DNA of 64,000 nucleotides from Erysipelotrichaceae bacterium (GTDB lineage Bacteria > Bacillota_I > Bacilli_A > Erysipelotrichales > Erysipelotrichaceae): assembly GCA_030694975.1 (NCBI GenBank), contig JAUYTU010000035.1, positions 248,001 through 312,000 of the forward strand. Reading direction: 5' to 3'. The position numbers were made by a program, and so were the translations under genes. This document shows, piece after piece, positions 1 through 64,000 of this stretch (positions are counted from its first letter, which is position 1; the number at the start of each line of letters is the position of its first letter). Below the pieces are notes generated by a model, which worked only from the letters and a program-made list of their open reading frames with translations, did no database searches and was not told the DNA's origin.

Positions 1-213
1 TAATTCGACGACTAATGACTGTAAACGGGCGTTTTCCTGTTGTAGTTTTAACACGAACGCCTGTTGCGCTTCAATGGTTTTATCAAACTCTTCATAATCA
101 CGGATAATCTCATCTAAAAGACGGTCTACTTCAATGGGTGAATAACCTTTAAAATCAACATTGAACTGCTGGTTGAGAATCGATCTCGGACTATGTTTAA
201 GCTGTAGACGCAT
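1..213 (-). CDS. gpsB: GpsB/DivIVA-family cell-division adaptor, 3' part beyond window
   Basis: Only the first 71 codons lie in the window. They form the N-terminal domain of the DivIVA/GpsB family, with the motif FKGYSPIEVDRLLDEII near residues 22-38, followed by the start of a coiled coil rich in Glu, Gln and Leu. In Gram-positive bacteria GpsB is a small cytoplasmic, membrane-associated protein that docks onto class A PBPs and helps switch wall synthesis between side wall and septum. The gene is divergent from recU and the class A PBP, a neighbourhood also found in Bacillus, which fits that partnership. The start at 213 is preceded by GAGGTGAT. GpsB rather than full-length DivIVA is inferred from context, because the C-terminus is not visible. 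Confidence 0.85.
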   Translation of the reverse strand, partial: MRLQLKHSPRSILNQQFNVDFKGYSPIEVDRLLDEIIRDYEEFDKTIEAQQAFVLKLQQENARLQSLVVEL

Positions 214-286
214 ACCATCACCTCGCAACGTCATTCTCTCAAAAAACGTTAACAATTGCAAGTAATTGCGTTCAAAAGAACGAGTA

Positions 287-315
287 TGGTCAAATGAAGT
301 GAAATCCGTTATAAT
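287..315 (+). promoter_or_regulatory. Predicted sigma-A promoter for recU-pbp1A
   Basis: A perfect -10 box TATAAT lies at 310-315 with a weak -35 TGGTCA at 287-292, spacing 17 bp. It sits just upstream of the recU ribosome binding site AGGTGAT at 322-328. Confidence 0.55.
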
Positions 316-331
316 ATTACAGGTGATATCA

Positions 332-931
332 ATGATCGGTTATCCAAATAAAAAAAAGACACTACCGCCGGTAAATGATCCGGCCATCAGCAAAGCAGGT
401 CGCGGCATGTCATTGGAAGATGACTTGAATAAGACCAACAGTTTTTATTTGGATGTCGATCGTGCCGTCATTTTCAAAAAGCCGACACCAATTCAAGTCG
501 TTGGTGTTTCTTATCCTTCCAGAAACAAAGCGAAAATCACCGAAGCTTATTACCGACAAGCTTCCACAACCGATTATAATGGTGTTTATAAAGGCTTACC
601 CATAGATTTTGAAGCGAAAGAAACCGTCAATAAAACATCATTTCCATTAGCCAAACTTCACAAACACCAGTTGGATCATCTGATAAACGTGAATAGACAT
701 GGCGCCATCGCTTTTCTGTTAATCCGTTTCAGTTCGTTGAACGAAACATATCTGATCATGGTAGAATTGTTGTTGAAGTTTATTAAAGACAATGACCGTC
801 AGTCAATACCTTATGACTGGATTAAAAAAGAAGGTATAATTATCCCCTATTCACTGACACCTCCGGTCGACTATCTGACCGCATTGGATAAATTGTTCAC
901 TAAAGGAGTAACACGTAATGAAGAAAAATAG
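332..931 (+). CDS. recU: Holliday junction resolvase RecU
   Basis: RecU is a Mg-dependent endonuclease that resolves four-way junctions in recombination and chromosome segregation. The protein has the typical start MIGYPN, the conserved RGMSLEDDLN stretch near residue 24, and the nuclease core with Asp81 in the TTDYNG motif and Glu94-Ala-Lys96 in DFEAKET. Its 200 residues are the usual length. I chose ATG 332 over an upstream TTG at 266 because it has an SD sequence (AGGTGAT) and matches the family N-terminus. The last 14 bases overlap the downstream PBP gene, the same recU-ponA pairing seen in Bacillus, so the two are co-transcribed and probably translationally coupled. Confidence 0.95.
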   Translation: MIGYPNKKKTLPPVNDPAISKAGRGMSLEDDLNKTNSFYLDVDRAVIFKKPTPIQVVGVSYPSRNKAKITEAYYRQASTTDYNGVYKGLPIDFEAKETVNKTSFPLAKLHKHQLDHLINVNRHGAIAFLLIRFSSLNETYLIMVELLLKFIKDNDRQSIPYDWIKKEGIIIPYSLTPPVDYLTALDKLFTKGVTRNEEK

Positions 932-3842
932 TATCCGTAAACCGAAACGCAGAATATTTTTATCTACGATTTCCGCCCTCGTCGCGATGATCGTGGTTTT
1001 CGGCATTTCCGGTACATCGACAGCCGTTTTGTTGTTTAATGAAATGCTTAAAGAAACACCGCCCTTGGACGTCAATGATTTCGTCTCGCCTGAGTCCACT
1101 AAGATTTATGACCGCGAAGGTTTACTGATTGCGGATATCGGACTTAAGGTCAGAGAAAACATCGTTTATGCTCAAATGCCGCAAGTATTGATCGACGCTT
1201 TTGTCGCAATTGAAGATTCTCGTTTCTTTACCCACAACGGCTTTGACTTGCCTCGGTTCACCAAAGCGATCATTGAGAATATCCGCAGCGGTTTCGGTGC
1301 GCAAGGTGGCTCGACTTTCACGATGCAATTAGTAAAAAATACTTATTTCGCATCCGAAGAAAACAATGCGGATGTTACGATAGAACGTAAAGTACAGGAA
1401 ATTTCATTGGCGATGCAGCTTGAAAAAGAAATGAGTAAAAAACGCATTCTCGAACTGTATGTCAACAAGGTGAACTATGGCGTACCATCATCCTATGGGA
1501 TATATAATGCCGCCCAATACTACTTTGGTAAAGAAATCGAGCAGCTTTCACTAAGTGAAGCCGCCTATCTTGCCGGTGTCGTCAATGCTCCCGGACGTTA
1601 TCAGGCGTATAAAAGCATCGACTTAGCAACCGAGCGTCGCGATGATGTTCTTTACTATATGTTTTATCACGGCTACATTACCGAATCCGAATATGATGCC
1701 GCAAAATCCATAAAACTGGAAGATTTGCTGGCTGGCGATAATTTGGAAGGCGTACCTTCTCAATATCAGGCGTATATCGATGCTGTGGTTGATGAAGTCA
1801 AATTGCTGACCGGTTTTGATCCTGCGGTCGTTCCTATGAATATTTATACGTACATGGAACGCTCAACTCAAGAATTGATGGAAGCGATTCAAAATGAAGA
1901 AACAGCCATTAAGTTCCCGCATCCTCTGTTACAGACAGCAGGTATTTCTATGGATGTTAAAACCGGTGAAATTTTGGCTATCGGGGGCGGTCGATTCTAC
2001 CAAGGTGAAAGGCTCTTTAATCGGGTAACAAGTTCCTATCACAATCCTGGATCATCGGTTAAACCTTTACTAGACTACGCCCTTGCATTGGAACATGTAG
2101 GTTATGCAACCAGTCATGTAGTTGTTGATGAACCGATCATGTGGGCAGGTACCGATAAAGTCGTAAGAAACTACAGTCGCAGATATACGGGCGAAGTGCG
2201 TATTTTAGAAGCACTCTCCGTTTCAATGAATATTCCGGCAATTAAAACTCTTCAAGATGTAGTCAATAAGATTGGCAGCGCTAAAGTCGTGGAGTATTTG
2301 CAGTCTCTGGGTTTCTCTAAGGTTTTCCGTGGAACCGGTGGTTTTGACTTAGGTTACGCTATTGGCGGATCTACGTTTACCGTGACTCCAATGGAAATGG
2401 CTGGTGCATACGGTATGTTACTCAATGGCGGCGTATACACAAAACCGCACACTGTCAGTCGAATTGAATTCCGCAACGGTGAAGCACCGATTATTCCTAC
2501 TTTTGCTTCTGTAAGGGTACTTTCAGTGGAGGCAGCCTATCTGACAACCCACATGATGGAATATACGGTCTCTGGTCCTTTTGGAAATCAGATTAAATTG
2601 TTAAATCGTAAATATCCTGTTTATGCTAAATCCGGAACATCGGACTGGGGGTCTGAAGGATTACAATATGGAATCCCTGAAGGCGCCGCAAAGGACACTT
2701 GGATTATTTCGGGAACATCCCGCTATTTAAATGTTGCTTGGGTTGGATTTGATAAGGCGGTGACGGGTGAAGGCACCTATATGAGTAATAATCTCTACCG
2801 CTTAAATACGGCAGGACTGATTAACAGAATGCTCTTGAATCATCAGGAAACACTGGCAAGCAGTTTCCCTGCTATCCCTCGTCCGCCAGGTGTCGTTGAT
2901 ATTACTCATGTTTTGGGTGTCTTCCCATATGCTGAACCGATAGCCGGTATGAATCCGGCACTCATCACATCCGGATTGATTAAACGTGAGTTTGCTACAA
3001 AGACCGAACTGAAACCTCCGACATTATCCAATTTGTCCGATTTCTCAGTAAGCATGACTTCGACCGGTCCAAACAGACGGTCCCTTAGTGCGAGTCTGAC
3101 AGCATACCCGATACCGGAAGATTTGGAATATGCATCCAAAGTACTTCTAATGGAGCTAGAAACCCCGGATGGTGTCGTAAAAGCTACAGGAACGCGACTG
3201 TATCATCCTACTTGGATTTACGGAGCTGTACGCTACTTTGTGAGCGTCAGCACCAACGGTGGTACACCTTTAATTTCCATGAGTTCTAGCAATACGATTA
3301 ATGTATCCGTCGATATACCGGGTGGTGGCGATACGACACTGAATGTCTGTGGATTCTATGCATTTGAAAATGCCACGGATATTCGAAGCAACCAAATATG
3401 TAAAACCATTGATGCCGGCGAGGCTACGGTCAGTGTACCTAACTTTACGGGTGGTGCACTTGCGACCTTTATCAGCTGGATCGGTTCGTACAATCTTAAA
3501 ACACCGAAACTAACCATGACCGATCCATCAACGAAATCGCAACTCGGGATTATCACGGATATCAATCCGGACGTTGAAGGTCAAGCCGTAAAATCGTCGG
3601 ATCTTAAAAAAATTACTTTCGAAGCAACCTATTACGACAAAATTGTCAGCTTTGCGCCGATCATCGGAAAAACAAAAATTGAGGTTCAAACCCTTTGGGC
3701 GGATTACAAATTCTTCAATGTTACATTTGAACCCGCCGATGCCCTTGAAACGGCAGTTGTAAAAGAAGTCTTGGTCAATGGTGTTGTCGTTAACAGTCAG
3801 AAACTGACGAACGGTACCACGATTACAATCCGCTTAGAATAA
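918..3842 (+). CDS. Class A penicillin-binding protein (PBP1A-type)
   Basis: Bifunctional peptidoglycan synthase anchored in the cytoplasmic membrane. A basic cytoplasmic tail is followed by one membrane segment at about residues 13-40. The GT51 glycosyltransferase domain carries the catalytic Glu99 in EDSRFFTHNG and GGSTFTMQ at 130-137. The transpeptidase domain has the active-site motif S379-S-V-K382, SMN at 436-438 and KSGT at 571-574. After about residue 690 comes a long beta-rich C-terminal region with no motif I recognise. The start has AAAGGAGTAA upstream and overlaps recU. Being co-transcribed with recU and next to gpsB, it is the counterpart of Bacillus ponA. Confidence 0.95.
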   Translation: MKKNSIRKPKRRIFLSTISALVAMIVVFGISGTSTAVLLFNEMLKETPPLDVNDFVSPESTKIYDREGLLIADIGLKVRENIVYAQMPQVLIDAFVAIEDSRFFTHNGFDLPRFTKAIIENIRSGFGAQGGSTFTMQLVKNTYFASEENNADVTIERKVQEISLAMQLEKEMSKKRILELYVNKVNYGVPSSYGIYNAAQYYFGKEIEQLSLSEAAYLAGVVNAPGRYQAYKSIDLATERRDDVLYYMFYHGYITESEYDAAKSIKLEDLLAGDNLEGVPSQYQAYIDAVVDEVKLLTGFDPAVVPMNIYTYMERSTQELMEAIQNEETAIKFPHPLLQTAGISMDVKTGEILAIGGGRFYQGERLFNRVTSSYHNPGSSVKPLLDYALALEHVGYATSHVVVDEPIMWAGTDKVVRNYSRRYTGEVRILEALSVSMNIPAIKTLQDVVNKIGSAKVVEYLQSLGFSKVFRGTGGFDLGYAIGGSTFTVTPMEMAGAYGMLLNGGVYTKPHTVSRIEFRNGEAPIIPTFASVRVLSVEAAYLTTHMMEYTVSGPFGNQIKLLNRKYPVYAKSGTSDWGSEGLQYGIPEGAAKDTWIISGTSRYLNVAWVGFDKAVTGEGTYMSNNLYRLNTAGLINRMLLNHQETLASSFPAIPRPPGVVDITHVLGVFPYAEPIAGMNPALITSGLIKREFATKTELKPPTLSNLSDFSVSMTSTGPNRRSLSASLTAYPIPEDLEYASKVLLMELETPDGVVKATGTRLYHPTWIYGAVRYFVSVSTNGGTPLISMSSSNTINVSVDIPGGGDTTLNVCGFYAFENATDIRSNQICKTIDAGEATVSVPNFTGGALATFISWIGSYNLKTPKLTMTDPSTKSQLGIITDINPDVEGQAVKSSDLKKITFEATYYDKIVSFAPIIGKTKIEVQTLWADYKFFNVTFEPADALETAVVKEVLVNGVVVNSQKLTNGTTITIRLE

Positions 3843-3872
3843 AACGAGCGCTCTCAATGAGCCGCTCGTTTT
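3841..3872. terminator. Bidirectional intrinsic terminator, pbp1A/nth
   Basis: A 10-bp perfect stem (3841-3850 with 3863-3872) has an A-run on one side and a T-run on the other, so it can end both convergent transcripts. The nth stop codon and last codons lie inside the hairpin. Confidence 0.8.
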
Positions 3873-4492
3873 TCTTTTATGTATCGACATTGTTCCTTAA
3901 ACGGACACATGTCACATTGAGGATTTTTTGCTTTACAGAAGTATCTTCCGAAAAATATAAACAAATGATGAGCCCGATTCCATCGGGTTCTTTCGATTTT
4001 TCGTCTCAGTTTCTCTTCAACTTTAATTACAGAATCCTCGGGCTTCGCCAGATAAAATCGTTTTGAGATCCTTTCAACATGTGTATCGACGGCGATGGCG
4101 GGTACCTCATACCACACCGACAAAACCACATTGGCCGTTTTACGTCCGACACCCGGAAGTAATTGCAGATCTTTTCTTTTTGAAGGAATCTCACCTTGGA
4201 AACGAGCGACACAGATTTGTGCCATTTCCTTAATCATTCTAGCCTTGTTGTGATACAGACCGATGTTTTTGATGCAATTCTCTATCTCGCGGATATCACC
4301 TTTCGCAAGCGACGTTACATCAGGATATCGCTTAAACAAGGCCGGGGTAACCTTATTGACCGAAACATCCGTTGCTTGAGCGGACAAAATGACGGAAACG
4401 ATTAACTCATACACATTTCTATGAACCAACTCACATTGGGCATCCGGAAACATTTCTTCAAGAATATCTAAGATTTCAGCCGTTGTCCGCAT
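3854..4492 (-). CDS. nth: Endonuclease III (base-excision repair DNA glycosylase/AP lyase)
   Basis: Endonuclease III removes oxidised pyrimidines and nicks abasic sites. The helix-hairpin-helix LPGVGRKTANVVLS carries the catalytic Lys in GRKTA, and the catalytic Asp is in AVDTHVERI. The C-terminal 4Fe-4S cluster loop is complete, with spacing C-x6-C-x2-C-x5-C. The length is normal. ATG 4492 is preferred to the upstream GTG at 4498 because GGAAGAG lies at good distance. The gene overlaps dnaD by 17 bases. A ypmB-dnaD-nth order is conserved in Bacillus, although there the block is co-oriented with ponA, whereas here it converges on it. Confidence 0.95.
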   Translation of the reverse strand: MRTTAEILDILEEMFPDAQCELVHRNVYELIVSVILSAQATDVSVNKVTPALFKRYPDVTSLAKGDIREIENCIKNIGLYHNKARMIKEMAQICVARFQGEIPSKRKDLQLLPGVGRKTANVVLSVWYEVPAIAVDTHVERISKRFYLAKPEDSVIKVEEKLRRKIERTRWNRAHHLFIFFGRYFCKAKNPQCDMCPFKEQCRYIKEKRAAH

Positions 4493-5018
4493 GATCACTC
4501 TCTTCCAGTTTTTCTACCGTAATTCCCTTTTGCTTCCAACCTTCCAAAATCTTATCAATATATGCCATCGACAGTTTGCCCATGATACTCGCTTCTCTAA
4601 GTGCGTAGGTAATCAGTTTATCCGGATAGTGTCTTGACCACTGATTTAACAGTGTGAGTTCTTTTTGTGACAATGGCCGGCCAAACTCATTTTCAACCAA
4701 GTCAAAAACGTCACTGTTTATGGTAACCGATTTCTTTCCGACACTTTCAAATAGACCATCAAGATCAAACTCGACCTTTCGTGATGATGTTTTAACAGCA
4801 ATGTAACCACGGGAAATCAATGTGCTTAACCATTGATCAACATGTTGTACATCACTGTTTAAGGCCGATGCCAGTGTTTTAATGTCCACGGTCAACCGTT
4901 GTTCAAGCATGTAGTCCAACATCAGTAAGAGCATTCCCTCAGGCAACGAAACACCGATTTCCTTGTAATTCTGTAAGATCCAATTGCGTCGGTTGACATA
5001 CGTCTCTTTCCACCACAT
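4476..5018 (-). CDS. dnaD: DnaD-family replication initiation/primosome protein
   Basis: DnaD remodels origin DNA and helps load the replicative helicase at oriC and at restart sites. The N-terminal half looks like the winged-helix domain (about residues 15-90), and the C-terminal half is a DnaB_2/DnaD domain with FGRPLSQKE and the signature Y-x-x-x-I-L-x-x-W near residues 150-160. The 180-residue length is slightly short for the family. Its SD (AGGGGG) lies within the end of the upstream YpmB-like gene, and the 3' end overlaps nth, so the three genes form one transcript. Confidence 0.9.
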   Translation of the reverse strand: MWWKETYVNRRNWILQNYKEIGVSLPEGMLLLMLDYMLEQRLTVDIKTLASALNSDVQHVDQWLSTLISRGYIAVKTSSRKVEFDLDGLFESVGKKSVTINSDVFDLVENEFGRPLSQKELTLLNQWSRHYPDKLITYALREASIMGKLSMAYIDKILEGWKQKGITVEKLEESDHADNG

Positions 5019-5020
5019 AG

Positions 5021-5479
5021 TTAATCCCCCTTCTTCAGAAAGAACACTGTCTCTCCGGATACATTGATATATTGCAACCGATTTGGATTATCAATCACAA
5101 AAACCGGTGTTTTAAAATAGCCATAAGAGATATCTTTTTCCATGATCTGCTCACTTGCCAGTAATTCATTAATGACTTGCGGCCGCACTGGTGTATCAAA
5201 AAGCAAAAATACCAGTCCTTCTTCATCGTAGAAAATAAGTTTGTCATTGTCAGCGCCGATTTGCGCTACATAGGTGATCCGCTGATGAAAATGACGATTA
5301 AGGAACGTTGCATCAACCAGCTGATAAGCGTTGACAACACTGCGAAACAGTGCCTCATCATCCACTTCAGCTTTGCGGGCTGGACCGGTGACATACACGA
5401 AAATATTAGTGATGATCAAAAGCGTCAGGATGGTTCCTAACAGAATTGTGAATAACAAGGAAGCCATTTTCTCCTTCAT
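5021..5479 (-). CDS. YpmB-like membrane-anchored protein
   Basis: This 152-residue protein has an uncleaved-looking N-terminal membrane segment (about residues 8-30) and an extracytoplasmic domain of alternating beta strands, for example YVAQIGADNDKLIFYDEEG. Size, topology and position directly upstream of dnaD match Bacillus YpmB (DUF5590/PepSY-like), whose role is unknown. The assignment rests on synteny more than on sequence identity. SD GGGGTGATC precedes ATG 5479. Confidence 0.6.
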   Translation of the reverse strand: MKEKMASLLFTILLGTILTLLIITNIFVYVTGPARKAEVDDEALFRSVVNAYQLVDATFLNRHFHQRITYVAQIGADNDKLIFYDEEGLVFLLFDTPVRPQVINELLASEQIMEKDISYGYFKTPVFVIDNPNRLQYINVSGETVFFLKKGD

Positions 5480-5499
5480 ATGATCACCCCGTAGTAAAT

Positions 5500-5508
5500 A
5501 TTATAGCA
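5500..5508 (-). promoter_or_regulatory. Extended -10 promoter for ypmB-like/dnaD/nth
   Basis: On the minus strand TGC-TATAAT forms an extended -10 element. I see no good -35 box. It lies about 20 bases upstream of the YpmB-like start. Confidence 0.5.
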
Positions 5509-5541
5509 GAACCATGGGTTAATGGCTGAAATTTTCGCAGA

Positions 5542-5570
5542 TTGCATTGCTTAGTTAAACATGATATTAT
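5542..5570 (+). promoter_or_regulatory. Predicted promoter of thioredoxin-like gene
   Basis: TTGCAT (5542-5547) and the extended -10 TGA-TATTAT (5562-5570) are separated by 17 bp, 23 bases before the start codon at 5594. Confidence 0.4.
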
Positions 5571-5593
5571 CTTTTTTGCACAGGAGGTCAGGT

Positions 5594-6091
5594 ATGAAAG
5601 AAAAATACTTCGTTGTTGCTGCTATCAGTATTGTTGTTAGCGCAATGATTCTTTATGCTTATAACTATTTTAAACCGCTACCTGCACCGCTGGTGTTGAT
5701 TGATTATGCAAAAAGCATCTCAGTTCCCTACAATGATTTACAAGAATATATAAAATCAGACGGAAATTACTATCTTTGGTTTTGTGATGGTTCGACCGAT
5801 TGTACATTTATAAATGACACAGCCTTACGGCCGCTTGCCGATGAAATTAAAACCGGCGAATTTCCGGAAATAACATTTGTCGATATGACGTTTGCCCGTG
5901 AAAACATATCCCCGTTCAGACTGAAACAATTATGGGGATTCTCCGCTTATCCGGCATTCGTTGCCATTGAAGTAAGTGAAGGTCAAACGGTCATCGGTTC
6001 GGTCATTCAGTGGGGCGTAAACAACCCCATTGGCAAAAAAGATGTAAAAAACTGGATGATTGAAAATGAAATATGGAAAGGTGCACGCTAG
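5594..6091 (+). CDS. Membrane-anchored thioredoxin-like protein
   Basis: A 165-residue protein with an N-terminal membrane segment (about residues 5-25) and an outer domain resembling a thioredoxin fold. A strand ending in YYLWFCDGSTDC is followed later by GFSAYPAFVAIE, where YP resembles the cis-proline loop of thioredoxins. The usual CxxC is replaced by two cysteines separated by five residues, so redox activity is uncertain. Start 5594 has a perfect AGGAGGT; the reading frame is open further upstream but lacks an SD there. Monocistronic, between its own promoter and terminator. The fold assignment is inference. Confidence 0.5.
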   Translation: MKEKYFVVAAISIVVSAMILYAYNYFKPLPAPLVLIDYAKSISVPYNDLQEYIKSDGNYYLWFCDGSTDCTFINDTALRPLADEIKTGEFPEITFVDMTFARENISPFRLKQLWGFSAYPAFVAIEVSEGQTVIGSVIQWGVNNPIGKKDVKNWMIENEIWKGAR

Positions 6092-6113
6092 CAATCGCAA
6101 GATTGCTTTTTTT
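6090..6113 (+). terminator. Intrinsic terminator of thioredoxin-like gene
   Basis: Stem AGCAATC/GATTGCT with a GCAA tetraloop is followed by seven T residues. It begins at the stop codon. Confidence 0.85.
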
Positions 6114-6708
6114 ATAGTTTGTTTAATCCGCTGACCTTGTTTACCCACTTTGAAATTCCGTAAACGGCAATCAAACCGATGATCGAAATTATCAAAAATA
6201 CCGGTGTTTCACTAAACTCCTGAACGGAATAGCCAAAGAATGCCATCATCGCAATCATGAAGAATTTACCACCGGCAATTGCCAGGATATACGAACGTTT
6301 GGAAAACTGCGAAGAACCGAAGAACATATTTAGCAATGAACTCGGTGTAAATGGCATGGCTGATAAATAGAAAATGACGGAAGGTCTTTGCTTGGATACC
6401 CAATCCAACGAACGGTGAATTCGCGGATGTTTATCCGAATATTTTTCTACCGACGGACGTACGACCATTCGAAAGAAAAGAAATACCGTAATTGATCCTG
6501 CAATATTTCCGATGTACGAGGACAGAAAGCCGATTACATTACCATAGACCGTCACATTGAATATCACGATGACAAACAGTGGCAGTACCGGAAAAAATGA
6601 CTCAAGAAAGGCCAGTAAAAAAGGCAATAGCGGACCGATCGTTGCAAGCTGCTCTTTTAATTCGAGCCAAAATTGCAGTTCTGTCAACTGTTGCCAATTG
6701 AAATTCAT
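6112..6708 (-). CDS. TVP38/TMEM64 (DedA-superfamily) membrane protein
   Basis: A 198-residue polytopic membrane protein with about five to six hydrophobic segments. The central region from SSYIGNIAGSITVFLFFRM to YLSAMPFTPSSLLNMFFG matches the SNARE-associated/VTT domain of TVP38-type proteins. Relatives include lipid scramblase-like DedA proteins involved in envelope homeostasis, but the substrate here is unknown. The start ATG overlaps the mtnN stop in an ATGA junction and has no clear SD, so translation is probably coupled. It is the last gene of the yqeG operon. Confidence 0.75.
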   Translation of the reverse strand: MNFNWQQLTELQFWLELKEQLATIGPLLPFLLAFLESFFPVLPLFVIVIFNVTVYGNVIGFLSSYIGNIAGSITVFLFFRMVVRPSVEKYSDKHPRIHRSLDWVSKQRPSVIFYLSAMPFTPSSLLNMFFGSSQFSKRSYILAIAGGKFFMIAMMAFFGYSVQEFSETPVFLIISIIGLIAVYGISKWVNKVSGLNKL

Positions 6709-7400
6709 ATACTTAGAGCAATCTGATCGATTGCTTCAAATACCCACTGCGCACTTCGTTTAGCCGCAACACTTAGGTACTCTTCAAACGACAGATGATT
6801 GTCATCCCTCACGGTAATATCACTTAATGAGCGAATAACCACGAAAGGAATTTTATAATGTTGACACACCTGCGCAATAGCCGCCGCTTCCATTTCAACA
6901 CAGTTTGCACTCGCAAAATCAGTTAATATATGATTTACCTGCTCTTGACGGTGGATAAACTGATCACCAGAGACCATCGGGCCAATCCACACGCGATGAT
7001 CACCTTCACTAATCAAGGAAGATATTACCTGTACAAAGGCAGGTTCAGCACGATAACTGAATCGCTCGCCAAAGCCGCGCTTGATACCAAAAGCGGTAAT
7101 ATCGACATCGTGATGGGCAACTTCAGTGGATACCACAACATCCAGTACCTCCTGTTCGCTTTTCAATCCGCCGGCGGTACCGATATTAATGACTCCATCG
7201 ATTTCAAAGTTTTCAAACAGACAGGTGGTCGTCATAGCTGCGGCTACCTTCGCGACGCCACTCAGTGCAACGACTACTTCGGTAGAACTGCATCTTGCTG
7301 TATAAAACTGCGTTCCGTGAATCTGACGCTCTTCAACATTATGACATAATTTTAGTATCTCATCGACTTCCGGCTGCATAGCTCCGATAATTGCAATCAT
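6705..7400 (-). CDS. mtnN: 5'-methylthioadenosine/S-adenosylhomocysteine nucleosidase
   Basis: Cleaves adenine from MTA and SAH, salvaging the by-products of spermidine synthesis and methylation. The N-terminus MIAIIGAMQPEVDEI carries the catalytic Glu12-type residue. VEMEAAAIAQVC provides the ribose-binding Met-Glu pair, and SLSDITVRDD carries the catalytic Asp. The 231-residue length is typical. Start 7400 is chosen by AAAGGAGCGAG upstream and family alignment. ATGA overlaps join it to the genes on both sides. The polyamine operon at 38.5-42.5 kb would supply its MTA substrate. Confidence 0.95.
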   Translation of the reverse strand: MIAIIGAMQPEVDEILKLCHNVEERQIHGTQFYTARCSSTEVVVALSGVAKVAAAMTTTCLFENFEIDGVINIGTAGGLKSEQEVLDVVVSTEVAHHDVDITAFGIKRGFGERFSYRAEPAFVQVISSLISEGDHRVWIGPMVSGDQFIHRQEQVNHILTDFASANCVEMEAAAIAQVCQHYKIPFVVIRSLSDITVRDDNHLSFEEYLSVAAKRSAQWVFEAIDQIALSI

Positions 7401-8128
7401 ACATCTCGCTCCTTTTGTGCTTTGATTATCCATTTTTCATCCAAATACAAATTCTCAACGTCTGCAGGGTCTGTAACTTCGCATTCAAATCCCTGTTCTC
7501 TCAACAATTCTTGAATATCCATTAAATCAAACACAAACTGCTCGTGTGTTTCAATGATGGGATACCCATTGCTATATAAGGTAATGATATGCCTTAACAC
7601 AGGAGGATCACTTTCGATATGCCAATGGTAACCGATGTCACCGACACGTCCTTCTTCATCAAAGGGATCACCAAATTCCTCTAAACGCGCTTTTTGATGA
7701 TAATCAAACACAAATACACCGCCCATGGGTAAGTGTCGGTTGACTCCTTTGAACAGTTTTGTAAGCTGATCCAATGATGAACAGTAGTTCACGGAATCAT
7801 TGGCACATACAATACTGTCAAAAACCTCATTTAGTTCAAACGTAAGCATGTTTCCGCAGATAAATGAAATTATCTTTTCTTCGTCTTTTCCTTTGGCAAT
7901 CTCAAGCATCGGCTCACTTAAATCAAGACCGGTCATGTCGAAGCCAAGTTGACTTAACTTCAGGGTTAAATCACCGGTTCCGCAGGCCAGATCAAGGATT
8001 TTACTGCCGACTAAAACATTCTGAAGCATAGCTACGTATAACTTCACACCCTCAGGATCGCCCATAATCGCATCATAAATCTCTGACAGATGTTGGTAGT
8101 TTAGTGTTTTTTCAGATAATCCGCCCAT
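7397..8128 (-). CDS. YqeM-type SAM-dependent methyltransferase
   Basis: A class I methyltransferase of about 243 residues. SAM-binding motif I is VLVGSKILDLACGTGDLT, followed by GLDLSEPMLE (motif II) and SIVCANDSVNY (motif IV region). Bacillus yqeM lies in the same place after rsfS; its substrate is unknown. Start 8128 (MGGLSEKTLNY) follows GGAGAAATT and overlaps rsfS by 28 bases. Coupling with mtnN, which removes SAH, makes metabolic sense but is only an inference. Confidence 0.8.
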   Translation of the reverse strand: MGGLSEKTLNYQHLSEIYDAIMGDPEGVKLYVAMLQNVLVGSKILDLACGTGDLTLKLSQLGFDMTGLDLSEPMLEIAKGKDEEKIISFICGNMLTFELNEVFDSIVCANDSVNYCSSLDQLTKLFKGVNRHLPMGGVFVFDYHQKARLEEFGDPFDEEGRVGDIGYHWHIESDPPVLRHIITLYSNGYPIIETHEQFVFDLMDIQELLREQGFECEVTDPADVENLYLDEKWIIKAQKERDV

Positions 8129-8424
8129 AATTTCTCCAATTGATAGAACGATCGTTCTTCGGTGATAAATACATGCGCAATAACATCGAGACAATCCACC
8201 AACAACCAACGTGAGTTTGAATCCCCTTCAATGTGATGGACGGTGAATCCGGCATTCTCAACGCTTTCCTTGATGTGATCGACAATCGCATTGATCTGAC
8301 GTAAGCTGGGTGCATCACAAATAATAAATGCATCCACCATTCCTTGATTCTTAAAGTCAATGACTTCGATATCCATTCCCTTTTTCTCTTCGATGGCCCC
8401 TTTGATGATCTCAGTTAATGTCAT
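8101..8424 (-). CDS. rsfS: Ribosomal silencing factor RsfS
   Basis: RsfS binds ribosomal protein uL14 and blocks subunit joining when nutrients run low. The 107-residue protein has the family block WLLVDCLDVIAHVFITEE followed by RSFYQLEKLW. The start has AGGAAAGGAAA and overlaps the end of nadD-yqeK by 14 bases. Confidence 0.95.
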   Translation of the reverse strand: MTLTEIIKGAIEEKKGMDIEVIDFKNQGMVDAFIICDAPSLRQINAIVDHIKESVENAGFTVHHIEGDSNSRWLLVDCLDVIAHVFITEERSFYQLEKLWADYLKKH

Positions 8425-9442
8425 TCGATATTTCCTTTCCTAAGTGCTGTGCCTGCATCGTTTTGACGATCCGCACGGTTTTATGTATATCGTTAAACGC
8501 GGCTTGAATAAGTAAATCCGTGTCATACTTTCTGCCCGGCTCGATTTTATCCGCAACATAGAGTATTTTAGCCAATAAGTCACTGCTATTTCCTTCAACG
8601 TGATGCGCAATGGCTTGAAGGACTGAACGGTCGCGAATGTGATAGGAATGCTTCAATACATCCGCCCCCACAAATGCATGCCAGATGGCCGGATGCAGAT
8701 GAAGCAGCTGAGGGCGATACAAGCGCATCCAGCGCAATAATCGTTCTTGAGGCCATTGTTTCACAGCATCATGGAATAATCCCGCCATAACGGCTTTATC
8801 TGCGTCACATCCATAACGTAACGCTAATTGACGCGTCAGCTGAGTAACACGCAAGACATGAGCCATCCGCTTCTCACTGATCATCGCAGCAACGATCTGT
8901 TCTGTATATAAATTTTTACTCATCATATACCGAAGCACTTCAGCCGGTGTATTGGTGCTTGAACCATTACGGATCGCGGTTGAACTGATATCAATCAAAT
9001 CATGATGAATCCAGATGAAACCCTCCGGCTGCGGATATCCAATGCGTGGATATACCGCAATTTCAACCAAGGAGCGAATGACTTCGGGATCTTTCCACCG
9101 CTTAAAATCAACCGCCTGATCAGCGCCGATCAACAAAACAAAATCGAACTGCGGATGAAGCGATATCAGTGTTTGTAAGGTAACGACCGTATAATTGGGC
9201 AATGGTAAGGTCGCTTCAATTTGATTGACAAAAAGATGATCATTCCTATCAATTGCCATTTTAATCATATTTACCCGATGATGAAAAGGTGTCAGAACCC
9301 TGTCTTTCAATGGAGCATCAAAAGCCGGAATCAACCAACACGCCGATGCATTCAGTTGTTTGATGGCTGCCTCAGCTACCGCAAGATGTCCGTTATGAAT
9401 CGGATCAAAGGAGCCGCCAAAGAGAATGACTCTGCTTCTCAT
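8411..9442 (-). CDS. nadD-yqeK: Fused nicotinate-nucleotide adenylyltransferase / YqeK-type HD hydrolase
   Basis: One 343-residue reading frame joins two enzymes that are separate genes in Bacillus. Residues 1 to about 185 are NadD: FGGSFDPIHNGHL nucleotidyltransferase motif, then LLIGADQAVDF and ISSTAIRNG. Residues about 190-335 are an HD-domain protein of the YqeK family (symmetrical Ap4A hydrolase): MAHVLRV, GLFHDAVKQ, AIAHHVEG and YVADKIEPGRKYD. NadD makes deamido-NAD; YqeK relatives hydrolyse Ap4A to two ADP. The start overlaps the yhbY stop (ATGA) without a clear SD, suggesting translational coupling. Confidence 0.93.
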   Translation of the reverse strand: MRSRVILFGGSFDPIHNGHLAVAEAAIKQLNASACWLIPAFDAPLKDRVLTPFHHRVNMIKMAIDRNDHLFVNQIEATLPLPNYTVVTLQTLISLHPQFDFVLLIGADQAVDFKRWKDPEVIRSLVEIAVYPRIGYPQPEGFIWIHHDLIDISSTAIRNGSSTNTPAEVLRYMMSKNLYTEQIVAAMISEKRMAHVLRVTQLTRQLALRYGCDADKAVMAGLFHDAVKQWPQERLLRWMRLYRPQLLHLHPAIWHAFVGADVLKHSYHIRDRSVLQAIAHHVEGNSSDLLAKILYVADKIEPGRKYDTDLLIQAAFNDIHKTVRIVKTMQAQHLGKEISNDIN

Positions 9443-9726
9443 AACAGCTTGATTTTGTTTTCCTTGCTCTTACGATAAAGAATGACAGTTCTGCCAATCA
9501 TCTGGACGATTTCACATTTGCACGCCGCACTGATATCCAAAGCTACTTCCATGACCGGAGTCGGACAGGATTTAAGAATGGATATTTTTACCAGTTCATG
9601 CGCAGTCAGAGAATCTCCGATCGTCTTGGTTAAATTTGCACTCACTCCTTCTTTACCTACTTGAAAAAGTGCCGGTAAAGTATTGGCTAAGGAGCGCAAA
9701 TCGCTTTTTTGTTTTGAGGTTAACAT
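9439..9726 (-). CDS. yhbY: YhbY-family RNA-binding protein (CRM domain)
   Basis: A 95-residue CRS1-YhbY domain protein that binds pre-50S ribosomes. Recognisable features are LTSKQKSDLRSLA at the start, FQVGKEGVS (the GxxG-like RNA-binding loop) and VQMIGRTVILYR near the end. Its start overlaps the yqeH stop by one base (TAATG) with AAAGGCGG upstream. Position between yqeH and nadD is the conserved Bacillus order with aroE missing. Confidence 0.93.
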   Translation of the reverse strand: MLTSKQKSDLRSLANTLPALFQVGKEGVSANLTKTIGDSLTAHELVKISILKSCPTPVMEVALDISAACKCEIVQMIGRTVILYRKSKENKIKLL

Positions 9727-10787
9727 TAAATAACCGCCTTTCTTACAAATATCTCACATGGCTCAATAGCCTGTGTTTTAATCATACAATCGCCCAAAAT
9801 ACTGATAAATCCGATGTACATCAAGACGATGTCAGTTTTATCATCCTGCTTCTTCCACGTATGTGACACCAACTCAGAACTTTTCTGAACATAAGGAACT
9901 TTACCGGTGGTGTGTTTATCCCAATAAGATTGCGCGTTCTCGGTTTTGGTCCGATGAACATCCACACCTTCGGGTAAGTATAACACCGCCGAAATTTCTT
10001 CTTTGATATCCAAGTGTATCATAGCGCTCTGACCGATAATCAAGGTCTGCTGACCGGACATCTGATAGACGATGGGTCGGATGGCTGATTTGGGCTGAAG
10101 GATTTTAATCTGATCATTGGTCAGAAGGTTGAGTAAATGGTTACGCATTTCAATGCCCGGCGTGTCATAAACCGTGTATCCGCGCTCAATAACCGGAATC
10201 AGATCAATCGTCGTTCCGGGAAACTGACTGACCGTAATCGGCAAGCGATTGGGAAACAACGCATTGATCAGCGTTGACTTTCCGGCATTCGCAACACCGA
10301 ATACGACGACATCCCGGTTGTTACGAAAGATATCGATCGCTTTGAATACATCGGTAGTTCCATCTTTACCAAAATCACTGACCACAACGATGCCTTTGGG
10401 CACGATATTGGAACTCTTACAGCGCTGTTGAATCATCGCTGTGATTTTATGTTGAGAAAGAGTTGCCGGCAACAGCTCACGCTTGGTAGCGACCACGATG
10501 ATGTCCTTTTGGGGTAAATGACGGATAAGTCCGTCGATCATACTTTCCTCAAGATGAAAAAGATCGATGACCCAAAGAAACAAGGCGTCCATCGAAGCCA
10601 GTTTTTGAAGAAGTGTTTCCGTCTTTATCAGCTGCGTCTGCGGTTGCGAGTAATCACCGTAATGCGTCAGTCGGTAGCAGCGCTTGCATAACACTGCCTC
10701 AATTTTTGGTGTAAATCCTTTGCCTTTGGGATCGTCGGTTTGAAGTGTAGCGCCGCACCCCTGACAATATTTGTTGGTATCTGTCAT
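9726..10787 (-). CDS. yqeH: Circularly permuted ribosome-assembly GTPase YqeH
   Basis: YqeH is needed for 30S subunit maturation. An N-terminal zinc finger (CQGCG ... CKRC, residues 9-40) precedes a permuted GTPase in which the G4-like VATKRE comes before the P-loop GVANAGKSTLINAL and the G3 DTPG. The C-terminal region would be the RNA-binding part. 353 residues is normal. AAAGGGAATTAA precedes the start, which directly follows the yqeG stop. Confidence 0.95.
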   Translation of the reverse strand: MTDTNKYCQGCGATLQTDDPKGKGFTPKIEAVLCKRCYRLTHYGDYSQPQTQLIKTETLLQKLASMDALFLWVIDLFHLEESMIDGLIRHLPQKDIIVVATKRELLPATLSQHKITAMIQQRCKSSNIVPKGIVVVSDFGKDGTTDVFKAIDIFRNNRDVVVFGVANAGKSTLINALFPNRLPITVSQFPGTTIDLIPVIERGYTVYDTPGIEMRNHLLNLLTNDQIKILQPKSAIRPIVYQMSGQQTLIIGQSAMIHLDIKEEISAVLYLPEGVDVHRTKTENAQSYWDKHTTGKVPYVQKSSELVSHTWKKQDDKTDIVLMYIGFISILGDCMIKTQAIEPCEIFVRKAVI

Positions 10788-11279
10788 TTAATTCCCTTTC
10801 TTAATCATTAACCGCTTTTCCAGCCAGCGGCTGAAGCGGGAGAATATGATATCTCGAGGCGAAATCGGTTCAACATAAATCGATGCCATGCCATGAAGCT
10901 TTGCTCCTAAGATGTCCGTAAGTAACTGATCACCGATGCAACACACCTGATGGGGCAGACATCCGCTGTCTTTCAGTATTTTTTTATAATAAATTGAAAA
11001 CGGCTTAAATGCAAATCCATATCCGCTCAAATCATAGCTGGAGGAAATTGATTTGATTCGGTTTGCATGATTATTGGACAATAAGTACACTAAAAACCCT
11101 CGGGTCGTTGCATCTTTCAACCACTCAAGTTTACTGTCAATGATCACATCTTTATGATGCGGAGTCAGCGTATTGTCAATATCAATGATCAGTGCACGAA
11201 TGCCTGATTGTTTCAGTTGGTCAAGATCAATCATTTCAACCGCTTTAACTACCCGGTCAGGTCGTATTTTTTCAATCAT
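10788..11279 (-). CDS. yqeG: YqeG-type HAD phosphatase
   Basis: A 163-residue HAD-superfamily (subclass IIIA) phosphatase with the nucleophile motif DIDNTL near residue 33, LLSNNHANR as motif II, KPF as motif III and IGDQLLTDILGA as motif IV. Its substrate is unknown, although relatives act on phosphatidylglycerophosphate. It is the first gene of the long minus-strand operon down to 6112. SD GGAGGAATTCC. Confidence 0.9.
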   Translation of the reverse strand: MIEKIRPDRVVKAVEMIDLDQLKQSGIRALIIDIDNTLTPHHKDVIIDSKLEWLKDATTRGFLVYLLSNNHANRIKSISSSYDLSGYGFAFKPFSIYYKKILKDSGCLPHQVCCIGDQLLTDILGAKLHGMASIYVEPISPRDIIFSRFSRWLEKRLMIKKGN

Positions 11280-11296
11280 GGAATTCCTCCGTGTAT

Positions 11297-11302
11297 ATTA
11301 TA
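11297..11302 (-). promoter_or_regulatory. -10 box of the yqeG-yqeH operon
   Basis: Perfect TATAAT on the minus strand, 18 bases upstream of the yqeG start. The -35 region is weak; TTCACA is found at a long 19-bp spacing. Confidence 0.5.
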
Positions 11303-11388
11303 ACAAAATCTGCTGGATTACTGTGAAAAGTATTGCACTTTACATGCAATATTCTTACAAATGTGATATTTATATACAAGGTGAAATT

Positions 11389-12141
11389 ATGAACATTCAA
11401 CTTTGCATACTCAGTGCCGAAGGCATTCTCTTCGATACCAATAAATCCTTGGTAGAACTCTGGCAAACAACCGCAGACCAACACAACCTCAGCATTCCGG
11501 AGGGCTTTTTCGAAAATATACTTTCTGCCGGATACGACCATCGCCAGAAGGTCTTTTATCAATATCCTCAACTTTCTCAACTTGAAAAGACAGTTATGGA
11601 CAAAAATCGGCATCATCAGGCAGACATTCAACCTCAGATCCTTGAAGTTCTCGACTTCCTTAAAAGTAAAAATATTACAATGGCGATTGTCAGTGACAGC
11701 CATCGTCAAAATATGAATCCTAAAGTCGAAAGCCTAATGAAGAAATATGATATAAATGTTTTGGTTTGTGCTAATGAAGTACTCATTGGCAAACCGGATC
11801 CCAATATTTACTTTAAAGCCGCAAAATTAAGTAACGTCAAACTCAATAACACCCTTGTGATCGATGATTCACGCAATGGCTGTTACAGTGCTCATTTGGC
11901 TTATATGCGCTGTGTTTTTTATCAAAATTCCCTGCCCCTCAGTGAGAAACTGTTTAAGTACAGTTACCGACAGATATCGCAACTTCAAGAAATTATAGGA
12001 ATTATCAACGAAGAAAATGACCCTCATGCGAAGGTCATTTTTTTATTCTTCCAAATCCAACGCCATCATTTCCAAATGAGAACTCTCACTCTTCACCGGA
12101 ATATCGACAATGGGTGCCTCTTCGATACCCTTGATCAGTGA
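11389..12141 (+). CDS. HAD-like protein lacking the catalytic aspartates
   Basis: The protein aligns with beta-phosphoglucomutase-like HAD proteins: cap region after ILFDTNKSL, motif II IVSDSHRQ, motif III IGKPDPNIYFKAA and motif IV LVIDDSRNGCYSA. Motif I, normally F-D-x-D-G, is LSAEG here, so the nucleophile Asp is Ser and the acid/base Asp is Glu. A classical phosphatase reaction looks impossible. Start 11389 has AAGGTGAAATT. The frame stays open through the intrinsic terminator at 12015 and about 99 bases into the opposite-strand parC, giving 251 residues, where relatives end near 210. A TGA at 12018-12020 in another frame would give a normal length, so a frameshift is possible. Confidence 0.7.
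   Translation: MNIQLCILSAEGILFDTNKSLVELWQTTADQHNLSIPEGFFENILSAGYDHRQKVFYQYPQLSQLEKTVMDKNRHHQADIQPQILEVLDFLKSKNITMAIVSDSHRQNMNPKVESLMKKYDINVLVCANEVLIGKPDPNIYFKAAKLSNVKLNNTLVIDDSRNGCYSAHLAYMRCVFYQNSLPLSEKLFKYSYRQISQLQEIIGIINEENDPHAKVIFLFFQIQRHHFQMRTLTLHRNIDNGCLFDTLDQ
12015..12044. terminator. Bidirectional terminator between HAD-like gene and parC
   Basis: Stem AAATGACC (12015-12022) with GGTCATTT (12033-12040), T-run on the plus side and an A-run upstream that serves the minus transcript. The parC stop lies at its edge. Confidence 0.75.
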
Positions 12142-14517
12142 AAATCCACCGCTGATCGGCAACGCACTGCTAAATGTCGCATCTTTCGCCATAATCGGAA
12201 CTTCTTTAAACATAATCGTCTTTAGTGACCCGTTCAACAGTTCAAAAGAGTCATACACCGAACCACTCAGAATGTACTGCGCTTTTTGCGGGTTGGATTT
12301 AACTTTCTTCGCAACCAACTCCCCTTTGACCGGTCGGTTGGTTTTTAATACGTCACTGGATCGGATACGCTTACTTAGTCCTTTTTCACTGATGATCGAA
12401 ATATAATCCGATGCTTGAGAAAGTTTACAAGCATAAGCAATAGCATCCCCCGACGCAAGATTCAACGCTTTTACACCTTTGGACTTGCATTGAACGGAAG
12501 GAATTTGGTTTTGACCATACCTTGCCAGATAACCGCCTTCACTGATGATTAATACATCATCGGATTCGCCCAATAAAAACGCGGAAACGATTTCTGATTT
12601 ATGATTTAAGCTCATGGCCGTCGATACTTTACTGTTACGAACCAGTACCCAGTCTTCGGCCGGTGTCTTCTTGATGAAACCATCTTTTGAGATTGTTACG
12701 ATCCATTGATAGGTGCGAAAATCTTTAAATGCGATCACCCCAACGATTTTATCCTCGTTCTCACCTTTGACCCATTGGTTCAAATGTGCACCGATTTCCC
12801 TAAATTTCGCCTCTTCAATCTGATAGACCGGCAGATAAGCATAATTCCCTTTGCGGGTAATCAGAATCAGGGTATCCAACGTATCACATTCCAAGGTTCC
12901 AATCAGCTTGTCACCTTCTTTTAATCCGGTCAGACCTTCGGAAGCTGTTTTAGATCGCATCGAAACCCGTTTGAGATAACCATCGCGCGAAACAGTAACA
13001 ACGACCCGCTCATTGGTGATCATTCTTAATTTATCAATAACGATTTCAGACACTTCTTTTTCAATGACACTGCGACGCGGAATCGCAAATTTCTCTTTAA
13101 TGTCCCGCAATTCTTTAACGATGACACTGCGCAACATTTCCGGTTGGTCAATGATCGTCTTCAAATATTCCATCTGATTAATTAACTGAGCAAACTCTTC
13201 GCGCAAAGCGAAGATATCGGTATTGGTCAAACGATACAGACGCAACGTGACAATCGCTTCTGCCTGAGCATCACTGAAATCAAAGGCTTCGCATAAGCGA
13301 GTCTTTGCATCTCCCTTATCTTTTGATGATCGGATGATCACGATGATTTCATCGAGGATCGAGACAGCCTTAATCAAACCCTCCAAGATATGAAGACGCT
13401 CTTCCATTTTTGCATAACGATATTGACTGCGCTTTAAAACCACATCTTTTCGATGCGTGATGTAGGCATCAAGCAATCCAAAAATACCCAATTGCACGGG
13501 GCGTTGGTGAACGATTGCCACCATGTTGATATTGTAGGCGACTTGCAAATCCGTGCTTTTGTATAGCACATTCGTAATCAGCTGAGCGTCCGTTTCTTTA
13601 CGCAAGTCGATGACAATTCTCAATCCGTTGCGATCCGATTCGTCACGCACATCAAGAATACCGTCGACCGTCTTATTCAAACGGATATCATCCAGTTTAC
13701 GGACCATGTTGGCCTTAACGACTTCATAAGGGATTTCAGTCACGATAATCTGCTTGATTGTTTTGGTATCTTTGACCTCTAATTTACTGCGAATGATGAC
13801 CTTCCCTTTGCCACTCGCGAAATAGTCTTTGATTCCTTCTTCCCCCTGTACGATCGCTCCGGTCGGAAAGTCCGGTCCCTGACATATGTCCATGATTTCT
13901 TCCAAGGTACAGAAAGGAGCGTTCATTCGGTAAATGGTCGCATCAATAATCTCACCCAGGTTGTGTGGTGGAATGTTGGTGGCATAACCGGCGGAAATAC
14001 CGGTAGCGCCATTGACAAGCAATTGAGGGTAACCGGCCGGTAATACGGTCGGTTCTTCGGTGGTATCGTCAAAGTTCAAAGTAAAAGGTACGGTTTGCTC
14101 ATCAATATCGGTGAGCAGGTTTTGAGCGAAAGCCGAAAGCCTCGCTTCAGTATAACGCATGGCAGCGGCCGGATCGTCATCAATCGATCCATTGTTGCCT
14201 TGCATATCGACTAACGGAATATTGATCTTCCATGACTGCGACAAACGCACCATAGCCTCGTAGACACTTGAATCCCCATGTGGGTGATAATTACCGATGA
14301 CTAAGCCAACGGTCTTTGCGGACTTGCGGTAGGGCTTGTCCGGGGTGTTACCGTCACTGTACATCGCATACAAGATGCGTCGCTGAACCGGTTTGCATCC
14401 GTCTCTGGCATCTGGCAGTGCCCGATCTTGAATAATGTATTTGGAATAGCGGCCGAAGCGGTCTTCCATCACATCTTCCAGTGCCAGCGTTTTAATCGTT
14501 GATTGATCGTCCGCCAT
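12043..14517 (-). CDS. parC: DNA topoisomerase IV subunit A
   Basis: Breakage-reunion subunit of topoisomerase IV, which decatenates daughter chromosomes. The N-terminal domain shows RALPDARDGCKPVQRRILYAM, the quinolone-determining region HPHGDSSVYEAM with unmutated Ser and Glu, and the catalytic Tyr in MRYTEARL. The C-terminal beta-pinwheel repeats follow from about residue 500. At 824 residues it fits ParC/GrlA. Assignment to ParC rather than GyrA comes from the parE-parC pair next to plsY. SD GGAGGG; the start overlaps parE by 26 bases. Confidence 0.93.
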   Translation of the reverse strand: MADDQSTIKTLALEDVMEDRFGRYSKYIIQDRALPDARDGCKPVQRRILYAMYSDGNTPDKPYRKSAKTVGLVIGNYHPHGDSSVYEAMVRLSQSWKINIPLVDMQGNNGSIDDDPAAAMRYTEARLSAFAQNLLTDIDEQTVPFTLNFDDTTEEPTVLPAGYPQLLVNGATGISAGYATNIPPHNLGEIIDATIYRMNAPFCTLEEIMDICQGPDFPTGAIVQGEEGIKDYFASGKGKVIIRSKLEVKDTKTIKQIIVTEIPYEVVKANMVRKLDDIRLNKTVDGILDVRDESDRNGLRIVIDLRKETDAQLITNVLYKSTDLQVAYNINMVAIVHQRPVQLGIFGLLDAYITHRKDVVLKRSQYRYAKMEERLHILEGLIKAVSILDEIIVIIRSSKDKGDAKTRLCEAFDFSDAQAEAIVTLRLYRLTNTDIFALREEFAQLINQMEYLKTIIDQPEMLRSVIVKELRDIKEKFAIPRRSVIEKEVSEIVIDKLRMITNERVVVTVSRDGYLKRVSMRSKTASEGLTGLKEGDKLIGTLECDTLDTLILITRKGNYAYLPVYQIEEAKFREIGAHLNQWVKGENEDKIVGVIAFKDFRTYQWIVTISKDGFIKKTPAEDWVLVRNSKVSTAMSLNHKSEIVSAFLLGESDDVLIISEGGYLARYGQNQIPSVQCKSKGVKALNLASGDAIAYACKLSQASDYISIISEKGLSKRIRSSDVLKTNRPVKGELVAKKVKSNPQKAQYILSGSVYDSFELLNGSLKTIMFKEVPIMAKDATFSSALPISGGFSLIKGIEEAPIVDIPVKSESSHLEMMALDLEE

Positions 14518-16435
14518 ATCCGCCCTCCTTCGCTAATTGTTCTTCCATGGTAAAAGCCACATGCTCTTCAATCCAGTCACGGCGAAGATTGGCTTTATCA
14601 CCCATCAGTATACTGACCTTCTTATTGGCCATCAAAGCATCATCAATACCGATTTGAATCAACGTACGCGTCTTTGGATTCATCGTCGTTTCCCATAGCT
14701 GATCGGCGTTCATTTCGCCCAATCCTTTATAACGTTGCAACTCACACTTCCCTAATTGGCCGCGTTTTATTCTCAAATCATCATCATCATAAGCATAAGT
14801 TACTTGTTTTCCTTTGGTAAGTTTATACAGCGGCGGCAAAGCAATATACACTTTACCGGCATCGATCAGTTCTCTCATATAGCGATAGAAAAAGGTCAAA
14901 AGCAATACTTGGATATGAGCACCGTCGGTATCCGCATCGGTCATGATAATGACTTTGTCATAGTTACAGTCACCAACCTCAAAGTCATTTCCGACCCCGG
15001 CCCCTAAAGCATGAATAATCGTATTTAATTCTTCATTTTTCTCAATATCCCCGATGCTGGCTTTTTCGGTATTCAACACTTTTCCGCGCAACGGCAAAAT
15101 CGCCTGAAATTTTGAATCGCGACCTTGTTTGGCACTGCCACCGGCCGAATCACCTTCGACCAGAAATATCTCATTGCGCTTAGAATCTTTGCTTTGCGCA
15201 GCGGCCAGTTTACCCGACAGCAGACGATCACTTTTGCCGTTTTTCTTCCCTTTACGGGCATCTTCCCGTGCTTTACGCGCAGCTTCACGCGCTAAATAAG
15301 CCCGTTGAATTTTACGGACAAGATCTAAAGCAAATTCCCGATTCTCTTCAAAGTAGTAAGACAGTCTTTCATTCAACAGACTTTCAACGGCGGTCTTGGC
15401 TTCCACCGTCCCTAATTTCCCTTTGGTCTGACCTTCAAACTGTAATAGATTCTCGGGAATTCCCACCGATATGATCGAGGTGCATCCTTCCCGTATATCC
15501 GTACCTTCAAAGTTCTTGTCTTTTTCCTTTAAAAGATTGTTCTTACGCGCAAACTCATTGACCGCCTTGGTCAACGCCGTTTTGAATCCGACTTCATGAG
15601 CACCACCGTCTTTGGTACGTACCAGATTGACGAAGGAGTAGGTCTCTTCTGAATAAGAATCGGTAAACTGTATGGCACAGGCCACATCGATTTCATTGAC
15701 GCGACCTTCGATAATGATGGGTTTGTTCATCGTTATGCGGTCTTCATTGATGTATTGCATAAAGGCCAAAAGACCTTTCTGGTACATAAAGGTTTCGGTT
15801 TTATTGGTCCGTTCATCGATGACGATCAACGTGATTCCATTGAGCAGAAATGCGCTTTCGCGACACCGTTCAATGATCCAATCCAAATGAAATTCAATGG
15901 ATGGAAAGACTTTCTTATCCGGTTTGAACCGGACCATACTGCCGGTTTTGCTGGTTCTTCCGATTTCATTGAGCGGATATACTTTGCTTCCGCCTTTTTC
16001 AAAGCGCTTGGATACGATTTTTCCGTGATTACTGATGGTTACTTCCAACCAGTCGGATAAGGCATTGACCACCGATGCGCCAACCCCATGCAATCCGCCG
16101 GCCGTCTTGTATCCGCCTTGAGAAGTAAACTTCCCCCCGGCATGCAAGACGCGGAAAATGACGTCAAGCGTGTTGACACCGGATTCATGCATGCCGGTGG
16201 GCATACCGCGTCCTTCGTCTTCAATGCGGATGACATCATCTTTTTCGATGGCAACGACGATCTTTTTGCCATAACCATTAAGAGCTTCATCGATTGCATT
16301 ATCTAATATTTCCCACACCAAATGATGAAGGCCGCGGGCATCGGTTGAACCGATGTACATTCCCGGACGTTTCCGTACGGCTTCAAGACCTTCTAAGATT
16401 TGGATGCTTGACTCATCATAATTACTTTTGCTCAT
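14492..16435 (-). CDS. parE: DNA topoisomerase IV subunit B
   Basis: ATPase subunit of topoisomerase IV. The GHKL ATP-binding motifs are clear: EILDNAIDEALNGYG, DEGRGMPTG and GGLHGVGASVVNALS. The TOPRIM domain has LVEGDSAGGSAKQGRD and MTDADTDGAHI, and the C-terminus has QRYKGLGEMNADQLWETTM. I place the start at ATG 16435 (MSKSNYDESS) behind GGGAG; a TTG at 16465 would put the promoter inside the gene. Length is 647 residues. Confidence 0.93.
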   Translation of the reverse strand: MSKSNYDESSIQILEGLEAVRKRPGMYIGSTDARGLHHLVWEILDNAIDEALNGYGKKIVVAIEKDDVIRIEDEGRGMPTGMHESGVNTLDVIFRVLHAGGKFTSQGGYKTAGGLHGVGASVVNALSDWLEVTISNHGKIVSKRFEKGGSKVYPLNEIGRTSKTGSMVRFKPDKKVFPSIEFHLDWIIERCRESAFLLNGITLIVIDERTNKTETFMYQKGLLAFMQYINEDRITMNKPIIIEGRVNEIDVACAIQFTDSYSEETYSFVNLVRTKDGGAHEVGFKTALTKAVNEFARKNNLLKEKDKNFEGTDIREGCTSIISVGIPENLLQFEGQTKGKLGTVEAKTAVESLLNERLSYYFEENREFALDLVRKIQRAYLAREAARKAREDARKGKKNGKSDRLLSGKLAAAQSKDSKRNEIFLVEGDSAGGSAKQGRDSKFQAILPLRGKVLNTEKASIGDIEKNEELNTIIHALGAGVGNDFEVGDCNYDKVIIMTDADTDGAHIQVLLLTFFYRYMRELIDAGKVYIALPPLYKLTKGKQVTYAYDDDDLRIKRGQLGKCELQRYKGLGEMNADQLWETTMNPKTRTLIQIGIDDALMANKKVSILMGDKANLRRDWIEEHVAFTMEEQLAKEGGYGGRSIND

Positions 16436-16456
16436 GTCTGACTCCCATCTTGTTAT

Positions 16457-16485
16457 ATTATACAAAAACTGACCAGTGTTTTAAA
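16457..16485 (-). promoter_or_regulatory. parE-parC promoter
   Basis: Minus-strand TTTAAA (16480-16485) and TATAAT (16457-16462) with 17-bp spacing, back to back with the plsY promoter. Confidence 0.55.
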
Positions 16486-16504
16486 TAGACATTGTCCGTG
16501 TTTA

Positions 16505-16513
16505 TGGTAAAAT
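16505..16513 (+). promoter_or_regulatory. Extended -10 promoter of plsY
   Basis: TGG-TAAAAT extended -10 with no convincing -35. The SD GAGGTGATATT follows directly before ATG 16531. Confidence 0.45.
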
Positions 16514-16530
16514 GGCTTTGAGGTGATATT

Positions 16531-17136
16531 ATGGATATTTTGATCATGGTAATACTGGGATATGTGTTTGGGTCAATTCCCTGGGCTTTGATTATAGGTA
16601 AAGTATTCTACAAGACGGATATCCGTCAACATGGTTCCGGAAATTTAGGCGGAACCAACGCCGGCCGCGTTTTGGGGAAAAAGGCCGGAATCTCCGTGGC
16701 TTTGATGGATTCGCTGAAAGGTTTCATTGCAATTGCGATTGCCGTAACATTTTTCTCGAAAGAAGCCGGGATCGCAGCCGGATTGGCAGCGGCTTTTGGT
16801 CACTGTTATCCGATATTCGCCAATTTCAAAGGCGGTAAAGCCGTTTCAACCGCATTTGGCTATCTGTTGGGTGTTTCGGTATTTATTACCGGAAATCCGC
16901 AGTACTTGTTTTTAATTCCACTGATCACTTTCTTCGGTTTATTGAAACTGACAAAAATCGTTTCTTTATCTTCCATGGTCAGCGTTACGCTGGCAGCAAT
17001 TCTGATGTACTTCCTTCAGCCGGATTTGTACGTCTTCCTTGCTATGGCAATTATTGCGATTTTGGTCGTATGGCGCCATCGTGCCAATATCGGACGGATT
17101 ATGTCCAATACCGAACGAAAGATCACTTGGATGTAA
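16531..17136 (+). CDS. plsY: Glycerol-3-phosphate acyltransferase PlsY
   Basis: Integral membrane enzyme that transfers acyl groups from acyl-phosphate to glycerol-3-phosphate, the first step of phospholipid synthesis. It has the PlsY signatures GSGNLGGTNAGRVLG near residue 36, GHCYPIFANFKGGKAVST near 90 and RHRANIGRI near the end, with about five membrane segments over 201 residues. It is divergent from parE-parC, as in Bacillus. The 3' end overlaps the convergent oxidoreductase gene by 14 bases. Confidence 0.95.
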   Translation: MDILIMVILGYVFGSIPWALIIGKVFYKTDIRQHGSGNLGGTNAGRVLGKKAGISVALMDSLKGFIAIAIAVTFFSKEAGIAAGLAAAFGHCYPIFANFKGGKAVSTAFGYLLGVSVFITGNPQYLFLIPLITFFGLLKLTKIVSLSSMVSVTLAAILMYFLQPDLYVFLAMAIIAILVVWRHRANIGRIMSNTERKITWM

Positions 17137-18064
17137 TCAGACGAATCATCAATTCGTTGATCGCTTTTGTTAAAATGGGACTTTCACTAAGTCCTTTTTT
17201 AATGCACTCACACCCATGATCAATATACGGCGTAAATTCGGATGGCTGATCTACGAAGAAGACTTCGTCATTTCCGTCATATCGAACCAGTTCAACACTT
17301 GAGCTTTTCCAAAAATCGGGCAAAATGACATATCCTTCATTACCGTAAATTCGTGCTTCTTTAGGACCTTCCGTAGTAATCGAACTGCTTAAAGAAGCGA
17401 TGACGCCGGAAGCGAATTTCAGTTGCATATGTGCAAATCCGTCACTTCCTCCACTCAAAACATTTCTTGCGACAGAAACCGAGTCAACGTCCGTGCCAAA
17501 TAAAGCAATTGCATACGAAATCGGATAAACTCCGACATCAAAAAGTGAGCCACCACCATGTTTTGCGTCAAATGCCCAATGATCGGACTCATCACCGAAA
17601 CGATAACAATAACCGGCTTCAACATAATCAATTTTGCCAAGTTTTCCGTCATCGATCCACTCTTTGATTTTGAAAGTTGTGGGCAGAAATGAACCTTTCT
17701 GGGCTTCCATTAAGAACAATCCCAAAGAATGAGCCAAGTGAAAGCACTCGTTCAGATCATCAATGTCGTAGAGCATCGGCTTCTCACAGATTACATGTTT
17801 TCCGGCAGTCAGCGCTTTGAGGATCCATTCTTTATGAAGCGCTTGAGGTAAAGCGATATATACAGCATCGACCGTATCACATTCGCACAGTCCCTGATAA
17901 TCTGTGACTACCTCAATTCCGTAATGCTTAGCATAGTCCAAGGTTTTCGGATGATTTCGTCCGCCAACCGCCGTAATGACAGCATGTTTACTATAATTAA
18001 CACCTTTAACGAAGCGATGACTTATTTTCCCGGGACCTAAGATTCCAAAGCGAATTTTACTCAT
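17123..18064 (-). CDS. Gfo/Idh/MocA-family oxidoreductase
   Basis: NAD(P)-dependent sugar or cyclitol dehydrogenase-like protein. The N-terminal Rossmann fold has FGILGPGKISHRF; the conserved CEKPM contains the family Lys-Pro pair; GGGSLFDVGVYPI lies in the catalytic domain with the conserved Asp before the helix. The substrate cannot be told from sequence. Start 18064 has a perfect GGAGGATGTTT that lies in the end of the transglycosylase gene, with an 8-base overlap. A second, different family member is at 56764-57753. Confidence 0.88.
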   Translation of the reverse strand: MSKIRFGILGPGKISHRFVKGVNYSKHAVITAVGGRNHPKTLDYAKHYGIEVVTDYQGLCECDTVDAVYIALPQALHKEWILKALTAGKHVICEKPMLYDIDDLNECFHLAHSLGLFLMEAQKGSFLPTTFKIKEWIDDGKLGKIDYVEAGYCYRFGDESDHWAFDAKHGGGSLFDVGVYPISYAIALFGTDVDSVSVARNVLSGGSDGFAHMQLKFASGVIASLSSSITTEGPKEARIYGNEGYVILPDFWKSSSVELVRYDGNDEVFFVDQPSEFTPYIDHGCECIKKGLSESPILTKAINELMIRLITSK

Positions 18065-18761
18065 AAACATCCTCCATATATATTTCATCCGCCTGTTGTT
18101 GCGTGATGATTTCTAAATCAACCATATCCCCAAGTACTTTCTTCTGGCGGGCTTTTGCCCGCTCAAAGTGATTGCTTAACTGAAAGCGTGAGGGAGACTG
18201 TGGCAATCCGGCCAGCAGACTGGACTGTCCCAAGCTTAACTCGCTAGGCAACTTACCGAAATAGCCCACCGAAGCTCGTTTGATACCCGTATAGCCATCT
18301 CCGTAGTAGTTCATGTTCACATAGAGCTCCAATGTTTCATCTTTACTGATCGTTTTCTCGATGTCATACAACAGAAACACTTCCGCAATTTTCCGTAGCA
18401 CGTTGAAACGAAAATCAAAATAGAGATTCTTACCGACTTGCTGACCGATGGTGCTGCCACCTTCAAGAAAATCAAAATTTTTCAGATTGGTCCACACGGC
18501 CCTGCCCAAGGATCGGATGTCTAATCCCTGACGCTGATAAAAGCGACGATCTTCCACAGCGACCACAGCCTGCAGAAAGAAGGGATCGATATCTTCTAAA
18601 AAAACATAGTTTTCGGATGCCTGCACATTGGCAATGGCTTCAGTCAACGGTGTTTCACCGATAACGATTCGATATTGAACATACCCTGCCCCGACCAATA
18701 GCAAAAATGATAGTAAAAGTAAAAACAATCCTCGTTTAAGCCATTTTTTTATTATTTTCAT
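18057..18761 (-). CDS. Monofunctional peptidoglycan glycosyltransferase (GT51)
   Basis: A 234-residue protein with one N-terminal membrane segment (residues 10-30) and a lone GT51 domain: VAVEDRRFYQRQG with the catalytic Glu, GGSTIGQQVGKNLYF, and ELYVNMNYYGDGYTGI. There is no transpeptidase domain, so it polymerises glycan strands from lipid II without cross-linking. Family members are called MtgA or MGT. SD GGTGAGAAA. Co-transcribed with the downstream oxidoreductase, a pairing without obvious functional logic. Confidence 0.9.
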   Translation of the reverse strand: MKIIKKWLKRGLFLLLLSFLLLVGAGYVQYRIVIGETPLTEAIANVQASENYVFLEDIDPFFLQAVVAVEDRRFYQRQGLDIRSLGRAVWTNLKNFDFLEGGSTIGQQVGKNLYFDFRFNVLRKIAEVFLLYDIEKTISKDETLELYVNMNYYGDGYTGIKRASVGYFGKLPSELSLGQSSLLAGLPQSPSRFQLSNHFERAKARQKKVLGDMVDLEIITQQQADEIYMEDVYE

Positions 18762-18776
18762 TTTCTCACCAGGTTT

Positions 18777-18785
18777 ATTATACCA
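18777..18785 (-). promoter_or_regulatory. Extended -10 promoter of GT51 gene
   Basis: Minus-strand TGG-TATAAT, 15 bases before the start codon at 18761, just after the yneF terminator. Confidence 0.5.
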
Positions 18786-18796
18786 AAATTCGAAAA

Positions 18797-18816
18797 AGAA
18801 AACACAGTTGCCTGTG
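18797..18816 (-). terminator. Intrinsic terminator of yneF
   Basis: Minus-strand stem CACAG/CTGTG with a GCAA loop followed by TTTTCTTTTT, directly after the yneF stop. Confidence 0.7.
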
Positions 18817-18817
18817 C

Positions 18818-19036
18818 TTACTTATTTTGATCCATTGACTTCATGATTTGGCGAATTTGTGCTTCAGAGGGTTTGCGCCCCATTTGCATAAACATCGCAC
18901 GAATCATTTTTTCGTTTATTGGCGGATTATCTTTCAATTGTTTGATAAAAATTTTGCGTGTGAAGTAGTAACCCAATCCACCGCCGACCAACAGCCCGAC
19001 AACCAGACTTAATAAACTTGTCCAAAAATCTGTCAT
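18818..19036 (-). CDS. yneF: YneF-family (UPF0154) membrane protein
   Basis: A 72-residue protein with a single N-terminal membrane helix (LLSLVVGLLVGGGLGYYF), then NPPINEKMIRAMFMQMGRKPSE and QIRQIMKSM, the complete UPF0154 signature. The family is widespread in Bacillota and of unknown function. It has its own promoter and terminator. SD GGAAGGGTG. Confidence 0.92.
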   Translation of the reverse strand: MTDFWTSLLSLVVGLLVGGGLGYYFTRKIFIKQLKDNPPINEKMIRAMFMQMGRKPSEAQIRQIMKSMDQNK

Positions 19037-19063
19037 ATTACGTTCACCTTCCCTTACCTAGTC

Positions 19064-19092
19064 ATTTTACAGTTTTTATTTATGATTTACAA
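19064..19092 (-). promoter_or_regulatory. yneF promoter
   Basis: Minus-strand TTGTAA (19087-19092) and TAAAAT (19064-19069), 17-bp spacing. Confidence 0.5.
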
Positions 19093-19152
19093 GCAAAACT
19101 TATGTGCGAAGAATGTCATATAAAATCATATGAAAATCTTCCTAAATTCATT

Positions 19153-20973
19153 TTATTGTTCATTCTCACCGCTTCTTGAAGCAATTTTCCGTAGATACGG
19201 AGTCAAATACTTTTTACGCAGACGGATCGCATCCGGTGTGACTTCACATAGTTCATCATCCGCGATAAATTCCAATGCCTTTTCCAACGTCAGCTGAAGC
19301 GGTGGTGTTAAACGCATCGCCTCATCATGACCAGTCGAACGGATAGCCGTCAACTTTTTATTTTTGGTCGGATTGACTTCCATATCCAGATCTCGAGCCG
19401 CAATCCCGACAATCATTCCTTCATAGACCGGTGTTTGAGCACCGATAAAGAACTGACCGCGTTCTTGCAGATTGAAAATTGCATAGGTTGTAGCTACGCC
19501 GGTTTCCGTCGAAATCATCACACCGTTGGTACGGGTCTGGATTTCTCCGACAAACTCGCCATAACCGTCAAACTTACGAACCATAACACCTTCGCCTCGG
19601 GTATCATTGATAAAATCACCGCGATAACCGATCAAAGTACGCATAGCCGCCCGCCAATACATGACGGTAATGCCCAAGTGCTCATCCATTTTGACCAGAT
19701 TGGCTTTACGGATACTCATTTTATTGATAACGGTCCCTACATATTCATTGGGAACTGTAATGACGACTTGTTCCATCGGCTCCATCTTTTCGCCGTTAAC
19801 CATTTTCATAATGACCTCAGCTTTGGAAACAGCCAACTCATACCCTTCCCGACGCATATTTTCAATCAGAATGGTGATATGCAATTCACCGCGACCGGAA
19901 ACCTTAAATTTATCGGCACTGTCCGTATCTTCGACTTTTAAACCGACATTGACTTCCAACTCTTTAGCCAAGCGTTCGCGAATGTTACGGGAAGTTACAT
20001 ATTTACCGCTTCTGCCAGCATAAGGCGACGTATTGACCAGAAAATTAATGGCCAACGTCGGTGGCTCGATCGGAATATTGGGCAGTGGCATTGGATTGGC
20101 AATATCACACACGGTTTCACCGATGGAAATATCGCTGATTCCGCCGATTAAGACGATATCCCCGGCCACAGCTTCACGAACCGAGATGCGTTTAGTGCCT
20201 TGGTAGATAAATACCTGACTGATGACTTGGCGGCGTAAAAATCCGTGAACATCCGCAATCAGCACCGGCATACCGACTTTCATGATTCCTTGTAACAGAC
20301 GACCGATGCCGATACGACCGACATATTCATCATAAGCCAGTGAACTGACTTGCATTTGCAAAGGTTCATTGGTTTTATCCGGATATAATCCGGCATGACT
20401 TACGATTGTATCGATTAATGGTTGAATGGACACGGATTCATCATCAAAATGCCGTTTAACAATTCCTTCTCTGGCAACACCATAAAGGATCGGAAAGTCC
20501 AATTGTTCTTCGGTAGCTTCTAATTGTAAAAATAATTCATAGACCAAATCGACGACTTCGATTGCGCGTTGATCTTTTTTATCAATTTTATTAATCAAAA
20601 GAATTGGTTTTAAACCGCGTTGCAACGATTTCTGTAAGACGAAACGGGTTTGAGGCATCGGACCTTCGGAAGAATCGACGAGTAAAATTACGGTATCGAC
20701 CGTAGCAATGATCCGTTCGACTTCACTGGAAAAATCCGCATGTCCCGGGGTATCGACGATATTGATTTTAATATCCCCGTATTGGATAGAACAGTTTTTC
20801 GAATAGATCGTAATCCCGCGTTCGCGCTCCAAATCGTTGGAGTCCATAACTTGTTCGATGTTGAGTTGGTTTTTAGCCAATGCGCCGCTATACGACAGAA
20901 ATGCGTCGACCAACGTGCTTTTTCCGGCATCGACATGAGCAATGACGGCAATATTGATAATCTTTTGATTCAT
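19153..20973 (-). CDS. typA: Translational GTPase TypA/BipA
   Basis: Ribosome-associated GTPase of the EF-G family that aids 50S assembly, especially in the cold. The G1 motif is AHVDAGKST, switch II is [14 protein letters not shown] and G4 is NKID. Later landmarks are [19 protein letters not shown] and the C-terminal [11 protein letters not shown] region. At 606 residues it has the full domain set. SD AAGAAGGA. It is preceded by the 6S RNA terminator, and I see no obvious separate promoter between the two. Confidence 0.95.
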
Positions 20974-21000
20974 AAAATCCTTCTTTCATATATTCACCAA

Positions 21001-21181
21001 AAAAAAATACCTGATGACCAGGTATTTTGATGGCCCAGTAGGCGATATATATTCCCTGTTTGTGCAGGTGGGTACCCTGTGCTCACATTAGGATTCCTAA
21101 TAAAATCAGGCATTCACACCAGTTTGCAACTTCCGGGTTCCCTATATCGAAATGTTGGAAATAAATTGGTCCTTCTGGGCA
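21001..21181 (-). ncRNA. ssrS: 6S RNA
   Basis: A roughly 180-base transcript on the minus strand, from an extended -10 box to an intrinsic terminator, with no reading frame. Its 5' end GCCCAGAAGG pairs with CCTACTGGGC near the 3' end, closing one long imperfect rod. Inside, TTATTTCC pairs with GGAATATAT, and the far end carries the palindrome TTAGGAATCCTAA. Length, rod shape and position next to aspS match the Bacillus 6S-1 RNA gene. 6S RNA mimics an open promoter and sequesters housekeeping RNA polymerase in stationary phase. I rely on structure and synteny; a covariance search was not possible. Confidence 0.72.
21006..21026 (-). terminator. 6S RNA terminator
   Basis: Stem AATACCTG/CAGGTATT with a 5-base loop and a T-run on the minus strand, 33 bases before the typA start. 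Confidence 0.85.
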
Positions 21182-21186
21182 ATTAC

Positions 21187-21195
21187 ATTATAACA
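21187..21195 (-). promoter_or_regulatory. 6S RNA promoter, extended -10
   Basis: Minus-strand TGT-TATAAT, placing the 5' end near 21181, at the start of the closing stem. Confidence 0.6.
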
Positions 21196-21218
21196 TAATC
21201 ATTTTAAAAAGATACATC

Positions 21219-21246
21219 TTGACATTTGTGTGAAATTCCGTAAAAT
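21219..21246 (+). promoter_or_regulatory. Predicted plus-strand promoter antisense to aspS
   Basis: Perfect -35 TTGACA (21219-21224) and -10 TAAAAT (21241-21246), 16-bp spacing, pointing into the 3' end of aspS. No reading frame or RNA gene follows on this strand. Confidence 0.35.
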
Positions 21247-21253
21247 AGACAGT

Positions 21254-22993
21254 TTATTTAACAATCGATAAGTGTAGTTCTGCCAGCTGTTTTTCCTCTA
21301 CCGGTGTAGGAGCATCGGTGAGCGGACAGCGCGCCGAAGCGTTTTTCGGAAAGGCGATGACATCACGCAAAGATTCGGAATGGGTCATAATCATCGCTAA
21401 GCGATCCAATCCAAAGGCAATACCACCGTGAGGCGGTGTACCGTATTTAAAGGCATCCACGAAGAATCCGAAACGTTTCTCGATTTGTTCATCGCTGAAG
21501 CCGATCAGACTGAACAGTTTGGCCTGCATCTGCTGATCATAAATACGCAACGATCCACCGGCAACTTCAAATCCATTAAGAACCAAGTCATAAGCACACG
21601 CCTTAACTGCCAGCGGATTACTTCCAAGTAAGTGCGCATCCTCCGCTTTGGGACGGGTAAAGGGATGATGGCGGGCAATCAGACGGTTTTCTTCACTGTC
21701 ATATTCAAACAGCGGAAAGTCGACGACCCAGGCAAACTCAAATTGATCTTCACTGACCAGTTTCAGAGCATCGCGGAAATAACTGCGCAGCGCTCCTGCC
21801 GCAACACAAGCTTTCTCCCAAGCATCTGCAACCATCAGGACTAAGTCGTTTTCTTTCAACTCAAGAAAAGCGATCAGTTCAGTTTTTTCCGCTTCCGAAA
21901 GAAACTTCGAAGCGGGACCTTCGATCCCACCGTTAACCAATTTAACAACGACTAAACCTTTGGCCCCATATTTCTTAGCCAGATCGGTGATTGCATCGAT
22001 TTCTTTACGGGTAATGGAGGCATAATCGTTGATAACAAGTGCCTTAATATTCCCTTTTTGCTCGATTACACTCGAAAACACTTTAAACTCACTCTTCTCA
22101 AACAAGGTTGTCACATCACTCAATTCAAGACCAAAACGAATGTCCGGTTTATCGACACCGTATCGGTTCATCGCTTCATCAAATGGGATCCGACGGAAAG
22201 GAACCGGTAAATCACGATGCATGACTTCCTTAAAGACTTTGACCATCATGGTTTCTAGTATGGTCTGAAATTCAACTTCACTCAAAAATGACGCTTCAAT
22301 ATCGACTTGGGTAAAGTCAAGCTGACGGTCGGCACGTAAATCTTCATCTCTGAAACATCGTGCGACTTGATAATAACGTTCAAACCCGGCGATCATCAGC
22401 AATTGTTTGAAAATCTGCGGACTTTGGGCCAAGGCATAAAATTCACCGGTATGAACCCGGGAAGGCACCAGATACTCACGCGATCCTTCCGGCGTTGATT
22501 TGGTTAGCATCGGTGTTTCCACTTCAATAAACCCCTCATCATCCAAAAAATTACGCATCGTCTTGGTTATGGCATGGCGCTGCATGAGCTTCTTTTGCAT
22601 CAACGGACGACGTAAGTCCAAATAGCGATAGCGTAAGCGCGTATCTTCCAGAGCATCGGTTTCATCCGCTACAATAATAGGTGTTGCGGCTGAAGTATTG
22701 ATGATGGTTACATCACTGACGATGATTTCGACATCACCGGTCGAAAGTTTTGGATTTTTATCTTTGCGCTCAACCACCGTTCCGACCACTTCTAATATAT
22801 ACTCGCTGCGCACATCTTTGACTTTATCCGTGAATTCCTCATTAAAGACGCACTGTACGATGCCGGTACGGTCGCGCAGATCCATAAAGACAATGGAACC
22901 GAAGTTGCGTCGTTTGGCAACCCAACCCAAGACAGTTACCGTTTTTCCGATATGTTCAAGGCGAAACTCGCCGTTGGTATGTGTTCTGTTCAT
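21254..22993 (-). CDS. aspS: Aspartyl-tRNA synthetase
   Basis: Class II synthetase. The N-terminal OB-fold anticodon-binding domain shows VLGWVAKRRNFGSIVFMDLRD. Motif 1 lies in EVETPMLTKSTPEGSREYLVP, motif 2 in ARCFRDEDLRADR and motif 3 in GIAFGLDRLAMIM. The insertion domain of the bacterial type is present, and 579 residues is typical. SD GGAGG. It follows hisS by nine bases and shares its T-box leader. Confidence 0.96.
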   Translation of the reverse strand: MNRTHTNGEFRLEHIGKTVTVLGWVAKRRNFGSIVFMDLRDRTGIVQCVFNEEFTDKVKDVRSEYILEVVGTVVERKDKNPKLSTGDVEIIVSDVTIINTSAATPIIVADETDALEDTRLRYRYLDLRRPLMQKKLMQRHAITKTMRNFLDDEGFIEVETPMLTKSTPEGSREYLVPSRVHTGEFYALAQSPQIFKQLLMIAGFERYYQVARCFRDEDLRADRQLDFTQVDIEASFLSEVEFQTILETMMVKVFKEVMHRDLPVPFRRIPFDEAMNRYGVDKPDIRFGLELSDVTTLFEKSEFKVFSSVIEQKGNIKALVINDYASITRKEIDAITDLAKKYGAKGLVVVKLVNGGIEGPASKFLSEAEKTELIAFLELKENDLVLMVADAWEKACVAAGALRSYFRDALKLVSEDQFEFAWVVDFPLFEYDSEENRLIARHHPFTRPKAEDAHLLGSNPLAVKACAYDLVLNGFEVAGGSLRIYDQQMQAKLFSLIGFSDEQIEKRFGFFVDAFKYGTPPHGGIAFGLDRLAMIMTHSESLRDVIAFPKNASARCPLTDAPTPVEEKQLAELHLSIVK

Positions 22994-23002
22994 AAAAACC
23001 TC

Positions 23003-24367
23003 CTACGTGTGGCTTTCGCCTTCAACGTGCTCATGCTCATGTTCTCCATGGTCGTGCTCATGGTCATGTTCATGATCATGATCGCATACATGATTTTCAT
23101 CAAGCCAATGGTCCAACTGATGGATGATATCACCATAAGCCACTTCCAATTGTTCTTGTGTTTTGACGTTCTTCATTTTAACGACTTGCTTGGCAACCTC
23201 ATCATCGCCAACAAAAATCAATACCGAGGCATCCAACCGCTCCGCCGATTTGAACTGTGCTTTCATTGAACGTTGCAATACGTCAAGTTCACTGCTGAAA
23301 CCATATCCCCGGCAGAAAGCTGTGAGTTGCATCGAAGTAGTCAGTACTTCTTTCGATAGCGGCATGATATAAACATCCAATGATTTTGTTTGCGCTAAAT
23401 CAATGCCTTCCGCATCACAAGCCACCAACAGACGTTCGATACCCAAGCCAAAGCCGATACCGGAAATCGATGGACCGCCAAAATACTCCACCAGACCGTC
23501 ATAACGTCCGCCACCGAATATTGTGGATTGTGATCCCATTTTCTCATTGGCACTGACGATTTCAAACACGGTATGCGTGTAGTAATCCAATCCGCGAACC
23601 AGTCGGTCACTGACTTCAACCGTCATACCCAATCCTTCAAGATAATGAACAACATCATTGAAATAGGTCTTAGATTCTTCGTTGAGATAGTCGTTGATTT
23701 TTGGGGCTGACAATAAGGATTCATGTTGAGCATCCACTTTGCAATCCAAAATGCGCAACGGATTTTGCTCGTAACGACGGTTGCAATCCGGACACAAACT
23801 TTCCAAGTGAGCAGAGAAATGCGATTTCAATGCTTCGCGATAGGCAGCGCGGGACTGATCATCGCCCAGTGTGTTGACCAATACTTTCAAATCCTTTAGA
23901 CCGATCGCCGAAACAAAGGCAAATCCTAAATGAATGACCTCCGCATCGACCAACGGACTTTTTGCACCGATAAACTCAACCCCAAACTGATGATGGATGC
24001 GTAAGCGACCTTTTTGAGGGCGCTCATAACGCATGTTTGGGCCGATATAGTAAAACTTCTGCGGGGCATCGGGATTGGCATACATTTTGTGCTCAACGTA
24101 ACTGCGGATCAGACCTGCTGTTCCTTCCGGACGCAGCGTTAACGATCGACCGCCAAAATCATTGAACGTGTACATTTCCTTATTGACCATATCCGAACTG
24201 TCGGATTCACGTTTGAAGACTTCGGTATGTTCAAATACCGGTGTACGGATTTCTTCAACGTGATAAAGATGCGTAAATTTGCGGATGAGATCTTCGATTG
24301 CATGCCATTTGGTAATTTCGCTGCCAAAGACATCCTGGGTGCCCCGAGGGCCTTGATAATTTGCCAT
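23003..24367 (-). CDS. hisS: Histidyl-tRNA synthetase with histidine-rich C-terminal tail
   Basis: Class II synthetase with YQGPRGTQDVF at the N-terminus, motif 2 YIGPNMRYERPQKGR, the histidine-binding loop VRGLDYYTHTVFE and motif 3 GIGFGLGIERL, plus the C-terminal anticodon domain. Residues about 428-454 form an added tail, CDHDHEHDHEHDHGEHEHEH and seven more residues, with ten His, four Asp and seven Glu. This looks like a metal-binding tail and is not a normal HisRS feature. SD AAAAGGAGG. First gene of the T-box-controlled hisS-aspS operon. Confidence 0.95.
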   Translation of the reverse strand: MANYQGPRGTQDVFGSEITKWHAIEDLIRKFTHLYHVEEIRTPVFEHTEVFKRESDSSDMVNKEMYTFNDFGGRSLTLRPEGTAGLIRSYVEHKMYANPDAPQKFYYIGPNMRYERPQKGRLRIHHQFGVEFIGAKSPLVDAEVIHLGFAFVSAIGLKDLKVLVNTLGDDQSRAAYREALKSHFSAHLESLCPDCNRRYEQNPLRILDCKVDAQHESLLSAPKINDYLNEESKTYFNDVVHYLEGLGMTVEVSDRLVRGLDYYTHTVFEIVSANEKMGSQSTIFGGGRYDGLVEYFGGPSISGIGFGLGIERLLVACDAEGIDLAQTKSLDVYIMPLSKEVLTTSMQLTAFCRGYGFSSELDVLQRSMKAQFKSAERLDASVLIFVGDDEVAKQVVKMKNVKTQEQLEVAYGDIIHQLDHWLDENHVCDHDHEHDHEHDHGEHEHEHVEGESHT

Positions 24368-24387
24368 AATTTTCCTCCTTTTAAAGC

Positions 24388-24414
24388 AAAAAAAGCGCCT
24401 GTTTAAGGACGCTT
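24388..24414 (-). terminator. T-box regulated terminator
   Basis: Minus-strand stem AAGCGTCC/GGCGCTT followed by seven T residues, immediately after the T-box sequence and 21 bases before hisS. Confidence 0.85.
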
Positions 24415-24605
24415 AACGTGGTACCACCTTAATTTCTTGCCCAAAGACAAGACACTTGAATCCTTAACGCGGAAAACGGAATTTCCTACTGAATTTCAGA
24501 AATTCTCCTTGCAAGTGTCAGTCATCAGGTTTATATAGGAAGCTTCCACCGTTACTTCCCTCTCTATAACAATTACCTGATGAATTCTTGTTCATCGGAT
24601 ATAGC
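24388..24605 (-). promoter_or_regulatory. T-box leader of hisS-aspS
   Basis: The minus-strand leader carries the T-box sequence AAGGTGGTACCACG (antiterminator bulge TGGT pairs with the tRNA acceptor end) at 24415-24430. Upstream lie three helices: ATCAGGT/ACCTGAT, GACACTTG/CAAGTGTC and CTTG/CAAG. Downstream is the competing terminator. Uncharged tRNA would stabilise antitermination and raise synthetase expression. The leader's first helix is short, and I could not assign the specifier codon with confidence; position predicts tRNA-His or tRNA-Asp. Confidence 0.88.
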
Positions 24606-24608
24606 GGT

Positions 24609-24637
24609 ATTTTATCATAAAGTAAATCGAACTTCAA
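24609..24637 (-). promoter_or_regulatory. hisS-aspS promoter
   Basis: Minus-strand TTGAAG (24632-24637) and extended -10 TGA-TAAAAT (24609-24617), 17-bp spacing. Confidence 0.6.
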
Positions 24638-24645
24638 CAATCCAA

Positions 24646-26844
24646 TTACAGTGTTACACGGTCGACATCGATAACGCCATTAACCTTGCGAAGATTTGCA
24701 ATCACAAGTTTCAGGTGATCAAAATCCTCTACTACAATTTTTAACGTTGTCGTTGCGGTAACCTTATCATCATTGACCGTCGAATTAACCGCATTCAAAC
24801 CGGCTTTACACTGAGAAACAATGGTAACCAAATCAGTCAGTAAGAAATTGCGGTCATTGGCCATAATAAACAGCTGAACCTCATACTTACCGGTTTCAAA
24901 TTCCGAATCCCACTCGACGTGAATCAGACGTTTGGTTTCATTGACAATATTCGGACAGTCTTTGCGATGAACTTTAACCCCTTGCCCTTTGGTAATATAG
25001 CCAATGATCTCATCGCCATAAACCGGTGTACAACACCCGGCCAACGAAACCATCATGGTCTCAACTCCGGCAATACGAATGCCTGATTTACTGATTGTTT
25101 TCTTCTGTGGCGGCTTATTGAACAGCTTTGAAAAATTGATGGTATCCAACAGCGATTTGCGTGTATCCGTCAGTTTCTCCATGATCGCATGAAGCGCAAG
25201 TGATTTTACCGCAATCGCATAATAGAAATCATCATCGTTTTTAACATTAAATTCCTTATAAACCGATTCCAAACGCTTGGAACCGACGATTTCCTTATCC
25301 TCAAGATTACGCTTCTTCAACTCTTCAACAAACATCGACTGACCCTTTTTGATATAGTCCTGTCGGTCTTCCAGTTCTTTCTTCTGCAAGAAACCTTTGA
25401 TTTTATTACGGGCATGCGACGTCTTTACAAATTTCAACCAATCTTCAGAAGGTCCGTTGGGCTGTTTGGTCGTACGGATCTGAACGACATCCCCCGTCTT
25501 TAACTTCGTATTGATCGGAACCAATACCCCGTTAACGATCGCACCGATGGTTGCATGTCCGACCTCCGTGTGGATACGGTAAGCAAAATCGATCGGTGTA
25601 GAGCCATTGGGAAGATCGATTACCCGACCTTTGGGTGACATGACATAGACATTGGCTTCAAAAATATCTTTCTGAAGTAATTCCATGTATTCCTGCGCAT
25701 CATCATTGACATCATCAGTCAGCGTACTGAAATCTTTGAACCAGGATAGTTTGTTTTCAATCTCACGCTGTTCTTTTTCTTGCGAGTACTTACCTTCTTT
25801 ATAATGCCAGTGAGCCGCAATCCCACGTTCGGCAATCGAGTCCATTTTTTCCGTACGGATTTGCACTTCAAAAATATTGCCTTCATCCGCAACGATGGTC
25901 GTATGCAACGACTGATACATATTCATCTTAGGCATGGCGATATAATCTTTTAAACGACCGGGGATCGGTCGGTATTTGGCATGGATATAGCCCAATATTT
26001 CATAACAGTTCAATTCTTCTTCGCAAACGATTCGAATAGCCAGTAAATCCAGAATTTCATCAAATCGTTTTTGCTTAGTCGTCATTTTTTTATAAATCGA
26101 ATAAAGATGTTTGGATCTTCCGAAAATGCGATGCAAAATATTGTGCTCACTTAGCATGTCTGAAATATCCTGAATCATCATATTGACTTGTTTATCACGC
26201 TCAGCCTTACGAACTTCCACCAGGCGGGCGACATCATAGTACTGCTCTCTGTGCAAATAGTAAAAACTCAAATCCTCGAGTTCATTTTTAATTTCACTGA
26301 TACCCAAGCGGTGCGCAATCGGAGCATAAACATCCAATGTTTCCGCCGAGATTTTGCGTTGTTTATCTTCCGGTTGGTATTGAAGCGTACGCATGTTATG
26401 TAGTCGATCGACTAACTTAACTAAAATAACCCGGATATCTTTGGCCATGGCAATAAAAATCTTGCGATGATTGACGGCCATGTATTCTTTTTCATCGATA
26501 AACTTAATATTACCGATTTTCGTAACACTTTCAACGATGGTCGCGATTTCCCCGTCAAAAGCCTTGGTCAGCTCTTCCTTGGAAATTCCGCAATCTTCTA
26601 AAACATCATGCAATAAACCGGCAGCGATCGTTGAAGGACCGACGCGCAGCGTAGCCAAGATATAGGCAACGTTGATCAGGTGATTGATATACGGTTCGCC
26701 GCTTTTGCGCATTTGTCCGCCGTGTTTTTCGGTCGCATAAGCGATTGCTTTTTCTATAAGTTCCAGATTCTGTTCGTGACTGATGTATTCCTTGACTGTC
26801 TCCATCAAAATGTCAACAGTGATCTGCTTGCCTTGATTGGCCAT
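24646..26844 (-). CDS. relA: Bifunctional (p)ppGpp synthetase/hydrolase
   Basis: Long RSH protein of 732 residues. The N-terminal hydrolase HD domain is intact (AAGLLHDVLEDC, LVDRLHNMRTL), as is the synthetase domain (GRSKHLYSIYKKM, LLAIRIV, YIAMPKMNMYQSLHTTI). TGS, zinc-finger-like and C-terminal ACT domains follow. It makes and degrades the alarmone (p)ppGpp in the stringent response. SD AAAGGAGGAGG. It follows apt as in Bacillus, but an intrinsic terminator lies between them with no evident promoter after it. Confidence 0.95.
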   Translation of the reverse strand: MANQGKQITVDILMETVKEYISHEQNLELIEKAIAYATEKHGGQMRKSGEPYINHLINVAYILATLRVGPSTIAAGLLHDVLEDCGISKEELTKAFDGEIATIVESVTKIGNIKFIDEKEYMAVNHRKIFIAMAKDIRVILVKLVDRLHNMRTLQYQPEDKQRKISAETLDVYAPIAHRLGISEIKNELEDLSFYYLHREQYYDVARLVEVRKAERDKQVNMMIQDISDMLSEHNILHRIFGRSKHLYSIYKKMTTKQKRFDEILDLLAIRIVCEEELNCYEILGYIHAKYRPIPGRLKDYIAMPKMNMYQSLHTTIVADEGNIFEVQIRTEKMDSIAERGIAAHWHYKEGKYSQEKEQREIENKLSWFKDFSTLTDDVNDDAQEYMELLQKDIFEANVYVMSPKGRVIDLPNGSTPIDFAYRIHTEVGHATIGAIVNGVLVPINTKLKTGDVVQIRTTKQPNGPSEDWLKFVKTSHARNKIKGFLQKKELEDRQDYIKKGQSMFVEELKKRNLEDKEIVGSKRLESVYKEFNVKNDDDFYYAIAVKSLALHAIMEKLTDTRKSLLDTINFSKLFNKPPQKKTISKSGIRIAGVETMMVSLAGCCTPVYGDEIIGYITKGQGVKVHRKDCPNIVNETKRLIHVEWDSEFETGKYEVQLFIMANDRNFLLTDLVTIVSQCKAGLNAVNSTVNDDKVTATTTLKIVVEDFDHLKLVIANLRKVNGVIDVDRVTL

Positions 26845-26873
26845 GGTCCTCCTCCTTTCTTGCCTGTTTTTCT

Positions 26874-26899
26874 AAAAATCGAAGAGAATTCTCTTCGAT
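26874..26899 (-). terminator. Terminator between apt and relA
   Basis: Perfect 22-base palindrome 26878-26899 (arms of 11) with a T-run on the minus strand, 34 bases upstream of the relA start. Confidence 0.75.
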
Positions 26900-26902
26900 T
26901 GT

Positions 26903-27418
26903 TTATTCATACGACATCAATGTAAATATTTCGACATCTTTGAGTTTCTTACGACCTTCAAGTGAGGTCAGTTCAATCAAAAATGCACATCCGACGACAT
27001 CGCCGCCCAAACGACGAATCAACTCGATCGTCGCCTCTACGGTACCACCGGTAGCCAACAAGTCGTCAACGATCAAAACTTTCTGACCGGGTTTGATGGC
27101 ATCATTGTGAATATGCAACTCATTGCTGCCATATTCCAAATCGTATTTATAACTAACGGTTTCACGTGGTAGTTTTCCGGGTTTGCGTACCGGAACAAAA
27201 CCAATCTTCATCGCATAAGCGACCGGACAGCCAAAAATGAATCCACGGGATTCCGGTCCGACCACAACTTCTGCACCGACTGAACTTGCAAAATCAATGA
27301 TGCGTTGCGATGCTTCATAAAAAGCTTCACCATCACCCATTAACGGTGTAATGTCCCGAAACAGTATGCCCGGAATCGGAAAATCGGGTATTTCAGCTAC
27401 GTAATCTTTTAAATTCAT
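26903..27418 (-). CDS. apt: Adenine phosphoribosyltransferase
   Basis: Converts adenine plus PRPP to AMP. The 171-residue protein has [16 protein letters not shown], the substrate loop [13 protein letters not shown] and the PRPP-binding motif [13 protein letters not shown]. It would salvage adenine released by MtnN. SD GGGAGG. Its own promoter sits in the spacer after recJ. Confidence 0.96.
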
Positions 27419-27442
27419 GAATATGCCTCCCTTAACATGTAC

Positions 27443-27451
27443 ATTATAGCA
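27443..27451 (-). promoter_or_regulatory. Extended -10 promoter of apt
   Basis: Minus-strand TGC-TATAAT, 25 bases upstream of the apt start. Confidence 0.5.
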
Positions 27452-27454
27452 AAA

Positions 27455-29074
27455 TTAAAATTTATTTCCATGACTTTTCACTACCTTTTGAGCCATCAGG
27501 GAAATCTTGCGCCTACCCAAAAATTTCGAAATCGTCACTGTTGCAATAACATTCAGCGTATCCGCATTTCTAATCGAGTCATCAATATCACTGAAAATAA
27601 CAACTTCAGCCTCCTCATTTTTCAAAGAAACCAGCCACTTACTGAAATTACGATTGTTATTATGTAACGGCTTGATCACACGTAAATTTTCCAAAAACAC
27701 CCGTGGTCTTTCAAATCCCTGCCCAAATGGTGAACACTTTTCAAATTCCGCAAGTGCACTCAGATGAAGCACGGATGAATCGATGTGCAACACCTCGACC
27801 ACATCGTCCTCCAAGTGTTCCATAAGTTCATTAACTCCGGCAATCATAAACTTACTGAAATCATCAAACTGTAAACTACCGACTTCCAACCCGGCAGCTT
27901 GAGCATGACCGCCAAAGTGAAGCAGGTGTTCTTGCCCTTCGCTTAACAGCTGATGAAGATTGATGGACGAACTGCGTCCGCTGCCTTTGAAACTGTTTTC
28001 CTTTTGAGCCAAAACGATGGTCGGTTTACCCGTTTCTTTACTGATCTGACCAGCCGTAATTCCAACCAAACCTTCATGAAAATCAGGATGTGTAATAATG
28101 AGCAATTTCTCATCCGTAATCTGCTCCTTCGATAACTCATACATTTGCGAGCTTAACTGACGGCGGACTTGATTCAATTCTTTAATGCTCGCAGATACAC
28201 TGAGGATCTCCTCTTTTTGATCACTCAGCAGATAGCGGACGATTTGATTGACATTCGCCCGATCGGCCAACCGACCGACAACATTGAGTTTCGGAACGAT
28301 TTGAAAAGCAATCAGACCTTCATCGTATTCGTGCGTACTTTTATCAAGCAGCGCAGAGAACTGTAACAATGGTGAATGATTAAGCGCTTTTAAAGCATCA
28401 ATAACCAATTTGCGATTATAGTTCCATAAGGGCATCATATCGCCAATGGTAGCTACACCAGCCAATTGGATCATCTTGTCATTTTCCATGCCTAAAGCAA
28501 CGCAGATCAGGTATACCAACCCTGAGGTACACATTCCCTGATAAACATCAGGAAGAACATCGGGATGCAAAAAAACATCGGCTTGTACCGGCTGACTGAT
28601 GACGTGATGATCAATAATCAAAAGCAATGATCCCGAATCACGGATCTTTTTGTTTACATCATGCGTCGAAACCCCGTTATCAACCAAAATGAAGAAATCA
28701 TACCCTTTTTCAAACGCTGCTGATATCGTCGACTCTTTGGTTCCGTATCCTTCTTTAAGACGGTCAGGTATATAGAAACCGGTGGTAAAGCCCATTCGCT
28801 GACACAAATCGACCATCATGGACGTCGAACATATACCATCCGCATCGTAATCCCCACAAACCATGACTTTACGATTTTCCCTCTTTGCGATATTGAAAAG
28901 ATTGGCGGCATCATTGATGACTTCACTATCCTCCAGCGACGGACAACCATTCACCAACTGCTCGATTTGATCATTCGATAAATTCATCGAAGACAACATC
29001 TGACGCGTATATTCAAAATTGAAATGTTCATTCAGTCGATCATCCGACCATCGTACATCCTTGATAGCAAACAT
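27455..29074 (-). CDS. recJ: Single-stranded-DNA exonuclease RecJ
   Basis: DHH/DHHA1 5'-3' exonuclease used in recombination and repair. Motif I is VCGDYDADGICST, a further metal-binding motif is LVDNGVSTHD, motif III is LLIIDHHVI, and the DHHA1 domain shows FKGSGRSS and LHFGGHAQAAG. At 539 residues it resembles the E. coli enzyme more than the longer Bacillus form. I chose ATG 29074 behind AAGGAGGG; the further upstream ATG has no SD and would lie in the secDF terminator. Confidence 0.92.
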   Translation of the reverse strand: MFAIKDVRWSDDRLNEHFNFEYTRQMLSSMNLSNDQIEQLVNGCPSLEDSEVINDAANLFNIAKRENRKVMVCGDYDADGICSTSMMVDLCQRMGFTTGFYIPDRLKEGYGTKESTISAAFEKGYDFFILVDNGVSTHDVNKKIRDSGSLLLIIDHHVISQPVQADVFLHPDVLPDVYQGMCTSGLVYLICVALGMENDKMIQLAGVATIGDMMPLWNYNRKLVIDALKALNHSPLLQFSALLDKSTHEYDEGLIAFQIVPKLNVVGRLADRANVNQIVRYLLSDQKEEILSVSASIKELNQVRRQLSSQMYELSKEQITDEKLLIITHPDFHEGLVGITAGQISKETGKPTIVLAQKENSFKGSGRSSSINLHQLLSEGQEHLLHFGGHAQAAGLEVGSLQFDDFSKFMIAGVNELMEHLEDDVVEVLHIDSSVLHLSALAEFEKCSPFGQGFERPRVFLENLRVIKPLHNNNRNFSKWLVSLKNEEAEVVIFSDIDDSIRNADTLNVIATVTISKFLGRRKISLMAQKVVKSHGNKF

Positions 29075-29092
29075 GTGGACCCTCCTTATGCG

Positions 29093-29112
29093 AAAAAAGG
29101 GCATAGCCCTTT
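29093..29112 (-). terminator. Terminator between secDF and recJ
   Basis: Minus-strand AAAGGGC-TAT-GCCCTTT followed by T residues, at the secDF stop and only 19 bases before the recJ start. Confidence 0.75.
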
Positions 29113-31396
29113 AGTCATTGATTCCAATAATCGTCACTTCATCCAGTGCTTCTTTTTTACGAGGTTTCTTGGATTTTTGTGACTGTGGTTTTTTGTTAAC
29201 ACGAATGTAATACCACAATTGTGCGGCGATAAATATTGAAGAATACGCTCCGGCAACTAATCCGACCAACATCGCCAGATTAAATTCGAAGATTTCCGAA
29301 GAACCGAAACTGATCAAAGCAAAGATTGGCAATATGGTCGTAAATGTATTGAAGAACGAACGCCACAAAGTTACTTGAAGTGATTTGTTAACTATCTGAC
29401 GATAATCAGATTTTGATATATGCGGTTTCGGCCAGTGATTGACTGAATCTCGAATGCGGTCAAAGACCACGATTGAGTCATCCACAGAGTACCCTATGAT
29501 AGCTAAGATAACCGCAATAAATTCAGTATTTATTTCAACTCGGAAAATAACAAATACGGCAAACACAATAAATATATCATGCAATAAAGAGACAATAGTG
29601 CCCATTGCATAGTCCCATTCAAAACGGAGTGTTATATATATCATCATCATAACCCATGCTAACATCGAAAGAACAAATGCATTAATGACAAGTTCTCGTC
29701 CAACCACAGGGGTTACAACGACATCATTAGCTTCAAAACCATACTTATCTTCAATAAACACTTTTAATGCGCGAAGGTTTTCGGTCGTTTCTGTTTCACT
29801 GGTCGTAACATAAGCAATATCGTCACCAGCAAACTGAACGGCAATACTGTCATAACCGAATTGGGCAAAATCTGTACGGATTTCATCTAAAGTCAACGGG
29901 ATATCTGATTGCATCGTAATTTTTGTACCACTGGAAAAGTCGATACCTAAATTCATACCTCCGATTCCACGGAAACTATTGATTGTAAACAAGGATAAAC
30001 CAAGAATTAAAATCGTTGCACTTCCGATCAAAAATTTCTTCGACTGCTTTACAAAATCAATCTTTGTAAATGGACCGAAATACTTCTGATTTTCGCCTTT
30101 GGTAACATCGGGAATATTTGATGGTTTAACACCAAACAAGCCTTTTTTATTGTTAAAGAACTTCGAACGGACCAACAAACCCAATAAGAACTTTGTAAAG
30201 TAAACATTCAGTACCACCGTAACAAATACGGTAACCATTAACATGGTCGCAAATCCCTTAACAGCTCCGGTACCCAAGATGTACATGATTAATGCAGCGA
30301 TAAAGGTGGTGAACTGTGAATCAAAGATCGTCCAGAAAGCCAATTCATGACCTTCGACATAAGCTTTTTCCAATGTTCTCCCTAAATACAACTCATCCTT
30401 GATCCGTTCAAACGTGATAATGTTGGCATCGACGGTCATACCGACCCCCAAAACTAACGCAGCAATTCCCGGTAAGGTAAACACGCCACCCATACTGTTA
30501 TACAGAAACAGAACCACAAACACATACAGAAACAGCATAATCGCAGAAACGATACCCGGCAGTTTATATACGATGATCATGGCAGCCATGACCAGGAAAA
30601 TACCGATTATACCTGCAAACAGCGTTTGATTAAATGCGGCAATACCAAACTCGGCACTGACTACATTGGAATACAATTCTGCCATCTTCACCGGCAATGA
30701 ACCGGAGTTGATCAAATCAGCAAGTTCGCGTGCTTCCGCATCACTAAAGCTGCCTTTAATGATGGCATCGCCTTTGATACCCGCAGAAACCGTAGCGGCC
30801 GAAATATATTTTTGTTGGCCGGTTACTTCTTTGTCTTTTTCAGCATCATAAGAATCACCTTCCTCAAAATCAAGCCAGGTAACGATAAAGTTTTTACCCG
30901 CACCCATTTTTGAGACTTTTTCGGTCAGTTCAAAAAACTTGTTCTGATCGGCAATTTTTAACGAAACGACCGGAACTCCATTTTCAAAACCTAAAGACGC
31001 TCCGCCTTCGGTGAGAATCGAGGCATCCGCCAGCAAATTATCATCCACATCACGGAATGTCAGATTCGCAGTTGCGGAAATGATCCGACGTGCCTGCTCT
31101 TGATCGGATACACCGGCGAGCTGTACACGGATCCGATTGTTGCCTTCGATGACGATTTCCGGCTCACTGACACCCAATACGTCGATCCGCTTGGAAACAG
31201 ATCTTGCGACCGCCGCCATTGAAGGAAGTTCGTTACCGACTTCCAACGGACTTACTTCATAAACAATTTCAAATCCCCCTTGTAAATCCAAGCCAAGGGT
31301 CATATTCTTTTCTACGTCTTTCGCAAAAAAGGCGATCATCGTGAATATGGCGATAACCGTCAATGCGAAGATAACTAAACGTGGTCTTGCTTTCAT
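29111..31396 (-). CDS. secDF: Fused protein-export component SecDF
   Basis: One 761-residue polypeptide contains SecD (residues 1 to about 400) and SecF (about 440-745), with around twelve membrane segments. Signatures are GLDLQGGFEIVYEV and LGVGMTVDANIITFERIKDEL for SecD, and GMNLGIDFSSGTKI and IIGYSVDDSIVVFDRIRD for SecF. It uses the proton gradient to pull proteins out of the Sec channel. The start overlaps the ComN-like gene by an ATGA junction. Confidence 0.96.
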   Translation of the reverse strand: MKARPRLVIFALTVIAIFTMIAFFAKDVEKNMTLGLDLQGGFEIVYEVSPLEVGNELPSMAAVARSVSKRIDVLGVSEPEIVIEGNNRIRVQLAGVSDQEQARRIISATANLTFRDVDDNLLADASILTEGGASLGFENGVPVVSLKIADQNKFFELTEKVSKMGAGKNFIVTWLDFEEGDSYDAEKDKEVTGQQKYISAATVSAGIKGDAIIKGSFSDAEARELADLINSGSLPVKMAELYSNVVSAEFGIAAFNQTLFAGIIGIFLVMAAMIIVYKLPGIVSAIMLFLYVFVVLFLYNSMGGVFTLPGIAALVLGVGMTVDANIITFERIKDELYLGRTLEKAYVEGHELAFWTIFDSQFTTFIAALIMYILGTGAVKGFATMLMVTVFVTVVLNVYFTKFLLGLLVRSKFFNNKKGLFGVKPSNIPDVTKGENQKYFGPFTKIDFVKQSKKFLIGSATILILGLSLFTINSFRGIGGMNLGIDFSSGTKITMQSDIPLTLDEIRTDFAQFGYDSIAVQFAGDDIAYVTTSETETTENLRALKVFIEDKYGFEANDVVVTPVVGRELVINAFVLSMLAWVMMMIYITLRFEWDYAMGTIVSLLHDIFIVFAVFVIFRVEINTEFIAVILAIIGYSVDDSIVVFDRIRDSVNHWPKPHISKSDYRQIVNKSLQVTLWRSFFNTFTTILPIFALISFGSSEIFEFNLAMLVGLVAGAYSSIFIAAQLWYYIRVNKKPQSQKSKKPRKKEALDEVTIIGIND

Positions 31397-31677
31397 TTGC
31401 TTACTCCTTCAATCAAATCATCAAAGTCACTTAACTTTTTCTTACTGCCATCCATAATGGCTTGTTTTGACAATACCACGACAACCTCATCGGCGGTTAA
31501 CCGAAACAGATCCTCGATGGCTTCATGCAGACTGGCGGGATTTCCTTTGCGCCACATCCACCCAAACATCACATGTTCAATCTGCTGATAACTCAGCTGA
31601 ACTAAACCATCGCGTTGCAGCATTTGCAGCTTCAGCACCATCGCCAATTGCAGTTGACGGTTGCTCTGATCTATCAT
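31393..31677 (-). CDS. ComN-like post-transcriptional regulator
   Basis: A 94-residue soluble protein resembling the ComN/YrzD family: a helical N-terminus with QLAMVLKLQMLQRDG, then VMFGWMWRKGNPASLHEAI, then LTADEVVVVLSKQAI. In Bacillus, comN lies near secDF and its product controls comE operon mRNA. The match rests on the tryptophan-containing central block, size and synteny. SD GGAAGGGGA. Confidence 0.7.
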   Translation of the reverse strand: MIDQSNRQLQLAMVLKLQMLQRDGLVQLSYQQIEHVMFGWMWRKGNPASLHEAIEDLFRLTADEVVVVLSKQAIMDGSKKKLSDFDDLIEGVSK

Positions 31678-31707
31678 AAAAAATCCCCTTCCTTGTCGCC
31701 TTTACCT

Positions 31708-31713
31708 ATTATA
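31708..31713 (-). promoter_or_regulatory. -10 box of comN-secDF
   Basis: Perfect minus-strand TATAAT, 31 bases upstream of the ComN-like start; the -35 is weak. Confidence 0.45.
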
Positions 31714-31742
31714 AAGCAAACTGTGAGAAAAGTGTATGCTTT

Positions 31743-33050
31743 TTACTCCAGGTTGTTTACCAGTTCCTTAAAAATTCTGCCTCTTTGCTCATAATTGTCA
31801 AACTGATCGTACGATGCACATGCCGGGGAGAACAAGACGATATCTTCAGGATGACTCAATTTCATCGATAAAGAAACAGCATCAATCAATGTTTCAACAA
31901 CGATCGCCTCTGGATACAACTGCTTCAACTGATACTTCGTCGCACCAAACACGATCATTTTAGCTACCTTCGATAGATACGGACGCAAATCCTCGAAACC
32001 CGTATGCTTATCATATCCACCGGCGAGCAAAATTACCGGTTGTTCAAACGATTTCAATGCAATGATGGTCGCATCCGTGTTGGTACCTTTGGAGTCATTG
32101 TAATACTTCACCCCATGAACTTCTTTAACAAATTCAATGCGGTGTTCCACACCATTGAAAGCACGGATCGCCTTTCGAATCGTATCTCTGTCCATTCCCA
32201 TCACAAAAGCCATCGCTCCGGCAACCATCGCGTTGATGACATTGTGTCTGCCCAAGATTTGCAAGTCACTCAATGCAAACAGTGGTTCACCGAACAACAT
32301 AACTACTCCATCAGACACAAAACAGTCACACACCTGATCATAGGAAAACGATAATGTTCGACAATTCAGACGCTCTGTTCTTTTTACAACTTCAGGATCA
32401 TCCAAGTTGCGAAGAAAAACATCATTCTCATCCATATTTTCAAAAATACGTGTTTTCGCCTGATAATACTCCTCTAAATCAGAGAATACATCCAAATGAT
32501 CGGGCGTCAGATTCATGATGACCGCACATTTCGGTTTAAAGGTATCTGTACCGATTAACTGAAAGGCCGCAATCTCACAGGCGATTAACGCCTCTTTATC
32601 ACCGTTTTTTTCAACGATTTCACTGATTGGCAAACCGATATTACCACCGGTGAAGGAAGTTTTCTCTCCCTGTGTTAAGATTTCACCCAATAATGTGGTA
32701 ACCGTTGTTTTACCGTTGGTCCCCGTGATTGCACCTACCTGATAACTTGGCGCGAAACGCAAGGCTATTTCAATTTCATTATAAATAAAGTGTTTCTTAC
32801 TTAACTTTTCAATAAAGGGAGATTTATGGGAGATCCCGGGATTTTTAATGACCCACTGCACATCAAGATCAATTAGATCGTCCGGATGTCCGCCGTCGAT
32901 GACCTCAATTCCCAAATCGAGCAAAGAACATTTTAGATTTGCTTCCATGAGTTTCAAATCCGTCAAAATCACTTCAAACCCCATTTTGCGACACAAACGT
33001 GCAATGGCTAGGCCGCTGCGCGCAGCACCGATGATCAGTACTTTGCTCAT
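31743..33050 (-). CDS. murD: UDP-N-acetylmuramoylalanine--D-glutamate ligase
   Basis: Cytoplasmic Mur ligase that adds D-Glu to UDP-MurNAc-Ala. The N-terminal Rossmann-like domain has VLIIGAARSGLA, the ATP site GAITGTNGKTTVTTLLG, the central domain NLTPDHLDVF, and the C-terminal domain NDSKGTNTDATI. 435 residues is typical. The start at 33050 overlaps the mraY stop in an ATGA junction. Confidence 0.95.
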   Translation of the reverse strand: MSKVLIIGAARSGLAIARLCRKMGFEVILTDLKLMEANLKCSLLDLGIEVIDGGHPDDLIDLDVQWVIKNPGISHKSPFIEKLSKKHFIYNEIEIALRFAPSYQVGAITGTNGKTTVTTLLGEILTQGEKTSFTGGNIGLPISEIVEKNGDKEALIACEIAAFQLIGTDTFKPKCAVIMNLTPDHLDVFSDLEEYYQAKTRIFENMDENDVFLRNLDDPEVVKRTERLNCRTLSFSYDQVCDCFVSDGVVMLFGEPLFALSDLQILGRHNVINAMVAGAMAFVMGMDRDTIRKAIRAFNGVEHRIEFVKEVHGVKYYNDSKGTNTDATIIALKSFEQPVILLAGGYDKHTGFEDLRPYLSKVAKMIVFGATKYQLKQLYPEAIVVETLIDAVSLSMKLSHPEDIVLFSPACASYDQFDNYEQRGRIFKELVNNLE

Positions 33051-34006
33051 AAGCTGCCCAAAAACACGCCAAGAACGGCACAGATAAAGCCGAGTATCCA
33101 GAAGAAATGAACGACCCGTACTTCTTTCCAACCGGAAAGTACAAACGAATAGTGAATCGGAGTGTATTTGAATACTCTTTTATTACGAAGTTTAACAGAT
33201 CCGATTTGAATAATAACACAAAGGGTTTCATAAACAAAAACTCCACCGATGATAACGAGCAGCACTTCCTGCTTTAACAAAATCGCCATCGTAGCTAACA
33301 GTGCACCTAGAGGCAACGATCCGGTATCCCCCATAAATATCCGGGCAGGATACACATTAAATCGCAAATAAGCCAATAATGAACCCAATACTGCAAGCGC
33401 AAAACCAGCGACGGATGTCGCCGACTGAGTGATGGCAAAATAGATAAACGGAATCAACGCCAGAAATGATGTTCCGGCTGCCAGTCCATCCATACCATCG
33501 GTCAGGTTGACCGCATTGCTTGCGCCAACCAACATAAAGAATACCAGGACAGCATACAGCCATCCCAATGACAGTGTCCAGTTGACCAACGGAATCACGA
33601 CAGTGCTAGAAGCGGTGTCTTTATAGATAAAGTAAAAGATAACGGCCAGAATGATTTGTAAAAGAAATTTAAACCCGGCCGGCAGTCCGTCATTTTTCTT
33701 TTCAATAATGATTTTCACATCATCCCAAAAACCGATCAGTGCATATCCGACATAAGAAAACATTAACAGCCAGCCATTGGTATCCATATCCTCAAAAAAG
33801 AAAATCAAAAATAAGATGACCGGAATAACGACAAAGGCGACACCGCCCATGGTCGGTGTACCGGTTTTTGCTTTATGTTCATCCAACGAATACTCACTGA
33901 TGCTTTGACCGTATTTCAGTTTTTTCAAAAAAACGATCAGCCAGGGAATGGTCAGCCAGGTGACAATCAGTGAAGTAGTGAAAATCATAATCAAGCGTAA
34001 GTCCAT
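33047..34006 (-). CDS. mraY: Phospho-MurNAc-pentapeptide transferase
   Basis: Polytopic membrane enzyme that makes lipid I from UDP-MurNAc-pentapeptide and undecaprenyl phosphate. Typical blocks are DEHKAKTGTPTMGGVAF, NAVNLTDGMDGLAAG and MGDTGSLPLGALLA, with about ten membrane segments over 319 residues. Transcribed from its own promoter just downstream of the PBP terminator. Confidence 0.96.
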   Translation of the reverse strand: MDLRLIMIFTTSLIVTWLTIPWLIVFLKKLKYGQSISEYSLDEHKAKTGTPTMGGVAFVVIPVILFLIFFFEDMDTNGWLLMFSYVGYALIGFWDDVKIIIEKKNDGLPAGFKFLLQIILAVIFYFIYKDTASSTVVIPLVNWTLSLGWLYAVLVFFMLVGASNAVNLTDGMDGLAAGTSFLALIPFIYFAITQSATSVAGFALAVLGSLLAYLRFNVYPARIFMGDTGSLPLGALLATMAILLKQEVLLVIIGGVFVYETLCVIIQIGSVKLRNKRVFKYTPIHYSFVLSGWKEVRVVHFFWILGFICAVLGVFLGSL

Positions 34007-34029
34007 AAAAACATCCCCTTTTCTGCCCT

Positions 34030-34038
34030 ATTATACCA
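34030..34038 (-). promoter_or_regulatory. Extended -10 promoter of mraY-murD
   Basis: Minus-strand TGG-TATAAT, 24 bases upstream of the mraY start and downstream of the PBP2 terminator. Confidence 0.5.
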
Positions 34039-34065
34039 AAATCAGTCAATACCTGCATTAAGATT

Positions 34066-34086
34066 TAAAAAAAGCCTTACGGCTTT
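34066..34086 (-). terminator. Terminator after PBP2 gene
   Basis: Minus-strand AAAGCC-GTAA-GGCTTT plus T-run at the stop codon; it separates mraZ-rsmH-ftsL-pbp2 from mraY-murD. Confidence 0.8.
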
Positions 34087-36263
34087 AAGGTAAGAATAAC
34101 AGATAGTTTGCTTTCATCCGTCAAAACAGTTCCAGCTTCAATGTTTTGTGAACTGACCAAACCACTTCCCTCAATAATCACGGTGCGATTACTGAGCAAC
34201 CAGAACGTCGTAACATCCTTACGGCTCCAACCGGTCATATCCGGCATTACGACTTCAGGTCCATCGGTCAGAATAAACAGTCGCTGTGTATTAAGTATCG
34301 TTCGGTTGGCTTCAGGATATTGATTGATTACGCGTTCACCATTACCGATAATCGTGATTGGTACATCCGATAAGGTATTCCATGCCAACAAAGAGAGAAC
34401 CGTGCGATTAATAAAATTCGGTATTTGCATTTCAATGACCGGTATTACTTCTGCAGGTACATTATCTTGTGAGTAAACTTCGTAAGTCAGTGATAAACGT
34501 CTGAAAATGTGTTGAACGGCTTGGGTCTCTTGATGAGCTTTGGTATCAGATGGAGCAAGAAATGCATAATACACCATGTATTTAGGATTTTCAGCCGGTA
34601 ATGCTGTCATAGCCGAGAAAATATTCATATCTTTCGAGTATTCCCCATCGATTGCAACCTGTGAAGTCCCGGTTTTGCCAATCGAGCGAACTTCCGGAAT
34701 ACGATAATGTCTTGAAGATCCCCCATCATTAATCGTTCTATCCATCAAAGCCTGCATTTGACGGGCCGTCGACTCTTTGATTGGCTGTCCAACGATGATC
34801 GGTTGGGCCTGATAAATTACTTCCGACGTTTTCTCATCAAAGATTTTTTCGATGAAATATGGTTTTACCATCGTACCATCCGAGAAAATAGCTGAATATG
34901 CCTGAAGCATTTGTAACATGGTCACCGATGATCCCTGTCCAAAACCCGTCGTCAGCATCTCTAAGGGATAGCGATAGTTCTTTACGCCGCTGACATCCGG
35001 ATATATATCGGTATTTACCGGTTTAAAAAAACCAAATTTATCGAGGTATTCTTCATACGTGCTGGGAGGCAAAACTGTGGTTAACAGGGTTGCGATTCCG
35101 GTATTGAGTGATAATAAGTAGCCATAATCGAAATCAACAAGACCATACGAACGATTATGGTAATTATTTATGATCGCAAAAGTTTTACTGGACTGATCGG
35201 TTCGGACCGGTAACCCGTTTTCGATACCCATTCGAAAATATTTTGAGTCAAATAAGGCTGTCCCGTCATATTTACCAATATCCATTGCAGCGGCGTAGGT
35301 AAATGTTTTCATTGTAGAACCGGGCTCATATGCATATTGCATACCGACATTACTGTAATTTTCAATGTCGATATTGTTGGGATCGAAACTTGGAGCCTGT
35401 CCCCATGCGAGTATCCGACCTGTTGCAATTTCCATAACCGAACCCCAAACCAGTTCGGCATTATGATTGGTCATGGTAATATCAAAGGCCATTTCCAGCG
35501 ACTCCTGGATTCCTTTGTCCAATGTCAAAACGATGGTCGCACCATCCACAGTAGCCGCTTCATCCAAGTTGCCATCGAGCATGCGATATCCGTTCTTATC
35601 GACTCTGAATTTCTCATAACCGTTTTCACCGGACAGAAGTTCATTAAAAATCGCTTCCACACCCATTTTACCCACCAGACTGTCTTTAGTTGCATCAAAA
35701 TGAGCAAAACCGATTAAGTGTGAAGCAAAGACTTTCATCGGATAGTTGCGGGTAACCGTGCGGATAAAGTCAAAACCTGGTAGATTTAATGCTTCGATTG
35801 CCGTTTTTTGAGCCAATGTAAGATTACGTCCCTTGGTACCAAATTCCGTTTGCTTGGCATCACGATTAAGATTTGAAAGGATCGTTGATACAGAAATACC
35901 TAAAATCGGTGCCAACGCTTGCGCTGTTTGGTCTTTGTCTACGACATAGCGCGGACTATCGCCAACCATTCTTTCTGAATCAAGATAGGCAATGAGTGTA
36001 TACGAAATAACGTCATGTACAATGACATTACCGTTAATATCAACGATGTTTCCCCTTTTTGCCAACAACGATTTGGTCGATATGTGGATATTGGCAGATT
36101 CAGCTTTAATGTCTTTGGCTGAACGCATATGGTATCCGACAATGGAGACAACAAAGACGTTGGTCGAAATGACCAGAAAGACCAGAACGAAGAAAACGGA
36201 AAGCCCTAAAAGCATCCGATTGCTGCGTGCGGCTCTATTCACCATCTTTGATACTGATGACAT
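34077..36263 (-). CDS. Division-specific class B penicillin-binding protein with PASTA domains
   Basis: Septal transpeptidase of the FtsI/PBP2b type. One N-terminal membrane anchor (about residues 18-40) precedes a dimerisation domain, then the transpeptidase with S-T-M-K in YEPGSTMKTF, SLNTG and the KTG motif in GKTGTSQV. The C-terminus has two PASTA-like repeats (from IPNFINRTVLSLL and from VVMPDMTGWSRKDV). The start overlaps ftsL by 29 bases and lacks a good SD; ATG 36245 is an alternative. It is the pbpB gene of a dcw cluster. Confidence 0.93.
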   Translation of the reverse strand: MSSVSKMVNRAARSNRMLLGLSVFFVLVFLVISTNVFVVSIVGYHMRSAKDIKAESANIHISTKSLLAKRGNIVDINGNVIVHDVISYTLIAYLDSERMVGDSPRYVVDKDQTAQALAPILGISVSTILSNLNRDAKQTEFGTKGRNLTLAQKTAIEALNLPGFDFIRTVTRNYPMKVFASHLIGFAHFDATKDSLVGKMGVEAIFNELLSGENGYEKFRVDKNGYRMLDGNLDEAATVDGATIVLTLDKGIQESLEMAFDITMTNHNAELVWGSVMEIATGRILAWGQAPSFDPNNIDIENYSNVGMQYAYEPGSTMKTFTYAAAMDIGKYDGTALFDSKYFRMGIENGLPVRTDQSSKTFAIINNYHNRSYGLVDFDYGYLLSLNTGIATLLTTVLPPSTYEEYLDKFGFFKPVNTDIYPDVSGVKNYRYPLEMLTTGFGQGSSVTMLQMLQAYSAIFSDGTMVKPYFIEKIFDEKTSEVIYQAQPIIVGQPIKESTARQMQALMDRTINDGGSSRHYRIPEVRSIGKTGTSQVAIDGEYSKDMNIFSAMTALPAENPKYMVYYAFLAPSDTKAHQETQAVQHIFRRLSLTYEVYSQDNVPAEVIPVIEMQIPNFINRTVLSLLAWNTLSDVPITIIGNGERVINQYPEANRTILNTQRLFILTDGPEVVMPDMTGWSRKDVTTFWLLSNRTVIIEGSGLVSSQNIEAGTVLTDESKLSVILTLKP

Positions 36264-36540
36264 TGCCTTGAACCAAGGTCAATCCTTCTTCTTTGGCCAA
36301 TGCGATGATACGATCGTAATTGCTCAACTGAGCGATTTCAACTTCCAAAGCTTCATTTTCAGCAATCAGCTGATTGACCAAAGCCATCGTGTTTTGAGTT
36401 TGCAATGAAAGTGATGTTTGATGGGAACGCAGAAACAAGTTGGACAGCACAAATAAAGAAATGGAAATCAGTAAAACGCCCAACGATACATTGAAATAGT
36501 TGATCCGCTTGATTTTCTTTACTTTCCTAAGGGTTGCCAT
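36235..36540 (-). CDS. ftsL: Cell division protein FtsL
   Basis: A 101-residue bitopic protein with a basic cytoplasmic tail, one membrane helix (about residues 18-38) and an extracellular leucine-zipper coiled coil (ALVNQLIAENEALEVEI). It bridges FtsB/DivIC and the septal PBP in the divisome. Position between rsmH and the PBP gene is canonical. SD AAAAGGAGATAACT. Confidence 0.9.
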   Translation of the reverse strand: MATLRKVKKIKRINYFNVSLGVLLISISLFVLSNLFLRSHQTSLSLQTQNTMALVNQLIAENEALEVEIAQLSNYDRIIALAKEEGLTLVQGNVISIKDGE

Positions 36541-36542
36541 AG

Positions 36543-37469
36543 TTATCTCCTTTTACGTTCGATGACTCTCAGTTTTGCCGAATGGCTGCGTGGATTATCA
36601 ATCAGTTCTTCTTCACTGGGTGTCCGTGGTTTTTTTATGATTAATTGATATTGAACATCAATGATTTGTTGAGGGAGCCGCCGATTGGTTTTCGGCGGCG
36701 TGCTGAGCTGCTTAAATATTTCTTTTACAATTCGGTCTTCCAATGAGTGGAACGTGATGACACATCCCCGACATCCAACTTTCAATAAAGCACAAGCATC
36801 ACTGACCGCTTTCTCCACACTGGCCAATTCCTGATTGACCTCGATGCGGATTGCCTGAAACGTTTGTTTGGCGGGATGGCCCTTTTGGTGAAGTATTCGG
36901 GTAGGAAGAGCAGACTTGATGATCTCAACCAACTGACCGGTGGTTGCAATGGGAGACAACAGCCGGGCGGCGATGATCTTTTTGGCTATAGGATAAGCGA
37001 AAGGTTCTTCCCCATAGTCCCGTAAAACATTGGTTAATTGGTTCAATGGGTATTCATTGACCAAGTGGTAGGCACTGAAGGATTGGCTTTGATCCATGCG
37101 CATATCCAAGGCGGAATCGTAACGGTAGGAAAAGCCGCGATTAGGATCGTCAAACTGGGGAGAAGAAACTCCTAAGTCGAAGACAAATCCGTCTAATTGG
37201 GTTATTTCAAGGTTTTCGCAATGCTTTCTGAGCGTTGCATAATTGTCATTAATGAAAATCAGTTTATCAAGATAAGGTGTCAGCCGTTTCTTGGCCTCTT
37301 CAATCGCTACGATATCTAAATCGAAGACAATAACCTTACCACTGGTCAGCCGTTGTACGATGGCTTCGGTATGTCCGCCACGCCCACAGGTTGCATCCAG
37401 ATAGATGCCATCTTCTTTCACGTCGAGATAGTCAATGGTTTCCTTGAGCAACACACTTACATGACTCAT
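36543..37469 (-). CDS. rsmH: 16S rRNA C1402 N4-methyltransferase
   Basis: SAM-dependent enzyme that methylates the ribosomal P site. Signatures are SVLLKETIDYL, DATCGRGGHTEAI, GFVFDLGVSSPQFD, RGFSYRYDSALDMRMD and TFHSLEDRIVK. 308 residues is normal. ATGA overlap with mraZ. Confidence 0.96.
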   Translation of the reverse strand: MSHVSVLLKETIDYLDVKEDGIYLDATCGRGGHTEAIVQRLTSGKVIVFDLDIVAIEEAKKRLTPYLDKLIFINDNYATLRKHCENLEITQLDGFVFDLGVSSPQFDDPNRGFSYRYDSALDMRMDQSQSFSAYHLVNEYPLNQLTNVLRDYGEEPFAYPIAKKIIAARLLSPIATTGQLVEIIKSALPTRILHQKGHPAKQTFQAIRIEVNQELASVEKAVSDACALLKVGCRGCVITFHSLEDRIVKEIFKQLSTPPKTNRRLPQQIIDVQYQLIIKKPRTPSEEELIDNPRSHSAKLRVIERKRR

Positions 37470-37897
37470 ATCAGAAATCCGGTCATGCTTTCAGCATTGT
37501 CCTCAAACGAAATCTCAGCTTGTGTCATGTATTCATCCCAACGGTTTTTCGCCCAGATTTGGAAATGATTGCCTAATCCGGTAACGACACATTCTTTTTC
37601 GATGCCGACTTCAGCGATCAAACGGGCAGGAAGATTGATTCTTCCCTGTGTATCGATTTCGCATTCCGCCGCTTTGGCAAGCACCATCGCCACATACATG
37701 CGGGTTTCTTTTTTGGTTTGCGGAAGCTTCAGCAGTTCTTCATAACGGATCTGCCATTGCTCATTGGTATAAACGGTTAAACAACCGTCAAGACCGCGGG
37801 TTACGATCACAGAAACATTTAACTGATCCCGGTATTTAGCCGGAATGATGATACGTCCCTTTGCGTCGATATTATGCAAAAATTCGCCCATGAACAT
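37466..37897 (-). CDS. mraZ: Transcriptional regulator MraZ
   Basis: A double SpoVT/AbrB-type protein that forms rings and controls the dcw operon. It begins MFMGEFLHNIDAKGRIIIPA, with the second DxxGR repeat in CEIDTQGRINLPARL. I chose ATG 37897 behind GGGGTG; the longer frame starts inside the operator. It heads the mraZ-rsmH-ftsL-pbp2 operon and is preceded by its likely own binding repeats. Confidence 0.95.
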   Translation of the reverse strand: MFMGEFLHNIDAKGRIIIPAKYRDQLNVSVIVTRGLDGCLTVYTNEQWQIRYEELLKLPQTKKETRMYVAMVLAKAAECEIDTQGRINLPARLIAEVGIEKECVVTGLGNHFQIWAKNRWDEYMTQAEISFEDNAESMTGFLI

Positions 37898-37905
37898 AGC
37901 AATCA

Positions 37906-37940
37906 CCCCACTTTCTCCCACTGTATGACACTTTGTACCA
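37906..37940 (-). promoter_or_regulatory. Predicted MraZ operator (TGGGN direct repeats)
   Basis: On the minus strand TGGGA and TGGGG are separated by five bases, and two degenerate copies (TGGTA, TGTCA) continue the same 10-bp period upstream. Known MraZ sites are TGGGN repeats with 5-bp spacers. They overlap the expected transcription start and leader, consistent with autorepression. Confidence 0.75.
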
Positions 37941-37942
37941 CT

Positions 37943-37971
37943 ATTATAACTAAATACACAAACAATGTATA
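37943..37971 (-). promoter_or_regulatory. mraZ operon promoter
   Basis: Minus-strand TATACA (37966-37971) and perfect TATAAT (37943-37948), 17-bp spacing, immediately upstream of the MraZ repeats. Confidence 0.6.
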
Positions 37972-37992
37972 GTTGTTATGCAATTTTCACAT

Positions 37993-38016
37993 AAAAAAAT
38001 CACCATCTCTGGTGAT
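37993..38016 (-). terminator. Terminator of VOC-family gene
   Basis: Minus-strand ATCACC-AGAGAT-GGTGAT followed by seven T residues. Confidence 0.8.
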
Positions 38017-38047
38017 TAACTGCACACAATTCAATCTGTCTTTGAGC

Positions 38048-38437
38048 TTATGCTACGATTTCGATCCGAGTACCATCCGGGTCGATCACACTGCCTTGAT
38101 AAAAGCCATCCACCGATCGACGCGGATGGGATGCAATGTGATAACCATCGCCACGCAATTGTTCAATCAATGAATCAACCGCTTCATCACTGCCCACCAA
38201 AAATGACAGACGGGCAATGCCGATATAATCATGTTCCGCTTTACCCAAACGCGGCAATACCGTGGACTTGCTCATCAGTTCGACACGCACATCGTTATCA
38301 AAAATCAGATTATACGATTGAAATCCGGTGATTGGGTTTGTGTATTTAGCATTGGATGTCGCATTGAAATAATTGATATAAAAATCGCGGGTGACTTCGA
38401 TATCCTTACACCAAAAGGCAACACTTTTTATTTTCAT
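38048..38437 (-). CDS. VOC-family (glyoxalase/dioxygenase superfamily) protein
   Basis: A 129-residue vicinal-oxygen-chelate protein. Paired beta-alpha-beta-beta-beta units run from IKSVAFWCKDIEVTRDFYINYF to GSVIDPDGTRIEIV, with the terminal Glu as the usual metal ligand. The substrate is unknown; relatives include lactoylglutathione lyases and resistance proteins. Start 38437 is set by GGAGGATTTTT. It is monocistronic. Confidence 0.8.
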   Translation of the reverse strand: MKIKSVAFWCKDIEVTRDFYINYFNATSNAKYTNPITGFQSYNLIFDNDVRVELMSKSTVLPRLGKAEHDYIGIARLSFLVGSDEAVDSLIEQLRGDGYHIASHPRRSVDGFYQGSVIDPDGTRIEIVA

Positions 38438-38462
38438 AAAAATCCTCCATGTCTTCCCTTCT

Positions 38463-38468
38463 ATTTTA
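38463..38468 (-). promoter_or_regulatory. -10 box of VOC-family gene
   Basis: Minus-strand TAAAAT between the speB terminator and the VOC gene; the -35 TTTTCT is poor. Confidence 0.35.
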
Positions 38469-38486
38469 CAATGAATCCAGCCAAAA

Positions 38487-38506
38487 GAAAAACCTCTTTC
38501 GAGGTT
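38487..38506 (-). terminator. Terminator of the polyamine operon
   Basis: Minus-strand AACCTC-GAAA-GAGGTT followed by a T-run, overlapping the speB stop codon. Confidence 0.8.
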
Positions 38507-39359
38507 ATTTTTGTAAAGCAATCAATAATTCGCGAATCAGCTTGCTGGCCAACGCCGTAGAAGCTCCGGTAGTATCAAGCATCGGGTTGAGCTCATTGAC
38601 ATCCAAGCCCACGATGTTCAAACCAGAAACTTTCATCAATGCACTTCGTAAAACTTCAAAAGTCAGTCCTCCGGCTTCCGGGGTTCCGGTACCCGGCAGT
38701 TGCGAGGGATCCAAAACATCGAGATCAACGGTGAGATATATGGGTTTACCCACAAGCAATTCAACGACAGAATCTAAAGTATTAACCGTAAACTTCTCTT
38801 GAATTACATGCTTCTTCGCAAATTCAAACTCAGCTTTTTCGCCCGAACGGATACCGAATTGAAAAATCTTACCATCGCCAACCAAATCATGAGAGCGACG
38901 CATCACCGTCGCATGGGACAGTTGCTCACCCATATAATCCTGACGCAGATCAGCATGCGCATCGAAATGAACGATGTGCACATCCGGATACTTCTTAAAT
39001 ATTGCACGGAAAATTCCCAAGGTAACTAAGTGTTCGCCACCGATCAGAAATGGTAGTTTCCCAGAGGATAAAATCTCATGACTGGCCTCTTCGATGACAT
39101 CAAGCGCTCTAGCCGCATTACCAAAAGGCAACTCCAGATCCCCTGCATCACAAACGGTCAGTGTATCTAATTCTTTGTCTTGATACGGCGAATAAACTTC
39201 AAGACCAAAGGATTCTTTTCGGATAACCGAAGAGGCAAATCGGGTTCCCGGACGGTAGGAAGTGGTTGAGTCAAACGGTGCACCGATCAATACGATTTGG
39301 GCATCCTCAAAATCCGCTTCACAGCCGATAAAAGTTGAAACATTCTTATTCAGTTGCAT
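38505..39359 (-). CDS. speB: Agmatinase
   Basis: Ureohydrolase that converts agmatine to putrescine and urea. The binuclear Mn site ligands are visible in LIGGEHLVTLG, HFDAHADLR and TVDLDVLDPSQLPGTGTPE. 284 residues is normal. Start 39359 (MQLNKNVSTF) follows GGAG and overlaps speE by 14 bases. Agmatinase rather than arginase is inferred from the operon with the decarboxylase and SpeE. Confidence 0.9.
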   Translation of the reverse strand: MQLNKNVSTFIGCEADFEDAQIVLIGAPFDSTTSYRPGTRFASSVIRKESFGLEVYSPYQDKELDTLTVCDAGDLELPFGNAARALDVIEEASHEILSSGKLPFLIGGEHLVTLGIFRAIFKKYPDVHIVHFDAHADLRQDYMGEQLSHATVMRRSHDLVGDGKIFQFGIRSGEKAEFEFAKKHVIQEKFTVNTLDSVVELLVGKPIYLTVDLDVLDPSQLPGTGTPEAGGLTFEVLRSALMKVSGLNIVGLDVNELNPMLDTTGASTALASKLIRELLIALQK

Positions 39360-40200
39360 GGTCCAACAGCTCCTTGACATAATTAGGAAGTGCGAAACAG
39401 CCGACATGCAAGTCCAGGTTGTAATACTTGGTTTCAAGATTCAATGAGGTCCACGCATCCCCTTTTAAATCTTTGATCGGATCAATCGTCTTTGAGGCAT
39501 AACCAAACAGCCAATGACCCGAAGGATACGTTGGTATGTGTGCCTGATAAACACGGGTAATCGGAAACAGTTCTTTAATGCGCATATGAGCGCGTTTCAT
39601 TGAGTGTTGATACGTATCATAATACGGATTTTCGTGTTGATTGACCAAAATACCGTTGTCTTTTAAGGCATGATAACAGTTTCCGTAGAACTCACGGGTA
39701 AATAAGCCTTCACCCGGACCAAAAGGATCGGTGGAGTCAACGATGATCAAATCGTATTCATTCACGCGGGATCGCACGAATTTCAAGCCGTCTTCATAGA
39801 AAATGGATACGCGTGGATCGTTAAGGCTGACCGTAGTGCTCGGGAAGTATTCCAGACACACATCAACCACCAGCTTATCAATTTCGACCATATCAATATG
39901 TTCAACGCCCGGATAACGGCATAATTCTCGAACCGTACCGCCATCCCCGGCCCCGATGACCAAGACGCGCTTGATATCCGGATTGGTAGCCATTGGAACG
40001 TGCACAATCATATCGTGATAGATAAACTCATCTTTTTCGGTGACCATCATCAATCCGTCAAGCGTGAAAAACTTACCAAATTCCTTCGAATGAAAAACGT
40101 CGATGCGTTGAAAGTCGCTTTGACCTTGATACAGCTGCTGATCGACCAAAATTGAGAAGCGGACGTTGTCCGTATGTTGTTCGGTATACCATAGTTCCAT
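39346..40200 (-). CDS. speE: Spermidine synthase
   Basis: Aminopropyltransferase making spermidine and MTA from putrescine and decarboxylated SAM. Signatures are ELWYTEQHTDNVRFS, the nucleotide-binding VLVIGAGDGGTVREL and the catalytic VDSTDPFGPGEGLFT. 284 residues. SD GGAGGACTAAATC. Lies between the decarboxylase and agmatinase genes. Confidence 0.96.
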   Translation of the reverse strand: MELWYTEQHTDNVRFSILVDQQLYQGQSDFQRIDVFHSKEFGKFFTLDGLMMVTEKDEFIYHDMIVHVPMATNPDIKRVLVIGAGDGGTVRELCRYPGVEHIDMVEIDKLVVDVCLEYFPSTTVSLNDPRVSIFYEDGLKFVRSRVNEYDLIIVDSTDPFGPGEGLFTREFYGNCYHALKDNGILVNQHENPYYDTYQHSMKRAHMRIKELFPITRVYQAHIPTYPSGHWLFGYASKTIDPIKDLKGDAWTSLNLETKYYNLDLHVGCFALPNYVKELLDHATE

Positions 40201-40203
40201 GAT

Positions 40204-41655
40204 TTAGTCCTCCAATACATCGATAGTCGCAATGCTGGTATCCTTTGGACCGGTAATAAAACTGCCCTTGGATTTTGCATAGTGGATCATTTCGACGATT
40301 TCTTTCGTTATTAATTCGCCCGGTGCACATATGGGAATGCCCGGGGGATAAGCCATAATGGATTCACCGCTGACTTTGCCGATGGCATCATTCAAGGTTA
40401 CATTCACACTCGGCGTATAAAAAGCATCACGCGGCGATTTGACAACCTGGGGTTGAATGTACTCCTGTGTTAACATACCGGCCGGATCCTTGGCGTACTT
40501 ACGCTTGATATCCGTCAGTGCACCAAGCAGTCGTTCGACTTTAAGTGCGGTATCCCCGACTGAAATGATGGCCAGGATATTTCCCAGATCACCAAATTCA
40601 ATTTGAATGTCGTATTCATCTCTTAATATATCGGCAATTTCAATGCCGGTCAAGCCGATATCCCTCGTAAAGATGGACAGTTTGGTTGGATCAACATTGA
40701 AAATCGTATCGCCATTGATCAGTTCTTCATCAAAAGGAATATAACCTTTGACCTTACGGATTTCTTCACGGGCATAACGGGTCAAATCAGAAACTTTTTT
40801 AAAGACAACCTTCCCCTCCAAAGCCAGATGCTTTCTGGCGATGTCAAGCGATGCTAACAGCAGATAGGATCCGCTGGTCGTATGGGTCAGGTTGAGCATG
40901 GAGCGCACGTAACTGGTCTTAGCGGGATCTTGGATGAGCAAAAATGAGCTCTGCGTCAGTGATCCACCGGTTTTGTGCATACTGACCGCCGCCATATCGG
41001 CTCCGGCCGCCATGGCACTGATCGGCAAATCATCGCCAAAATAGAAATGGGTACCATGCGCTTCATCGACCAGTACTTGAACGTCATACGTATGCGCCAT
41101 TTCCACAATGCCTTTTAAATCCGAACAAATACCGTAGTACGTCGGATTGTTAATAAAGACCGCTTTGACATCCGGATTGTCCAAAATCGCTTTTTCAATA
41201 TCGTTTTTCGACATTCCCAGTCCGATACCGAGTTTTTCGTGAATGCCCGGATTGACATAGATCGGAATCGCACCGGTTAAAATAAGCGCATTGATCGCTG
41301 AGCGATGAACATTGCGGGGTAAGATGATTTTATCGCCTTGTTTACACGCCGACATCACCATTGCCTGTACAGCCGCGGTGGTTCCACCGACAATAAAATA
41401 CGCGTGCCCGGCCCCAAAAGCTTCGGCAGCGATTTCTTCGGCTTCAAGAATCACGCCGGTGGGCGAACATAGGTAGTCCAACGGTTTACGTGAGTTCAGA
41501 TCATATTGAATGGCTTTATCGCCTAAAAAGTCGCGAAGCAGCGGATTACCCTTCCCTTGTTTGTGTCCGGGTACATCAAAAGAAACGATGCGCTGATTGA
41601 CTTGTTCACTCAGTGCTTCGACGATCAGCGTGCGATTTTGATCGCGTTTAGTCAT
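40204..41655 (-). CDS. speA: Orn/Lys/Arg decarboxylase, probable arginine decarboxylase
   Basis: PLP enzyme of fold type I, 483 residues, like Bacillus SpeA. PLP-site features are ARG-type [21 protein letters not shown] and [13 protein letters not shown] with the Schiff-base Lys; the C-terminal domain has [13 protein letters not shown]. Because agmatinase lies in the same operon, arginine is the likely substrate, making agmatine; lysine or ornithine cannot be excluded. Start 41655 uses the GAGGATTCC SD, and the gene overlaps speD by 8 bases. Confidence 0.88.
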
Positions 41656-42472
41656 TAACGGAATCCTCATAGATATTTGAACCGCTGAAGATTTCAATCA
41701 TTTCTTTGTATAAAGCATTGGTGATTTCACGGCGTACGACCGGTTTCAGTTCATCTTTGTCCACATTGTACAAATAGTTTTGAAGTTCGATGTTGTTGAC
41801 CATCATCTTGGTATGAAAAATATTGGACTGATAAACATTGATATCCACAGCATCATAATTTTTCAGGGTATCTTTATTGATATATTGTTGAATGGAGGTG
41901 ATTTTGTGATCGATGAAATGCTTCTTGCGATCGATATCGCGGGTAAAACCGCGAACACGATAGTCAATGGTGATGATGTCTGAGTCAAAGCAGCTGATCA
42001 GATAATCCAGGGCATTTAACGGTGAAATCGTGCCACACGTCGATACATCGATATCGACCCGAAAAGTTGAAATCGCATGATCGGGATGATATTCCGGATA
42101 GGAGTGTACGGTCACGTGGCTTTTGTCCAAATGAGCAACGACTGTTTGACTTTCATTAAAAACGCCCATCCCTAAGTTGCACGTTGGATCGACGAAATTT
42201 TCTTCGATAGGATCTTCGGAAATCAATACGGTTACACTGGCACCTTGGGGGTCGTAATCTTGCTTGGCAATATTCAAAACGTGTGCACCGATGATATCGG
42301 TGACATCACATAAGATTTTAGTCAGACGTTCTGCGTTGTATTGTTCATCAATGTACGCCAAATAATTCTTGCGTTCCTTTTCGCTTTTGGCGAAGTTGAC
42401 ATCATAGATGTTGAAACTCAAGGTTTTGGTCAGATTATTGAAACCATACAAAGCAATTTTGCTATTGTTCAT
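41648..42472 (-). CDS. speD: S-adenosylmethionine decarboxylase proenzyme (long type)
   Basis: Pyruvoyl enzyme that supplies aminopropyl groups. The self-cleavage site is the Ser in [19 protein letters not shown], and [18 protein letters not shown] holds the conserved Cys. At 274 residues it is of the E. coli/clostridial long type rather than the short Bacillus form. SD AGGAGGG. First gene of speD-speA-speE-speB. Confidence 0.94.
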
Positions 42473-42504
42473 CGTAAGCCCTCCTGTTTAATAAAACAAA
42501 ACAT

Positions 42505-42510
42505 ATTATA
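42505..42510 (-). promoter_or_regulatory. -10 box of the polyamine operon
   Basis: Perfect minus-strand TATAAT; a TTGCAT lies 16 bp upstream. It is 33 bases before the speD start. Confidence 0.5.
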
Positions 42511-42541
42511 CAGTATTACTAAATAAATGCAATGAATTCAC

Positions 42542-42570
42542 AAAAAAAATCGCTTTATTTTCAGCGATTT
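42542..42570 (-). terminator. Terminator of the esterase operon
   Basis: Minus-strand AAATCGCT/AGCGATTT with an 7-base loop and a T-run, overlapping the esterase stop. Confidence 0.8.
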
Positions 42571-43331
42571 TCAACAAGTAATTCGGATAATATCCGTCCG
42601 ATCCGAAGTGACCACGCACTTTCACTATGAATAGCTCCCGCAACTTCCCGGTAAATGAAACTTGATAATCCTTTGTTTGTCCAAATAGAAGCGATTTTTC
42701 GGTTGGTATCCAGGTATGCCTGATTTTCACGTTCACTTTGCGATTCAGCCAAACCAACATCCATGTACACAACATTGCCAGACACCGTTGATGACTCAAT
42801 AAGTTTTGCCATTTCCGCCGGCGCAAACCACAAGGCGTTAGACAGACAAGCGATTCTACTGAAAATTTGGGGATACCGGCACATCGCTACCATGGAAATC
42901 AACCCGCCCATACTCGAGCCGGTCATCAGGAAACTGTCCTCAACCGCATAGCGTTCTTTGATCCAGACAATCAAATCATTGACGATCCAATCAATGTATT
43001 CATTTCCCAATCCACCGGCCGGACGTGTGAGCCACTCTCTTAATCCGACGATATCTCTATTATAAAAAGGACTGTATTCATCCAAACGATCCAGACCATC
43101 GGCACAACTGACGCCCACGACCATCAATTGAAGATCATACGTTTCAATGGCTTCACGCAGTTTCCAACTGAAACCAAAGGAGGCACGATCATCATCGAAT
43201 AAATTCTGCCCGTCATGCATGATCAGACAGGGTAGCACTTCATTAACATTTTCTGGCCGATAAACAAAGACGGCCGCATCACGGCCGGAAAATGCAAGAT
43301 TCAGTTGGTGTTCTTCCAGGATATAATTCAT
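42561..43331 (-). CDS. Alpha/beta-hydrolase, putative esterase
   Basis: A 256-residue esterase-D/Fes-like hydrolase. CLIMHDGQNLFDD is the oxyanion-hole region, TGSSMGGLISM the nucleophile elbow with the catalytic Ser, and GAIHSESAW carries the likely catalytic His. No signal peptide, so cytoplasmic. Substrate unknown. Overlaps the upstream helical-repeat gene by an ATGA junction. Confidence 0.82.
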   Translation of the reverse strand: MNYILEEHQLNLAFSGRDAAVFVYRPENVNEVLPCLIMHDGQNLFDDDRASFGFSWKLREAIETYDLQLMVVGVSCADGLDRLDEYSPFYNRDIVGLREWLTRPAGGLGNEYIDWIVNDLIVWIKERYAVEDSFLMTGSSMGGLISMVAMCRYPQIFSRIACLSNALWFAPAEMAKLIESSTVSGNVVYMDVGLAESQSERENQAYLDTNRKIASIWTNKGLSSFIYREVAGAIHSESAWSLRIGRILSELLVENR

Positions 43332-43918
43332 GACTCGCTCACACCTTTGGATTTCGATAAACGATACTGCTGATACAAGGGGGCGTAGTCACTTTTAATA
43401 CGATTCCAGACGATCAGACATTCATCGGAAAGTTTCTTCTTCGCGTTTTTAAAATACTCCGTTGCCAGTTCAGCGCTTTCAAGTGCGGATTCTCCTTGTT
43501 TTAAGTCGCAATACAACGCGGCCAAAGCCGTTTCAACAGTTGGATTTGTCAGAAGATCCGGATATTTACTCCGCATTTCAAAAATGAGATCGACCCCTTC
43601 CGGATAACGTTTCAATTCGCGGAAAATATCTACATTCTTTACAATGACATTGGGTAATGCGCTGGTATCCTTTTGGATGATTGCCATTCTTAACGCCTCT
43701 TGAGCAAAATCGAAGGCCTTTTGCATGATACCGGTGTTGATAAAATAAGTCGATTGATCCATCAGGTTTTTAACTGAATCCTCATTTTCCAACAGTGAAC
43801 GTGAAAACTCTGAATCAAGCTCGACCGCCAGTTTCAGCGGTTGTTTTTCACCGATTTCACTGTACCAGTCCTGCTTGATTTTGATATAGCGCTTCCCTTT
43901 GTACTCAAACTTCTCCAT
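43328..43918 (-). CDS. Helical-repeat (TPR-like) protein of unknown function
   Basis: A 196-residue soluble protein. The N-terminal 35 residues are beta-like (EKFEYKGKRYIKIKQDWYS); the remainder is helical with TPR-like spacing (AFDFAQEALRMAI, VETALAALYCDLKQGESAL). I do not recognise the family. Start 43918 is set by GGAGGATGAAA. Co-transcribed with the esterase. Confidence 0.7.
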   Translation of the reverse strand: MEKFEYKGKRYIKIKQDWYSEIGEKQPLKLAVELDSEFSRSLLENEDSVKNLMDQSTYFINTGIMQKAFDFAQEALRMAIIQKDTSALPNVIVKNVDIFRELKRYPEGVDLIFEMRSKYPDLLTNPTVETALAALYCDLKQGESALESAELATEYFKNAKKKLSDECLIVWNRIKSDYAPLYQQYRLSKSKGVSES

Positions 43919-43940
43919 TTTCATCCTCCACATTCAAACT

Positions 43941-43967
43941 AACAAAAAAAGCTTTCGCTGATTTGTT
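43941..43967 (-). terminator. Terminator-like hairpin in the leader of the esterase operon
   Basis: Minus-strand AACAAA..AGC-GAAA-GCT..TTTGTT with a T-run ends 22 bases before the first gene of the operon and after the promoter at 44020, so it may attenuate the operon. Confidence 0.4.
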
Positions 43968-44210
43968 TACAGGCATTTTTCTTTTTGAAAATAATGCAAA
44001 TAGTAGTATCTCTATCCTTATTATAAAATAGAAAAATATTAATGCAATACCAAATTAAACAGTATTCATGATTGTCCGACCATTCGATGATCTTCTTAGC
44101 CTCTTCAACGAGTATTAAGGAAAGTACACAATCGGTAAACTCATTGTATGTGCATTCAATAAAGAGTATACTTTAAGTAGATAAAACCATATCTGTTAAC
44201 CATCTTGAAA
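43968..44210. other. Intergenic stretch, AT-rich
   Basis: Holds a minus-strand -10 TATAAT at 44020-44025 for the esterase operon. From 44050 to 44210 I see no coding frame with an SD and no RNA motif that I recognise. Confidence 0.4.
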
Positions 44211-44216
44211 TAAGAC

Positions 44217-44222
44217 TATAAT
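44217..44222 (+). promoter_or_regulatory. -10 box of csbD-like gene
   Basis: Perfect TATAAT, followed by a leader whose 5' end folds into a hairpin, TACAAACC (44234-44241) with GGTTTGTA (44248-44255), upstream of AAGGAG. Confidence 0.5.
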
Positions 44223-44274
44223 TTTCTCTCATGTACAAACCCTCAGAGGTTTGTAGAAAAAGGAGTATTTAGTA

Positions 44275-44466
44275 ATGAACAAGATTAAAAATGCAAAAGA
44301 TAAAGTCGTTGGCGAAACAAAAGAAGCCATTGGAAAAGTAACCAACAATAAAGAATTAGAAATTAAAGGAAAAATCCAATCCACAATGGCTGATGTCAAT
44401 ATTAAGGGCGAAAAAATTAAAGATGATGTCAACCGTAAAGTAAATAAGGCTTTTGACAAGAAGTAA
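44275..44466 (+). CDS. CsbD-family stress protein
   Basis: A 63-residue, lysine- and glutamate-rich protein with the CsbD signature: KVVGETKEAIGKVTNNKELEIKGK near the N-terminus (KVVGETKEAIGKV here) and a second similar repeat. CsbD proteins accumulate in general stress in Bacillus under SigB; their function is unknown. AAGGAG lies nine bases upstream. A hairpin terminator follows at once. Confidence 0.88.
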   Translation: MNKIKNAKDKVVGETKEAIGKVTNNKELEIKGKIQSTMADVNIKGEKIKDDVNRKVNKAFDKK

Positions 44467-44484
44467 TCAACCCTGTTGATTTTT
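44466..44484 (+). terminator. Terminator of csbD-like gene
   Basis: ATCAAC-CCT-GTTGAT followed by TTTT, at the stop codon. Confidence 0.65.
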
Positions 44485-44675
44485 GAATTTATGTGATTAA
44501 AATCATACTGAAAATATAGCTGAGTTTGAGATGGCAACAATATAAATGGTTATCGGTTTTATCAGTTAAACATGTAGATTAATACCAGGGTATCTTGGTA
44601 CGTTGAATATCTTGAAATTAATTCAAGCATATTATCAACATCTTTTTTGGAATTTCACAGAAAGGAGATGTTATT

Positions 44676-44750
44676 ATGCGTGGAGGCTTAGGAATAGTAG
44701 GTACAATTCTAGTCATTTTGTTGATTTTGTGGTTATTAAAAATTATTTAA
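44676..44750 (+). CDS. 24-residue hydrophobic membrane peptide
   Basis: The frame reads MRGGLGIVGTILVILLILWL followed by LKII and a stop. It is one membrane helix with a short positively charged start. A strong SD AAAGGAGATG lies seven bases upstream, which makes it a likely real gene. It resembles the tiny lmo0937/DUF5670-type membrane proteins found near general stress genes. GGGTAT at 44588-44593 recalls a SigB -10 element, but the nearest GTTAAA is 17 bp upstream, too far for a good site. Confidence 0.55.
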   Translation: MRGGLGIVGTILVILLILWLLKII

Positions 44751-44798
44751 CCTTTGATCAGTACTGAAGTTTGATATTTGTTTAAATGTTCTAGAACC

Positions 44799-44831
44799 AA
44801 AAAAGACTCGAGTCAACCTCAAGTCTTTTTT
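44799..44831. terminator. Bidirectional terminator, small membrane gene/buk
   Basis: AAAAAAGACT pairs with AGTCTTTTTT around a 13-base loop; T-runs exist on both strands and the buk stop is three bases away. Confidence 0.8.
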
Positions 44832-44833
44832 GT

Positions 44834-45898
44834 TTAATTATACGATTGAACTTCCTCTTCTTTATTCAAAAACCGGATGGCCCCCATCGCCAATGCCGCA
44901 AGTTCATCTTCTCCCGGATAAACTTTTACTTTTGCGATCCACTCCACGCGCTCGCTCAGCGTTTTGGTTATATACTCATTATATGCCAATCCGCCGGTAA
45001 GCAGAATCTGATCGATTTTGCCCTCCAATACGGTAGCCATAGCGCCGATTTCCTTAGCGATCTGATAAACCATGGCATCGATCACTCGTTTGGCCTCATC
45101 ATCCTGTTGCGCCTGTTGCATGATTTGCTGAACATTGTTGGATCCCAGATAGGAGACCAAGCCGCCACCGCCAACCAACAGTTTACGAACCTGGTTGGTG
45201 TCTCCGCGAAATTCCTCAACCAAATCCAAAACCGCAAAACAACTTAATCCTCCGCTGCGCTCGGGTGAGAAAGGTCCTTCCCCGTCAAGCGCATTATTGA
45301 CATCGATGACCTGACCTTTGCGGTGAGCACCGATGGAAATACCGCCACCCATATGCGTGACGATCAGATTCAGTTTAGAAACATCTTCGCCGATTTCCTT
45401 GGCATACTGCCGAGCGATTTGCTTTTGATTGAGCGCATGGAAAACACTGCGCCGAGAAACCGACTTTATTCCTGAGTAACGGGCCAACACACAAAGATCG
45501 TCTGTTACCGGAGCATCAACGAATATCACCGGTTTCTGGTACTTTTCACCCCAGTAATAACCGATACAGTTTCCCACATTGGTCACATGAGACCCATATT
45601 TTTCGGCTAAGATATCATCGATGACTTCTTTGGAAACCCAATAAGTTCCACCGGGTAACGGCTTAACGACGCCACCACGCACACATATACAATCCAGCGA
45701 TTCAAAAGAGATGTTATCATCTCGCATCCATTTTTCGATGGCCTCACGACGGAAATCCTGTTGATCGAGCACTTTATGAAAAGAAGCGATTTCGGAAGAG
45801 GTATGGCGGATGGTCGTTGATGCAACCATGACTTCACCTTCAAATATCGCTGCTTTGGATGATGTCGACCCCAGATTCATTACAAGTATTTTAAACAT
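44834..45898 (-). CDS. buk: Butyrate kinase
   Basis: Acetokinase-family enzyme that turns butyryl-phosphate and ADP into butyrate and ATP. Signatures are LVMNLGSTSSKAAIFE, THMGGGISIGAHRKGQVID and ILLTGGLAYNE. The 354-residue length and the DVNNALDGEGPFSPERSGGL block favour butyrate (or branched-chain acid) kinase over acetate kinase, which is longer. No phosphotransbutyrylase gene is nearby. Start 45898 follows GGGAGG; upstream in-frame codons lie in the promoter. Confidence 0.9.
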   Translation of the reverse strand: MFKILVMNLGSTSSKAAIFEGEVMVASTTIRHTSSEIASFHKVLDQQDFRREAIEKWMRDDNISFESLDCICVRGGVVKPLPGGTYWVSKEVIDDILAEKYGSHVTNVGNCIGYYWGEKYQKPVIFVDAPVTDDLCVLARYSGIKSVSRRSVFHALNQKQIARQYAKEIGEDVSKLNLIVTHMGGGISIGAHRKGQVIDVNNALDGEGPFSPERSGGLSCFAVLDLVEEFRGDTNQVRKLLVGGGGLVSYLGSNNVQQIMQQAQQDDEAKRVIDAMVYQIAKEIGAMATVLEGKIDQILLTGGLAYNEYITKTLSERVEWIAKVKVYPGEDELAALAMGAIRFLNKEEEVQSYN

Positions 45899-45923
45899 AA
45901 GTATCCTCCCTGCTTGTACTTTT

Positions 45924-45932
45924 ATTTTATCA
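45924..45932 (-). promoter_or_regulatory. Extended -10 promoter of buk
   Basis: Minus-strand TGA-TAAAAT directly after the pflA terminator, 25 bases before the buk start. Confidence 0.5.
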
Positions 45933-45933
45933 C

Positions 45934-45957
45934 AAAAAAGGATGGTTATTGCCATCC
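45934..45957 (-). terminator. Terminator of pflB-pflA
   Basis: Minus-strand GGATGG/CCATCC followed by six T residues; the pflA stop lies in the loop. Confidence 0.85.
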
Positions 45958-46674
45958 GAGTTGTTGATTCAAATAATCTTGTAGATACGTACAATAGTCT
46001 TTATCCATGCCATCGACATCCTTGAGCGGATTTTCAATGCCAAGTTTCTCATATTTGACATTGCCCAAGGTATGATAAGGAAGAAGTTCAACTTTTTCGA
46101 CATACTTGAGCCCTTTTATTTTCAATGCCAATTTGTCCATGTGTTCGAGGGTATCGTTCTCCCCAGGGACAATGACATAGCGGACCCACATGTTGACCCC
46201 TTTTTTCTGAGCAATTTCAAGAAACAGTGGCGAAGAGGATTCCCTGATTTTTGTCATCCGTTCAAACGACGGTGCATCGACGCCTTTAAAATCCAACAAG
46301 ATCAAATCGGTGTGATCCAGGATCTCCTCAAAGTACATCGGGTTACCAACACCCGCGGTATCAAGGGTCACATGAATACCGTCCGCCTTGCATAGTTTCA
46401 TAATCTCAAGCAAAAATGCGGACTGAAATAACGGTTCACCACCACAAAAGGTAACACCTCCGTCATCTTTGAAATACGGCTTAAAACGGCGGATCTTGTC
46501 AAAAAGTTCTTTGGGTGTGGTTGAAACACCGTTGGTCGGCTCCCACATATCCGGATTATGACAGTACAGGCATCGCAACGTACAGCCCGATAAAAAGACG
46601 ACCGTGCGGATGCCGGGACCATCCGCCGTTGCGAATGATTCGATTTTTGAAATATAACCTTTAAATTGACTCAT
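45946..46674 (-). CDS. pflA: Pyruvate formate-lyase activating enzyme
   Basis: Radical SAM enzyme that installs the glycyl radical on PflB. The cluster motif is CTLRCLYC in [16 protein letters not shown], preceded by [14 protein letters not shown]. The 242-residue length fits. The start at 46674 overlaps pflB by 14 bases, has only a weak SD and is probably translated by coupling. Confidence 0.95.
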
Positions 46675-48886
46675 GGAAGGTGCGGGCGATGACTTCGCGC
46701 TTTTGCGCATCCGTCAAGCGGGCAAAGTGAACCGCGTATCCCGATACACGGATCGTTAAGTGCGGATATTTATCCGGATGTTCCATCGCATCGATCAGTT
46801 TGGCACGATCAAGCACGTTCACATTGAGATGGTGAGCGTCCTGACCGAAGTAACCATCCAGAACACTGACCGTGTTGACGATTTGATCGACGCGTTCTTT
46901 GCCTAAGGCTGCCGGAACAATGGAGAACGTATTGGAAATACCATCCATGCAATCATCGTACGGAAGTTTGGCGACGGAATTTAAGGAAGCCAAAGCCCCA
47001 GAGACGTCGCGTCCGTGCATTGGATTGGCACCCGGCGCAAAGGCTTCACCTTTTTTACGTCCATCCGGTGTCGACCCGGTTTTCTTACCATAAACCACAT
47101 TGGAAGTAATGGTTAATACCGAGAGCGTGTGTTGCGCATCACGAATGAGCGGATGACGCTTGAGATAGGTGCTGAAACGGTTAAGAATATCCACGGCCAG
47201 CGCATCGACGCGATCATCATCATTGCCAAAGCAAGGAAAGTCGCCTTCGATTTCAAAGTCGGTTGCGATTCCCTGTTCATCGCGAATCGGTTTGACCTTC
47301 GCATATTTGATGGCACTGAGTGAATCGGCGACCACCGATAACCCTGCAACCCCAAAGGCCATTAATCGTTGAACCACTGTATCGTGTAGTGCCATCAGAC
47401 TCTTCTCGTAGGCATATTTATCGTGCATATAATGAATGACGTTCATCGTATCGACATACAGTTTAGCCGTGCGTTGCATGATAGCGTCGAAAGATGCCAT
47501 CACTTTATCAAAATCCAACACTTCATCGTTCATTGTTTCGACGTTGTCAAACATTTGTTTTCCGTCTATTTCATCCACGCCGCCATTGATTGACAAAAGC
47601 AAGGCCTTACCTAAATTGGTTCGTGCACCAAAATATTGCATTTGCTTGCCAATGCCCATCGCCGAAACACAGCAGGCAATCCCATAGTCCTGACTGAACA
47701 GCGGACGCATGATATCATCATTCTCATATTGAATCGCACCTGTCTCAATTGACATTTTGGCGCAATAACGTTTAAAGGTTTCCGGCAGATGTCGCGACCA
47801 GAGGATGGTCATGTTGGGTTCCGGTGCTGAACCTAAATTGGTTAACGTATGCAAATAGCGGAAGGAATTTTTGGTAACCAATGACTTGCCACTACCACTC
47901 ATTCCGCCGATGGACTCAGTGACCCAGGTCGGATCACCAGCGAACAGCTCATCGTATTCCGGCGTGCGTAAGTGTCGTACCAAGCGCAGTTTCATGATGA
48001 ATTGATCCATCATTTCCTGTGCGTCAGCTTCGTTAATCAAGCCTTCATTCAAATCTTTTTCAATGTAAATATCCAAAAATGTCGAGGTACGACCCAATGA
48101 CATTGCTGCGCCATTGTTTTCTTTGACAGCCGCCAAATAAGCAAAGTATAACCACTGCACCGCTTCCTTGGCGTTGGTGGCGGGTTGGGAAATATCATAT
48201 CCATAGCCCAATGCCATTGCCTTGATATCTTCCAGTGCGCGGATTTGTTCACTGACTTCTTCGCGCAGCTGAATATTGCTTAAATCATCAAATTCAATCT
48301 CGTTTAAGTCTGCTTTTTTTGCTTGAATCAATCGATCAACCCCATAAAGGGCGACCCGGCGGTAATCACCGATGATTCGTCCACGACCATAAGCATCGGG
48401 TAATCCGGTCAACAGTCCGGTTGAACGGGCATTGCGCATATCTTTGGTATAGGCATCGAAAACCCCTTGATTATGGGTTTTGTGCCACTTTTCAAAAGCC
48501 AGATTTAAGACGGGCGGTAATTCTCTTCCATAGGTATGTAAAATGGACTCGACCAAGCGAATGCCACCGTACGGATTGATCACGCGTTTGAGTGGCGCAT
48601 CACTTTGAAGTCCGACAATGACTTCATCTTCTTGAATGATATATCCAGGGTTAAAGTTATTGACTCCGGAAATGTTTTCCATATCAATATCCAATACACC
48701 CAATTTGATTTCCTGTGATAACAGATCCACCGATTTATCCCATAAGCGCTGAGTCTTATCACTGATCGGTGCTAAAAAATCTTCATCACCATCATACGAT
48801 GTTACGTTCGATTCGATAAAATTTTCGACATCGATCAAATCTTTCCAGATGCCGTCATTAAATTTCTGCCATGTTTTCATATTCAT
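46661..48886 (-). CDS. pflB: Pyruvate formate-lyase
   Basis: Glycyl-radical enzyme that splits pyruvate with CoA into acetyl-CoA and formate under anaerobiosis. The active-site Cys pair is in [16 protein letters not shown] and the radical glycine in [13 protein letters not shown] near the C-terminus. 741 residues. SD CAGGAGG. Two regulatory sites lie upstream, and the gene is paired with pflA. Confidence 0.97.
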
Positions 48887-48945
48887 TCCTCCTGAGCAAT
48901 TTTAGTGTATCAGATATCACGCGTATCTGTAATGGTTTTGATTTT

Positions 48946-48960
48946 TGATAGCGTTTACAA
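48946..48960 (-). promoter_or_regulatory. cre (CcpA) site upstream of pflB
   Basis: Minus-strand TTGTAAACGCTATCA satisfies every fixed position of the Gram-positive cre consensus WTGNAANCGNWNNCW. It lies 60 bases upstream of pflB, consistent with carbon-source control. Confidence 0.6.
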
Positions 48961-48978
48961 TGAAAAATTTCTTCTTAA

Positions 48979-48996
48979 TTGTGATTTGTGTCACAA
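48979..48996 (-). promoter_or_regulatory. Rex or Fnr/Crp-type operator upstream of pflB
   Basis: TTGTGA-TTTGTG-TCACAA is a perfect 6-bp inverted repeat with a 6-bp spacer. It fits the Rex consensus (NADH/NAD sensing) and equally the TGTGA-N6-TCACA site of Fnr/Crp proteins. It is about 93 bases upstream of the pflB start. Confidence 0.6.
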
Positions 48997-49020
48997 AAAA
49001 ACCCATCGGTTGGATGGGTT
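48995..49020 (-). terminator. Terminator downstream of rpiR-type gene
   Basis: Minus-strand AACCCATC/GATGGGTT with a 5-base loop and a T-run. It ends the minus-strand transcript from 49155, leaving 135 bases of untranslated tail in which I see nothing else. Confidence 0.75.
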
Positions 49021-49154
49021 GGATTCAAGGCGTCAAGGTTGCACAATTTAAACGAGGATACTATGGATCATTAACTTTCGGATAAATACAATGATGCCTG
49101 TCATCATACCTTGATTATACATCAATCGTCGTAACACTTGAATCAATTGACTCT

Positions 49155-50021
49155 TTATTGACCCGTACGGTCATGCCAGCCGCGCGAACGGTTATATTGC
49201 CTTAATAAGTTAAAATCGGATACATTGATGTGTTTGGTATAAAAGTCCAGATTGCTTTTAAAAAGTGCCAGAACGACCAAATCGATGACAAACATCTGTG
49301 AGATCCTTAGCCGTAAAACGTTGAGTCTCTCGTTTGTGCTGTATATCACCGTATGCAATGAAACCGTGGAAGCTTCACCCAACGTATTCTTACGGGGATC
49401 GGTAATGCCCAAAATCGGAACGTTTAACTGTTTACAGGCATTGACCGCCATTTTGATTTCATCGGTTTCCCCGGATTCGGAAATAATCACGACCACATCC
49501 TTTTCAGTACATTGGGTAATCTGATAGAGGGCTGTGTGAACATCATAACTGTGATTGACCATCATGTTGTAGCGTATCAGATGGGTAGCAAAATATTCGC
49601 ACATATTGGATGATCCGCCAACCGCGAAAAAGACGATGCGTCCGGCTTCTTTTAAAAGTTTCACTGCATCATCCAATTGTTCTGGTAAATGCTCAGTCAT
49701 CGTCATTTTTAGCACATCGGTATACTGACTGAACAATCGCTGCATGGTGATTTCGGTGTCTTCATTGGAAAGGATGTCAACATCGATTTCGGATGGAGTC
49801 TGACTGGAAACACTGATTTCCGCAAGGAAAGCCCGAAAACTGCTGTATCCAAGTTTCTGCGTAAACCGTATGATGGTCGATTGTGAGATATCCAACTGCT
49901 TCCCCAACAGGCTGGACGTCATGATTTTCGGATCGATGGGATTGTTGCGAATGTACTCGATAATTTTTAACTCAGATTTTGAGCAACGTTGAATCATCGA
50001 TCGAATTTTGGCTTGTAACAT
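49155..50021 (-). CDS. RpiR-family transcriptional regulator (HTH + SIS)
   Basis: A 288-residue regulator. The N-terminal HTH_6 domain shows SKSELKIIEYI and ISQSTIIRFTQKLGYSSFRAF; the C-terminal SIS domain (about 130-260) has FFAVGGSSNMCEYFATHL and VVIISESGETDEIKMAV. RpiR proteins sense phosphosugars and control sugar catabolism. Start 50021 follows GGAGTGATATT. It is divergent from the serpin operon, so regulation of either neighbour is possible but unproven. Confidence 0.9.
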   Translation of the reverse strand: MLQAKIRSMIQRCSKSELKIIEYIRNNPIDPKIMTSSLLGKQLDISQSTIIRFTQKLGYSSFRAFLAEISVSSQTPSEIDVDILSNEDTEITMQRLFSQYTDVLKMTMTEHLPEQLDDAVKLLKEAGRIVFFAVGGSSNMCEYFATHLIRYNMMVNHSYDVHTALYQITQCTEKDVVVIISESGETDEIKMAVNACKQLNVPILGITDPRKNTLGEASTVSLHTVIYSTNERLNVLRLRISQMFVIDLVVLALFKSNLDFYTKHINVSDFNLLRQYNRSRGWHDRTGQ

Positions 50022-50040
50022 AATATCACTCCTTTCAACT

Positions 50041-50046
50041 ATTATA
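50041..50046 (-). promoter_or_regulatory. -10 box of rpiR-type gene
   Basis: Perfect minus-strand TATAAT 20 bases upstream of the regulator start; no good -35 was found. Confidence 0.45.
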
Positions 50047-50102
50047 CAGTATGAACGCATATTTTATGCATAAAATGAATAAATTAGTAATGATTTTCAT
50101 TG

Positions 50103-50132
50103 TGCATGTTATTCCGTTATTTGTGCATGTTA
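50103..50132 (+). promoter_or_regulatory. Direct-repeat operator upstream of serpin operon
   Basis: Two identical TGCATGTTA boxes at 50103-50111 and 50124-50132, 21 bp apart (identity extends to TTGTGCATGTTA). The second ends 33 bp before the serpin -10 box. The same arrangement occurs before the third serpin. Confidence 0.6.
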
Positions 50133-50162
50133 CCAAGCATTCTTATGCGATGTAAATTTCAA

Positions 50163-50171
50163 TGATATAAT
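50163..50171 (+). promoter_or_regulatory. Extended -10 promoter of serpin operon
   Basis: TGA-TATAAT; the -35 region TTATGC is poor, suggesting need for an activator. Confidence 0.55.
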
Positions 50172-50192
50172 GTTTTTACAAGGAGGAACTCT

Positions 50193-51425
50193 ATGAAAAA
50201 ATCATTCCTCATCCTTTTTACCGTGATCATGATTGCCGGTTGTTCGACCAAAGCTGTCTTTATCCCCCTGTCCGATTCGCCGGGGTATTTGACCGATAAA
50301 GACAAAGTCACGCAGCTTAGTCCTGATGTTGCCAATGCGAACAATCAATTGGCCATTGATATGATTAACATTCTCAAAAAGACGGAAGACAATGTCTTCA
50401 TCTCCCCTTCCAGCATGATGATTGCTTTAGGCATGACGCTTAATGGAGCGTCAAATAATACGTTAAAAGAAATGGTCGATACGTTGCATATGGCCGATGT
50501 TTCATTGGAAGAATTCAACGACGGACTGCGTGCGATGCAGCTGGTATTGCTAAACCGTCAGGAATCTACCTTAAATATGACCAATTCCATTTGGATTCGT
50601 GATACTTTCGAAGAGCGCGTGCTACCCTCATTTATTCAACGCAACAAACAGTATTACGGTGCGATGGTGGCAGTTGGGGATTTTAACGATCCGCAATTAA
50701 CCAAAGATATCAATACGTGGGTTTCGGATGCGACCAACAAACGCATACCTACCGCTATTGATGAACCCATCGATCCCAATACGGTCATGTTTTTGATTAA
50801 TACGCTCTACTTTAAAGCCGATTGGAAAACGGAGTTTGACAAAGCGGAAACTCGCAAACAGATGTTTTATGGGTTGGCCAATAAAGAAGTTGATATGATG
50901 TCTGCGCTGTTGACCACGGGTTACACCCAGGTTGATGGCAAGCAAGTGGTGCTTTTGCCTTATAAAGATCCGGAATTGACGATGATGGTCATCATGGATG
51001 ATGAAGATGGCAATTACACGGTTGAAGAGTTGATTCAATGGGCTCAGCAGGCACAGGAAAATCCAAAAAGTGTATTGCTGAACTTACCGAAAGTGCAGAT
51101 TGAAACGAAGGTGGATGGCAAGAAACTGCTTCAACAATTGGGGATGGTTGATGCCTTTGAACCTTATATCGCGGATTTTACGGAAATGGCTCAAGATGCG
51201 CTGTTGACCGGATTGCATATTGCTGCTGTGACACAGAAGACTTTCTTGGCTATCGGTGAAAAAGGCACGGAAGCTGCCGCCATGACCAAAGTGGAGATGC
51301 GTGATGAATCTGCGCAAATGGGCGATGTTGAGATGGTCGTTGACCGTCCCTTCACCATCGTCATCCTCGATACCCAACATTCATTGATTTCGTTTATGGG
51401 TTATATTCAAAACCCACAGCCGTAA
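50193..51425 (+). CDS. Lipoprotein serpin 1 (predicted P1 Glu)
   Basis: A 410-residue serine-protease inhibitor of the serpin fold, exported and lipid-anchored: signal peptide with lipobox MIAGC, Cys17. Serpin landmarks include NVFISPSSMMIALGMTLNGA, NSIWI, FLINTLYFKADWKTEF and the C-terminal DRPFTIVI. The hinge EKGTEAAAMT has small residues at P12-P10 and Thr at P14, as in inhibitory serpins. Counting 17 from the hinge Glu puts P1-P1' at Glu372-Ser373. Such serpins trap proteases by loop insertion; the target is unknown. SD AAGGAGG. First of two genes in an operon. Confidence 0.93.
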   Translation: MKKSFLILFTVIMIAGCSTKAVFIPLSDSPGYLTDKDKVTQLSPDVANANNQLAIDMINILKKTEDNVFISPSSMMIALGMTLNGASNNTLKEMVDTLHMADVSLEEFNDGLRAMQLVLLNRQESTLNMTNSIWIRDTFEERVLPSFIQRNKQYYGAMVAVGDFNDPQLTKDINTWVSDATNKRIPTAIDEPIDPNTVMFLINTLYFKADWKTEFDKAETRKQMFYGLANKEVDMMSALLTTGYTQVDGKQVVLLPYKDPELTMMVIMDDEDGNYTVEELIQWAQQAQENPKSVLLNLPKVQIETKVDGKKLLQQLGMVDAFEPYIADFTEMAQDALLTGLHIAAVTQKTFLAIGEKGTEAAAMTKVEMRDESAQMGDVEMVVDRPFTIVILDTQHSLISFMGYIQNPQP

Positions 51426-51436
51426 CAGGAGGTTCT

Positions 51437-52687
51437 ATGAAAAAAATCATGATAGGTTTGTTCGCTGTTGCCCTGAGTGCTTGCACGACGGCTTCTGCGA
51501 TGAATGTATTAAGCCAATCGGAGGGTCATCTGAACCTTCAGGAAGAAGTGACTCGACTGGATGAATTGTGGTTGAAAAACTATAATGAATTTGCCTTCGA
51601 CTTGCATCAACAACTCTCAAATGAAAAAGAAAGCACCTTTTTCTCCCCTGCCAGTATTTTGTTGGCGTTGGGGATGACGGCTCAAGGGGCCGATCAAGAA
51701 ACGCTGAGTCAGATGTTGGCCGCTTTCAATATGGACAATGTCGATCAACTTGAATTTGCCAATCAGATGAAACAGTTTCAACTGCGATTATTGAGTTACA
51801 AATCCAACACGCTCAATCTTGGTAATTCAATTTGGATGCGTGAAGGCTTTGATGAATTTGTTCGCGATGACTTTCTGAAGGTTAATAAAGATTACTACGG
51901 AGCTTTTATTGCGGCGTTGGATTTCAATGATTCGGCGTCCTCAAAAACGATTAACCGTTGGGTCAAAGAGAATACCTACGGACTCATCGATAAAATCGTT
52001 GAAGATGATATCAATCCGCTGACAGTCATGTTTTTAATCAATACTGTTTATTTCAAAGCGGAGTGGATGAAAACTTTTGACAAGAATTTAACGCGTGATG
52101 AAACGTTCTATGCTAAAACTCAGAAATCCGTGAAGTTTATGAATCAAGACGGAAATTTCCCGTATGTGGAAACGGCTGATTATCAGGCCATTATGCTGCC
52201 TTATAAAGAATTTGAATCGTCGATGATTATCTTTTTGCCAAAAGAAGGCAAAGATATTGCTTTGACGGCGCAGCTTTACAACGAGATTTTCAGTGACATG
52301 AGCCGACAGATTGTAAGTGCTACGCAAAGTAAATTGATTCGCTTGTCCTTGCCGAAGATGGAACTGTCCACAGAGATCAAACTGGTCGATACCCTAAATA
52401 TGTTGGGAATGACGAATGCCTTTAATGCACAGAAGGCCGATTTCTCAAAGATGAGTTCGACGGCCTTGCAAGATCAGTTGCATATTGCCAATGTCCTTCA
52501 TAAAGCGGTCTTAAAAGTCGATGAAAAAGGCACGGAAGCTGCCGCTGCCACTTCTGTAGAAATGGGCGTGACTTCCATGCCGATTCTTGATGCATCCATG
52601 ATTGTAAACCGACCGTTCACCTTGGTTTTAGCCGATGCGACCGGAGCGGTGATCTTTATGGGCGATGTCTTGGATCCTCAACCGTAG
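51437..52687 (+). CDS. Lipoprotein serpin 2 (predicted P1 Thr)
   Basis: A 416-residue serpin with lipobox ALSAC (Cys16). Landmarks are STFFSPASILLALGMTAQGA, NSIWM, FLINTVYFKAEW and NRPFTLVL. The hinge EKGTEAAAAT is a perfect inhibitory sequence. By the same count P1-P1' is Thr379-Ser380, preceded by Gly-Val, which might suit an elastase-like protease. It starts 11 bases after serpin 1 (SD CAGGAGG) and shares its promoter. A paralogue from tandem duplication. Confidence 0.93.
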   Translation: MKKIMIGLFAVALSACTTASAMNVLSQSEGHLNLQEEVTRLDELWLKNYNEFAFDLHQQLSNEKESTFFSPASILLALGMTAQGADQETLSQMLAAFNMDNVDQLEFANQMKQFQLRLLSYKSNTLNLGNSIWMREGFDEFVRDDFLKVNKDYYGAFIAALDFNDSASSKTINRWVKENTYGLIDKIVEDDINPLTVMFLINTVYFKAEWMKTFDKNLTRDETFYAKTQKSVKFMNQDGNFPYVETADYQAIMLPYKEFESSMIIFLPKEGKDIALTAQLYNEIFSDMSRQIVSATQSKLIRLSLPKMELSTEIKLVDTLNMLGMTNAFNAQKADFSKMSSTALQDQLHIANVLHKAVLKVDEKGTEAAAATSVEMGVTSMPILDASMIVNRPFTLVLADATGAVIFMGDVLDPQP

Positions 52688-53163
52688 TTCACAGAAGCCG
52701 CAAGGCTTCTTTTAAATGCCTGTAAAGCCGACTCGAAATCCGGATAGGTAGGGATTTGATGATAGGTCAGACTGCCGGTCACAAAACTATTGAACCCTAC
52801 CGGACATTCAATGCCGGATGCATGATTGCGTACCAAGCGTAAATCGGAGAAAATGGGATATATTGCAATCTTCTCACCACCAATCAGCCGTTGGATCGCC
52901 ATGCCCAGTTCGACCATGGTCCCGGTATCTCCGGTGGCCAATTCAAAGAAGAACACAGTGGCTTTTTGAATGTGACGGTTATCCATTTCAAAAATCGTCT
53001 GACTGGTTAGTGGCTTGGACTGATCTAAAGGTAAATCGATGGGATTGGCGACAAAATAATGATCCATTCCTACACCAATCTCCCTCAGCAAGTTTCCTTC
53101 CGACAGCCGTTGTTTTTGATCCGCTTCACTAAAGAGCGGACCGGCATTGTAGATATAAATCAT
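52678..53163 (-). CDS. Nucleoside 2-deoxyribosyltransferase family protein
   Basis: A 161-residue protein with the NDT signatures: MIYIYNAGPLFSEADQ at the N-terminus, the Asp in FEMDNRHIQKA, and the nucleophile Glu in DTGTMVELGMA. Such enzymes exchange bases on deoxyribonucleosides. Start 53163 follows GAGGTAAAA. Its C-terminal codons overlap the serpin 2 stop by 10 bases and contain the serpin terminator. Co-transcribed with the GNAT gene. Confidence 0.82.
   Translation of the reverse strand: MIYIYNAGPLFSEADQKQRLSEGNLLREIGVGMDHYFVANPIDLPLDQSKPLTSQTIFEMDNRHIQKATVFFFELATGDTGTMVELGMAIQRLIGGEKIAIYPIFSDLRLVRNHASGIECPVGFNSFVTGSLTYHQIPTYPDFESALQAFKRSLAASVNYG
52693..52713 (+). terminator. Terminator of serpin 1-2 operon
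   Basis: AGAAGCC-GCAA-GGCTTCT followed by TTT, lying inside the coding sequence of the opposite-strand deoxyribosyltransferase gene. Confidence 0.75.
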
Positions 53164-53165
53164 TT

Positions 53166-53672
53166 TTACCTCAGTACTTTTTGCAGGCCAAAGCGTTCGG
53201 CTCCATCGATAAGATAGATGATTCCGCAATACTGATAACCGGCCTTGTTCAACATTCGTTGCATCGAATGATTTTTGCGATGGGTATCCACTTTGATGCT
53301 GAAAACGTTGTTTCTTATGCAGATTTCATCGCAATGATTCATGGCGAGTAGAGCAAGACCTTCCCCTTTGCGCGACATTTTGACAGCAATGCGGTGGATG
53401 ACGGCATACGGGTCAAGATTGATCCAAGCCCCTTCAAATATTTTCTCATAATTGGGATCGGGTTGAAAACACAGGGCCAAGGTCGCCAGGATATCGTTTC
53501 CTTCCACCAATACGAAAGACCATCCTTGTTCAATATCGTTTTCAATGCTTTGTGCATTGGGATACCCCTTTTGCCACTGATCGATGCCGGCTGCTTTTAA
53601 TCCGGCGATTGAGTCGTTGATGATGTCCATCACAGCCGTGATTTCACTTTTTTCGGTTTTTCTTAACTCCAT
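53166..53672 (-). CDS. GNAT-family N-acetyltransferase
   Basis: A 168-residue acetyltransferase: N-terminal IIND..GIDQWQKGYPN, the acetyl-CoA-binding region VIHRIAVKMSRKGEGLALLAM (R-x-x-G-x-G/A type), and VDTHRKNHSMQRMLNKAGYQYCG near the end. The acceptor substrate is unknown. SD GGAGGCGAAT. The gene ends two bases before the deoxyribosyltransferase start. Confidence 0.85.
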   Translation of the reverse strand: MELRKTEKSEITAVMDIINDSIAGLKAAGIDQWQKGYPNAQSIENDIEQGWSFVLVEGNDILATLALCFQPDPNYEKIFEGAWINLDPYAVIHRIAVKMSRKGEGLALLAMNHCDEICIRNNVFSIKVDTHRKNHSMQRMLNKAGYQYCGIIYLIDGAERFGLQKVLR

Positions 53673-53693
53673 ATTCGCCTCCGCTTTTGCAGT

Positions 53694-53721
53694 ATTGTAT
53701 CACAATCATGCAACTTAACAA
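53694..53721 (-). promoter_or_regulatory. Promoter of GNAT-ndt operon
   Basis: Minus-strand TTGTTA (53716-53721) and extended -10 TGA-TACAAT (53694-53702), 16-bp spacing. The -35 overlaps the end of the upstream serpin-3 operator box. Confidence 0.5.
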
Positions 53722-53738
53722 GAAATTTCTGCAAGTTA
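53709..53738 (+). promoter_or_regulatory. Direct-repeat operator upstream of serpin 3
   Basis: TGCAACTTA (53709-53717) and TGCAAGTTA (53730-53738), 21 bp apart as at serpin 1. The second box ends 34 bp before the -10 box. Confidence 0.6.
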
Positions 53739-53750
53739 AAACAAAGATTA

Positions 53751-53778
53751 TTGTTAGCGGTTATTTTCGGTGTAAACT
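53751..53778 (+). promoter_or_regulatory. Serpin 3 promoter
   Basis: TTGTTA (53751-53756) and TAAACT (53773-53778), 16-bp spacing. Confidence 0.45.
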
Positions 53779-53796
53779 AGGGATGGAGGGATGTCT

Positions 53797-55011
53797 ATGA
53801 TCAAGAAATTACTCATCCTGCTTGCGGTATTCGCTTTGGCCGCATGTACGCAGACCCAGAAGGATTTTGCCTTGGTCAATACCAAAGGTTATCTGTCGAG
53901 TCCTGATCAAATCAGTGATTTGAATGAAGAAATCCGTTCAGCCAATCGTCAATTTGCGTTCGCTCTATATCAGCAATTACTTAATAATGAGAAAAATGTG
54001 TTTTTCTCCCCACTCAGCGTTCAGTTGGCTCTGTCCATGACAGCCAATGGTGCCGCAAATTCGACACTCAAGGAAATGCTTGATGTTTTAAGGTACTCGG
54101 ATGTCGAATCGATGAATGAGTACAGTCGGCTGACACAGTCCTATCTTTTGAATCAAGCTGTTTTCTCGATTAACAATTCCATTTGGATCAAAGAGGCTTA
54201 TCGCGAAAAAGTCAAACAGCCCTTTCTTGACAATATTGTCGAGCATTATGGTGCGATGGTCGCTACGTTGGATTTCAGTTTAAGCAGTGCATCTGAGACG
54301 ATGAATCAATGGGTCAAAGAAAACACGAATCAACGAATCAGCCAAGTCGTAAAGCCACCCATCGATCCGTTGACGGTGATGTTTTTGATTAATACACTGA
54401 CTTTTCAGTCGACGTGGGATGTTCCATTCGAAAAAAAGCTGACGAAAAATGGCGTATTTGCCAACCTCGACCAAGAGATTCAGTATGTGCTTGGCAGTCG
54501 CATCGTACCTTATTATGAGGATGACCGAGTCCAGATGGCGTCCATGCTGACAAAGGATCAGGCGCAGGAGGTCTTGTTTGTTTTGCCAAGACAGAATGTA
54601 ACTTTGAGCAATGCTGAGCTTGTTGATTATTTACAAAAACCCCTGATTCAAGCGTCGGTCGTTGTTCAGCTGCCAAAAGTGATGATTCAAGCGGAAACCG
54701 AAATGAAGGAAACGTTGGGGAAAATGGGAATGCCCGGTGCATTTTTAGATGATATCGCAGATTTTTCCAACATGGCAACCGATGCCCGCGCCGATGGTTT
54801 GCATATTTTCTCCGTTTTACATAAGACGTTCTGGATGTTGGATGAAGAAGGAACGGAAGCTGCCGCTGTGACGAAGGTTGAAATGCAAATCAAGTCGACA
54901 CCGCAAGGCGATTATTCCTTTATCGTTAATCGACCGTTTACCGTTGTTATTCGCGATAAACAGACCGGTCTGATTCTCTTTATGGGGCATATCGTGAATC
55001 CACAGCCGTAA
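53797..55011 (+). CDS. Lipoprotein serpin 3 (predicted P1 Lys)
   Basis: A 404-residue serpin with lipobox ALAAC (Cys17). Landmarks: NVFFSPLSVQLALSMTANGA, NSIWI, FLINTLTFQSTW and NRPFTVVI. The hinge EEGTEAAAVT is of inhibitory type. P1-P1' by count is Lys366-Ser367, which would direct it at trypsin-like proteases. ATG 53797 is preferred to ATG 53791 because GGAGGG is six bases upstream of it and abuts the other. It has its own promoter with the shared direct repeats. Confidence 0.93.
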   Translation: MIKKLLILLAVFALAACTQTQKDFALVNTKGYLSSPDQISDLNEEIRSANRQFAFALYQQLLNNEKNVFFSPLSVQLALSMTANGAANSTLKEMLDVLRYSDVESMNEYSRLTQSYLLNQAVFSINNSIWIKEAYREKVKQPFLDNIVEHYGAMVATLDFSLSSASETMNQWVKENTNQRISQVVKPPIDPLTVMFLINTLTFQSTWDVPFEKKLTKNGVFANLDQEIQYVLGSRIVPYYEDDRVQMASMLTKDQAQEVLFVLPRQNVTLSNAELVDYLQKPLIQASVVVQLPKVMIQAETEMKETLGKMGMPGAFLDDIADFSNMATDARADGLHIFSVLHKTFWMLDEEGTEAAAVTKVEMQIKSTPQGDYSFIVNRPFTVVIRDKQTGLILFMGHIVNPQP

Positions 55012-55030
55012 AAAAGGGCAACTGCCCTTT
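55011..55030 (-). terminator. Terminator of the chromate-transporter operon
   Basis: Minus-strand AAAGGGCA/TGCCCTTT followed by T residues, overlapping the stop of the last gene. There is no T-run for the serpin 3 side. Confidence 0.8.
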
Positions 55031-55580
55031 AAAATTGGATGATTGCGCCGGTGATTGCACCGAACCCTATAATCAGTATCGGATGAATTTTAAATCGTTT
55101 TAATACAACCAGCAACAACAGAAAGAAGCCGATGGCCGGATATTTAAGTTGTGCATTCCACAAATCCGTGGACTGTGTGAGCATCGTTACTTTGATGATT
55201 TCCCAAGCCGCGTAAGCGATCAGGGCGGCGACTGCCGGACGAATCCCATAGAAAATTTTCAATAACAGCGGCGAATTTTTAAATTTCTGGATGGCACCGC
55301 CGATGATCATCATCAAAATCACTCCCGGTAAAATTAAGGCCAGGGATGCAATGATACCACCGAAATAGGATCCGGCGCTAAATCCGGCGTAGGTTGCCAT
55401 ATTGATACCGATGGGTCCGGGGGTCGATTCGGAAATTGCGATCATATCAACGAGCATCGGTGCGGTAAACCAATTGGTTTTAACGGTTAAGTTGTATAAA
55501 AACGGTAAGGTCGCCAATCCACCGCCAATGGCAACAAAGCCGATTTTTAAAAACTCCCAGAACAATGACCAGTAAATCAT
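55029..55580 (-). CDS. Chromate-family (CHR) transporter, half-size subunit
   Basis: A 183-residue membrane protein with about five to six helices and the CHR domain signatures FVAIGGGLATLPFLYNL and ISESTPGPIGINMATYAG. Short CHR proteins work as pairs encoded side by side, matching the next gene. The true substrate (chromate, sulfate or other anion) is not evident. It overlaps its partner by an ATGA junction. Confidence 0.88.
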   Translation of the reverse strand: MIYWSLFWEFLKIGFVAIGGGLATLPFLYNLTVKTNWFTAPMLVDMIAISESTPGPIGINMATYAGFSAGSYFGGIIASLALILPGVILMMIIGGAIQKFKNSPLLLKIFYGIRPAVAALIAYAAWEIIKVTMLTQSTDLWNAQLKYPAIGFFLLLLVVLKRFKIHPILIIGFGAITGAIIQF

Positions 55581-56119
55581 ACCTTTTTACCTCCTAACGT
55601 TTTAATCAAAACGCCGAAGATTGCGGATAAAATGACAATGTATACCGGTGAAACTGCGAATATGACAATTGCTACAAAGGCTAATGCGAAAATCATTCCG
55701 GAGAAGATATCGATGATTCCCTTCTTAAACAAAGTGGTAGCGGTATTGATGATCAGAGCCGCCACTGCGATTCGGATACCCGCAAAGATTTGTGTTACGA
55801 TGGGAATCAGGAAGGCTTGTTGTAAAAATGCGGCAATTAGTGTAATTATCAAAATGGATGGAAAGACTTGTCCCAAGGCTGCGCTGAGCGCACCTTTTTT
55901 TCCATGCAGTTGAAATCCGATTAATGCGGAGGTGTTGACGGCGATGATACCCGGCGATACTTGGGCAATGGCATAGGCGTCCATCATTTGCTCTTCGGTA
56001 ATCCAACCTTTTATGTCTATGACTTCTTTGCGCAAGATGGGGATCATGGCATAGCCCCCGCCAAACGTCAGCGATCCGATGCGGGCAAAGGAAATGAATA
56101 TTTCGATGCTTTTATTCAT
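55577..56119 (-). CDS. Chromate-family (CHR) transporter, half-size subunit
   Basis: A 180-residue partner of the preceding gene, with FISFARIGSLTFGGGYAMIPIL and YAIAQVSPGIIAVNTSALIGF. Overlaps the HAD phosphatase gene by 8 bases. Paired short CHR genes of opposite membrane topology are typical of Bacillota. Confidence 0.88.
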   Translation of the reverse strand: MNKSIEIFISFARIGSLTFGGGYAMIPILRKEVIDIKGWITEEQMMDAYAIAQVSPGIIAVNTSALIGFQLHGKKGALSAALGQVFPSILIITLIAAFLQQAFLIPIVTQIFAGIRIAVAALIINTATTLFKKGIIDIFSGMIFALAFVAIVIFAVSPVYIVILSAIFGVLIKTLGGKKV

Positions 56120-56771
56120 GGTTGATTAACCATTCCTTTACTTCAAACGTTGTTTCAAAGGTCAGATCGATATGAATATCTGCAAATCGGGTTAGATCGA
56201 CCATATCTTTAATCCAGGCGGCTTTGATACCGGCACGGTTAGCAGCCATGATTCCATAGTGAGAATCTTCCAGTATCAGACATTCTTCTTTACGTAGCTT
56301 CAATGCCTGTTGGGCAAGATTGAAAATCTCGGGATCTGGTTTACCATGCGTGGCCATATCACCATAGATCCGTACCTCAAAATCTGTATCACTGTATCCT
56401 TGAATGGATTGGGTGTATACTTTGGCAAAGGATTGATACGTGGAGGTGGCTAGGGCTGTAGCGATTCCCTTTTGCTTGCAATAGTCGAGTAATTCGCGGA
56501 TGCCTGGTTTGAGTTGTACCGCACCTGCCTGTGCCATATCAAGAAATATCTGTTTGCTTGATTCGATGGCTAAATGGACTTTGTCCATGGATTTTAAACG
56601 TTTGTAAAGATAATCGTATTCTTCTTTGACACTGATTCCGCAAATACCGAGCAAGTCTTGGTAAGTTAAGTCAAACTGATGTATTTCGACCGCTTTTTGC
56701 CAGGCCGTAATGTACTTTTCCTCACTGTCGATCAGCGTTCCGTCCATATCAAAAATCAGGGCTTTAATCAT
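56112..56771 (-). CDS. HAD-superfamily phosphatase, beta-phosphoglucomutase-like
   Basis: A 219-residue HAD hydrolase with intact motifs: FDMDGTLIDSE (nucleophile), LATSTYQSF, HGKPDPEIFNLAA-type motif III and LILEDSHYGIMAA. Unlike the gene at 11389 it should be active. Substrate unknown. Start 56771 overlaps the upstream oxidoreductase by 8 bases and has little SD, so translation is probably coupled. Confidence 0.87.
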   Translation of the reverse strand: MIKALIFDMDGTLIDSEEKYITAWQKAVEIHQFDLTYQDLLGICGISVKEEYDYLYKRLKSMDKVHLAIESSKQIFLDMAQAGAVQLKPGIRELLDYCKQKGIATALATSTYQSFAKVYTQSIQGYSDTDFEVRIYGDMATHGKPDPEIFNLAQQALKLRKEECLILEDSHYGIMAANRAGIKAAWIKDMVDLTRFADIHIDLTFETTFEVKEWLINHE

Positions 56772-57753
56772 GGCGGTTATCCGCCGCAAATACGATGCCG
56801 GCATCCTTTCGAGCGGTTTCCATGACGGTTGCGACATCTTTTGCCAGCATCAGCCATTCATTCATGGCTTCACGGTCATTTCTGGCGATGCAAGAAAAGA
56901 ATGCTTCGGCTTCATGGCGCATGGGGTTTGAATAATTGGGAACCGTGAATACGAATTTTTCACCGTCAACCACGATTTCAATGTCTTTTAGAATATTGAC
57001 GGCGCCGGTCGCTTTGATATAGCCTTTCTCCCCTTGAATTAAGTTACGGTTTTCTCCGTGACTGTCCATTCCATGAACCCCTATGGCGAACTTATCTGGA
57101 TATTGCATGATCAGTACGCCGGAGTGATCGATACCGTTGTGTCCACTATTGGCTGTGTAGCGAATTTGGGTTGGCATATGGAAGAGTGATACAGTGAAGT
57201 ATACGTTATAAACACCTAAATCATACAAGGCGCCCCCGGAATACTCTGTCGATAATATATTCAGTTCTTCTTTTTGAAGATATTGGGAATATTGGTGTGA
57301 GTAGTGACTGAACTCTGTACAGATAATCTTAAGATCGCCAAGCATGGAAAGATGTTGTCGAATGATTTCCAGACCGGGTAAATGGATGGGAACGATCGCT
57401 TCAAAAAGCATGCCTTTGGACGTTTTACACATTTCAATCAAATCGTCGATTTCCCTGACATTGCTTACCATCGGTTTTTCAGATATGACATGTTTTCCGG
57501 CAATCAGCGCTTTTTTTGTTTGAGGATAGTGCAAGGCATTGGGAGATGCGATATAAATGATGTCAATATCCGGATCAGCGCAGGCTTCTTCGATGGTCAA
57601 ATACGTTCTTTCACCGCCAAATCGTTTATTAAGATGAATGGCTTTCTCATGACTTCGCGACACGGTTCCTAAAAATCGTACTTGGCGGGTTTCGAGTGCG
57701 GCCGATATAAATTGATTGGTGATCCAACTGGTTCCGACGACGACAAAGTTCAT
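56764..57753 (-). CDS. Gfo/Idh/MocA-family oxidoreductase
   Basis: A 329-residue NAD(P)-dependent oxidoreductase-like protein: N-terminal VVVGTSWITNQFI in place of the usual GxGxxG, the conserved SEKPM, and GGALYDLGVYNVYF. The poor nucleotide-binding loop is notable. Overlaps VanZ by an ATGA junction. Confidence 0.85.
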   Translation of the reverse strand: MNFVVVGTSWITNQFISAALETRQVRFLGTVSRSHEKAIHLNKRFGGERTYLTIEEACADPDIDIIYIASPNALHYPQTKKALIAGKHVISEKPMVSNVREIDDLIEMCKTSKGMLFEAIVPIHLPGLEIIRQHLSMLGDLKIICTEFSHYSHQYSQYLQKEELNILSTEYSGGALYDLGVYNVYFTVSLFHMPTQIRYTANSGHNGIDHSGVLIMQYPDKFAIGVHGMDSHGENRNLIQGEKGYIKATGAVNILKDIEIVVDGEKFVFTVPNYSNPMRHEAEAFFSCIARNDREAMNEWLMLAKDVATVMETARKDAGIVFAADNRHD

Positions 57754-58184
57754 ACTTTTACCTCCTTTTTTCTTTTGATGTAGATAAATGCAATGCTTGT
57801 GGCACTGCCCAATGAATCAATCAATACATCTATGAGTGTTCCTACGCGTCCCGGTACGAATATTTGATGGATTTCATCACTGATGGCGTAACCAATACTT
57901 AAGAGTATGGCCAAATAGACTTTTTGTGAAAAATGAATTTCATAAGTATCAAATGCGCGAAATACAAGAATACCCAAGATCAGATACTCCATGAAATGAG
58001 CAGATTTACGAATAATGAGTGAGAGAATCTCAGCGGGCATTCCCATAGGTACAAATATATCAAATAGCGGTTTAAACAAAGAGGTACTCAATGACCCGGA
58101 TTCGTTGCCGCTTTGGGCTGAAAGAAAAAAAATGACCAGCATCCATAGAAAAACCAGCATCCATCGCTGGCGTCGCTTATTCAT
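57750..58184 (-). CDS. VanZ-like membrane protein
   Basis: A 144-residue protein with four membrane segments and the VanZ signatures LIIRKSAHFMEYLILGIL and ISDEIHQIFVPGRVGTLIDVLIDSLG. VanZ proteins can lower teicoplanin susceptibility, but most are of unknown function. Overlaps the phosphopantetheinyl transferase gene by 8 bases. Confidence 0.9.
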   Translation of the reverse strand: MNKRRQRWMLVFLWMLVIFFLSAQSGNESGSLSTSLFKPLFDIFVPMGMPAEILSLIIRKSAHFMEYLILGILVFRAFDTYEIHFSQKVYLAILLSIGYAISDEIHQIFVPGRVGTLIDVLIDSLGSATSIAFIYIKRKKEVKV

Positions 58185-58650
58185 AAAAGCCCCCTGTGGA
58201 AACGATTAATTCTTCGATGTTTCGATCGCTGATGATAACGCAACGATATTGTGGATCGACATCCATGGTTCTCATGCAAGTTTCATCGAAAGTGATTTCT
58301 TCAAACATGGCCTGAGGATCGCCGGTCAGTTTGATCATGGCTTCCCGTAAGGTCCATTGTTCAAAGGGATGTTCGCTCAGATGTAAACGCGCAATGATGC
58401 CGGGATGTAAGTCTCGGATTTTTTCAATATCGATACCTATCGGTTGATCAGCGATAGCACAAATTAAATATTTTCCGCTGTGTGAAGATGAAACATATTT
58501 GATGTTGGATGGCAAATACGGTTTTCCTAAAGAACTGACAACCAATTTTTCTTCGATTCCCATCTTTTTTAGCAGTCTGTGTAGGGCCGCCCTGCCCAAT
58601 CCGCTATGATTGATTTCTTCGTTGATTTTAAAGATCGTGCACGTAATCAT
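58177..58650 (-). CDS. 4'-phosphopantetheinyl transferase superfamily protein (short)
   Basis: A 157-residue Sfp-like protein. YVSSSHSGKYLICAI holds the substrate-binding His, PIGIDIEKIR the Mg-binding Asp/Glu, and QWTLREAMIKLTG the second metal motif, in which the usual W-x-x-K-E-A has Arg for Lys. It is shorter than Sfp (about 220). It would attach phosphopantetheine to a carrier protein, but no such protein lies nearby. SD AAGGAGG. Confidence 0.82.
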   Translation of the reverse strand: MITCTIFKINEEINHSGLGRAALHRLLKKMGIEEKLVVSSLGKPYLPSNIKYVSSSHSGKYLICAIADQPIGIDIEKIRDLHPGIIARLHLSEHPFEQWTLREAMIKLTGDPQAMFEEITFDETCMRTMDVDPQYRCVIISDRNIEELIVSTGGFYE

Positions 58651-58728
58651 GGGCTTGCCTCCTTCTTAAATCGGGTTAAATGTACTATTAGGGTACCACA
58701 AATCCCGGCATCTGAAAAGAATTGAGGT

Positions 58729-60753
58729 CTATTTTGCTTCGAATAGCAGATCGAGGACCGATTGAATAAAGACATTGACCAAATCACCGTCAAATTGGGT
58801 ATTCGAGCAGCGGATCAGTTCAGCTTTGATTTCTGCTTGACTCAACGCCTTTCGGTGGGGTTGGTCGTTGCTCATGGCATCCACGGCTTCGGCGATTGAT
58901 AAAATACGGGCACCAATGGGGATTTGTTCACCTTTAAGACCGCGCGGATAACCACTTCCATCGACTTTTTCATGATGATCATATACGATTTGGGCAACAT
59001 TGAGATATTCGGGAGTCGTTGATAAAATCCGGAAGCCGGTTTCTGTATGACGTTGCATTTGGGTGCGCTCATGATCGTTGAGCATTTCCGGTTTTTCCAA
59101 GATGCGCTGTTCGATGGCGATTTTTCCGATGTCGTGCAGTTGCGCGGCGAGTTTGAGTTCGATGATTTGATCTCGATCGAAACCTAAAGAATTTGCGAAT
59201 AACTCGCAGATGTGACTGACATGGAGTATGTGGGCTTCTTCGCGTGGACTGCGATTGAACAATGCCTGTAACATTACTTTGATCGTCTGATTACGGCCGG
59301 TTGAATTTTCGGTGATTTTGTTTTGATACATCCGGTCTTCCGCTGCTTGCAATACTTTGAGTATGGACTCATGGGGTTCTTTTTTTGTAGCAAAGCCAAA
59401 GGCGATGGATACGGGTAGTCCCATGATGATCGACTCAGAAGCACTTTTTTTCATTCGAGTAATGACTTTCTCAGCCTCCTCTTCACTAACACCGGGCAGT
59501 AAGATCGCAAACTCATCACCGCCCATACGTGCGATGATTTCATCGGTACGACAACTGTTTTTAATTGCTAATGCCGCACTATGTAAGAGTTGGTCGCCAA
59601 TCGGATGGCCAAAACCGTCGTTAATGACTTTGAGTCCGTTAACATCGCCCATGACCAACGTGATGGGTAAATTACGGGGCATATCGAGACGTTTGATTTC
59701 TTCCTGAAAAAAGCGGCGATTATAAAGTCCGGTCAGCTCGTCGTGATAGCTGAGATACTCTATTTCACGTTCCTTGGCTAAACGGGAGCTTACATCGCGA
59801 AATACCAAAACGACACCTTCAATGGTGTTAACGTTGATCAATGGTGAGGCGTTGCTTTCAACTTCCAAGGTTTTGCCTTGTTTGGTAGTCATAATAAGCT
59901 GTTGCTCGCTGCTGAACAGTTTCCGATGGTTAAGACAATGAAAGATTGGTGAATCAACCGGTTGTTTGGTGATGGTCGATTGAAAGCTGAATTGCTCATC
60001 AAAGACTTCGCCGTTTAGGTTATGGGAGATTTCGAGCAGTTCGCTGGCCATCGGATTGATAAAGTCGATGCGACCGTATTTGTCGACGGTTATAACACCA
60101 TCGCCAATGCTCTTTAGCACAGTTGTCAGTTTTTCTTCGGATAGCTGGCGAATGCGGGTGTTTTCAATGCGTTCGCTAATGTCGATAATCAATCCTTCCA
60201 AAGCGATGAGATGGTCGTGCTCGTCAAAGACGCCTCGGCCTTGTTCCCAGACCCACTTCGTCTTTCCTTCTTTGCTCTCAATTTCATACTCCATTTCCAC
60301 AGTTTCGCGGTTTAGCAATTTGCTTTGCCATGTCGTCCAAATATTTTCACGATACGATTGGAGGATGATATCATTGTAACTTGTCACATTGTTATGCAAA
60401 AGCTCCTCTTTGGTATATCCGGTCAGTCGGTGACAGCCTTCCGATACATATTGCATGGTCCAATTGCGATCATTGCGACAGCGATAGGCCATGCCGGGTA
60501 AATTGGCCATTAAGGCAGACATGCGCTGTTCACTTTCACCGATATAAGCGCTGAGTTTCTGCTCATTTTGTAAGGTTTGGGTATAATATGCGTAGAAAAG
60601 TGCTGCGATACCCAGACTGGCGATGGATACGAGGATTAGCAATCGGTTTTGAAAGAGCATGGCTGAAATCTCACTTTCAGTCAACGCTAAAAATGGCGTT
60701 TTCAAAACGCGGAATTGTTTAATGATTGTCACAAATTCCAGGTATAGTATCAT
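58729..60753 (-). CDS. Membrane-bound PAS-PAS-GGDEF-HD-GYP c-di-GMP signalling protein
   Basis: An N-terminal membrane helix (LLILVSIASLGIAALFYAYY) is followed by two PAS domains (around residues 80-190 and 200-310), a GGDEF cyclase domain with an intact RMGGDEFAILL, and an HD-GYP phosphodiesterase with LHDIGKI and DHHEKVDGSGYPRG. It could both make and degrade c-di-GMP in response to a PAS-sensed signal. The I-site position reads RTDE rather than RxxD. Start 60753 follows GGGTGG; ATG 60660, just before the membrane helix, is an alternative. Confidence 0.9.
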   Translation of the reverse strand: MILYLEFVTIIKQFRVLKTPFLALTESEISAMLFQNRLLILVSIASLGIAALFYAYYTQTLQNEQKLSAYIGESEQRMSALMANLPGMAYRCRNDRNWTMQYVSEGCHRLTGYTKEELLHNNVTSYNDIILQSYRENIWTTWQSKLLNRETVEMEYEIESKEGKTKWVWEQGRGVFDEHDHLIALEGLIIDISERIENTRIRQLSEEKLTTVLKSIGDGVITVDKYGRIDFINPMASELLEISHNLNGEVFDEQFSFQSTITKQPVDSPIFHCLNHRKLFSSEQQLIMTTKQGKTLEVESNASPLINVNTIEGVVLVFRDVSSRLAKEREIEYLSYHDELTGLYNRRFFQEEIKRLDMPRNLPITLVMGDVNGLKVINDGFGHPIGDQLLHSAALAIKNSCRTDEIIARMGGDEFAILLPGVSEEEAEKVITRMKKSASESIIMGLPVSIAFGFATKKEPHESILKVLQAAEDRMYQNKITENSTGRNQTIKVMLQALFNRSPREEAHILHVSHICELFANSLGFDRDQIIELKLAAQLHDIGKIAIEQRILEKPEMLNDHERTQMQRHTETGFRILSTTPEYLNVAQIVYDHHEKVDGSGYPRGLKGEQIPIGARILSIAEAVDAMSNDQPHRKALSQAEIKAELIRCSNTQFDGDLVNVFIQSVLDLLFEAK

Positions 60754-60844
60754 AAACATCCACCCATTTCATTATAAGCATAATTAATGTGAGATGGTTT
60801 GTCAACTAATGCGTCAAAACCACTTAAAAACGGAAAATTCATGT

Positions 60845-61591
60845 TTATAAAGCCTTCTGAGCTTCATTAAACAGTGATCCCAAGCCGCTGATCGATACTT
60901 CAATGATATCCCCTTCATCGAATTTTCCGATTCCCGGGGGCGATCCGGTAATGATAACATCGCCGGGCATTAAGGTCATGATGGATGAGATATATTCAAT
61001 GAGTTCTTCTACACTGAAAAGCATGGTGGAAATCGGACTGTTTTGACGTATTTCACCGTTTAGTTTCGTCGTGATTTCAGCTGATTTGATATCAAATTCT
61101 GTTTCGATCCAAGAAGATACGGGTAAAAACGTGTCAAATGCTTTGCATGCGGTCCACTGTCCCAATTTCGGTTGCAAGTCACGTGCGGTCACATCGTTTG
61201 CGATGAAGTATCCCAAGATGACATCGACAGCCGCTTCTTTTTGTACATTTTTACATTCAACCGAAATTACGACGCCCAACTCCCCTTCAAACTCGACTTG
61301 TTGGGATTGAGGAGGCATGACAATTTTCCCGCCGTTTTTCTGTAGTGCGCTGTTGGGTTTGATGAAAATAATGGGTACTTCCGGCCGCTGCGTGGCAAAG
61401 CCCATTTCTTTGGCATGTTTGGCATAATTCAAGCCGACCATAATGATTTTGGTGGGTTCGATGGGGATGTGCAGGATAACTTCTTCCAGTGGCAAGGGAA
61501 AGGTCGGACCTTCTTCTTGCGGATAAATGAAGCCATCAACCAGTTTTCCTTTTCGGATAATTCCATCATATTCATAGCGTACAAGTTTCAT
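60845..61591 (-). CDS. Fumarylacetoacetate hydrolase (FAH) family protein
   Basis: A 248-residue FAH-domain enzyme. The N-terminal part has the IIMVGLNYAKHAKEMGF block, the metal ligands in VEFEGELGVVI and NDVTARDLQ, and TGSPPGIGKF near the end. Family members are acylpyruvases, oxaloacetate decarboxylases or hydratases; which applies here is unclear. SD AAAAGGAAA. Transcribed separately from the gene upstream, which ends in a terminator. Confidence 0.87.
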   Translation of the reverse strand: MKLVRYEYDGIIRKGKLVDGFIYPQEEGPTFPLPLEEVILHIPIEPTKIIMVGLNYAKHAKEMGFATQRPEVPIIFIKPNSALQKNGGKIVMPPQSQQVEFEGELGVVISVECKNVQKEAAVDVILGYFIANDVTARDLQPKLGQWTACKAFDTFLPVSSWIETEFDIKSAEITTKLNGEIRQNSPISTMLFSVEELIEYISSIMTLMPGDVIITGSPPGIGKFDEGDIIEVSISGLGSLFNEAQKAL

Positions 61592-61612
61592 ATAAATTTT
61601 CCTTTTTCTGTT

Positions 61613-61639
61613 AAAAATGGGTACTTTTTAAGTACCCAT
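61613..61639 (-). terminator. Terminator of cadherin-like gene
   Basis: Minus-strand ATGGGTACTT/AAGTACCCAT followed by a T-run; it partly overlaps the leader of the FAH gene. Confidence 0.8.
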
Positions 61640-61653
61640 AGTTTTACAAATCA

Positions 61654-63234
61654 TTATCCCCGATATGGGTTGCGTTTTCTTTCTTGAAATAGCATTGAAG
61701 CCAGTAGAAGAATCATCAAGGCTAGTCCACCTGACACAAATATCCAAGGGCTAAGCTCTTGTTCTTCTTCACCATAAGTGAACACGGCTTTGGTCAGTAT
61801 ATAGTCTGAGCAACGTTCTAACGGGAAAGATACATAGCCATCAACGACGATGATGTTGCTGTTAACAAGCTCCATTTGCTGCGTTTCTTTGTTATAATAG
61901 TAGAATTTTAAGACTTCATTATCATCGAAATCATCACCGACATAGACGGTGAATATAGTTCCTTTCGGCAGTTCGCCCGAGTGGAGGAATGATAGATCGA
62001 CGCGTCTGGCAAAGTTGGTGATTATGTCAATATTGAGGATATCCATTGCACCAAAAATGACACCGGATTTAACCATTTGGGTAGTAACCATCTGATTTCC
62101 GTCGAAAGACCATGAATACATCAGTTCGCCTACTTCGTTACGTCGTTGAACGATTAATTTCTTCTTTGTAGTCATTAACGCATCGAAGATCTCTTTGTCA
62201 ATTTCATCCTCAGGACCTACTACAGCCACTAACTCCTCAGTAACTGTATCCGTAATAGCTTCCAATACTTTTTCAAGCGGCATCACCGGTCCAAGGGTAC
62301 TGCGAATAATTCTGATTAGATACGTATTTGAATCGCCACTTTCCGAAGTAACAATTACATGGATATCATTGACACCAAATTGCAATTCTTGGATGTTGTT
62401 GATGGTTAGCGCTGCTTTTCGATCGTCGGTTTCTGCTTTGATTTCAACAAATTCAACCGTATTATCTACCATTACTTCATATTCCTTAACATCAGAACTA
62501 AAGGTAATCGGATATCCGACGATCTCCAAAGATTTCAGTTTATTGTTAATCGAAAGATTCCCTGCATTTCCCTGTATATCGCGGCGTACAATATTCAGCG
62601 TATACGTCCGTCTTGTTTGATTTTCAGCGGTAACGACAATATTGAAAGTATTTGTATAAACTTTCAGCGTTTTAGTTCCATCGCCGCTAACATTTGCCTT
62701 ATTATCCTCTGGGGTTGCCGCTATTGTAATTCTGGTAACCGCATTATCAACCACCACCGTATAGGCTTGTGTCGTTTTATTAAACGTCAACTCCCCAACG
62801 CTAAGTCCAAGCGACCCCAAATAGCTGTTAGAACTGCGATAATCATTGCGAGAGATGACGACGTTATACGTCTTCTTTGCGCCACTTTCAGCCGTTACAA
62901 CGACACCCAGTGTGTTTTTACCATAGGCAAGATTTCGAGTACCCGTACCTGAAACGGTAGCTTTGCCATCGGCGGTTACAGCCGCGATATTAATACTGCT
63001 GGAATCCGTTCTTCCCAGGTCATAGGACAATGTTTTGGCATTGAAGTTAGGTACGCTTCTGTTGTTGACCGACAATGATGCCAGGTTATTGTTTGTCGAT
63101 GTCACTAACACTGCATTTGTAAAACTGATTACTCCCGATGTAGTTGTAGTGAAATCTTTGACTTTAATATCAATCAATTTAAAATTGAGAACTAAAACCA
63201 TAAAAACTAAGCATGATATAAATAGTTTTTTCAT
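61654..63234 (-). CDS. Surface protein with three cadherin-like beta-sandwich domains
   Basis: A 526-residue exported protein: an N-terminal signal helix, three tandem cadherin-like (PF12733-type) domains at about 50-130, 136-216 and 232-316, each with a pattern like LxSLxxxxxxxxF....YxVxVDN....I.I.A...D..A.V.G.G...L..G.N...V.VTAE.G....Y.V.I.R, then a mixed domain (320-490) and a C-terminal membrane helix (about 497-517) ending in a basic tail. It is thus a membrane-anchored, outward-facing protein. Domains of this kind bind surfaces or carbohydrates. SD GGAGGAACGTA. Next to c-di-GMP genes. Confidence 0.88.
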   Translation of the reverse strand: MKKLFISCLVFMVLVLNFKLIDIKVKDFTTTTSGVISFTNAVLVTSTNNNLASLSVNNRSVPNFNAKTLSYDLGRTDSSSINIAAVTADGKATVSGTGTRNLAYGKNTLGVVVTAESGAKKTYNVVISRNDYRSSNSYLGSLGLSVGELTFNKTTQAYTVVVDNAVTRITIAATPEDNKANVSGDGTKTLKVYTNTFNIVVTAENQTRRTYTLNIVRRDIQGNAGNLSINNKLKSLEIVGYPITFSSDVKEYEVMVDNTVEFVEIKAETDDRKAALTINNIQELQFGVNDIHVIVTSESGDSNTYLIRIIRSTLGPVMPLEKVLEAITDTVTEELVAVVGPEDEIDKEIFDALMTTKKKLIVQRRNEVGELMYSWSFDGNQMVTTQMVKSGVIFGAMDILNIDIITNFARRVDLSFLHSGELPKGTIFTVYVGDDFDDNEVLKFYYYNKETQQMELVNSNIIVVDGYVSFPLERCSDYILTKAVFTYGEEEQELSPWIFVSGGLALMILLLASMLFQERKRNPYRG

Positions 63235-63470
63235 TACGTTCCTCCAATTCCGCTAAGCGTTGCTCTTTTTATGCCTAAATCGTAATCGAGACTCCTCTAA
63301 TATGGAGGCGCAGCCAAAACATTTTCAAAAATATTAGGGAGAAAACAAGAAAAATATTATGAATTGTCTTAGACATTATTGCTTTTTCCCAATGAAAAAA
63401 AGGCAAATTGAAAATTTCCTGAAAAAATATTAACCGTAGTAATACCCCTTTTAATCATCATGACATTCCC

Positions 63471-63492
63471 CACTTAATCTTAAGTTAAGTGT
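63471..63492. promoter_or_regulatory. Inverted repeat over the -10/start region of the cadherin-like gene
   Basis: CACTTAA-N8-TTAAGTG is a 7-bp perfect inverted repeat that overlaps the -10 box, the usual place for a repressor site. Confidence 0.45.
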
Positions 63493-63518
63493 ACTCGTTA
63501 TTGTGTATAGTTGTCAAT
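63489..63518 (-). promoter_or_regulatory. Promoter of the cadherin-like gene
   Basis: Minus-strand perfect TTGACA (63513-63518) and TACACT (63489-63494), 18-bp spacing. Confidence 0.5.
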
Positions 63519-63567
63519 AATTGAACGATTTTTCAATGAGGAAAAGCAACAAAATCATCTAAAAAAA

Positions 63568-64000
63568 CTACTTAGCTCTCTTTGACTTGTTGATATACAT
63601 ACGTGAATCCGCAATTTTCAATAAATCCTCAAGATCTTGCCCTTCCTTTGGAAACGACGCGATACCAAAACTAAACGAACAATATATCTGCTCATCGAAA
63701 AATTCCACGGGATTTTCTAAGAGTCTTTCTTGAATATTGGAATACTTTTTTTGTAATTCATCTTCATCCGAAGCAAATAATACGGCGATCATTTCATCTC
63801 CGCCAAAACGTGCAACCACATCGCTCTTACGGCAGTTTGTCTGCATTTCCAATGCGATCTTACGAATTACCTGATCACCGACAAAGTGACCGTACTTGTC
63901 ATTGGTTTTCTTCAGATTATCAACATCAAACATCACTAAATTAAATGTTTCATTGTAACGCAGTGCTTTTTGCTTAATAAACTCATATTGATCTTCAAAG
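63568..64000 (-). CDS. GGDEF-domain protein, 5' part beyond window
   Basis: The frame is open to the window edge; about 144 residues are visible. They form a diguanylate cyclase domain with FDVDNLKKTNDKYGH, the I-site RKSD, the signature ARFGGDEM (Met in place of the final Phe) and the C-terminal FSFGIASFP and ADSRMYINK. The N-terminal sensor domain is not visible. GGDEM is a tolerated but unusual variant, so activity is uncertain. Confidence 0.88.
   Translation of the reverse strand, partial: FEDQYEFIKQKALRYNETFNLVMFDVDNLKKTNDKYGHFVGDQVIRKIALEMQTNCRKSDVVARFGGDEMIAVLFASDEDELQKKYSNIQERLLENPVEFFDEQIYCSFSFGIASFPKEGQDLEDLLKIADSRMYINKSKRAK

Follow-up and report, generated by a model that had tools for sequence, protein, structure and literature searches.

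What controls the three serpin genes that lie close together in the genome of an uncultured bacterium of the family Erysipelotrichaceae, and do the short direct repeats found before both of their promoters place them under one regulator? The locus is part of a window of 64,000 nucleotides, the whole stretch of DNA analyzed here, from a genome of 2.19 Mb (G000; other G and C numbers designate related genomes and contigs).

Paired boxes before the serpin promoters

The three genes are on the plus strand and encode predicted lipoproteins that match the serpin family PF00079, namely, serpin A (positions 50193 to 51425 of the window; 2.1e-85; lipobox IAGC), serpin B (51437 to 52687), and serpin C (53791 to 55011). 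Two promoters serve these genes: serpin B starts 12 bp after serpin A, both being behind the first promoter and probably sharing one transcript, and serpin C is behind the second. At the serpin A/B promoter, box 1 (50103 to 50111) and box 2 (50124 to 50132) both read TGCATGTTA, and an extended (TG-N) -10 hexamer, TATAAT (TGATATAAT; hexamer at 50166 to 50171), is located 42 bp after the start of box 2. At the serpin C promoter, box 1 (TGCAACTTA, 53709 to 53717) and box 2 (TGCAAGTTA, 53730 to 53738) are followed by the hexamer TAAACT (53773 to 53778) at 43 bp from the box 2 start; all of these elements are on the plus strand. The original prediction had described 9-bp direct repeats spaced 21 bp start to start before both promoters, with the second box 42 or 43 bp ahead of the -10 hexamer, and each of these statements was confirmed. 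The genome scan that it proposed, TGCAWSTTA-N12-TGCAWSTTA, retrieved only two matches, which are the two serpin promoters, and none in the control; it thus captured the serpin sites, but the exact pattern was too narrow for the LytTR gene and the other targets described below, which are seen only with a wider NGYAWSWTR pattern or a profile.

Under a first-order Markov model, the exact paired pattern is expected about 4e-5 times per window and 0.0015 times per genome, and four of the five single TGCAWSTTA words in the window are in the two serpin pairs. The original prediction had also named an absence of the boxes from relatives as evidence against itself. Paired boxes are kept at both promoters, in five further species for serpin A/B (G001, G002, G003, G005, and G006) and in G001, G002, G003, and G005 for serpin C. 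Conservation in the A/B unit is concentrated in the boxes (pairwise identity, 0.93 and 0.76), whereas the spacer (0.58) and the region from box 2 to the -10 hexamer (0.45) have drifted. The two serpin units consist of related genes a few kilobases apart, so that the repeats might be a relic of duplicated promoters, if not a product of chance; such an origin is hardly credible, given the expected frequency of 0.0015 per genome, the differences between the two promoters outside the boxes, the recurrence of the boxes before unrelated genes, and their persistence while spacers drift. Between the serpin A/B boxes and a divergent RpiR-family gene (49155 to 50060, minus strand), we noted a TGAA-N16-TTCA inverted repeat (TGAATAAATTAGTAATGATTTTCA, 50076 to 50099) that is conserved in most genomes of the genus and is possibly an RpiR operator.

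All three serpins combine the family match with a small-residue hinge (GTEAAA) in the reactive loop, which are features of inhibitory serpins, and are predicted to be inhibitors that differ in the P1 residue. The predicted P1 residue is Glu in serpin A (counted from the hinge; loop GTEAAAMTKVEMRDE followed by S), Thr in serpin B (GTEAAAATSVEMGVT followed by S), and Lys in serpin C (GTEAAAVTKVEMQIK followed by S). For this purpose a script read loops B and C in the genomes of the genus, and loop A was taken from the G000 sequence.

The stand-alone LytTR regulator and its membrane-protein neighbor

The same paired boxes precede a gene for a stand-alone LytTR protein of 176 amino acids (C24:24110-24637). 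PF04397 (1.5e-22) is its only Pfam domain, and the protein has neither a receiver domain nor a transmembrane (TM) segment; its N-terminal domain of about 65 residues is without a Pfam match. The AF2 model contains a confident LytTR domain that resembles 3d6w and the LytTR domains of AgrA. The regulator has its closest named relatives in genomes of uncultured Erysipelotrichaceae (UBA2227, HGW-Firmicutes-19, and others). Its promoter reads CGCAAGTTA-N12-CGTAACTTA, with TAGAAT 43 bp after box 2. This site was among the 24 matches of a genome scan that allowed three mismatches. Since the reversed control gave 46 matches, loose box matches say little by themselves; there is no genome-wide enrichment at three mismatches, and the signal is that of a small regulon.

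The evidence from orthologues is more informative. (i) Those in G002 to G006 and in G015 have paired boxes at 42 or 43 bp from the -10 hexamer; in G015 the LytTR promoter is the only convincing boxed promoter. (ii) Further orthologues of the family, with 43 to 49% identity, keep the boxes (G067, G086, G020, G074, G057, G125, and G172), with an 11-bp gap in G020 and a weaker box 1 in G172. Taken together, the boxes are kept at the same distance in five other species of the genus and in other genera of the family, and nearly all genomes that were read have them before the stand-alone LytTR gene. Because box 1 overlaps the end of an upstream ECF-transporter gene, and the spacer identity within the genus is 0.97, its conservation within the genus may be partly coding; G004, G015, and the other genera, which have other spacers, argue against this. 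The proposal that the repeats are LytTR-type sites is thus well supported by the box layout and by the conserved boxes at the same distance before this gene.

The regulator gene is followed directly by a membrane-protein gene, whose ATG is 5 nt after the regulator stop codon in G000, G003, G005, and G006; such a gene is also found in G004, G015, and further genomes of the family, in each genome that could be read at this position. The G000 protein is small; hydropathy predicts that it has two TM segments joined by a basic loop and that about 135 residues form a C-terminal tail. As it has no Pfam or NCBIfam match above the cut-off, it is the gene order and the topology that suggest an inhibitory role for this partner. 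The AF2 model of the partner is of low confidence (pLDDT of 59), and its sequence matches in the PDB were to poly-ubiquitin chains, of which no single stretch passed by itself; we took these matches as meaningless.

Paired sites of the same layout are used by AgrA and ComE, and the original prediction had accordingly suggested quorum or peptide sensing. The likeness includes the LytTR domain fold and the spacing of about 21 bp. However, AgrA and ComE have a receiver domain and a histidine-kinase partner, whereas the protein described here has the N-terminal domain of about 65 residues mentioned above. No kinase, pheromone, or exporter gene was seen among the ORFs read beside the regulator gene; this gene adjoins the two-TM membrane-protein gene instead, and the predicted targets are envelope proteins. 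That the boxes serve an Agr- or Com-like system of quorum or peptide sensing is therefore very improbable, and the architecture is that of the LytTR Regulatory Systems (LRS; PMC6193735) and not that of the AgrA/ComE two-component systems.

In published LRS, 9-12-9 repeats are located about 10 bp before the -35 element of their own operons (PMC6193735). The systems of Streptococcus mutans (HdrRM, BrsRM, and three others) were the only ones characterized according to a 2018 survey, which stated that what most LRS sense is unknown (PMC6193735). They share with the pair described here a soluble LytTR regulator, a membrane-protein gene directly downstream, and 9-bp repeats with a 12-bp gap upstream of their own -35 element, but their targets are bacteriocin and competence genes, compared to the serpins and envelope proteins predicted here. 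The box of SMU_1070c (GCAACTTAG-11-GCAACTTGA) matches the present box (PMC6193735), and nearly the same box, GCATCTTAG-12-GCATGTTAC, is listed for the putative novel LRS lmo0984/lmo0985 of Listeria monocytogenes (Table 3 in PMC6193735); the latter operon includes an ABC transporter, no regulon is described for it in that article, and the likeness lies in the box. LRS partners usually have three or four TM segments and no external domain, which is common but not defining (PMC13384398), compared to two segments by hydropathy and the tail of about 135 residues here. The partner described here matches no Pfam family, and so neither DUF2154 nor DUF3021, which are named for LRS partners. With a soluble regulator lacking a receiver domain, a membrane-protein gene directly downstream, and paired 9-bp repeats (gap of 11 to 13 bp) before its own promoter, the pair fits the LRS; inhibition by the partner and binding to the boxes are predicted.

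The genome encodes one other LytTR protein that we could find, the response regulator (C10:72565-73284) of a two-component system in which a LytS/BtsS-like kinase gene and the regulator gene are followed by a CstA-like transporter gene (C10:70300-75800). LytTR response regulators use paired repeats, so that this protein might be considered to bind the boxes. Such an assignment is decidedly unlikely, since paired boxes in the 5.5 kb around lytSR and the CstA-like gene score 8.3 at best, whereas the regulon sites score at least 10.3 (median, 22.8). The score of the lytSR region in G002 is no better, and in nearly every genome read the boxes do adjoin the stand-alone LytTR gene.

Promoters sharing the paired boxes

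A degenerate pattern of the NGYAWSWTR type, applied over the genus, revealed recurring sites before the genes for a beta-propeller protein (PF09826) and a Big_14 lipoprotein (PF20251). We then used two profiles, for which matches above an E value of about 0.005 were counted as chance unless orthologues agreed. The sequence-only profile R1, built from 25 promoters of five units, found two units that were absent from its training, namely, those of an LtaS-like sulfatase-family enzyme (E value of 1.7e-5 in G000, plus orthologues) and of a DUF4358 lipoprotein (E value of 4e-4 in G002). The LtaS-like promoter is boxed in all seven genomes of the genus and the DUF4358 promoter in several. Profile R2, built from 32 promoters, retrieved seven units in G000 at E values of 1.2e-5 or lower, the next match being at 0.109; these values are partly due to construction, since all seven units have members in the training set. 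The evidence for the regulon is thus the gap in E values together with the independent finds of R1 and the recurrence in other species. The promoter of an eighth unit, encoding a PrsA-like foldase, has an R2 E value of 0.25 in G000; on reading, TGCAGCTTR-N12-NGCAAGCTR is present in G000, G002, G003, and G006, and a weaker pair is present in G004.

The predicted targets are consequently serpins A/B, serpin C, the LytTR operon, and the genes for the beta-propeller, Big_14, and DUF4358 proteins, the LtaS-like enzyme, and the PrsA-like foldase. Every unit recurs across the genus, and all target products, including the partner, have a predicted signal, lipobox, or TM segment, the regulator itself being the exception. 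The original suggestion that the two serpin units belong to one regulon is supported by the further promoters that share this geometry and by the conservation in other genera. In G000, the DUF4358 promoter (C30:59331-59402) is near a contig end, and the gene (C33:143-661) starts another contig, on which the sequence upstream of it differs; the two may have been parted by an insertion or by a break in the assembly. Weak box-like matches were also observed upstream of further LtaS-like sulfatase-family genes (G004:C135 and G005:C19). A pattern match at C38:60785, close to where an unrelated ORF starts and with no counterpart seen in the relatives, was disregarded.

The best -10 hexamer is 42 to 44 bp after the box 2 start in 41 of 47 promoters, and the other six also have a -10-like hexamer at 42 or 43 bp. 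Box positions 2, 4, 7, and 8 are nearly fixed; at position 6, G and C are equally frequent (47:47). The -35 elements are poor (a mean of 3.3 of 6 positions), and the boxes, at about -75 to -46 as estimated from the -10 position, end upstream of them.

Proposed control of the regulon

We propose, with a probability of about 0.78, that the paired boxes are activator sites of an LRS-type LytTR regulator, the product of C24:24110-24637, which is restrained by its membrane partner and switches on its own operon and some seven further units. That this regulator binds the boxes, that it activates, that the partner inhibits it, and what kind of signal is sensed are all inferred parts of the proposal. 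In the resting state the partner would probably hold the regulator inactive. The regulator would be released by a signal, for which stress to the envelope or from proteases is the most plausible candidate. It would then bind the two boxes beside the weak -35 element and switch on its own operon, resulting in positive feedback, as well as serpins A/B, serpin C, the secreted beta-propeller protein, Big_14, DUF4358, the LtaS-like enzyme, and the PrsA-like foldase. Activation, feedback on the own operon, and restraint by the partner are the most likely arrangement in view of the box position upstream of a weak -35 element and the analogy to LRS (PMC6193735), and the exported or membrane location of the targets suggests a signal of envelope or protease damage. 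As the switch is common to the serpin units, the LytTR/membrane-protein pair, and the other promoters of exported proteins, this LRS-like sensor probably turns on a program of cell-surface protection.

Sequence alone does not reveal the direction of control, and the regulator might be a repressor, or the partner its activator, so that the serpins would be on by default. This is unlikely, since boxes upstream of the -35 element are in the usual position of an activator, the -35 elements are poor, and the characterized LRS regulators are activators (PMC6193735). A more specific version of the proposal has an even chance of being correct, namely, that the pair represents a distinct Erysipelotrichaceae-type lineage of LRS with a new partner whose long tail is extracytoplasmic, that it senses envelope or protease damage, and that it couples serpins with Glu, Thr, and Lys baits to a foldase and a teichoic-acid-synthase-like enzyme.

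The open-access literature searched contained no paper with both LytTR and serpin, and, as far as this literature shows, the partner type and the regulon are new. The predicted genus-wide regulon of exported proteins assigns to LRS a testable role in envelope protection. According to Alvarez-Martin 2012, as cited in PMC8012564, the serpin gene of Bifidobacterium breve is under protease-inducible two-component control. There, as proposed here, a bacterial serpin has its own autoregulated control system, but the B. breve system is beside the serpin operon, whereas here a distant LytTR/membrane-protein pair would control a multigene envelope regulon; this pair may represent a second kind of dedicated control of bacterial serpins.

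Other features noticed in the window, all on the minus strand, are a 6S RNA (RF00013; 21028 to 21184), a T-box leader (RF00230; 24402 to 24604), and a gene for a PAS-PAS-GGDEF-HD protein (58729 to 60759), which is likely a cyclic-di-GMP signaling protein.
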